Shown here: positions 1 through 32,417 of the stretch, in pieces
Position numbering within the stretch: position 1 is the first letter of the stretch
Layout: every line of letters begins with the position of its first letter
Assembly: GCA_032249735.1 (NCBI GenBank)
Contig: JAVVHA010000001.1
Coordinates: 134,041 to 166,457 of the forward strand
Length of the DNA stretch: 32,417 nt
Direction of reading: 5' to 3'
Source of the DNA: Dehalococcoidia bacterium
Lineage (GTDB): Bacteria > Chloroflexota > Dehalococcoidia > SM23-28-2 > HRBIN24
Program-made: the position numbers and the translations under genes
The notes under the pieces: generated by a model
What the model was told of the DNA's origin: nothing
The model's input: the letters and a program-made list of their open reading frames with translations, nothing else
Database searches by the model: none

Positions 1-470
1 AGGGCAGCCATGGCCATGGCCAGAAGGCCCACGGCGCTACCCAGCCCGATGAATGCCCCCGCCACAGCCATTAGGGCCACCAGCGTCAGGCCGTCCGCCA
101 CCCTCTCCACCACCACCGTTCCCAGGACCGCTGCTTTGCTGAGGGCATAACGCTCCCCGAGGATGTAAGCCCGCACCAGCTCCCCCAGCCGCGCAGGGAG
201 CAAATTGTTAGCCATATAGCCGATGACCAGCACAGGGTAAAGGATAACAACAGGCAAAGGCCGGAGAGGGTGCAAGATTAGCTTCCACCGTAAGGAGCGA
301 GGCCAGGCTGCCACAAACCACAGCATGACCCCTAGCACCGCCCAGCGATAGTCGGCGTCCCGCATGGCGTTCAGGAACTCTCGCAGGTCCGTCTGCCAGA
401 AGAAGAGGGCCAGGAAGAGGACGGTGCCCCCAAGGCCCAACCATATCTGCCTACTCTTCAGCTGCCCCAT
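1..470 (-). CDS. AglD/UPF0104-type flippase-like membrane protein (N-terminal part, cut by window edge)
   Basis: The minus-strand frame is open from an ATG at 470 to the window edge (156 codons visible) and has no stop because the gene runs off the window. An N-terminal membrane helix (residues about 10-25) is followed by a second one. Then comes the family signature GYMANNLLPARLGELVRAY (about residues 76-94) and VVVERVADGL, typical of the lysylphosphatidylglycerol-synthase transmembrane / UPF0104 family. Members of this family move or transfer lipid-linked groups at the membrane, and archaeal AglD belongs to it. The gene begins 22 nt after the stop of the upstream GT-C/NHL gene, so it is probably the last visible gene of that operon. 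A GTG two codons upstream (476) is an alternative start. The family assignment is firm. The substrate is unknown, and a lipid-linked sugar is my inference from the neighbours. Confidence 0.8.
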   Translation of the reverse strand, partial: MGQLKSRQIWLGLGGTVLFLALFFWQTDLREFLNAMRDADYRWAVLGVMLWFVAAWPRSLRWKLILHPLRPLPVVILYPVLVIGYMANNLLPARLGELVRAYILGERYALSKAAVLGTVVVERVADGLTLVALMAVAGAFIGLGSAVGLLAMAMAA

Positions 471-492
471 CTTCACCGTCCCAGTATAAGTT

Positions 493-3400
493 TCAAGGCT
501 TCCTAGGCATAGCGAGGTCAGGGATGGAGAGGGCCAATAAGAGGCCAGAGCCAGAATCCATCACGTACAGGAGGTCCCCCACCACTGCCAACCCCTGGGG
601 AACCATCAGGGGGGGATCCGTATGCACCATGGCCTGTAGACGCCCATCGGGCCCCAGGATGAGCAGCCGCCCAGGGGCGAAGGCCTCAGTCACCAGGCGT
701 CCGTCGGGCAACAGGGCCATATAGGGATGGGACCCAGGAAGGGAGGTCCGCCAAGGGGTCACGCTCACCGCTTGGAGAGGCTCCAGGTCAGGGCCCAAGA
801 GCTGCAGCCGGGCATTGCCTAAATCGGCTACCCATACGCCGCCGTCGGGCCTGGGGGCCAGGCCTGTGGGCTCGAGGAAACGCCCCTCCTGTCGACCCAA
901 CCCCCCCGCTATACGCAGCAACTCCCCTTGAGGAGAAAGTCTAATGATGCGTCCCGTGCCCGTATCGCTGATGAGGAGCTGGCCCTGGTGGTCCAGCGCT
1001 ATGGCGCGGGGGCCCCAGAAGGCTGTAAGGTCCGGGTTGTCCAGGCTGGAGGCCGGCCTACCCCATAGATGGCGCACCTCCCCCCGGGGAGTCACGGCCA
1101 CCGCCCGGTGGTTCCAGGTGTCCAAGGCATATATGGTGCCGTCGGCGGCCACCCGTAGGTCCGCCGGTTGCTTCAACCCGTCCGCCACCACCTGGGCCTT
1201 TTCTCCCTCCAAGCGCAGAAGCCGTCCGTTGGCCGTATCCGCCACGTATATGGAGCCCTCGGGGCCAGGGGCCAGGCCGGTGGCCCCCTGAAGACCACGG
1301 CCATCGGGGGCCACCGGGGAGAGCACCTTGGCTGGCCTCACTGTGATCGTGGGCACCGTAACTTGCGACAAAGGCCATGGGCTGGCCTTGGGCATATAGA
1401 GCACCTCGTCCACTGAGCCGCACCACGGACACCGTGCCCGCACATCGTCCGTGCCCACCACGGGGGCCGGGGGCTCCCGCCATAGCAGGTAGCGCCACCA
1501 GTTGCGCCAAGTGGAGGCGCGCCCCATGTCGCCCAACAAACCCCTGACCGACCTAACCAGGTCTCCCTTGTCGATCCCACGGTAGACCTCCGGGAACCAC
1601 CAGCGCAGGGGATGGCGGTATGGCTCCTGATAGGCAGCGAGGTAGGGGTCCATGAGATGGGCATTCTCCAGGGCGAGGATGACCACTGCTCCCTCGGGGA
1701 GTTGCAGCCTCTGGCCCCCTGACACGAAGTGCAAGTTGCGGTAGTGGCGCAGGTACCATTGCCAGGGCCAGGCATAGGTGGTGTCCACCACAACAGGGAG
1801 GTCACGTCCCACGCCCGTCTCCTCTGCCCATCGCTCGATGCGACGGGCCACATCGGCCACCGCTGGCGAGGTCTGGGTATAGACCATCATCTCCCTGGGG
1901 ACATCGCCGTTCTGGAAGGACACCATGACCGTAGCCCGCAACGTCAGGACGGCCAGGGGTGCCAGGGCCATGAGGGGGATGGCAGCGAGACTGCGGCGCG
2001 CCAATATGAATAAGGCCAGGGCACCTCCTGCCACTGTCACCAACGCTCGCCAGGACACCCAGCCCGGTGGGCCCAAGGCCCCCCACACGGCCGCTCCACC
2101 CCAAAGGAGGCCCGCTGCCGTCATAGCCCACCACTCCTGCCGCGAGCCCCTCCACCTCCCCCACCAACGCCCCAGGGCATACCCGGCCAGCACGTTCAAC
2201 GGTAGGGCCAGGTGCGTGGCCAGCCAGGGCATCTTCTCCCCAGTGAAGGAATAGGCAAAGAGGGAGCCTGCCAGCCAGAAGCACAAGAAACGCTCGAACA
2301 TATCCCCTTGTACTGCCACAAAGAAGACCACAGCAGCCACAGGCACCAGGAAGGCCCACTGCGCCGCCCCCGTATCCCCTTTGGCGCCGAAGAAGAGCAG
2401 TAGGCTCAAGGCACTGGCCAGGGAGAGCATCCAGGAGGCGATCCCTCCCCGCACGCTGTAATAGACTAAGGCGACTCCACCTATCGATAAGGGCAGGAAC
2501 TCGTAGGCCGACAGGAGCACTAAGTAATAGAAATCGGGCTGGTCACCACGTCGGTATCCGTGTTGAGCTAGCCAGTAGTCCAGCGATCCCCAGATGCCCG
2601 TGGCCAGGCCCTGCCAGTGGGTGAAAAATGTGGTATATAGCAGCACGAAGGGCACGTAGAAAGCCGCCGCTACCGCCCACCAGCTACGGCGCCACGTTGT
2701 CCCCACCAACGCCGTAGCCAGAAGCAAGGCCAATACCACCACCGTCCCCAAGGCCTGCTCGCGGGTCACGTTCCGGAACCAGAGGAAGTGAGACCACACC
2801 ACCTCCTGCAGCCTGCGATCATCTATGCCCATCCACGCCAGGGGCAGTTGTACCGCCGCCGCTAGCTGGGGGGCGGTAAGGGTACCCATCACTAACATCA
2901 GGTCGCCAGCCCGATGCCATCGCCGGAGCCCTATCCTTTCCCGCCACCTCCCCACAGGCCACAGGGCGACTATCACCCAGGCAAAGAAGAGCAATCCCAC
3001 CAGTGCCACAACCGCCCTTATTCCGCCCAGGCCCCTTGCCTCACATATCTGCCCCCAGAAGTGATAGGCCAGCCAGATCTCCAGGAAAGATAGAAAAATC
3101 GCCAAGTGAATGAACGTGTTCTCCATGGTGGCGAAGGAGAGCCCCATCACCAGGCCCAGGAGGACCAGGTGACGCATGTGCCCCTCGTCCAGGTATTGCC
3201 ACATGAGGATGGCCAAGGCCATGGTCAGGAAGGCTGTGTACATGTCGTCGCGGGCGAAGCGGCTCACATATACCATCACCGGCGAAACCGCCAGCAAGAG
3301 GCTCACAGCCAGCGCCCCCGCCCTCCCCAGTCTCCTTCGCCAGAAAATGGGTAGCGCCAGAAGGGCTGTGCCCACAAGGGCTGCAGGCACCCGCGCCGCA

Positions 3401-3693
3401 GCATCGCCGTCGCCTAGCAGGAAGAAGGCGAGGGCAATGGTGAAGAACTTTAGAGGACCATGCATCATAGGCATGTGCTCGTAGGTGCCGTCTCGATATA
3501 GGAGCCAGGAGAAGAAGGCGTGCAGGCTCTCGTCATGGTGGAGGGCACGGTCCCCTAAGCCCCATAGCCGCAGCCCTGCCCCCAAGGCCAAAATAGCCCC
3601 ATACGCCAACGTCTCCCACGACAGGGAGATGGGCAAGGACAAGGCCCTCTCTATCCCTAGTGCCCGGTAGACCGCTGTCCGCTCTTCGCTCAT
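493..3693 (-). CDS. TIGR03663/GT39-like membrane glycosyltransferase fused to a C-terminal NHL beta-propeller
   Basis: This is a protein of 1066 residues. The open frame extends further upstream to 3933. I chose the ATG at 3693 because it forms an ATGA overlap with the stop of the preceding gene and because the upstream 80 residues are low-complexity out-of-frame sequence. Residues 1-700 form a many-helix GT-C fold with the first-loop motif LHHDESLHAF (about 51-60), whose Asp-Glu is the catalytic signature of PMT/GT39 enzymes. A WRYLLWREPP motif (733-742) and a single CPWC pair (755-758) follow. From about 800 to 1057 there are five or six NHL-type blades, such as IYVADTANGRLLRL and LLISDTGTGRIIRL. 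The TIGR03663 family (archaeal Agl23-like) is associated with lipid-linked glycan assembly. The propeller fused to it is presumably outside the cell and may bind glycan or protein. Sugar donor and acceptor are unknown. Confidence 0.82.
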   Translation of the reverse strand: MSEERTAVYRALGIERALSLPISLSWETLAYGAILALGAGLRLWGLGDRALHHDESLHAFFSWLLYRDGTYEHMPMMHGPLKFFTIALAFFLLGDGDAAARVPAALVGTALLALPIFWRRRLGRAGALAVSLLLAVSPVMVYVSRFARDDMYTAFLTMALAILMWQYLDEGHMRHLVLLGLVMGLSFATMENTFIHLAIFLSFLEIWLAYHFWGQICEARGLGGIRAVVALVGLLFFAWVIVALWPVGRWRERIGLRRWHRAGDLMLVMGTLTAPQLAAAVQLPLAWMGIDDRRLQEVVWSHFLWFRNVTREQALGTVVVLALLLATALVGTTWRRSWWAVAAAFYVPFVLLYTTFFTHWQGLATGIWGSLDYWLAQHGYRRGDQPDFYYLVLLSAYEFLPLSIGGVALVYYSVRGGIASWMLSLASALSLLLFFGAKGDTGAAQWAFLVPVAAVVFFVAVQGDMFERFLCFWLAGSLFAYSFTGEKMPWLATHLALPLNVLAGYALGRWWGRWRGSRQEWWAMTAAGLLWGGAAVWGALGPPGWVSWRALVTVAGGALALFILARRSLAAIPLMALAPLAVLTLRATVMVSFQNGDVPREMMVYTQTSPAVADVARRIERWAEETGVGRDLPVVVDTTYAWPWQWYLRHYRNLHFVSGGQRLQLPEGAVVILALENAHLMDPYLAAYQEPYRHPLRWWFPEVYRGIDKGDLVRSVRGLLGDMGRASTWRNWWRYLLWREPPAPVVGTDDVRARCPWCGSVDEVLYMPKASPWPLSQVTVPTITVRPAKVLSPVAPDGRGLQGATGLAPGPEGSIYVADTANGRLLRLEGEKAQVVADGLKQPADLRVAADGTIYALDTWNHRAVAVTPRGEVRHLWGRPASSLDNPDLTAFWGPRAIALDHQGQLLISDTGTGRIIRLSPQGELLRIAGGLGRQEGRFLEPTGLAPRPDGGVWVADLGNARLQLLGPDLEPLQAVSVTPWRTSLPGSHPYMALLPDGRLVTEAFAPGRLLILGPDGRLQAMVHTDPPLMVPQGLAVVGDLLYVMDSGSGLLLALSIPDLAMPRKP

Positions 3694-5405
3694 GACCTCA
3701 GATAAACCTGCACTTGCACGTCCCTGGGAGCCCTCGGTGGCTCGCGTAATAGGAACCACCGCCAAGCAGCACGCGGATCCAGAGGAGGCAGAGATGGGGC
3801 TACGGCCACCGTCCAGGCCTCCCCCTTGATAAAGCCCAGGGGCGTCATGTCCACTTGCCCGATGTACAACTGGACGTCTGTCGTGGGATCGCCCACCACC
3901 AAGGGTCGGTGGCGCAGATGCCAGCCCAACCACCGCACATCTTCGTCCAAGCCGAGGGGTCCCTCAACCCCCTCTTGGATTTGCCGCAGCAAAGGGGTCA
4001 CGCTAAGGGTTGGCAATGGGCCTCGCACAAACTCATGGCCGGTGCGGAAGCCCAGGGAAGAGGCCCCATGAAGCGAGATGGCCAACCATAGCAGGGCTCC
4101 AACGAGCACAAGGGGAGGCGCTGCTCGCTTGCCCAGGAGGGCCCAACCTCCCAACGCCAAGATGAGCAGGGCTGCCCCTAAGAGCCAGAAGCCTGCAGCC
4201 TCCACCCAACCCGACTCCCCCCAGGGGCGCGCCCACCTCCCCAACACCACTGCCATCATCCCCATCCCTCCAAGGAGAGGCACGGACATGGGCCAGGTGC
4301 GTCGAAGCTCCCGCCAGGGTACCGCAGCCAAGGCATGGGCGATGCCCGTCCCCCCTATCAAGGACCATGGAAGGACTAGAGCCAGTAGCTGGCCCACGTG
4401 CCGATGGGATGCCAGGGCCAAAGCTAGGGCGGCCACGGCCACCCATATCAACAACATACGCTCACCAGGGGCAAGGGCCCGGGCGTCCCTCCACCAGCGG
4501 AGGACCAGCCAGGCGGAGCCCAACACCCCTATCGCCAGGAGGAGAGGCTCATAGCCCAGCAACGCCCCCAGCACCAGGTGGCGAGGCAGCCCATCGCCGG
4601 GTAGCTCCAACATCTTCGCCCATAGCTGGAGGCCTGGCGACCAAAACCCATCGGGCCCCGTCCCGTAGCGCACGGCCCCAAGGACAACGGCTCCAATAAA
4701 CGCCAAAACAGCGGCCACCAGGGCCCATGGCTGGCGCAGGAAGCGTCGCAGAGTCGAGTCCCGGCCCTCTATAGCCCCATCCACCACCACAAAGGCCACG
4801 ATAGCCAGGGCACCCATGACCCCCACCTCGTCGGACCCCAAGGCTAGCCCCGTGAAAGCCCCAGCCACTGCTGCCCACGGCCAACCTCCCCCACCGCTGA
4901 AGCGGAGCAGGGCGCCACTGGCCAATAGGGTGCTCACGGCCCCTACGGCCCCCGGCACAGCCGTCCGTGACGCTCCCACAGCCAATGGCGAGAGGGCTAG
5001 GAGGAGGCATGACACCGTGGCTGGGGTTCGGCCTAGAGGGCGCATCCACCAATAAGCCAACGGCAGGAGGAGGGAACCACACGCCGCTGCCACCGCCCGT
5101 GCTGCCCACTCCCCATCGGCCCCCAGCCGGAAGATGAAACTAGTAAGGGCAGCGCCCAGGTCGCCAGGCCAGTCCGGGGGGATGGACCCTTGGGCTACCG
5201 CCTTGGCCATAAAGGCCCTTTCCGCCTCCTGTACCGACAGGGGAACGGCCTCCAACGAAACGCCCCTGAGGGCCACGCCTATAGCTATCACCACCAGCAG
5301 CGCCGCAAGCCCCACATCCAAGGCCAGGCCCCTCGCCCAGACCTCACCCGCGGATGGCGACGCAGTGGGGAGGAGGGCTGACCGCCAAGAGGGTACAAAC
5401 TTCAC
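3690..5405 (-). CDS. Polytopic membrane protein, degenerate GT-C glycosyltransferase relative
   Basis: This is a 571-residue protein with an N-terminal membrane helix (about 30-50) and roughly ten further hydrophobic segments, ending in a soluble tail. The GTG start at 5405 overlaps the ftsY stop as GTGA, and its own stop overlaps the next start as ATGA, so translation is probably coupled. The first-loop sequence LSVQEAERAF (about 56-65) aligns with LHHDESLHAF of the downstream GT-C protein, but the catalytic Asp is replaced by Gln while the Glu remains. Near the C-terminus WRWFLLREPP (about 548-557) matches WRYLLWREPP of the same neighbour. I infer that the two are distant paralogues and that this one is either a partner subunit or has altered chemistry. 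It lacks the NHL propeller and the CPWC pair. Confidence 0.7.
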   Translation of the reverse strand: MKFVPSWRSALLPTASPSAGEVWARGLALDVGLAALLVVIAIGVALRGVSLEAVPLSVQEAERAFMAKAVAQGSIPPDWPGDLGAALTSFIFRLGADGEWAARAVAAACGSLLLPLAYWWMRPLGRTPATVSCLLLALSPLAVGASRTAVPGAVGAVSTLLASGALLRFSGGGGWPWAAVAGAFTGLALGSDEVGVMGALAIVAFVVVDGAIEGRDSTLRRFLRQPWALVAAVLAFIGAVVLGAVRYGTGPDGFWSPGLQLWAKMLELPGDGLPRHLVLGALLGYEPLLLAIGVLGSAWLVLRWWRDARALAPGERMLLIWVAVAALALALASHRHVGQLLALVLPWSLIGGTGIAHALAAVPWRELRRTWPMSVPLLGGMGMMAVVLGRWARPWGESGWVEAAGFWLLGAALLILALGGWALLGKRAAPPLVLVGALLWLAISLHGASSLGFRTGHEFVRGPLPTLSVTPLLRQIQEGVEGPLGLDEDVRWLGWHLRHRPLVVGDPTTDVQLYIGQVDMTPLGFIKGEAWTVAVAPSLPPLDPRAAWRWFLLREPPRAPRDVQVQVYLRS

Positions 5406-6328
5406 GGCCTCAGCAGGGCATCCACGAACCGCTCTGCATCGAAGAAGGCCAAGTCCTCCGGGCCTTCCCCTGTGCCCAAGAACAGTATGGGGAGCCCCAT
5501 CTCATGGACAATGGCGAACGCGACCCCGCCCTTGGCTCCCCCGTCCAGCTTGGCCAGGAAAACGCCTGTGACCCCCACAGCCTCAGTGAAGACCCGGGCC
5601 TGCTGAATGGAGTTCTGACCGATGGTGGCGTCCAGCACCAAGAGCACCTCATGGGGGGCTCCCGGCAGGCGGCGCGCCACCACCCGCTGGACCTTGCGCA
5701 ACTCCTCCATGAGGTGTGCCTTGGTGTGCAGGCGACCGGCGGTGTCCACCAGGACTAGGTCGGCATGGCGGGCTACGGCAGCGCTGATGGCATCGTATAC
5801 CACTGCCGCGGGGTCAGCCCCCTCCCGTTGGGCCACCACATCGGCCCCTACCATCTCCCCCCAGCGGCGCAGCTGCTCGATAGCGGCTGCCCGGAAGGTA
5901 TCGGCGGCGGCCAACACCACCTTCATCCCCTCTGATGTGTAGAGATGGGCCAGCTTCCCGATGCTGGTGGTCTTGCCTGCGCCGTTGACGCCCACCACCA
6001 GCACCACAGCCGGCCGAGGCCACGGCCCCTCCCTTCCCCATAGCTGGCCACGGGGCGATACTTTTTGCAACAGGGCTACCATCTCCTGCCGCAAGAGGTG
6101 GAGGAGCTCCTTCTGTTTCTCGCCACGCCACCTAGCTTCCAGGCGGTCCAGCAGGAGGGCGGTGGCCTGTACGCCCACATCAGCGCCCAGCAGGAGCTCC
6201 TCCGCCTCCTGCCGCAGGGCATCGTCCCAGCTACGCTGGAAGAGAGCAGCAAGACGGCCGAACCAGGTGCGGCGAGTGGGCTCTAAGGCTTTGTCCCTAC
6301 CTTTTTCACCTTGTAGAAGCCGATGCAT
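5402..6328 (-). CDS. ftsY: Signal recognition particle receptor FtsY
   Basis: This is the SRP-receptor GTPase, which docks ribosome-SRP complexes at the membrane for co-translational insertion. The N domain is followed by the NG GTPase core: GVNGAGKTTSIGKLA (P-loop), DTFRAAAIEQL, DTAGR, then AKLDGGAKGG as the guanine-specificity motif. The usual form of that last motif is TKLDGTAKGG, so Thr is replaced by Ala, but the Lys and Asp that read guanine are kept. The protein has no long acidic A domain and is about 308 residues, the short form. I prefer the ATG at 6328. An in-frame TTG at 6349 adds seven residues, and neither has a convincing Shine-Dalgarno. It follows smc and overlaps the next gene by GTGA. 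Its RNA partner, SRP RNA, lies at 18061-18332. Confidence 0.95.
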   Translation of the reverse strand: MHRLLQGEKGRDKALEPTRRTWFGRLAALFQRSWDDALRQEAEELLLGADVGVQATALLLDRLEARWRGEKQKELLHLLRQEMVALLQKVSPRGQLWGREGPWPRPAVVLVVGVNGAGKTTSIGKLAHLYTSEGMKVVLAAADTFRAAAIEQLRRWGEMVGADVVAQREGADPAAVVYDAISAAVARHADLVLVDTAGRLHTKAHLMEELRKVQRVVARRLPGAPHEVLLVLDATIGQNSIQQARVFTEAVGVTGVFLAKLDGGAKGGVAFAIVHEMGLPILFLGTGEGPEDLAFFDAERFVDALLRP

Positions 6329-6377
6329 AGCTAAGGCCCATGATAACAAGGCAGGGGAGACGGGTCAAAAAGGGAGC

Positions 6378-9300
6378 CTAGGCCCGCAAGGCCTCGGCCA
6401 GGGAGAGGGAAAGGGCTCGTGAGACGCCATCGGGCCCCATGGATATGCCGTAAATAGCATCAGCTGCCTCGATGGTCCTGCGATTGTGGCTGATGACGAT
6501 GAACTGAGTCCTTTGGCAGAGACGGCGCAGCCCCTCGGCGAACCGCACCACGTTGGTCTCGTCCAGCATGGCGTCAGCCTCGTCCAGGACACAGAAGGGG
6601 AAGGGGTTCACGGCCAGAAGGGCGAAGAGGAAGGCCAGGGCCGTCAAGGCCCTCTCCCCTCCTGATAGCTGGGCCAGGGAGCGGACCCGCTTGCCAGGGG
6701 GTCGGGCTATTAGCTCCACTCCCGGCTCGGGGCCTCCCACCAGGTACAGCCTCGCCTCCCCTTCGGGGAAGAAGGACTGGAAGAAGCGGGAGAACTCATG
6801 GGCCACCGCCTCGAAAACCTCCTGAAAGCGTTGGCGGGCCCACTCCTGTAGCTCCCGCTGCGCCCGGCGCACCGCTGCCTCGCCCGCTCGCAGGTCGGCT
6901 AGCTGGGCCTGTAGATAGTCATAGCGCCCCTGTATCTCCTGCAGCTCTGTAAGGGCATCCTCGTCCACCTGTCCCAGACGACGAAGACGTTCTCTCAACT
7001 CGCGGACTCGCTCCTCCAACGCCTCTGGATCCCCCTGAGGATCAACAGGCGGAGGCGGCGGGAAGGGAAGACCGTCCTCAGCAGCCCGCGCCGCCGCCTC
7101 CTCCAGCGCCCTCTGCCACCGCTCCTCGTCGGCCTGGGCATGGGCTAGGGCCCGTTCCACATCTACCAGCTTCTCTTGGGCTGCCAGGAGGCACGAGCGC
7201 ACTTCCTTTTCCCGGGCCTCCAACCGGGATACCTCCTCTAAGATGGGCGCCATGGGCGGCAAGGCCTCCAGTTGCCGTCGGCACTCCTCCAGCTCCCGCT
7301 GCCTGGCCGCCAAGGAGGCACGGAGGGACTGCTCCTGCGAGGCCAGGTCTTGCAGTTGTCGCGTCTTGGCAGCCAGGGCCTGGGAGAGCTTTTGAAGGCG
7401 CTCCCGGCGGCGCTCCTCCCCACGCCGCAGGTTCTGGAGCTCCCCCTCCAGCGCCGCGGCCCGTGAGGCCGCTTCCACCGCCTGCGCCAGAAGGCTCTGG
7501 CGGGCTGGCACCAGCCCCTGGACGAGCGAGGCCATAGCTGCCGCCTCCTCCTCGGCCTGCCTTGCCTCTTGGAGGAGGGAGGACGCCCTTTCCTGTAGAC
7601 GGTGCGCCTCCTTTAGGGCAGCCTCGTCCTCTCGACGGAGGCGGGCCAGGGTGCCCATGACGGCCTTCAGCTCCCCGCGGAGACGACCCATCCGCTGGGC
7701 CCGCGACGCAGCCTCTTGGGCCCACTGCCTGGCCTCCGCGCGCAGCCGTTTCTCTTCCTCCAGCAGATGCCCAAGGGCCTCTTGGGCAGCCTTCAGGCGC
7801 CTGCGCGCCTTTTGCGCCTTCTCTTCTGCCTCCTCCAGCTCCTGGCGCGTCCGGTGGGCCGATATCAGCCGCTGGCCTTGCGGGGAGCTCCCCACCCCGA
7901 TACCGCCCCAAGGGAAGAGGACAAGGCCATCCCTGGTCACCACTGTGAGGCCCCTCTGACCCACCAGGGAACGTGCGGCATCCAGGTCTTCCACCACCAG
8001 GACATGGCCCAGCAGGGCCTCCACCACGGGCCGGAACCCCTCTTCGCACTCCACTAGCTGGGATGCCAGGCCTAGCACCTTTTCGCCATGGGGAGGGGAT
8101 GGCGGAGAAGGCGGCGTCACCCCATCCAGAGGCGCGATGATGGCGCGAGCGACGCTGTCGTGATGGAGGGACAAGGCTGCCTGCAGAGCCTCCTCAGCGC
8201 CATCTACCAGCAAAGCGCGGATGGCTTCACCTAGGGCGGAGGCGATGGCCTTCTCCAACCCAGATGGCACACGCACTACCTGCCCCAACACCCCTCTCAC
8301 GCCGGACACAGAGGCGCCAATGGCAGCCAGCAGGTCTTGAGCTTCCTGGAGACGGGCACGCAACGCCGCCGCCCTGGCTTCCTCCCCTTGTAGCTGCATA
8401 CGGGCCTCCTCCACCTCGGCACGGAGGGCCTCCATACGCATGTTCAGCTCGTCCAGAGCCGCCTGCAGGCGCCTCTCTTCTTGATGGGCGGTGCGAAGAG
8501 CAACGACCTCTTGGGCCAGCAGGCCCACCAGCTCCCGGCGACGGGCTTCCGCCCTTGCCGCCTGCTGGCCCGCACCTTCCCTCAAGGCCGCCGCCCGCCG
8601 TTGGGCCTCGGTAGCCTGCTGTCGCAGGCCTCTAGCCCGCTCCAGGGCCGCCTGCCGACGTGCCTCCGCCTCCCGCCATTGGGCCTCCACCTCTGCCAGA
8701 CGGCGCCTGGCTTCCTCCTCCCGCCTCCGAGCATTTGCCAACGCCTCCATCACCTGCGTGACATCCCCAGCCGCGGCCTCCACCTGCAGCGCCCTTAGCT
8801 CCTCGTTCAGGGAGGCCACTTCCTCCGCCAGCTCTTGGCGCCTCAGGCCCATGTCCCCTAACCTCTGTTGGGCCAAGGCCACCTCCCGTTCCAGCTCATG
8901 GAGGCGGTGGGCCACCTCCTCTCTGCGGTGGGCGACCTGCTGCGCCTCCTGACGTCTTGTTTGCAGGGCCTTCTCCAGGGACGCCAACTCCTGGCGCCAT
9001 GTCTCACATCGCTCTCGCAAGGAGTTGGCTTCCTGCTGGGCATGGGCACGCTGCTGGCGGGCCTGGGATAGCTCCGCCTGCCCCCTGTGCCAGAGAGCGA
9101 AGTAGTAGTGGTGCAAGGCGCGGGCCAGCTCTTGGGAGAGCCTAGCATGTTGGGCGGCCCGGCGGGCCTGGCTCTGCAGACGCTGCAGGCGGGGTTGTAG
9201 CTCCCGGAATATGGCCTCAAGCCTTCCTTTGGCCTCTACAGCCGCTTCCAGATGACTCTGGGACTCCTGAATGCGAGCCTTATAGCGGGCTATGTCCGCC

Positions 9301-9788
9301 ACGTCCTCGATGAGCTGCCGCCTCTCCCAAGGCCTCATCTCCAGGAACCGCTCCACCATGCCCTGGCCGATGAAGGCGTAGGAGGCGCCGCTCACGGTGG
9401 CGCCCGTCAGGTGTAAAAGGGCATCCGATATGTCCCGCAGGCGGGCGCGTCGGCCGTTGAGCCAGAAGTCCCCCTCCCCGGAGCGGTGGGCACGCCGGGC
9501 GATGCGTAGCTCACCGTTCTGTGTGGCCAGCACCACCACCACCTCCGCCCGCTCTGCCGCGGCGCGGGCAGCCCCCCCAGCGAATATCACCTCCTCCATG
9601 CGGCGGGTTCGTATGATGCGGCTGGACTGCTCCCCTAGGGCCCATCGCAGCGCCTCGGCCACGTTGGACTTGCCCGAGCCGTTAGGCCCTACGATGGCAG
9701 TGATGCCTGGGGGGAACTCCAAGATGGTACGGCGGGCAAAGCTCTTGAAGCCAGCGATCTCCACCCTCTTCAGGGAAACCGGCCTCAT
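6378..9788 (-). CDS. smc: Chromosome segregation protein SMC
   Basis: This is the SMC ATPase of 1136 residues, of the bacterial condensin type, which organises and segregates the chromosome with ScpA and ScpB. The N-terminal head has the Walker A motif GPNGSGKS (34-41). Long Arg/Glu/Gln/Ala-rich coiled coils flank a central hinge (roughly residues 485-620). The C-terminal head has the ABC signature LSGGERALTALAF (from 1041), Walker B FCVLDEADAMLDE (from about 1065) and the H-loop region VISHNRR. Inside the hinge is a short Pro-rich loop, TPPSPPSPPHGEK. The ATG at 9788 overlaps the rnc stop as ATGA. Gene order rnc-smc-ftsY is conserved in many bacteria, which supports the assignment. Confidence 0.96.
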   Translation of the reverse strand: MRPVSLKRVEIAGFKSFARRTILEFPPGITAIVGPNGSGKSNVAEALRWALGEQSSRIIRTRRMEEVIFAGGAARAAAERAEVVVVLATQNGELRIARRAHRSGEGDFWLNGRRARLRDISDALLHLTGATVSGASYAFIGQGMVERFLEMRPWERRQLIEDVADIARYKARIQESQSHLEAAVEAKGRLEAIFRELQPRLQRLQSQARRAAQHARLSQELARALHHYYFALWHRGQAELSQARQQRAHAQQEANSLRERCETWRQELASLEKALQTRRQEAQQVAHRREEVAHRLHELEREVALAQQRLGDMGLRRQELAEEVASLNEELRALQVEAAAGDVTQVMEALANARRREEEARRRLAEVEAQWREAEARRQAALERARGLRQQATEAQRRAAALREGAGQQAARAEARRRELVGLLAQEVVALRTAHQEERRLQAALDELNMRMEALRAEVEEARMQLQGEEARAAALRARLQEAQDLLAAIGASVSGVRGVLGQVVRVPSGLEKAIASALGEAIRALLVDGAEEALQAALSLHHDSVARAIIAPLDGVTPPSPPSPPHGEKVLGLASQLVECEEGFRPVVEALLGHVLVVEDLDAARSLVGQRGLTVVTRDGLVLFPWGGIGVGSSPQGQRLISAHRTRQELEEAEEKAQKARRRLKAAQEALGHLLEEEKRLRAEARQWAQEAASRAQRMGRLRGELKAVMGTLARLRREDEAALKEAHRLQERASSLLQEARQAEEEAAAMASLVQGLVPARQSLLAQAVEAASRAAALEGELQNLRRGEERRRERLQKLSQALAAKTRQLQDLASQEQSLRASLAARQRELEECRRQLEALPPMAPILEEVSRLEAREKEVRSCLLAAQEKLVDVERALAHAQADEERWQRALEEAAARAAEDGLPFPPPPPVDPQGDPEALEERVRELRERLRRLGQVDEDALTELQEIQGRYDYLQAQLADLRAGEAAVRRAQRELQEWARQRFQEVFEAVAHEFSRFFQSFFPEGEARLYLVGGPEPGVELIARPPGKRVRSLAQLSGGERALTALAFLFALLAVNPFPFCVLDEADAMLDETNVVRFAEGLRRLCQRTQFIVISHNRRTIEAADAIYGISMGPDGVSRALSLSLAEALRA

Positions 9789-10486
9789 GCGGAGTGGGCT
9801 AGCGCCTCTAGCGCCTTGCGTGCAGCGTCCAGCTCGGCCTGCTTTTTGCTGGCGCCACTGCCCTGGCCCAGCACTTTGTCGCCCAGGAGCACCTCTACGG
9901 TGAACGTGCGGGCGTGGTCAGGCCCTTCCTCCCTCACCAGCCGGTACCTGGGGACCTGGCGCCAGCGGGCCTGCGTGATCCGCTGCAGCTCCGACTTGCT
10001 ATCTATCACCGGCTCCCCCGCCCGGATGCGGGCTATCTCCGGCCTGAGGATGCGTAACACCAGCCTCCTAGCCGCGCGCAGCCCGCGGTCCAGGAAGACA
10101 GCGCCGATAACCGCCTCCAGGGCTCCAGCCAGGTTAGATGGCCGCTTCCGCCCCCCAGACTGCTCCTCTCCCCTCCCCAAGAAGAGGTATTCGCCCAACC
10201 GCAGCCTCTCGGCCACTGCCGCCAGGGTGTCCCAGCGCACCAGGGCAGCCCGCATCTGGCTCAGCTCTCCTTCCCGCCGGCCTGGGAAGAGCTCCATGAG
10301 GTGCTGGCTTACCACCAGGTTTAGGACCGCATCCCCCAGGAACTCCAGCCTCTCGTTGTCCTCCTCCCCCTTGACCTCGTTGACGTAGGAGCGGTGAACG
10401 AGGGCCGTGCGCAGCAGCTCCGGCTGCCGCAACTTCACCCTCAACACCTTCTCCATCTCCCGCCAGTCCCTGGGCTGCCTACCCAT
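9785..10486 (-). CDS. rnc: Ribonuclease III
   Basis: This double-strand-specific endoribonuclease matures rRNA and cleaves structured transcripts. It has 233 residues, the normal length. The RNase III signature NERLEFLGDAVL lies at residues 44-55, with the catalytic acidic pair completed by the LEAVIGAVFLD helix. A C-terminal double-stranded RNA-binding domain includes the SKSELQRITQ and GSGASKKQAELDAARKALE segments. It is the first gene of the minus-strand operon that continues into smc and ftsY. The promoter lies at 10571-10600, giving a leader of about 78 nt. Such leaders are often cleaved by RNase III itself for autoregulation, but I did not identify a clear stem here. Confidence 0.96.
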   Translation of the reverse strand: MGRQPRDWREMEKVLRVKLRQPELLRTALVHRSYVNEVKGEEDNERLEFLGDAVLNLVVSQHLMELFPGRREGELSQMRAALVRWDTLAAVAERLRLGEYLFLGRGEEQSGGRKRPSNLAGALEAVIGAVFLDRGLRAARRLVLRILRPEIARIRAGEPVIDSKSELQRITQARWRQVPRYRLVREEGPDHARTFTVEVLLGDKVLGQGSGASKKQAELDAARKALEALAHSA

Positions 10487-10570
10487 AACCTAACCTCAAA
10501 ACCGGTGCTGGGAGGCTGTCACAAGGCCCTTTGGAGGCTTTTGCTGGCCCTTTCGTCCATCTTCGTCCGC

Positions 10571-10600
10571 ATCATATACAGCAGATCCTCACCGTGTCAA
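10571..10600 (-). promoter_or_regulatory. Sigma-70-type promoter of the rnc-smc-ftsY operon
   Basis: On the minus strand a perfect TTGACA (10595-10600) is followed by an 18-nt spacer and TATGAT (10571-10576, five of six consensus bases). Transcription would start near 10564, about 78 nt before the rnc ATG. It overlaps the control region of the divergent CCA-transferase gene. Confidence 0.65.
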
Positions 10601-10616
10601 GGAGAAGGCCTATAAT
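10588..10616 (+). promoter_or_regulatory. Probable promoter of the tRNA nucleotidyltransferase gene
   Basis: A perfect -10 box TATAAT sits at 10611-10616. The -35 region 17 nt upstream (CTCACC, 10588-10593) is weak. The predicted start near 10623 leaves only about 16 nt before the ATG at 10639. It also means the upstream in-frame ATG at 10615 lies inside the -10 box and cannot be the start. The region interlocks with the minus-strand promoter. Confidence 0.42.
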
Positions 10617-10638
10617 GGCCGTGTTGGGGAACCCGGCC

Positions 10639-11892
10639 ATGGCTAACTTGACACAAAAATTATGGAGTTCCCTGGAGGCTGGGCAGCGTCGTGTCCTCCT
10701 GGTGACCCTAGCCCTTGCCCGCATCCGTGGCCTTTCCGTCTACCTGGTAGGGGGGAGCGTCCGCGATCTCCTGCTGGGCTGCTCGTCCTTGGACCTGGAC
10801 CTGGTGGTGGAGGGCGAGGTATTGGCGCTGGCGCAGGCGGTGGCATGGCGGCTAGGGGGGCATCTGGTGGCCCACCCTTTGTTTGGCACCGCCACCTTGC
10901 GGGGCCCCCACTTCCAGCTGGACTTGGCCACCGCCCGCCGCGAGCGGTATCCCCGTCCTGGCGCCCTGCCCCAGGTGGAGCCGGCCACCATAGAGGAGGA
11001 CCTGGCCCGCCGCGACTTCACCATTAACGCCATGGCCTTGGGCCTCACAGGCCCCCATCAGGGCCGGCTCCTAGACCCCTTCGGTGGGCAGAGGGACCTA
11101 GTCGCCAGGCTGCTGCGGGCCCTCCATGAAGCTACCTTTCGCGACGATGCCACCCGCATCTTGCGCGCCGCCCGTTACGCCGCCCGCTTCTCACTACGCC
11201 TAGAGGAGGGCACCGACGGCTGGTTGCGGCGGGACGTGGCCTACCTGGATACCATCACCGGAGCCCGCCTCCGCCACGAGCTGATGCGCATCCTGGAGGA
11301 GGCCCAACCCGAGAAGGCCCTGGGCCTGCTGCAGGCGTGGGGCGCCCTGGAACATCTTCATCCCTCCCTCCGCCTGGCTCCTCCGCTGATGAAGGCCTTC
11401 CATCGTTTGCGGAGATTACGGCCTTCTTGTCCCTCCACCTTGGCCTACCTTGCCCTCCTCTCTTCCCCCTTATCCAGGGAGGAGGCGGAGGCTCTTGCTG
11501 CCCGGCTGGCCCTCACCCGTCGGGAGCGGGAGGTGGTGGTGACCATGCCCCGTGCCGTGGCCACCTTACCCATCCTGGAGGCGGCAAGACGCCCCAGCCA
11601 GATAGTGGAAGCCCTGGAGCCCCTACCCGAGCCCTGCCTGTGGGCCCTAGCGGCCCTAACACCCCAGCCCCTGGCCAAGAGGCGCGTCTTGAGATATCTT
11701 GAGCGATGGCGGCACCTGCGGCCGGCCCTGCGCCCCCTTCAGCTCGAGGCCCTGGGGGTGCCCAGGGGACCCCGCTTGCAGGAGGCGTTATGTGTCTTGC
11801 GGCAGGCACGACTGGATGGGCGTGTGCGCACCATGGCGGGGGAACGCCGCCTGATCCGAAGCTGGCTCAGGGGTGGAGAAGGCCATGGATAA
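10639..11892 (+). CDS. tRNA nucleotidyltransferase / poly(A) polymerase family protein (CCA- or A-adding)
   Basis: This class II nucleotidyltransferase of about 417 residues adds or repairs the 3' CCA of tRNA. Visible motifs are YLVGGSVRDLLLG (35-47), the metal-binding DLDLV (52-56), and RRDFTINAMALG (125-136), followed by the AARYAARFSLRLEEGT neck region. I chose the ATG at 10639 because a TATAAT box covers the earlier in-frame ATG at 10615, and a GGGGA lies 8 nt upstream. Both tRNA genes in this window already encode CCA, so repair is a likely main role. Whether it adds CCA, CC or A alone cannot be settled from the motifs. Its last codons overlap the start of the small Cys-rich gene behind it. 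Confidence 0.9.
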   Translation: MANLTQKLWSSLEAGQRRVLLVTLALARIRGLSVYLVGGSVRDLLLGCSSLDLDLVVEGEVLALAQAVAWRLGGHLVAHPLFGTATLRGPHFQLDLATARRERYPRPGALPQVEPATIEEDLARRDFTINAMALGLTGPHQGRLLDPFGGQRDLVARLLRALHEATFRDDATRILRAARYAARFSLRLEEGTDGWLRRDVAYLDTITGARLRHELMRILEEAQPEKALGLLQAWGALEHLHPSLRLAPPLMKAFHRLRRLRPSCPSTLAYLALLSSPLSREEAEALAARLALTRREREVVVTMPRAVATLPILEAARRPSQIVEALEPLPEPCLWALAALTPQPLAKRRVLRYLERWRHLRPALRPLQLEALGVPRGPRLQEALCVLRQARLDGRVRTMAGERRLIRSWLRGGEGHG

Positions 11893-12115
11893 TGTACAAA
11901 ACTGCGCGGTCTGTGGCGAGCCTTTAGACGGCATCAACGTGGGCCTATGCAACGGTTGTGGCCTCCCCTTCCATTTCAACACCGAAGCGGAGGCCCACAG
12001 ACCCGAATGCGGACAGGCCTGGCTTCACCCCCAGTATCTCACGGTGGAGTTCGGGTGCTTCATTTGCCTAGGGATGGCCCCCGGCAGGGAGCCGCCCGTG
12101 GGTTTGGGGCACTGA
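11885..12115 (+). CDS. Small Cys-rich zinc-finger-like protein, copy A
   Basis: This is a 76-residue protein of unknown function. It carries CAVC, then eleven residues, then CNGC, the sequence GLPFHFN, a single Cys-Gly and a final CFIC pair. The spacing of three Cys pairs with a His between them suggests a two-zinc treble-clef or RING/PHD-like knuckle. The ATG at 11885 overlaps the stop region of the nucleotidyltransferase gene and is preceded by GGAG six nt upstream. A GTG at 11873 would add four residues. It is a clear paralogue of the ORF starting at 12129, with the same CxxC-x11-CxxC-G-x-PFHF core. Possible RNA or protein binding linked to tRNA processing is only a guess from position. 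Confidence 0.68.
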   Translation: MDNVQNCAVCGEPLDGINVGLCNGCGLPFHFNTEAEAHRPECGQAWLHPQYLTVEFGCFICLGMAPGREPPVGLGH

Positions 12116-12128
12116 GGGATCACCACCC

Positions 12129-12311
12129 ATGCGGTGTAGGGTGTGCCGGTTGCCGGTAGAGGCGGGGGAGGGGATATTCTGCTACCTGTGCGGCCAGCCT
12201 TTCCACTTCGCCCGGCAAAAGGCGTGCGGGCGAGCCCTCCCTAACCCCGCTGCCTGCTGAGGGATGATCTATCTCTGCGCCGTGTGCGCAGAGGAAGTGG
12301 AAGCCGCCTAG
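12129..12311 (+). CDS. Small Cys-rich zinc-finger-like protein, copy B, interrupted by an in-frame TGA
   Basis: From the ATG at 12129, with GAGGGA about nine nt upstream, the frame encodes CRVC, eleven residues, CYLC, then GQPFHFA and ACGRAL, and reaches a TGA at 12258-12260 after 43 codons. The same frame then continues without a break through GMIYLCAVCAEEVEAA to a TAG at 12309-12311. Copy A has its last CxxC at almost the same distance from the shared Cys-Gly (16 residues against 17). The part beyond the TGA is therefore the homologous C-terminus, not chance sequence. Either this is a recent nonsense mutation, a sequencing error or recoding. If the TGA is a plain stop, the product is a 43-residue peptide (12129-12260). 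The final TAG shares CTAG with the convergent M20 stop. Confidence 0.55.
12273..12293 (+). other. Perfect 8-bp hairpin 12 nt after the in-frame TGA
   Basis: CTCTGCGC pairs perfectly with GCGCAGAG around a five-base CGTGT loop, and a G-U pair can extend the stem. The loop begins 20 nt after the last base of the TGA codon and has G at its second position. No T-run follows on either strand, so it is not an intrinsic terminator. Position and loop resemble bacterial SECIS hairpins. The stem also lies in codons for the CAVC motif, so coincidence is possible. Confidence 0.4.
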
Positions 12312-13654
12312 GTGGCGAAGGCCTCCAGCAAGCGGGCTACGGCCTTGGCCCCCCGCAGGAAATCCTCGATGCGGATGTGCTCGTCCGGGGCATGGATGCG
12401 GGAGCCAGGATAGCCCACCCCGAAATCGGCCACCGGCAGGCCCAGCCGCACGAAAGGATAAAGGGGCCCTGTGCCAGCCATAGACGGCACCACCGCCGGC
12501 TCCCGGCCATAGGCCTCCTTTAGGACACGACACACCAAGGCCACAAACGGGTGGTCGATGGGTGTACGGGCGGGGCGCTCCTGGGCCAGCGCTCGCACCT
12601 CCACATCGCCGAAGCCTTCCTCCTGTAGGTGGCGGCGCAACTTCTCCAGAATGTCATAGGGGTCTTGGTCGGGCACCAGTCGGAAGTCGAGCTTGGCCAC
12701 TGCCCTTGCTGGCAGGACAGTCTTGGGGCCGGGCCCCGTATAGCCGGCCAGTAGCCCATCAATGGTGGCCGTGGGCTCAAAGATGTGACGTCGGCGCACC
12801 TCGGCATGAGAGAGCTGGCAGATGAACTCCCTGGCCCCATAGGCACGCAACGTCTCCTCCTCCTCGCTGGGCAAGGAAGCCACTGCCTCCTCCTCAGCCG
12901 GTGTGGGGGGCCGAACATGTTGGTAGAAGCCCGGGATAAGGATACGCTCCTGGGCGTCCTTTATGGATGCTAGGGCCCACACCAGACGCCAGGCGGCGTT
13001 GGGGAGCACCGTACCCCACGAGGAATGGGCGTCGCGGGCCAGAGAGGAGACCTCCAGCTCCACATAGAGCAGCCCCTTGACGCCCAGAGTAACGTATGGG
13101 CGGCCGTCCCACGTGACCCCACCGCCCTCCCATATACAAGCATCGGCCCGCAGCAGCTCGCGGTTTTCCTCCACCCATCTCTCCATATTGGGGCTACCTA
13201 TCTCCTCGTCACCCTCGATACAGAACTTGACACTACACGGCAGGTAGCCCCGCACCTCCCGCCAGGCCCTGACGGCGAACATGCGGGCCAGGATGTTACC
13301 CTTGTTGTCAGAAGCACCGCGGCCGTAGAGACATCCTGCTCGCACCACCGGCTCGAAGGGAGGGGATGACCACTCCTCCAGGGGCTCGGGGGGCTGGACA
13401 TCGTAGTGGTTGTAAAACAATATGGTCTTGGGGGAGCGGCCTTCCTGATATGCCCAGACGACGGGGTTTCCCTCCCCAGGCTTGGGCACCAACTTCACCT
13501 GAAATCCCAGGGCCGCCAGTCGGTCCGCCAAGTAGTGAGCTGTCTCATGGATGGCCCGCCCCTGAGCGCTCACCGAGGGCAAACGCACCAGCTCTTGTAA
13601 CTCCCGCAGGGTCTCATCCAGACGGGCATCTAAGAAGGCTAGGACGTCGTCCAC
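12308..13654 (-). CDS. M20-family metallopeptidase (dipeptidase-like)
   Basis: This is a 448-residue zinc-dependent peptidase or amidohydrolase of the M20/M25/M40 family, probably cytoplasmic because no signal peptide is visible. Metal and catalytic motifs appear in the usual order: NHYDVQPP (82-89), GRGASDNKGN (111-120), EGDEEIGSPN (147-156) and IHAPDEH near the C-terminus. The middle part, with the AHSSWGTVLPN dimerisation-type segment, is intact. The GTG start at 13654 is supported by GGGAGG five nt upstream and lies one base after the GNAT stop, so it belongs to the PHP-GNAT-M20 group. The substrate is probably a dipeptide or N-acyl amino acid, but this cannot be fixed from sequence. Confidence 0.9.
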   Translation of the reverse strand: MDDVLAFLDARLDETLRELQELVRLPSVSAQGRAIHETAHYLADRLAALGFQVKLVPKPGEGNPVVWAYQEGRSPKTILFYNHYDVQPPEPLEEWSSPPFEPVVRAGCLYGRGASDNKGNILARMFAVRAWREVRGYLPCSVKFCIEGDEEIGSPNMERWVEENRELLRADACIWEGGGVTWDGRPYVTLGVKGLLYVELEVSSLARDAHSSWGTVLPNAAWRLVWALASIKDAQERILIPGFYQHVRPPTPAEEEAVASLPSEEEETLRAYGAREFICQLSHAEVRRRHIFEPTATIDGLLAGYTGPGPKTVLPARAVAKLDFRLVPDQDPYDILEKLRRHLQEEGFGDVEVRALAQERPARTPIDHPFVALVCRVLKEAYGREPAVVPSMAGTGPLYPFVRLGLPVADFGVGYPGSRIHAPDEHIRIEDFLRGAKAVARLLEAFAT

Positions 13655-13655
13655 C

Positions 13656-14036
13656 TCATCCTCCCGCAGGACGCATCATGATAACACCTTCGCTATCAAC
13701 CTCTGCCGGCCGATAGCCCAGCCGGAGCCAGAGGTAGAAAGCCAGGCCAGCGTCCAGGGGCACTCGAGCCCAAAAAAGGCGCGCCCCCTTTGCCGTAAGC
13801 TCCCTTTCCAAAGCACGCACCCCTTCGCTACCTATGCCCCAGCCCCGCCGGTGCGGAGCCACAACCACGGTGGTCACCTGGCACTCTCCTCCCTCCAGGA
13901 GGTAGCCTACGGCCCCCACTAGCTCCCCCGCCATATCCAAGGCCATCATACGTCCGCGAGCATGAGGGCACCACTCCCGCACTTTCAACTCCTCCTGGGG
14001 CGAAAGGGGACGCAGGGATACCCTGGCACAAGTCAT
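13656..14036 (-). CDS. GNAT-family N-acetyltransferase
   Basis: This is a small acetyltransferase of 126 residues. The acetyl-CoA-binding motif A is VTTVVVAPHRRGWGIGSEGV (the RRGWGIGS loop holds the pyrophosphate), preceded by the strand GELVGAVGYLL and followed by motif B with AFYLWLRLGYRPAE. Its ATG overlaps the upstream PHP stop as ATGA and its stop is one base before the M20 start, so the three genes are translationally linked. The acceptor is unknown. Ribosomal-protein, amino-acid or small-amine acetylation are all compatible. Confidence 0.85.
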   Translation of the reverse strand: MTCARVSLRPLSPQEELKVREWCPHARGRMMALDMAGELVGAVGYLLEGGECQVTTVVVAPHRRGWGIGSEGVRALERELTAKGARLFWARVPLDAGLAFYLWLRLGYRPAEVDSEGVIMMRPAGG

Positions 14037-14740
14037 CCCGGCAGCAGATCGGCCACCATCTCCTCAAAGGGACGCAGGCGCCCCACGTTCAGGCCCGCCG
14101 CCGGATAGTACCGACCCTCCCGCAGCAGGGCCAGCATGTGCTCCTGCGACTCCAGCTCCTCCTCAAAGACAGTGACGAAACACCCGAGGCCATTGGTGGA
14201 GTGGCAATCGCTGGCGCCGATGCCCTTCTTGCCTAGGATGCGAGCCACCTGGAGAGCGAAGAGGTTCTCCCGGAGGGTGCAACCACCGTTGGCTACCTCG
14301 ATCTCGTCCACCAATTGAAAGACGGGCAGGCGGGCGGCCTCCTCGGGGGTCATCTCCACTGGTGCCCGCCCATCCCGACGGTAATGCACGGGGTCAAAGA
14401 AGTGGCGGAAGGGATGAGCAGCGATCATGAACCCTCCCACCTCGTCCACCACTCGCCGCAGCTCGGTGGCCCGCCGGATGCCCGGCACATACCGGGTCAG
14501 GCCCACCACGATGATGTGCCCCAGGTCGGTGGATACCTCCATGCCCCGGCTGAGGAAGATGCCCTCTGCGCGCTGCCGGAAGCGCTCCCACTCGTGGTCG
14601 TCCCACGCCCGGTCGTGCTCGGTGATGTTGACGCCCGTAAGGCCAATGCGACGGGCCTCCTCCAGGAGCTGCTCCGGGGTGAGGGATGAGTCGGAGGCCC
14701 CCCGCACGGTGTGCACATGCATATCCACGATGGTGCCCAT
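14033..14740 (-). CDS. PHP-domain metal-dependent phosphoesterase-like protein
   Basis: This 235-residue PHP-domain protein carries the full set of metal-binding motifs: DMHVHT (6-11), ITEHDRAWDD, GMEVSTDLGH, AAHPFRH and GASDCHS. Stand-alone PHP proteins of this size act as phosphatases or nucleases, such as nucleoside 3',5'-bisphosphate or oligoribonucleotide phosphatases. The ATG at 14740 has a purine-rich AGGTGAGGCGGG directly upstream. It heads the PHP-GNAT-M20 group, and a 125-nt gap separates it from the membrane-protein gene upstream. Confidence 0.88.
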   Translation of the reverse strand: MGTIVDMHVHTVRGASDSSLTPEQLLEEARRIGLTGVNITEHDRAWDDHEWERFRQRAEGIFLSRGMEVSTDLGHIIVVGLTRYVPGIRRATELRRVVDEVGGFMIAAHPFRHFFDPVHYRRDGRAPVEMTPEEAARLPVFQLVDEIEVANGGCTLRENLFALQVARILGKKGIGASDCHSTNGLGCFVTVFEEELESQEHMLALLREGRYYPAAGLNVGRLRPFEEMVADLLPG

Positions 14741-14865
14741 CCCGCCTCACCTAAATGTCAGGGTCTACGCCTTCATCTTAATGGTGGGCCCAGGAGGGGG
14801 GCAAGGAGCGCCATGCCATCATCGCCAGGCCGTGCCACAAGCCCCTCCCGAAGGCTAGCCATGGG

Positions 14866-15291
14866 TCAAGACGGAGCCGCCTGGGAGAGGTAGGGAAGGC
14901 CCCAACCGAAGGCCCCCGCCCACAGGGCCAGCCCCAGCACCAGCCAGCAAGGGGTGCGCCCCCAGATGTAGGCCACACACCCCAACACCAGAAAGGCAAA
15001 GCTCACCACCCCCAATGTGTAAGCGAGGTTGGGGCTCCCAAGGCCTGTCCCTGGCAGATGGTGGTGAGCCCCCCTATAGAGGATTCCTAGGATGATGCCT
15101 ACCAATGGCCCCCAGGTGAAGAGGAGGAGAGATACAGGCACCGTCAGCATAAGGGGATTGATGTTGGGAGCGATGGCCTTGGCCAAGGTGGGAACATGTG
15201 CCCGGGCCCGCACCAGGCCCAGGCTTATGGGCCACACCGACACAAGGGAGAGCACGTAGCCCAACACAGCACCGGAGAAGACCTCAGCCAA
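14866..15291 (-). CDS. Small four-helix membrane protein, unknown function
   Basis: This 141-residue hydrophobic protein has four predicted membrane segments (about residues 5-27, 45-70, 85-108 and 112-130). The loops contain RARAHVPTLAKAIAPNINPL and a His-rich RGAHHHLPG. I do not recognise the family. It overlaps the 3' end of ispE by 8 nt, which points to translational coupling with isoprenoid precursor synthesis, although no enzymatic motif is visible. It is followed by a 125-nt gap before the PHP gene. Confidence 0.62.
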   Translation of the reverse strand: MAEVFSGAVLGYVLSLVSVWPISLGLVRARAHVPTLAKAIAPNINPLMLTVPVSLLLFTWGPLVGIILGILYRGAHHHLPGTGLGSPNLAYTLGVVSFAFLVLGCVAYIWGRTPCWLVLGLALWAGAFGWGLPYLSQAAPS

Positions 15292-16141
15292 GGGCCTCCC
15301 TCCTGCCTACCGTGCAGGTTACTATCACGTGGGCCCCCGGCGCCTTTACCCGGGCCGCCAACGCCTGTGCCTCCTCTCGCCCAGAGGCCAGGGCGAAGAG
15401 GGCGGGGCCGCTGCCCGCCAGATGGACCCTGCGCGCCCCAGCCTCCAGCAACGCAGCGCGGTAGCGGGCTATCTCGGGGAACAGGGAATACGAGACGGAC
15501 TCGAAGGCGTTGTACATATAATTCTCGTCCACCCGCTGTGTCTCCCATAGCCGTTCCAGAAACCGCTGGGTGAAGGTGCCGTCGCTGTAGGAGGCAGGGG
15601 TCAGGAGCCGGTACATGCGGGCCGTCTTATCGGGCACCCGCAGGGGGGGCACCACCAGCACCAGCCAGACTTGAGGAGCGTCCGCTAAGGGGCTGAGCTG
15701 CTCTCCCCGCCCTCGGGCCAGGGCCGTCCCGCCCAGCAGAAAGAAGGGGACATCCGAGCCGAGGCTAGCCGCCACCTCCATAAGCCGCTCCTGCGGCAGG
15801 TGCCAGCCCCTGAGGCGGCAGATGGCTCTTAGGGCAGCGGCGGCATCGGCGCTCCCTCCTCCCAACCCTGACGCCGGCGGGATAGCCTTGTGGATGATCA
15901 CCTCCACCCGTGCCTGCGGGTCAAGGGCGCGCACCGCTCTGGCTACCAGTTCGTCCTCCACTGCAAAGGGACCCTGGCACCGCACTGTGAGGGAGGAGGC
16001 CGGGAGGATGGTCAGCTCGTCCCAGAGGCCGATGGTCTGCAGCACGGTGCACACCTCGTGATAACCGTCAGGGCGGCGACCCACCACCTCCAGGGTCCAG
16101 TTGATCTTGGCCGGCGCCCGCACCCGCACAGGCTCACCCAT
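15284..16141 (-). CDS. ispE: 4-diphosphocytidyl-2-C-methyl-D-erythritol kinase
   Basis: This GHMP kinase of the non-mevalonate isoprenoid pathway phosphorylates CDP-methylerythritol at the 2-hydroxyl. It has 285 residues, the usual length. Visible are the N-terminal APAKINWTLEV with its catalytic Lys, the ATP-binding PPASGLGGGSADAAAAL, GSDVPFFLLGG with the catalytic Asp, and the C-terminal AGSGPALFAL. The ATG at 16141 overlaps the rsmA stop by 8 nt. The order DUF348/G5 protein - rsmA - ispE is conserved in several Gram-positive lineages and supports the call. Confidence 0.95.
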   Translation of the reverse strand: MGEPVRVRAPAKINWTLEVVGRRPDGYHEVCTVLQTIGLWDELTILPASSLTVRCQGPFAVEDELVARAVRALDPQARVEVIIHKAIPPASGLGGGSADAAAALRAICRLRGWHLPQERLMEVAASLGSDVPFFLLGGTALARGRGEQLSPLADAPQVWLVLVVPPLRVPDKTARMYRLLTPASYSDGTFTQRFLERLWETQRVDENYMYNAFESVSYSLFPEIARYRAALLEAGARRVHLAGSGPALFALASGREEAQALAARVKAPGAHVIVTCTVGRREALG

Positions 16142-16970
16142 GGCCCACCTGCCCCCAAGCGCGCACCACGTGGAATAGACGCAGCCAATCCTCCAATGTC
16201 AGCTCGCCGGGTCGCCGTGCTGGGTCTATACCTGCTGCCCTCAACCATTCCTCCGCCACCTGAGGCGCCACCTTGAGCCCAATGGTCAGGGAATTGCGCA
16301 TCTGCTTGCGGGGCGCAGCGAAGCCAGCCTTAGCCACCTTCAGCAGCGCCTCCATATCCTGGGCAGGCACAAGGGGCTGCGGCCGCACCTCCAGCCTCAC
16401 CACCGCCGAATAGACCTTGGGGGGAGGCCGGAAGGCCCACGGCGGTATGACGAAAAGTAAGCGTGGGCTCGCTAGTAGCTGGGTCTCCACACTCAGGTAG
16501 CTCATCCTCCCTGGGGAGGCCACCATGCTTTGGGCCACCTCCAGCTGCAAGGTGATCACTAGCCACCTGGGCTGGGGAGTCGCCCTCAAGAAATGCCTCA
16601 CCACCGCCGTGCCGATGGAGAAGGGGAGATTGCCCACCACCACGTAGGGGGGGCCAGAGCCCGCCATGGCTAGCAACTCCGCAGGGGCCACCTGTAGGAC
16701 ATCGGCCTGTACGATCCACAGATGCGGGGTCCCAGAGAAGCGGTCCTGGAGTCGGGAGGCCAACTTCTCGTCTATCTCCACAGCGATGAGCCTAGAGCAG
16801 TATGGTAGCAAGAAGCGGGTCAGGTTGCCTGGGCCCGCTCCTACTTCGATAACCGTCTCATCAGGGCTGGGGCGAGCGGCCTCAGCTATGCGCCGCAGGT
16901 AGCGGCGCTCCACCAGCCAGTGCTGGCCCAGGGCCCGCCGACGCCCCCTCGATATGGCAAGACCCCCCAC
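16134..16970 (-). CDS. rsmA: 16S rRNA dimethyladenosine transferase (KsgA)
   Basis: This enzyme dimethylates two adjacent adenines in the 3' terminal helix of 16S rRNA using S-adenosylmethionine. Motifs are GQHWL near the N-terminus (commonly GQNFL), EVGAGPGNLT for SAM binding, an acidic AVEID loop, QADVLQ, and the catalytic NLPFSIGTAVV (NLPY in most members). The C-terminal domain includes AAPRKQMRNSL. Length is 278 residues. The GTG at 16970 is the only plausible start near the 18-nt junction with the upstream gene. It is co-transcribed with ispE. Confidence 0.93.
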   Translation of the reverse strand: MGGLAISRGRRRALGQHWLVERRYLRRIAEAARPSPDETVIEVGAGPGNLTRFLLPYCSRLIAVEIDEKLASRLQDRFSGTPHLWIVQADVLQVAPAELLAMAGSGPPYVVVGNLPFSIGTAVVRHFLRATPQPRWLVITLQLEVAQSMVASPGRMSYLSVETQLLASPRLLFVIPPWAFRPPPKVYSAVVRLEVRPQPLVPAQDMEALLKVAKAGFAAPRKQMRNSLTIGLKVAPQVAEEWLRAAGIDPARRPGELTLEDWLRLFHVVRAWGQVGHG

Positions 16971-16988
16971 AACATCTACGATAGCCCA

Positions 16989-18032
16989 TCAGTCCAGGAT
17001 GTAGATGGTCACGTAGCCCGTGCGCCAGTCAGGGATAACGCCCTCAGGATAGGCCAAGTCGATGACGTAGCCGCGGACGGCCCCGCCCGTATCGGCAGCG
17101 ATAGCCATGCCGTAGCCGGGCACGCACAGCCGCGTGCCCAAGGGGATGACGGCAGGATCCACAGCTACGATGCCCTTGCGCACCGGCAGGCCAGTGGCCG
17201 TCGTACTTCCTGCGCCGCCTTCGCCCGGCTGATACCAGGCGGCCCAAACGGTGAGGGCCTGCTTATAGGGTGTGCCTGCGCACTCGTCTGTGGCGGCCCG
17301 GGCCAAACCCACCCCCCTCACAATGATGGTGGGCTGGGGAGCGAGCATCTCTTCGCCCACTGGCCTCCTCTCCCATAGATGACCGTCTTTGTAGACCACA
17401 TCATAGTGCTGACGACGCAGGCCGTCCCGCCCCTGGGCGGCCACATAGCTCTGCCCCAAGGGCAAGCTGGGGTCTTGGCGGTACTCCGTGGGATGGGGGA
17501 TCACCTCCTCCACCGTCTCCCTGGCGACCAGGACCCTTGTGAGCCGGACCACCGCTCCGTCTCTAAGTGGGGAGTCCAATGGTGGCGTCACTTCATCGAA
17601 CGGGCCCAAGGCGAGCCATTGCTCCGCCAGCAGCTGTTCCACAGTGGCCGCCTGGGTGCGCAACCTTCTTGGCTGGCCCCCCACCACCAGCTCCACGTCC
17701 TTAGCGCGCACCACCACCACATGCAGGCCGGGGCTGAGGGGCCAATGTGGGGGCGGGTACACTATATCGCCCACCTCTAGGTGCACACCCAGACTGGCCA
17801 GGCCATCGCCTACCGTCCCTGGCTCAGTGGTGACCCAGAGGGGGAACCCGTCCTCCAGCACCCATTGAACGTGGTCGGCAGATAACACAGAAGAAGCTTC
17901 TTGGCCGGAAAGGGCGGTTTCCAGGATCTGCTCCCCGAAGAAAGGCAACAAGGCGGAGGCCAACAGTAGGCCACCCACTAGAGCTGCAGGGGATCGCCTT
18001 TTAAGGCGCCCCTTTAAGTTGTCTTCCTTCAC
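16989..18032 (-). CDS. DUF348/G5/3D-domain cell-wall protein (YabE/RpfB-like)
   Basis: This is a predicted membrane-anchored, cell-surface protein of about 347 residues. A basic N-terminus (LKGRLKRRSP) leads into one hydrophobic segment (GGLLLASALLPFF). Two ubiquitin-like DUF348 repeats follow, then a G5-like region beginning VLVARETVEEVIPH. The C-terminal 3D domain contains AVDPAVIPLGT, IAADTGGAVRG and YVIDLAYPE, which carry the three Asp residues. 3D domains resemble the catalytic part of MltA-type murein transglycosylases. I chose the GTG at 18032, because AGGA sits seven nt upstream and the longer frame to 18086 would run into the SRP RNA. It precedes rsmA and ispE and may share the SRP RNA promoter. 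Confidence 0.85.
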   Translation of the reverse strand: MKEDNLKGRLKRRSPAALVGGLLLASALLPFFGEQILETALSGQEASSVLSADHVQWVLEDGFPLWVTTEPGTVGDGLASLGVHLEVGDIVYPPPHWPLSPGLHVVVVRAKDVELVVGGQPRRLRTQAATVEQLLAEQWLALGPFDEVTPPLDSPLRDGAVVRLTRVLVARETVEEVIPHPTEYRQDPSLPLGQSYVAAQGRDGLRRQHYDVVYKDGHLWERRPVGEEMLAPQPTIIVRGVGLARAATDECAGTPYKQALTVWAAWYQPGEGGAGSTTATGLPVRKGIVAVDPAVIPLGTRLCVPGYGMAIAADTGGAVRGYVIDLAYPEGVIPDWRTGYVTIYILD

Positions 18033-18060
18033 ACCCCTTTCCTGTCTTCCTTTTTGCTCA

Positions 18061-18332
18061 GGCGGCCGTGCACCCGCCTTCGACACGGCGCCACGGCCTT
18101 GCCCACAGGATCGGGCTCCGGCCAGGGTGACCTATGGCACCCGGGGCGCCCACTTACCGCTGCTCCCTTCCGGGCCTGACGGGGTTCATAGGGCCCCGTC
18201 GCACAGGGCCTAGCCATCATCGCCCTCACCTGAGGGCAGACACCCCAGCCCCGGCCTCGGGCGGGAGTTCGGCCCCGCTATGGCGGATTGCGGGTTCAGG
18301 GCACCGCCAGCTCCCCGCCTAGCACGGCCGCC
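18061..18332 (-). ncRNA. ffs: Signal recognition particle RNA, bacterial long form
   Basis: On the minus strand the hallmark helix-8 region reads GTCAGGCCCGGAAGGGAGCA, which binds the M domain of Ffh. The upstream part has the long-form Alu-type sequence GCTAGGCGGGGAGCTGGCGG and CTGAACCCGCAATCCGC. The two ends, GGCGGCCGTG (5') and CACGGCCGCC (3'), pair perfectly, giving a closed molecule of about 272 nt. Ends are placed from that pairing and may be off by a few bases. FtsY, the receptor, is encoded in the same window. Confidence 0.93.
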
Positions 18333-18340
18333 CCTCATAG

Positions 18341-18369
18341 ACATTGCCCGTTCTCACGACTTCTGTCAA
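18341..18369 (-). promoter_or_regulatory. Promoter of the SRP RNA gene
   Basis: A perfect TTGACA (18364-18369 on the minus strand) lies 17 nt before CAATGT (18341-18346). The predicted start falls at the G-run that opens the RNA, about eight nt downstream, which fits a stable-RNA gene. It stands back-to-back with the galU promoter. Confidence 0.6.
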
Positions 18370-18376
18370 CCCCACC

Positions 18377-18405
18377 TTGCCCCCTAGGGCTGCCTGATAT
18401 AGAAT
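18377..18405 (+). promoter_or_regulatory. Probable galU promoter
   Basis: TTGCCC (18377-18382), a 17-nt spacer and TAGAAT (18400-18405) predict a start near 18412. That leaves a leader of only about 14 nt before the galU ATG at 18426. It is divergent from the SRP RNA promoter. Confidence 0.5.
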
Positions 18406-18425
18406 GACGCCTGCATCCTGGGGAC

Positions 18426-19307
18426 ATGATGGTCGAAAAAGGGGTCATCCTGGCTGCCGGGTTCGGCACCAGGCTTCTGCCCGCCAGCAAGGCTGTGCCC
18501 AAGGAGATGCTGCCTCTTCTGGACCGCCCCATCATCCAGCACATAGTGGAGGAGGCGGCAGCAGCGGGCATCACTCAGCTAGTGGTGGTGGTCTCCGGGG
18601 GCAAGGAGGCCATCGCCTCCCACTTCTCTCCCTCCCCCCAACTGGAGGAGGCCCTGGCCGCCAGAGGCGAAGGGGCCATGCTGGAGGAAGTGCGGCGTCT
18701 ATCATCGCTGGCCTCCTTGGCCTTTGTATACCAGCATGAGCGGCTGGGCACGGGCCATGCCCTTCTGCAGGCCCGCCACCTCCTGGGCCAGGGGCCCTTC
18801 GCCCTGTTTTACCCCGACGACATCATGCTGGGCGACACCCCTGCCATCGGCCACGTGGCTGAGGCCTATGAGCGATACGGCCGGCCTATTTTGGGAGTAT
18901 GCCCTGTGCCTCCCAAAGATGCCCACCGTTATGGCCTCATCTCCGGCACACCCCTGGGCGATGGCCTATACCGGGTGGCAGCCACGGTGGAGAAGCCCCC
19001 ACCTGGGGAGGCCCCCTCCAACCTAGCCCTGGTGGGGAGGATGATCCTCACCCCTGAGGTCTTCTCTTACCTCGACGAGACCCCTCCTGGGAGGGACGGC
19101 GAGATATGGCTCACGGACGCCCTGGGGCTCCTTTGTGCCCGCAGCGAGGTCTATGCCTGCGTCCTCCCTCATCGGTGGCTGGACGTGGGCAACCCCTTGG
19201 GGCTGTTACGCGCCTCCCTTGTTCTAGCCTGCCGTGCCCCCCGCTGGCGGGCGGAATGCCAACAGATGCTCCAGGAGCTGACATGGGAGGTTGGGCCCTC
19301 ATCTTGA
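18426..19307 (+). CDS. galU: UTP-glucose-1-phosphate uridylyltransferase
   Basis: This nucleotidyltransferase makes UDP-glucose, a donor for cell-surface glycans. It has 293 residues. The N-terminal AAGFGTRLLPASKAVPKEML is the nucleotide-binding signature, HERLGTGHAL and FYPDDIML hold the uridine and metal, and VEKPP and WLDVGNPLG close the active site. Two consecutive ATG codons (18426 and 18429) allow either start. It could supply sugar nucleotides for the GT-C glycosyltransferase system at 0.5-5.4 kb, although it is transcribed separately. The next gene begins one base after its stop. Confidence 0.93.
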   Translation: MMVEKGVILAAGFGTRLLPASKAVPKEMLPLLDRPIIQHIVEEAAAAGITQLVVVVSGGKEAIASHFSPSPQLEEALAARGEGAMLEEVRRLSSLASLAFVYQHERLGTGHALLQARHLLGQGPFALFYPDDIMLGDTPAIGHVAEAYERYGRPILGVCPVPPKDAHRYGLISGTPLGDGLYRVAATVEKPPPGEAPSNLALVGRMILTPEVFSYLDETPPGRDGEIWLTDALGLLCARSEVYACVLPHRWLDVGNPLGLLRASLVLACRAPRWRAECQQMLQELTWEVGPSS

Positions 19308-19308
19308 G

Positions 19309-20016
19309 ATGCGCATCCTGGTGTTGGGCATCCCCCTTCCTCATCCCGACTTCGACAACTACTCTTTCCTCAGCGCTCCTTCGTTCTTCGACTACGAGGT
19401 GATGGTGGTCGAGGGCCAAGCCCTGACGACAGCCATAGCCCAGGTGGTGGCCGGTGAGCCAGCCCACCATGCCTTCGATGGAAGGCAGGTAGTCAACGGC
19501 CCCAGCTCACCCCAGACTATCTCTGTGGCGGAGCTGCTGCGCTTACGCCGCCTGGAGGCCCGCCTCTTTTTGGAACGGGGGGGCCTTCTCGTCCTCTTCG
19601 CCTATCCTGACGTCCCTGTCCCCGGGGTGGAGGGGCTTGGCCACCTCCATCGCTACTATTGGCTGCCTGAGCCCGGCCGTCCCTGGCACGAGGTGCTGAC
19701 GCCGGGGTTCGGCGGCCGCGGCGTCGTCTTAAGCGATGATTCCCACCCCTTCGCGCCCTACGTGCGGGAGTATGGCCGCCGTCTCTCCTTCCACGCCTAC
19801 CTAGCAGAGGGGAAGGCAGAGGCCCGCGTCTTCGCCCGCAGCCCTGGAGGGGCAGGGGTGGCCGCTGAGCTTGCCCTTGGGGGTGGGCGCCTGATACTTT
19901 TGCCTCCGATAGGGGATCTGGACCCTACCTACGATCGGATACCATTGGCCCAAACCCTCCACGGGTGTATCTTGGCTGCCTGGGAGGCCTTGGGCCAGAC
20001 CATGGGGGGCGGATAG
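19309..20016 (+). CDS. Conserved-looking protein of unknown function
   Basis: This is a 235-residue soluble protein without a recognised domain. The N-terminus, MRILVLGIPLPHPDFDNYSF, reads like a Rossmann-type first strand, and the C-terminal half contains GGGRLILLPPIGDLDPTYDR. The ATG at 19309 lies one base after the galU stop. The alternative TTG at 19291 would overlap galU. It is followed after two bases by the FabI-like gene, so galU, this gene and the reductase form one transcription unit. I see no catalytic motif and assign no function. Confidence 0.65.
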   Translation: MRILVLGIPLPHPDFDNYSFLSAPSFFDYEVMVVEGQALTTAIAQVVAGEPAHHAFDGRQVVNGPSSPQTISVAELLRLRRLEARLFLERGGLLVLFAYPDVPVPGVEGLGHLHRYYWLPEPGRPWHEVLTPGFGGRGVVLSDDSHPFAPYVREYGRRLSFHAYLAEGKAEARVFARSPGGAGVAAELALGGGRLILLPPIGDLDPTYDRIPLAQTLHGCILAAWEALGQTMGGG

Positions 20017-20018
20017 CT

Positions 20019-20816
20019 ATGGAGAGCTTAAAGGGAAAATGGGCCCTTATCTTGGGCGCCTCCAGCGGTCATGGCGCGGCTACAGCCATCGAGCTGGCCC
20101 GGCATGGCATGAACATCTTCGGTGTCCATCTGGACCTGCGGGCTACCCTGCCCAACGCCCAGCGGGTCATCCATCATATCCAGGATCTGGGGTGCCAGGC
20201 CGTCTTCTTCAACACCAACGCTGCCGACGATGCCAAACGCCAAATGGTATTAGAGGCCATTCGGGAGCGACTCTCGCCTGGAGAGCATATCAAGGTCCTT
20301 ATGCACTCCTTGGCCTTCGGCACCTTGCGTCCCTACGTCCCGGCTAATAGGGAGGAGGCTGTAACCCGTGCCCAGATGGAGATGACCCTGGATGTCATGG
20401 CCCACAGTCTGGTCTACTGGGTGCAAGACATGTTTTATAAGGGGCTGCTGGGGCCCGGGAGTAAGGTGTTTGCCATGACCAGCGCCGGCTCCCACCGCGT
20501 CTACCCCACCTATGGGCCGGTAGGGGCGGCCAAGGCCGCATTAGAGTACCACGTCAAGCACCTGGCCGTGGAGCTGGCCTCCAGAGGCATCGCCGTTAAC
20601 GCCATCCAGGCCGGTGTCACTGACACCCCGGCCCTGCGTAAGATACCCGGACATGAGGTCATGCTCCAGTACGCCCGAGAGCACAACCCTGGGGGGCGCA
20701 TCACCACCCCTGAGGACGTGGCTAGGGCCATAGCCCGCCTCTCCCAGGACGATTCCCCTTGGCTTACGGGCAACATCATCCGCGTCGACGGCGGCGAAGA
20801 CCTGGTCATGATATGA
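20019..20816 (+). CDS. FabI/FabL-like SDR-family enoyl-ACP reductase
   Basis: This short-chain dehydrogenase/reductase has 265 residues. The cofactor loop is LGASSGHGAATAIELA. MHSLAFGTL resembles the HSIAFA strand of enoyl-ACP reductases, and the catalytic Tyr and Lys are spaced Y-x6-K in PTYGPVGAAKAALEYH, as in FabI and FabL rather than the usual Y-x3-K. GNIIRVDGGEDL closes the fold. The likely reaction is NAD(P)H-dependent reduction of enoyl-ACP or enoyl-CoA. The ATG at 20019 sits behind a G-rich GGGGGCGGA. An alternative role as a general ketoreductase cannot be excluded. Confidence 0.82.
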   Translation: MESLKGKWALILGASSGHGAATAIELARHGMNIFGVHLDLRATLPNAQRVIHHIQDLGCQAVFFNTNAADDAKRQMVLEAIRERLSPGEHIKVLMHSLAFGTLRPYVPANREEAVTRAQMEMTLDVMAHSLVYWVQDMFYKGLLGPGSKVFAMTSAGSHRVYPTYGPVGAAKAALEYHVKHLAVELASRGIAVNAIQAGVTDTPALRKIPGHEVMLQYAREHNPGGRITTPEDVARAIARLSQDDSPWLTGNIIRVDGGEDLVMI

Positions 20817-20824
20817 GGAGGTGA
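20816..20824 (+). promoter_or_regulatory. Perfect Shine-Dalgarno deciding a TTG start
   Basis: AGGAGGTGA begins in the last base of the preceding stop codon and lies just upstream of TTG at 20828. It is one of the strongest ribosome-binding sequences in the window and makes the non-ATG start of the 71-residue ORF credible. Confidence 0.7.
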
Positions 20825-20827
20825 GCC

Positions 20828-21043
20828 TTGATCGAGATCGGTCGCGATCTGTACAGGCGGTTGGAGATTACCGACGTAGACGGCGAAGTGCTCTTGACCA
20901 TCGAGCGCCTTCCCAACGGCAACGTCATGGTGGAGGGGCGCATTTACGGCCGCGACGGCCGACTGCTGGTGACCATCGACCCCGACGGCATCAGGGAACA
21001 CGGCCCGGTGCAGGTGATACTGGGCGGCGGTCCCCCTGGCTAA
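20828..21043 (+). CDS. Small acidic beta-rich protein of unknown function
   Basis: This is a 71-residue protein with repeated short strands (YRRLEITDVDGEVLLTIERL, VEGRIYGRDGRLLVTIDPDG). It starts with TTG, justified by the perfect Shine-Dalgarno just upstream, 11 nt after the stop of the FabI-like gene. It has no Cys and no membrane segment. Its stop overlaps the stop of the convergent RAMA-like gene by four bases (CTAA). I do not recognise a family. Confidence 0.55.
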   Translation: MIEIGRDLYRRLEITDVDGEVLLTIERLPNGNVMVEGRIYGRDGRLLVTIDPDGIREHGPVQVILGGGPPG

Positions 21044-21420
21044 CGGCGGCGCCGCCCCCGCCGTGCCGGGAAGAGCCCGGCCTCCCGTAAACGGTCTATA
21101 GGGTGCATAACCCCCGAGGCATCGCGGTACCGCCAGAACCGCCAGCCGTTCTGGGCATACCCTAGGATAGCCACCGCCGCCGCCGAGGGGCTGGGATAGC
21201 GCCTCCCATCCACCTCTACCGCCCCATCCCGGTGTAATAGGCCGCGATAGCTGCGCCCCCCAGCCTCGCCTATCACCGCCAGCGGGAAGAGCAGCTCCTC
21301 CGCCCGCTCCCCCTCGCCACCTCGCGCCTCCAACTGCTCCAGCCGCCACTCCAACAGCTCCAGCGACGACCGCGCTAGGGCCGCCAGCCGCCTCAGCTCC
21401 TCCAGCTCCCCCTTCATCAC
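21040..21420 (-). CDS. Coiled-coil plus RAMA-like domain protein
   Basis: This is a 126-residue basic protein. Residues 1-40 form a Leu/Glu/Arg-rich helix (ELEELRRLAALARSSLELLE). The rest resembles the RAMA (restriction enzyme adenine methylase associated) fold: YRGLLHRDGAVEVDGRRYPS, then PSAAAVAILGYAQNGWRFWRYRD. The C-terminus is a polybasic RRGRRRR. RAMA domains are often found next to DNA modification enzymes. None is present here, so its partner is elsewhere or the domain has another use. The start is a GTG (21420) or the adjacent ATG (21417). Confidence 0.62.
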   Translation of the reverse strand: MMKGELEELRRLAALARSSLELLEWRLEQLEARGGEGERAEELLFPLAVIGEAGGRSYRGLLHRDGAVEVDGRRYPSPSAAAVAILGYAQNGWRFWRYRDASGVMHPIDRLREAGLFPARRGRRRR

Positions 21421-21550
21421 CTATATAGCTAAGCCCTAAGAGGCTCGTTAGTCAACCTATGCCGCCATCACCCAGCATCGATGCAGCTAGTTAGGCTGTT
21501 TAGGTTTCTTAGTTTCACCTCTCGCTTTGCTAAGCCTTATCTTAGGAACC

Positions 21551-21580
21551 TTGAGATGGTGCGAGGGGTGATGATAGCAT
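21551..21580 (+). promoter_or_regulatory. Possible lepA promoter
   Basis: TTGAGA (21551-21556), 18 nt, then TAGCAT (21575-21580). Transcription would start near 21587, almost at the lepA ATG (21590), which would make the message nearly leaderless. The preceding 21421-21550 stretch is AT-richer than its surroundings and contains a direct GCTAAGCC repeat (21428-21435 and 21529-21536). I see no RNA gene there. Confidence 0.33.
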
Positions 21581-21589
21581 AGGGAGTGC

Positions 21590-23413
21590 ATGGAGAGGGA
21601 GCGGATACGCAATTTCTGCATCATCGCCCACATCGACCACGGTAAGTCCACCTTGGCCGACCGTATGCTGGAGGTCACTGGGACCCTCCCGGCACGGGAG
21701 ATGGGAGAGCTGGTGCTGGACGACATGGAGCTGGAGCGGGAACGGGGCATCACCATCAAGGCCTCGGCGGTGCGCATGCTCTACAAGGCGCAGGACGGCC
21801 AAGAGTATGAGCTAAACCTTATCGACACCCCTGGCCATGTGGACTTCACCTACGAGGTCTCTCGGGCCTTGGCCGCCTGCGAGGGGGCCATCCTCCTGGT
21901 GGACGCCTCCCAGGGCATCGAAGCTCAAACTCTGGCCAACTTCTTCCTGGCCTTCGATCAGGGCCTTGTCCTCATCCCCGTCGTGAACAAGATCGACCTG
22001 CCAGGGGCAGAGCCTGAAAGGGTAGCCAGGGAGCTATGCGACACCTTCGGCTTCCGCCCCGAAGAGATCCTCTTCATCTCAGCTAAGGAGGGCACAGGCG
22101 TGCCCCAACTCTTGGAAGCGGTCATAGAGCGCATCCCGCCCCCCAAAGGCGATGCTGATGCCCCTCTGCGCGCCTTGGTCTTCGACTCCAAGTACGACCC
22201 CTATAAGGGCGTCATCGCCTATGTGCGGGTAGTGGACGGGCGCCTTCAGGCCCACAGGCCTCTGCGCCTCATGGCCACGGGCAGGCCCCTGGAGCCCCTG
22301 GAGGTGGGCTACTTCCGACCCCAGCTAGTGCCTTGTCCAGTCCTGGACACGGGCGAGGTGGGCTACGTGGCCACCGGCCTAAAGAGCGTAGGCGACTGTC
22401 GGGTGGGCGACACCATCACCTACCACGATCGTCCCGCCTCCCAGCCCCTGCCCGGATACCGACCAGCCAAGCCCATGGTCTTCGCCGGCCTCTACCCGGC
22501 CGATAGTGAGGACTATCAGGGCCTGAGGGAGGCCCTGGAGAAACTGCGCCTGAACGATGCCGCCCTCTACTTCGAGCCGGAATCCTCCCTCGCCCTAGGG
22601 CCTGGGTTCCGCTGTGGCTTCCTGGGCCTTCTCCATATGGACATCGTTCAAGAGCGGCTGGAGCGGGAGTTCGGCATGAACATCCTGGTCACCGCCCCCA
22701 GTGTGGAGTACCGCGTCTTCACCACCGATGGCCGGGAGGTGGTGGTACGGAGCCCAGCTGATCTCCCACCCCCTCACCAGACGGCCGAGATCCGCGAGCC
22801 CTGGATGGACGTCTCTATCATCACGCCGGACCGCTATATCGGGGCCATCATGGAGCTGGTGACGGGCCGCCGGGGGGAGTTCAAACACATGGAATACCTG
22901 GACCAGGGGCCCTACGCTCGCCAGGGGGAGCGGCGTGTCCTCCTAGAGTTCAGGATGCCCCTCTCGGAGATGCTGGTGGACTTTTACGACCAGCTCAAGT
23001 CCCGCACCCAGGGCTACGCCAGCATGGACTATAGCTTCGCGGAGTACCGCCCGGGCAAGCTGGTGAAGCTGGACATCCTGGTCAACCAGCAGCCGGTGGA
23101 CGCCCTTAGCCTCATCGTGCCCCAGGAGAAGGCCTACCAGGTGGGGCGGGCCCTGGTGGAGAAGCTACGGGAGCTCATCCCCCGCCAGCTGTTCGAGGTG
23201 GCCATCCAGGCGGCCATCGGCAGCAGGGTTATCGCCCGCAGCACCATCAAGGCGCTGCGCAAGAACGTGCTGGCCAAATGCTACGGAGGCGACGTCACCC
23301 GCAAGAAGAAGCTCCTGGAGCGTCAGAAGGAGGGCAAGAAACGTCTCCGCCGCATCGGCCGCGTGGAGGTCCCCCAGGAGGCCTTCCTCGCCCTCCTCAA
23401 GCTGGAGCTGTAA
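21590..23413 (+). CDS. lepA: Translation elongation factor 4 (LepA)
   Basis: This ribosome-associated GTPase of 607 residues is the usual length for LepA/EF4. The GTPase domain has [13 protein letters not shown] (G1), RGITIKA (G2), [12 protein letters not shown] (G3), NKIDLP (G4) and SAKEGTG (G5). The LepA-specific C-terminal domain is present ([20 protein letters not shown]), which distinguishes it from EF-G. It is the only gene of its immediate unit. A weak intrinsic terminator follows it. Confidence 0.97.
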
Positions 23414-23464
23414 CCCTAAGCATATCCTCTAAAAAACCAAAGAGGCCCCATCCTGCATGTCGTT

Positions 23465-23500
23465 GGCCTGGCGCCACGCTCAGACCGTGCGGGCCTTTTT
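23465..23500 (+). terminator. Possible intrinsic terminator downstream of lepA
   Basis: GGCCT (23465-23469) can pair with GGGCC (23491-23495), with an inner CACG/CGTG stem, followed directly by TTTTT (23496-23500). The stem has internal mismatches. It lies between the convergent lepA and oppF genes and is oriented for lepA. Confidence 0.35.
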
Positions 23501-23521
23501 GCCGCTATGGTTAGGATTACG

Positions 23522-24595
23522 TCAGGCCACAGGTCGTCTTGGGGGGTCGGACCACCCGTGGAGCTGGTTGCCCACCACACGGTGGCAGGCCACCCAGTGG
23601 GGACGGTCGGCGGTGCCCACGTTGCGCCATTCGGGCACACGGGTACGGCACTCGTCGATGGCGATAGGGCAACGGGTGTGGAAGACACACCCAGAGGGCG
23701 GGCGCAGGGGGCTTGGGATCTCCCCTTGCAGGATGATGCGCTCCCGCCGCGCCTCCACTGCCGGGTCGGGCACCGGCACCGCCGAGAGGAGGGCCTTAGT
23801 ATATGGGTGGAGGGGGTTCTCGTAAAGCTCGTCCCGGTCAGCGAGCTCCATCAGCTTGCCCAGGTACATGACGGCCACCCGGTTGCTTATATGCCTCACT
23901 ACTGACAGGTCGTGGGCGATGAACAGGTATGTGAGGTGGAACCGCGCCTGCAGCTCCTCCAACAGGTTGATGATCTGCGCCTGGATAGAGACATCCAAGG
24001 CGGAGACAGGCTCATCAGCCACGATGAAGGATGGCTGCACCGCCAGGGCGCGGGCGATGCCGATGCGCTGCCGCTGCCCACCGCTGAACTCGTGTGGGTA
24101 GCGGTTGGCGTAGAAGGGGTTGAGCCCCACCACCTGCATCAGCTGTTCCACCCGCTCCCGACGCTCTTTCCGGTTCTTGACCAAGCCATGGATGACCAGA
24201 GGCTCAGCGATGATGCTGCCTACCGTCATGCGCGGGTTAAGAGAGGCGAAGGGGTCCTGGAAGATCATCTGCATGTGGCGGCGCATGCGCCGCAGGGCAG
24301 AGGGCCGCATGGTGGTCAAGTCCTGCCCGTCGAAGATGACGCGCCCCCCGGTGGGCCTGTGGAGCAGGAGGACAGTACGGCCCAGGGTGGTCTTGCCACA
24401 TCCCGATTCGCCCACCAGCCCCAGCGTCTCGCCCCGCCGGATGTCCAAGCTCACGCCATCCACCGCCTTTATGACCCCTATCCGCCGCTGCAGGATAATG
24501 CCTGACGTCACCGGGAAGTACACCCGCAGGTCCTGCACCGAGACCAGCACCTGGCCGTTCCCGGTGGTTCCTTGGGCTTCACGGCCCGACGTCAT
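23522..24595 (-). CDS. Oligopeptide/dipeptide ABC transporter ATPase, OppF/DppF type
   Basis: This is a 357-residue ATPase of the peptide/nickel-type importers. It has Walker [10 protein letters not shown], the Q-loop [13 protein letters not shown], the signature [15 protein letters not shown], Walker [13 protein letters not shown] and the H-loop FIAHDLS. A C-terminal Cys-containing region ([15 protein letters not shown]) is typical of the OppF/DppF C-terminal domain and may hold a metal cluster. The ATG lies 13 nt after the OppD stop behind AGGGGGGAAG. No permease or binding protein gene is within this window, so the partner subunits must be elsewhere. Confidence 0.92.
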
Positions 24596-24608
24596 CTTCC
24601 CCCCTCCA

Positions 24609-25616
24609 TTACGAGCTGACCGGTGATGCTGCGTTGGCCACAGCTCGCTGCCACTCCCAACAGGCTACCATATGTTCAGGCCCCACGGCCACCAAGGGCG
24701 GGCCTTCCACCTGGCACCGCTCAGTACGGAAGGGGCAGCGGGGGTGGAAGGCACAACCTGGGGGCATGTGCACCATGTCCGGTGGGAAGCCCTCGATGGG
24801 CTCCAGACGGGCCTTGCGCCCCTGGTCCAGGCGAGGCACTGAGCGCAGAAGTCCCAGGGTATACGGATGATGGGGGCGATGATAGAGCTCCATAGCGGGG
24901 GCCGTCTCCACCACCTTGCCAGCGTACATCACGTACACCCTCTGAGCATACCTGGCCACCACCCCTAGATTATGAGTGATGATGAGGACGGCGGTCCCCA
25001 GCTCCCGGGTGAGCTGGGTCATGAGCTCCAGAATTTGGGCCTGGATGGTCACATCCAGGGCGGTGGTGGGCTCGTCGGCCAGGAGGAGGCGAGGGCTACA
25101 TGCCAGGGCCATGGCGATCATCACTCGTTGCCGCATCCCCCCCGAGAACTGGTGGGGGTAGCTATCGATGCGTTTGTGGGGCTCAGGGATCCCCACCATC
25201 TCCAGCAGCTCGATGGCCCGCGCCCGTGCCTGTCGCGGTTCCATCTTCAGGTGGACCTCCAGGGGCTCCGTCAGCTGCCGCCCTATGGTGAGGACGGGGT
25301 TTAAGGAGGTCATGGGCTCCTGGAAGACCATGGCGATCTTGTGGCCGCGGATGGAGCGTATACCATCATCGTCCAACTTGAGGAGGTCAACCCCCTCAAA
25401 CCAGATCTCGCCACTCACGATGCGCCCCGGCGGAGAAGGGATGAGCCGCATGATGGAGAGGGCGGTCACCGTCTTGCCACAGCCTGACTCCCCCACCAGC
25501 CCCACGATCTCCCCACGGTGGATGTCCAGGGACACCCCATCCACAGCCCTGACGACGCCATCTTCGGTGAAGAAATAGGTAGACAGGTTGCGCACTTTCA
25601 GTAGGGGTTCTGCCAC
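24609..25616 (-). CDS. Oligopeptide/dipeptide ABC transporter ATPase, OppD/DppD type
   Basis: This is a 335-residue ATPase pairing with the OppF-type protein behind it. It shows Walker [15 protein letters not shown]-loop [13 protein letters not shown], signature [15 protein letters not shown], Walker [13 protein letters not shown]-loop IITHNLG and a Cys-containing C-terminus ([15 protein letters not shown]). The GTG start at 25616 is preceded by GAGGTGGAG. A promoter lies about 40-65 nt upstream, so this pair is transcribed alone. Confidence 0.92.
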
Positions 25617-25652
25617 AGCTCCACCTCACACAGGCTCAACTTCGGCGGTGTC

Positions 25653-25682
25653 ATTTTAGGGTAGACCATGCCCCTTGGGCAA
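25653..25682 (-). promoter_or_regulatory. Promoter of the oppD-oppF pair
   Basis: On the minus strand TTGCCC (25677-25682), 18 nt, TAAAAT (25653-25658). Predicted start near 25646 leaves a 30-nt leader containing the Shine-Dalgarno of the GTG start. Confidence 0.5.
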
Positions 25683-25686
25683 TAGT

Positions 25687-25959
25687 ATGCGTGGGGCCCG
25701 CCCAAGACAACTCCTCCCGGATGTCATCGTCTTGGCCAAGCGTGCCAACCCGGGGATAGTCGTCTGGGCCCAGATGTCTTTAAACAGGGCGATGTAGAGA
25801 CCAACGAGCGGTGTTTTAAGCAGCTGGGCGATTAAGTGAGACGACGGCGATACGCTGTCAATAGTGTGACCGTCTTTTACAGCATCGACCCTGCTCTTTC
25901 TTTCACATCTTCCGATGCTCGACCAGTTTTACGGCTGGTTCACAGCGAACTATCAATGA
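25687..25959 (+). pseudogene. Apparent debris of a decayed gene in a 400-nt gap
   Basis: The stretch 25617-26017 has no intact gene. On the plus strand three pieces in different frames read like one damaged protein. They are LLPDVIVLAKRANPGIVVWA in a short ORF at 25687-25797, VTVFYSIDPA at about 25866-25895, and MLDQFYGWFTANYQ at 25915-25959 ending in TGA. Stops and frame changes separate them. I cannot name the parent family. Chance open stretches are a real alternative in GC-rich DNA. Confidence 0.25.
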
Positions 25960-25988
25960 CGTGGACTGGCCAGGGAGGAGGAGCTTAA

Positions 25989-26012
25989 GTTGGGGTGTTC
26001 GCCTAGCCCAAC
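25989..26012 (-). terminator. Hairpin behind tRNA-Leu, terminator-like but without a T-run
   Basis: GTTGGG (25989-25994) pairs with CCCAAC (26007-26012), six base pairs, a few bases past the 3' end of the tRNA-Leu on the minus strand. Only TTAA follows, so it may be a processing or weak termination structure. Confidence 0.25.
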
Positions 26013-26017
26013 GAGGA

Positions 26018-26105
26018 TGGTGGGGAAGGCGGGACTCGAACCCGCACGCCGCAACGCGGCACGTGATCCTAAGTCACGCTCGTCTACCCATTCCGACACT
26101 TCCCC
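26018..26105 (-). tRNA. tRNA-Leu, anticodon TAG
   Basis: This is a class II tRNA with acceptor GGGGAAG/CTTCCCC, a 5-bp anticodon stem CGTGA/TCACG closing the loop CTTAGGA (anticodon TAG, reads CTA), and a long variable arm with GCCGC/GCGGC. The T arm contains GGTTCGAGTCCC. Discriminator A is followed by genome-encoded CCA (26018-26020). Confidence 0.95.
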
Positions 26106-26125
26106 ACCCCAAGAAGGCCAGGGGC

Positions 26126-26201
26126 TGGAGGGCCGCCCGGGACTCGAACCCGGAACCCGCGGATTAAGAGTCCGCCGCTCTACCAGTTGAGCTAGCGGCC
26201 C
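26126..26201 (-). tRNA. tRNA-Lys, anticodon CTT
   Basis: Acceptor GGGCCGC pairs with GCGGCCC. The anticodon stem GCGGA/TCCGC closes the loop CTCTTAA (anticodon CTT). The T stem is CCGGG/CCCGG. Encoded CCA occupies 26126-26128, and the discriminator base (26129) reads T on the tRNA strand, whereas A or G is usual for tRNA-Lys. It is transcribed ahead of tRNA-Leu. Confidence 0.93.
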
Positions 26202-26207
26202 AAATCC

Positions 26208-26238
26208 TATTTAGCGCCGCCACCAGGGGCCTTGTCAA
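26208..26238 (-). promoter_or_regulatory. Promoter of the tRNA-Lys - tRNA-Leu pair
   Basis: A perfect TTGACA (26233-26238) precedes the AT-rich TAAATA (26208-26213) on the minus strand, with an 18-19 nt spacer. The predicted start coincides with the first base of tRNA-Lys. Confidence 0.5.
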
Positions 26239-26277
26239 GGGGAAGGAGAGCCATCTCTATGACGCAGCTCGGGCCAT

Positions 26278-27522
26278 CTACCCTCTGTCGCCGCCGATGA
26301 AGCCGAACAGTACCCCGGCCACACGACGTATCTGGATCTCCTCCGAGCCCTCGGTGATGCGATAGCGGCGAAAGTGGCGGTAGATGTACTCGAAGGGCTT
26401 GTGGCGGGTGTAGCCTATGCCCCCGTGCACCTGCATGGCGCGGTCGGCCGCCTCACAAGCCAGGCGGTTGGCCCGATAGTTGGCCATGGCCACCTTGTCC
26501 GATACCTCCATGAAGTCCTTTTGGTCCATCAGCCAGGCGGTCTTGTAGACCAGGTTGCGGACCAGCTCGCACTCGGTGTGGAGCTCGGCCAGGGGCCACT
26601 GGATGGCCTGGCGCTGGGCCAGGGGCACGCCCCAGGTCTTGCGCTCTTTAGCATAGGCAACGGCCTCGTTGATACAGAACTGGGCGATGCCTACAGCCGA
26701 GGCGGCCTGCCGGATGCGGTTCTCATGGACGAAGTGCTGGGCCACCCGCAGGCCTTCGCCCTCAGCGAGCACGATGGCGCTATTGGGCACCCGCACGTTG
26801 CGCAACACCACTTCAGCGTGGTCTGTGGGCATGTTGAAGGTCCACCAATAGAATGGCACCTCCAGCCCCGGCGTGTCCCGCGGCACCAGGAAGGCAGTGA
26901 TGCCTTTGGCCTCGCCAGGGCGGCCTGACGTGCGGGCGAAGATGAGATCGTGGGTGGCATGGTGCATGCCGCTATTGAAGCGTTTGGCCCCGTTGATGAC
27001 CCATTCATCGCCGTCGCGGACGGCGGTGGTCTCCAGCCAGGTGGCATCGGAGCCGTGGCCAGGCTCGGTGAGACCAAAGGCGATGCGCACTTCGCCCCGG
27101 ATCATGGGCTCGATAAGGGCCCTCTGGTCGGGCGTGCCATAGGCGTGGAGGATGTGGACGATGGGGAAGTTGCCCACCACCGAGAACTCCACCTGGAACT
27201 CGTAGTGCAGGCCAGGGCCGCGGGTGGTCAGGTGCTCGCGGATGAGGGCCATGTCCAGGTTGGTGCCGTCGCTGCCGCCCAGCTCCCTGGGCAATGAGTA
27301 GCGGTAAAAGCCGGCGCGGTCGGCGCGGCGGCGGGCCTCGGCCATGAGCTCCTCCCACTCGCGGCGGGGGATGCCACCGTTCTCCCAGTCGGTGCGAGCC
27401 CACTCGCGGCGGTGGTCGAAGAGCTCGGGGTGGGCCTCCTCAAGGGGCTTGATCTCACGTTCGATGAACGCGTCCAACTCCCTGAGGAACCGCTGCACGT
27501 GCTCGGGGATGGCAAAGTCCAT
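26278..27522 (-). CDS. Acyl-CoA dehydrogenase family protein
   Basis: This FAD-dependent enzyme of 414 residues oxidises an acyl-CoA to an enoyl-CoA. Visible are the FAD-binding FGLTEPGHGSDATWLETTAV, WVINGAKRFNSG, the R-rich HENRIRQAASAVGIAQ segment, and the C-terminal QVHGGIGYTRH and RITEGSEEIQIRRVAG. The Glu near residue 391 is in the position of the catalytic base. The N-terminus lacks a signal. It begins 15 nt after the livF stop behind GAGGTGAG, so it is the last gene of the Liv-type operon. This suggests that the transported substrate, after CoA activation, is its substrate. Exact chain type is unknown. Confidence 0.9.
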   Translation of the reverse strand: MDFAIPEHVQRFLRELDAFIEREIKPLEEAHPELFDHRREWARTDWENGGIPRREWEELMAEARRRADRAGFYRYSLPRELGGSDGTNLDMALIREHLTTRGPGLHYEFQVEFSVVGNFPIVHILHAYGTPDQRALIEPMIRGEVRIAFGLTEPGHGSDATWLETTAVRDGDEWVINGAKRFNSGMHHATHDLIFARTSGRPGEAKGITAFLVPRDTPGLEVPFYWWTFNMPTDHAEVVLRNVRVPNSAIVLAEGEGLRVAQHFVHENRIRQAASAVGIAQFCINEAVAYAKERKTWGVPLAQRQAIQWPLAELHTECELVRNLVYKTAWLMDQKDFMEVSDKVAMANYRANRLACEAADRAMQVHGGIGYTRHKPFEYIYRHFRRYRITEGSEEIQIRRVAGVLFGFIGGDRG

Positions 27523-27537
27523 AGTCTCACCTCTACT

Positions 27538-28263
27538 TTAGAACAGCTGCCAGAGCTGGTGTTGGTGCTCCAGCTCCTGCGGGGGGCCCTCCAGTACTAC
27601 CTGGCCCATGCGCAATATGTACAAATACTGGGCCAGGTCCAGTGCCAGCCGCAGGTTCTGTTCCACTATCAACACCGATAGCCCTTCTGCCTTCACTAAC
27701 TCCCTGATGGTGTTCATGAGGTTCTGGGCCACTGTCGGCGCCAGACCCAGTGAGGGCTCGTCCAGTAGCAGCACTCTGGCGCCGGCCATCAAGGCGATGC
27801 CGATGGACAGCATGCGCTGCTGGCCGCCGCTCAGAGTACGGGCGGGCTGGGCCCAGCGCTCCCGCAAGATGGGGAAGAGGGACACGACCCTCTCCAGTCG
27901 TCGTTCCCGCTCCGAGCGCTCCTTGACCACCTGAGCGCCCAGCAGGAGGTTGTCGCGCACCGACAGATCGCCGAAGACCGCCCTCTCCTGCGGCAGATAG
28001 ACGAGCCCATCGCGGATGTTCTCTTCGCAAGGGCGGTTGGCGATGTTATGCCCGTTCAGCAAGATGGCGCCGGCGTGTACCCGTGCCAGGCCCACGATGG
28101 CCCTGAGGGTAGTACTCTTGCCTGCCCCATTGTGGCCCAGTAGCGCCACCACGTTACCGCGTGGCACTTGCAAGGAGATGTCGAACACTACCGGCCGGCT
28201 GCCGTATCCTGCCCGCACCTGCTGTAGCTGGAGCACGATCCCGTCGCTGCCCGGCATGGCCAT
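27538..28263 (-). CDS. Branched-chain amino acid-type ABC transporter ATPase, LivF type
   Basis: This is a 241-residue ATPase with Walker A GHNGAGKSTTL, signature LSGGQQRMLSIGIAL, Walker B LLLDEPSLGL and the H-loop region IVEQNLRLAL, the LivF-type form of the switch His. Five bases after the fusion protein it starts with ATG (28263). A second ATG two codons on is possible. It pairs with the LivG half of the upstream fusion protein to form the nucleotide-binding dimer. Confidence 0.9.
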   Translation of the reverse strand: MAMPGSDGIVLQLQQVRAGYGSRPVVFDISLQVPRGNVVALLGHNGAGKSTTLRAIVGLARVHAGAILLNGHNIANRPCEENIRDGLVYLPQERAVFGDLSVRDNLLLGAQVVKERSERERRLERVVSLFPILRERWAQPARTLSGGQQRMLSIGIALMAGARVLLLDEPSLGLAPTVAQNLMNTIRELVKAEGLSVLIVEQNLRLALDLAQYLYILRMGQVVLEGPPQELEHQHQLWQLF

Positions 28264-28267
28264 GGCG

Positions 28268-30037
28268 CTACGCTCCGAAGTAGGCTGCGATGAGGCGCGG
28301 ATCGGCCATCAGCTCCTGCAGCGAGCCCTCGGCGGTGATCCGCCCCGACTCCATGAAGTAGCAGTGGTCGGCCAGTTGTCCCAGGGCGTAGAGGTTATGC
28401 TCCACCACACACACCGTCTTGCCTTGGGCGGGAAGGGCGCGGATGACCAGCGCCACCCTGTCCACCCATTGGGGGTCGATGCCGGAGATGGGCTCGTCGA
28501 GGAGGAGCACGTCGGCGCCCGTGGCCAGCAGGCGAGCAATGGCCACCAGCTTCTGTTCGCCGAAGGAGAGCTCGCCTGCCAACATGCCGGCCTTGTCCAC
28601 CAGGCCCACGAACGAGAGGCACTCCAGGGCCAAATCCTTGGCCCGTCGCTCGGCCCGGGCCGTGGCCAGCGGGGCGCCCAGCAGCAGGGGGAGGTGCTCG
28701 CCCGGGTGGCGGCTGTAGGCGAGCATCACGTTCTCCAGCACGGTCATGCGCAAGAACAGGCGTACGTCCTGGAAGGAGCGGACCATCCCCAGGCGGGCGA
28801 TGGCATCAGGCGTCATGCCTGTGATGTCCCTACCCTTGAGCCGCACGGTGCCACCGTCGGGAGGTATGACGCCGGTGAGGAGGTTGAACAGGGTCGTCTT
28901 GCCGGCGCCGTTGGGGCCCACTAGGCCCGTGACCAGCCTCTCCCTCAGGACTAGGTCCACCCCGTCCACAGCCACGATGCCACCGAAGGCTTTGCGCAGG
29001 CCCTCCACCGTCACCACCGGCGTGCGGGTGGCGATGTCGATGCCCGTCTCCTGCTGGCCAGGCCCCGTCGGCGCAGGCGACTCGGCCGCTCCCGCCGCCG
29101 GCGGCGGGCTCTGGTGCCCCGCCGCCGCTGCTCCGGGCAGGGGGCGCCCAAACCTGGCCAGAGCCCGTCGGAAGCTGAAGTGCTCGGGTATCAGCCCCTC
29201 CGGCCGCAAGCGCATCAGGAGCACCAGGGCGACGCCGTATATCACCAGTCGTATCAGGGCCGCCTTTTCAGCGCCGATGTCCAGGTTCTTCTCCAGGATG
29301 GGCGAGGAGATGACGATGATGGCCGCCCCCACGGCCGGGCCCACGAGGCTGCCCATTCCCCCGAAGATAACCATGGTCACCAAGAGGAGGGATTGGGTGA
29401 CGTTGAACTGGACGGGAGAGGCCAGGCGCAGGTAGTAGGCCCAGAGGGCGCCCATGAGCCCTGCCATGGCCGAGGCCAGGGTGAATACCTGCACCTTGTA
29501 CGCGAACACGTTCTTGCCTACCGCCCTGGCAGCCAGCTCGTCTTCCCGCAGGGCTCTGAGCACGCGGCCGTAGGGCGATTCGGCTAGACGCCAGTACAGA
29601 AGCGCACAGATCCCGGCGACGCAGAGCAGGAGCCAGAAGAACTGGCTGGGCTTGGCCATGGCCTTGCCGAAGATGGAGGGCACCGGCATCCCCACCAGCC
29701 CGTAGGCGCCGCCTAGGTCGCGGGTACTGTTGGCCACCGTCACCAGCACCACTGCCGCCGCCAGAGTGAGAAGGATCAGGTGCTGGACGGTGAGGCGGAG
29801 GGCTGGCACGCTCAGAAAGGCGCCGGCTGCGCCAGCCATCAGGGTGGCCAGCACCAGGGACGGCACGAAGTCCATTCCGTTAGCGATGGCCAGCTTGGCG
29901 GCGGTATAGCCGCCAATGCCGGCGATAGCCGCGTGGGCCAGCGAGACCTGCCCGGCGTAGCCGATGAGCAGGTTCAGCGACAGGGACAGCACCACGAATA
30001 TGAGCACCTGGTTGGCGATGTCGAACCTGTACTCCAT
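28268..30037 (-). CDS. Fused ABC permease and ATPase (LivM-LivG) for branched-chain-type substrates
   Basis: This is a single 589-residue chain. Residues 1 to about 295 are a LivM permease with many helices and the GYAGQVSLAHAAIAGIGGY segment. Residues about 300-338 form an Ala/Pro/Gly-rich linker. Residues 340-589 are a LivG ATPase with Walker A GPNGAGKTT (374-382), signature ELSFGEQKLVAIARLL, Walker B VLLLDEPISGID and the H-loop region CVVEHNLYALG. Signature LSFGEQ varies from the usual LSYGQQ. Upstream livH ends 10 nt before, and livF starts 4 nt after. Such fusions are known in some Chloroflexota and Actinobacteria. Function is uptake, with the substrate undefined. Confidence 0.92.
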   Translation of the reverse strand: MEYRFDIANQVLIFVVLSLSLNLLIGYAGQVSLAHAAIAGIGGYTAAKLAIANGMDFVPSLVLATLMAGAAGAFLSVPALRLTVQHLILLTLAAAVVLVTVANSTRDLGGAYGLVGMPVPSIFGKAMAKPSQFFWLLLCVAGICALLYWRLAESPYGRVLRALREDELAARAVGKNVFAYKVQVFTLASAMAGLMGALWAYYLRLASPVQFNVTQSLLLVTMVIFGGMGSLVGPAVGAAIIVISSPILEKNLDIGAEKAALIRLVIYGVALVLLMRLRPEGLIPEHFSFRRALARFGRPLPGAAAAGHQSPPPAAGAAESPAPTGPGQQETGIDIATRTPVVTVEGLRKAFGGIVAVDGVDLVLRERLVTGLVGPNGAGKTTLFNLLTGVIPPDGGTVRLKGRDITGMTPDAIARLGMVRSFQDVRLFLRMTVLENVMLAYSRHPGEHLPLLLGAPLATARAERRAKDLALECLSFVGLVDKAGMLAGELSFGEQKLVAIARLLATGADVLLLDEPISGIDPQWVDRVALVIRALPAQGKTVCVVEHNLYALGQLADHCYFMESGRITAEGSLQELMADPRLIAAYFGA

Positions 30038-30047
30038 GACGCCCCCC

Positions 30048-30956
30048 TCAGGCGGTAACCAGTCGCTGCACCTGCCGCAGGGCCAGGCGTAGCTGGACGG
30101 GCCTTAGCGCCAAGTAGACGAACAGCACGCCGAACACCACTACCGGCGCCCATTGAGCGCTGAGGAAGAGCCCGCTCAGGCTCTCCACCAGGCCTAATGC
30201 CAGCCCCGTCAGCGCCACCGACACCGGCCTGGTGCCCAGGGCCATGAAGGCCACCACGAAGGCGATGAGGGTCTGCTGCAGGCCCATGTCTGGCACGGCC
30301 GCGAAGCGTATGGCAGCGTACACGGCGAACACCCCAGCCAGCGCCGAACCGATGGCGAAGACCAGCCAGTACACCCGTTCCGTATTGATACCCACCACCC
30401 GCGCCAGCTCGGGGTTCACTCGCACGGCGTTGATGATACGCCCCCAGGGCGTGTAGCTCAGGAAGAAGGCCACCGCCAGCACCAGGAACCAGGCGGTGAA
30501 CACCGCCGCCATGTCCAGGCTGGTGAAGGTTACGCCTAGCACCGTGAAGGGACGCAGCGGGAAGCCCCCCAGGGAGCGGCTGGCGGACTCCGCCCCCCAG
30601 GTGAGCCGTATCAGGTTCTCGGCTACGATGGTGAGGCCCAGGGAGGCTATGAAGATGCCTAGCAGCCCGCCGCCACCCGCCGCCAAGGGCCCGTAGACCA
30701 CACCCTCCATCAGTACCCCCGACAGACTTGCCACCACGACGGCCAGGAAGAAGGCCACGCCCAAGGGTATGCCCACGTCCTGGGAGAGGGCGATGGCCAC
30801 ATAGGCGGCCAGAGTGTAGGTCACCGCATAGGCGAGATGAAACCTGCCCGTCACCGTGAGGATGAGGGCGAAGCCCAGCCCTAACACCCCGTACCAGCTA
30901 CCGTTTATCACCCCGTTGGTGAACAGCTGCGGGAACAGCTCGCCCCGGAAGTCCAT
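30048..30956 (-). CDS. Branched-chain amino acid-type ABC permease, LivH type
   Basis: This is a 302-residue membrane permease with about eight hydrophobic helices and the LivH features GFALILTVTGRFHLAYA near the N-terminus and RVNPELARVVGINTERVYWL in the cytoplasmic coupling loop. It forms the heteromeric channel with the LivM half of the next protein. The ATG at 30956 lies 16 nt after the binding-protein stop. Confidence 0.9.
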   Translation of the reverse strand: MDFRGELFPQLFTNGVINGSWYGVLGLGFALILTVTGRFHLAYAVTYTLAAYVAIALSQDVGIPLGVAFFLAVVVASLSGVLMEGVVYGPLAAGGGGLLGIFIASLGLTIVAENLIRLTWGAESASRSLGGFPLRPFTVLGVTFTSLDMAAVFTAWFLVLAVAFFLSYTPWGRIINAVRVNPELARVVGINTERVYWLVFAIGSALAGVFAVYAAIRFAAVPDMGLQQTLIAFVVAFMALGTRPVSVALTGLALGLVESLSGLFLSAQWAPVVVFGVLFVYLALRPVQLRLALRQVQRLVTA

Positions 30957-30972
30957 CTTCCGTCCTCTGGCC

Positions 30973-32316
30973 TCAGTCCAGCACCTGCAGCAGCCGCTCC
31001 CGGTTCATCTTGGCGACCACCCTGGCCTTGCAACCGCTCACCTTGCCGATGACCTGGAGCTTGTCCACATCGTGCTCCTCCAGGTCGAAGGTGATGGTGC
31101 CGACATTGTTAGGGTCGCCGCCGTAGAGGCTCTTAAAGGTGGGGTTCTGTTTGAGGGCGTTCTGGAGGTTCTCGCCGGTGATGGGCTGGTTACGAGAGAG
31201 CACCCTCCGCACCAGCTCCCAGACGATGAACACCTTCTCGTAGAAGTTGGCGGCGTAGAAGTCGGGGTTCTGGTTGTACTTTTGGCGGAAGGCATCGATG
31301 AACAGTTTGGACCAGGGGTTGAAGGGCTGCTCGATGTCGAAGTAGTCGAAGGCGAACCAGTACTGGTCGTAGGCGGCGCCTGCCACCTGACACGCGTCAG
31401 GGGTGAATTCGAAACCGATCACCTGGGCCTTCATGCCCGAGGTGACATACTGCTTCATGAAGTAGCCCGGGTCTAGACCCCAGAGGCCGGTGAGGATCAC
31501 GTCCGGATTGGTGCCCCGCACGCGGGCCAGGGTGGTTGAATAATCGGTAGTGCCGATCTGGACCCGCTCGTCGGCCACCAGCTCCATGTTGTTGGCAGCC
31601 AGAACCTGCTTCAGGTAGGCGATGACGGGCTCGTTGGCCGGGCCCACATCCCAGCCCACGTTAGCGACGCGGCGGGCGTTGGGCAGCTTGCGCCGGACAT
31701 ACTGGACCACGCCGTTGAAAGCGTCGTCAGGTATGACGGCCCGGGTGCCCCAGAAGTAGTCTTGCCTCTTCCATAACTGGCTGGTACCGCCGCCCCCGTC
31801 CAGGACCAGCACTTTGGCCGGCTGGATGACGGGCAGAATGGAGCCCAGCACGGCGGCGTAGGAGGACAGGATGATCTGTACGCCATCGTTGACCAGCTCG
31901 CGGGCGGCGGTGGCGCCGGCCGTGACATCGCCGGACTTGTGGTCCTTGTAGATGACCTGGAAGTTGGGGCCGCCCGCGGCGCGCACATGCTCCACCCCCA
32001 GGTCGGTGCCCTTGGTCATGATCTGGCCGTAGTAGGAGCCAGGGCCGGTGAGGGCCAAGATGACGCCCAGCTTGATGGTCTGGCCCTGGCCGGCCTGGGG
32101 CCCGCCGGGGCCCAGCCACTCGTTGAGCTTGGACAGGTCGACGGCCCCGGCCCGTGGCGCTGGGGTGCCGGTGGTGGGGGCGCCCTCCTCGCCGCGGCAG
32201 GCCAGGTAAGCGCCAGCCGCCAGCCCGGCTACCCCCAGGGCGCCCAGCCGCATCAGCTGGCGCCGGCTGAGGCGTCGCTCGAAAAAGTGGTCCCAGTAGC
32301 CTTTCTCCTCGTGCAT
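30973..32316 (-). CDS. Branched-chain amino acid-type substrate-binding protein, Tat lipoprotein-like
   Basis: This is a 447-residue periplasmic-binding protein of the LivK/ABC-type receptor family. The N-terminus shows a twin-arginine motif LSRRQLMRLG (16-25), a hydrophobic stretch and YLAC with Cys 40 as a possible lipidation site, then an Ala/Pro/Thr-rich linker. The ligand domain begins IKLGVILALTGPGSYYG. Other landmarks are ELVNDGVQIILSSYAA and GTTDYSTTLARVRGTNPDVI, typical of the two-lobed fold. It is the first transporter gene after the upstream hydrolase-like gene. Amino acids, amides, ureas and aromatic acids are all used by relatives, so the ligand is open. Confidence 0.88.
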   Translation of the reverse strand: MHEEKGYWDHFFERRLSRRQLMRLGALGVAGLAAGAYLACRGEEGAPTTGTPAPRAGAVDLSKLNEWLGPGGPQAGQGQTIKLGVILALTGPGSYYGQIMTKGTDLGVEHVRAAGGPNFQVIYKDHKSGDVTAGATAARELVNDGVQIILSSYAAVLGSILPVIQPAKVLVLDGGGGTSQLWKRQDYFWGTRAVIPDDAFNGVVQYVRRKLPNARRVANVGWDVGPANEPVIAYLKQVLAANNMELVADERVQIGTTDYSTTLARVRGTNPDVILTGLWGLDPGYFMKQYVTSGMKAQVIGFEFTPDACQVAGAAYDQYWFAFDYFDIEQPFNPWSKLFIDAFRQKYNQNPDFYAANFYEKVFIVWELVRRVLSRNQPITGENLQNALKQNPTFKSLYGGDPNNVGTITFDLEEHDVDKLQVIGKVSGCKARVVAKMNRERLLQVLD

Positions 32317-32355
32317 TGCTCTCCCTCCTCGGAGCTTTCCCCTCTCGGACTCCGG

Positions 32356-32417
32356 TCAGGCGCCCTCGAAGAAGCGCCGCGGGTTCTCCACCAGCATCTG
32401 CTGGACCTGGGCCTCCG
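32356..32417 (-). CDS. C-terminal end of a possible phosphotriesterase-like/amidohydrolase protein (cut by window edge)
   Basis: Only the last 19 codons and the TGA are in the window. They read EAQVQQMLVENPRRFFEGA. An x-Q-x-x-x-[ML]-L-V-x-N-P-R-R-x-F ending is common at the C-terminus of phosphotriesterase-family and other TIM-barrel amidohydrolases. It lies 39 nt upstream of the binding-protein gene, so the operon continues beyond the window. The assignment rests on this short tail. Confidence 0.4.
   Translation of the reverse strand, partial: EAQVQQMLVENPRRFFEGA

Follow-up and report, generated by a model that had tools for sequence, protein, structure and literature searches.

A probable selenocysteine codon in the gene of a small zinc-finger-like protein from a Dehalococcoidia bacterium

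The window analysed here, a stretch of 32,417 nucleotides from a Dehalococcoidia bacterium, contains two small paralogous genes in tandem, copy A and copy B, which are separated by 13 nt and of which the second carries a TGA within its reading frame (Table 1). Copy B is a single gene of 60 codons that begins with the ATG at 12129, and its sole in-frame TGA directly follows a TGC (12255-12257), as an earlier, sequence-only reading of this DNA had it. When the TGA is taken as selenocysteine (Sec), the gene translates into the 60 residues MRCRVCRLPVEAGEGIFCYLCGQPFHFARQKACGRALPNPAACUGMIYLCAVCAEEVEAA, and standard gene calling would shorten this product to 43 amino acids. The C-terminus that is reached through the TGA does align with that of copy A, the final CxxC included. 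The GAGGG lying over the stop codon of copy A furthermore suggests that the two genes may be translationally coupled. The genes on either side are named from their translations and established knowledge; we take the upstream one to be CCA-adding-enzyme-like, and the convergent one is presumably M20-peptidase-like.

Table 1. Features of the copy A-copy B locus, in window coordinates
Feature	Position	Strand	Remarks
Upstream gene, presumably CCA-adding-enzyme-like	10531-11892		
Copy A, paralogous zinc-finger protein, tandem partner	11885-12115	+	Neither Cys nor Sec in the Sec column; A-B order kept in G001, G002, G003 and G193
Copy A-copy B junction, CTGAGGGATCACCACCC	12112-12128	+	GAGGG, Shine-Dalgarno-like, overlaps copy A stop
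Copy B, probable selenoprotein gene	12129-12311	+	One TGA, probably read through; homologues on both sides of the TGA full-length in G001, G002, G003, G046, G049 and G193; model pLDDT 94
UGA codon, probable Sec44, preceded by Cys43	12258-12260	+	Same-column TGA in G001, G049 and G193; TGC in G002, G003 and G046
Putative bacterial SECIS	12261-12293	+	Spacer of 12 nt, 12261-12272; stem 12273-12280 / 12286-12293; loop CGTGT, 12281-12285
TAG, probable true stop of copy B	12309-12311	+	CTAG palindrome in common with the stop of the convergent gene
Convergent gene, presumably M20-peptidase-like	12308-13654	-	

Sixty relatives were searched with the read-through protein, and the orthologue in G001, a genome of the same genus (66% identity), was found to have a single TGA at the identical codon. 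A TGA likewise occupies the codon of copy B in G049, a member of another order, and TGC stands in this column in G002 and G003, both of the window's family, and in G046. Extending the search to 393 genomes of the class brought in the TGA gene of G193, again from another order, so that together with the window's own genome (G000) the same-column TGA occurs in four genomes of three orders. The TGA genes number only these four, all from draft assemblies; searches of 400 genomes across the phylum and of the orders to which G049, G193 and G046 belong yielded no more. Two Cys-type records from a contig scan (HRbin24 and a Chloroflexi MAG) are apparently G003 and G046, and the viral contigs searched contained no relative of copy B. 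Among the orthologues C3, C6, C18, C21, C33, C50 and C53 are invariant, as are G45 and A54, which like the last two of these Cys lie downstream of the TGA, while H26 is Arg in G193 and Cys43 is Ala in G049. Past the TGA, the codon changes between G000 and G001 are distributed over first, second and third positions as 4/1/6. In addition to its TGA-type gene, G049 has a Cys-type paralogue of the same subfamily (L095, G049:C104:80372-80551, AACGVLYVCAPC).

The family as a whole is wider, with matches at E <= 0.001 in 104 of the 393 genomes of the class. The Sec column of 42 distinct family domains holds Cys in 17, TGA in 4 and something else in 21, Leu accounting for 14 of these. The eight rows with Sec or Cys, four of each, form a clade apart from the rest (support 95/93), and at least one Sec/Cys exchange is needed to explain, on these sequences, how the two genera of the window's family differ; it would be an exchange between sister genera. 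The total of such exchanges is uncountable, because the tree rests on 59 columns that leave many inner forks open. Copy A is grouped with paralogues that are without the Cys. That copy A has no Cys at the Sec column had been correctly observed in the sequence-only reading, but it has no weight as an argument against Sec, since copy A is a paralogue and orthologues of copy B have TGC. A distant homologue, L062 (G094:C53:4685-4861), has an in-frame TAG (WSVHA*VNN) outside the Sec column and is probably a pseudogene or an error.

The invisibility of selenium machinery in the window had also been counted against Sec, and this argument falls, since selA, selB, selC and selD are all found elsewhere in the genome, which is 1.73 Mb in size and 99% complete. 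The tRNA-Sec gene at C15:51950-52042 scores 71 bits against a gathering score of 47 and is reported by ARAGORN as tRNA-SeC with anticodon tca. SelB is encoded from C7:38760 on in a 672-aa frame (316 bits, over the cut-off), SelA at C5:13168-14493 (567 bits) and SelD at C14:30080-31003 (371 bits). Indeed, all four are present in 7/7 genomes with the copy B subfamily, that is in G000 and the six orthologue genomes. SelD itself has one in-frame TGA in each of the seven (context CAGUAGK / CGGUASK) and would as such be at least one further customer of Sec decoding in G000, serving as an internal control. The sequence-only reading had made its proposal depend on the presence of selB and selC and on orthologous codons related to Cys, and on both points the outcome favours Sec. 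Two relatives have second tRNA-Sec-like genes over the Rfam cut-off (G002:C9:1177-1268 and G043:C68:12427-12520), and a ribonucleotide reductase-like gene, apparently containing an intein (CVPGDTW...HNCGEQP), lies on C15 of G000 (L009:317-3739), some 6 kb upstream of the tRNA-Sec gene.

The 8-bp stem with a CGTGT loop that had been described 12 nt past the TGA is present, with the arms CTCTGCGC and GCGCAGAG, and it can be drawn with a ninth pair; a folding energy of -15.4 kcal/mol is obtained for the 39 nt that follow the TGA. Published limits for bacterial SECIS elements are a loop of 3-9 nt, a stem of 4-16 bp, a G in the first two loop positions, a distance of 16-37 nt from the UGA and an energy of <= -7.5 kcal/mol (PMC13188914). 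The proposed SECIS layout, with G second in the loop, falls inside these limits in copy B and likewise in the three other TGA genes (4/4), even if a hairpin alone is of low specificity, and the one in G049 is barely inside the energy limit at -7.8, whereas in G193 a different hairpin scores better. If the hairpin is required to have a stem of 6 bp or more and a 5-nt loop, placed at +21 to +25, with G as second loop base, it occurs in 4/4 TGA genes against 0/37 non-TGA members (Fisher p 1e-5). The offset was chosen from G000, and the fair test is therefore that of the other three genes, 3/3 against 0/37, which amounts to about 1 in 9,900 when relatedness is ignored. The stem pairs differ among the TGA genes by one C-G/G-C double change and one A-U/G-U change, and covariation judged by shuffling of these four sequences is not significant (92/500). 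Fold energy is mostly not significant per gene against codon-shuffled controls (P 0.03-0.7), and it is the constant offset alone, not energy, that separates TGA from non-TGA genes. Furthermore, a bSECIS-like hairpin follows 64 of the 693 TGA triplets of the window (9%), 7 of them equally strong, and when the copy B peptide is recoded at random with synonymous codons, 8.5% of trials produce a stem at least as long in that position; gene by gene, an equal stem arises in 9-21% of trials. The stem arises this often because CAxCA written TGC-GC is self-complementary. The hairpin as sole evidence for Sec was rejected as insufficient in view of the window TGAs and the recoding trials; it supports the Sec case and is too weak by itself.

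With Cys substituting for Sec, AlphaFold2 run on seven sequences predicts the read-through protein with a pLDDT of 94 and a pTM of 0.77. Structurally the model comes closest to zinc fingers of the rabphilin/FYVE type (Z 6.8 over 51 residues at 2.0 A; Z 6.6 over 54) and next to PHD fingers, all of these matches lying below the Z of 8 under which a structural match may be a mere common arrangement. The best Foldseek E for the copy B model is 0.03, the sequence profile weakly matches the PHD finger 6lqe (E 7e-4), and the PHD finger family PF00628 scores 17.8 bits and so misses its Pfam gathering score of 24. NCBIfam gave no match to copy B at E<=1 and only two chance matches among the seven members (E 0.08 and 0.55). 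Copy B protein would on this model be a treble-clef zinc finger resembling FYVE and PHD domains, the match of the fold being below certainty. C3, C6, C18, C21, C33, C50 and C53 together with H26 make up a ligand set of the C4-H-C3 type, and a stop at the TGA would delete from the model strand 46-50, the last CxxC and helix 51-59.

We file copy B as a selenoprotein because the machinery is complete, the column holds UGA and Cys, the UGA recurs in other Sec-decoding genomes and the hairpin lies within the bSECIS limits, and taken together these sequence comparisons make it very probable that the UGA is read as selenocysteine. The sequence-only reading had left the choice between Sec recoding, a recent nonsense mutation and an error, and of these the first has gained support. 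A TGA is one base from TGC, and TGC is what the orthologues of two genomes of the same family have, so a pseudogene or a miscalled TGC could be suspected; however, the fact that four genomes from three orders all have a TGA at this one codon makes either very unlikely, as does the observation that the changes past the TGA between G000 and G001 affect mainly third and first codon positions and leave the zinc ligands there in place. It might also be supposed that the TGA is a true stop, the product being of 43 residues and the downstream similarity left over, since TGA is the commonest stop among the genes of the window and the segment past it is short. This seems most improbable, however, since truncation would strip the last CxxC, strand 46-50 and helix 51-59 from a confidently predicted fold and since the tail is conserved in the three other TGA genomes.

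Read-through without Sec, be it by a suppressor tRNA, by programmed read-through or by UGA decoded as Cys or Trp, would likewise account for a product that is conserved whichever residue is inserted. We give this very little credence, since the Sec/Cys exchange, the complete Sec machinery and the SECIS-like hairpin are all predictions of Sec decoding and since general reassignment is incompatible with the TGA stops of other genes. General reassignment, already dismissed in the sequence-only reading because other genes use TGA as a stop, was indeed rejected, the majority of the window's genes, for instance copy A (12113-12115), having TGA as their stop.

Under the Sec reading, the UGA would be decoded by Sec-tRNA (selC), SelB and the downstream hairpin to give a 60-residue protein, predicted to be a FYVE/PHD-like treble-clef zinc finger with a vicinal Cys43-Sec44 just before its last zinc-binding CxxC. 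Two zinc ions would be bound by C3/C6, C18/C21, H26/C33 and C50/C53, and Sec44 would be an addition to this zinc scaffold and no structural ligand, since the other ligands are kept where a relative has Leu, Met, Ser or Gln in its place. Sec replacing Cys usually marks a reactive selenol residue, and for this reason Sec44 would most likely act either in redox switching or in binding soft metals or metalloids. A 2026 review likewise describes Sec in place of Cys as usually a residue with a reacting selenol (PMC13188914), and on balance we lean towards such a selenol in Sec44. That Sec44 is instead a zinc or iron-sulphur ligand could be argued from the Cys-richness of the protein and from the FmdB-family selenoproteins listed with UxxU (PMC13188914), but we regard it as unlikely, since a scaffold whose other Cys and His persist when Leu, Met, Ser or Gln occupies this column needs no such residue. 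A Cys43-Sec44 bond is possible, although not essential or universal, because Cys43 is Ala in G049.

The best reading of these comparisons is that copy B represents a narrowly distributed new selenoprotein family, an earlier description elsewhere being possible. Among known Sec proteins a near kind is FmdB, a small zinc-ribbon protein. Table 1 of PMC13188914 gives the FmdB family (TIGR02605) as a putative regulatory protein that contains Sec, but its UxxU has two Sec, and the copy B family is without a meaningful NCBIfam match. KCU-star (NF033934), SaoC (NF040734), MbdU (NF045648) and CopZ-like form 2 share the vicinal Cys-Sec with copy B. They are however different families, none of whose NCBIfam models matched any copy B family member, and in SaoC and KCU-star the CU motif is C-terminal by name whereas in copy B it is internal. 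The dual CXXC motif small protein OS_HP3 (NF041197) is, like copy B, small, with CxxC motifs and one Sec, but its listed motif is RxU/GxU rather than CU, and NF041197 gave no match at E<=1.

With the bacterial selenoproteins decoded by way of bSECIS and SelB, copy B shares the in-frame UGA, the Cys homologues at the column, the full machinery and a hairpin with G in the second loop position, 20 nt from the UGA. It would differ in its fold, since the review counts 119 prokaryotic selenoprotein families and subfamilies of which most characterised ones have the thioredoxin fold, and no FYVE/PHD-like zinc finger is described among the 119 (PMC13188914). Literature searches for a bacterial FYVE/PHD zinc-finger selenoprotein or a Chloroflexota selenoproteome returned nothing relevant, in a coverage of selenoprotein papers that is incomplete. 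FYVE, rabphilin-type and PHD zinc fingers may share the modelled fold (Z 5-6.6 over 54-56 residues for FYVE domains), but these are eukaryotic domains without Sec, the matches are below Pfam cut-offs for copy B, and a shared fold shows no function. Copy B would bring a zinc-finger scaffold into an inventory dominated by thioredoxin folds and enlarge what is known of the selenoproteins of uncultivated Chloroflexota, and with 60 residues and one Sec it would be small enough for direct expression and testing.

The tandem order of the two copies, kept in G000 and in the four genomes listed in Table 1, suggests that copy A and copy B proteins may work together. A more far-reaching scheme, which we consider improbable, is that Sec acts as a switch, such that a full zinc finger with its Cys-Sec pair is made with selenium and a non-folding 43-residue fragment without it, the A/B pair sensing selenium or redox state and regulating a nucleic acid or protein partner through the zinc-finger surface; if true, bacteria would have a zinc-finger regulator that depends on selenium. 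The arrangement of CCA-transferase, A-B pair and peptidase is kept in G001 and G002, and the peptidase adjoins in G003 too, but these neighbours tell little of function, since they are kept only within the window's family. At 12308-12311, a single CTAG serves as both stop codons of copy B and the convergent gene.
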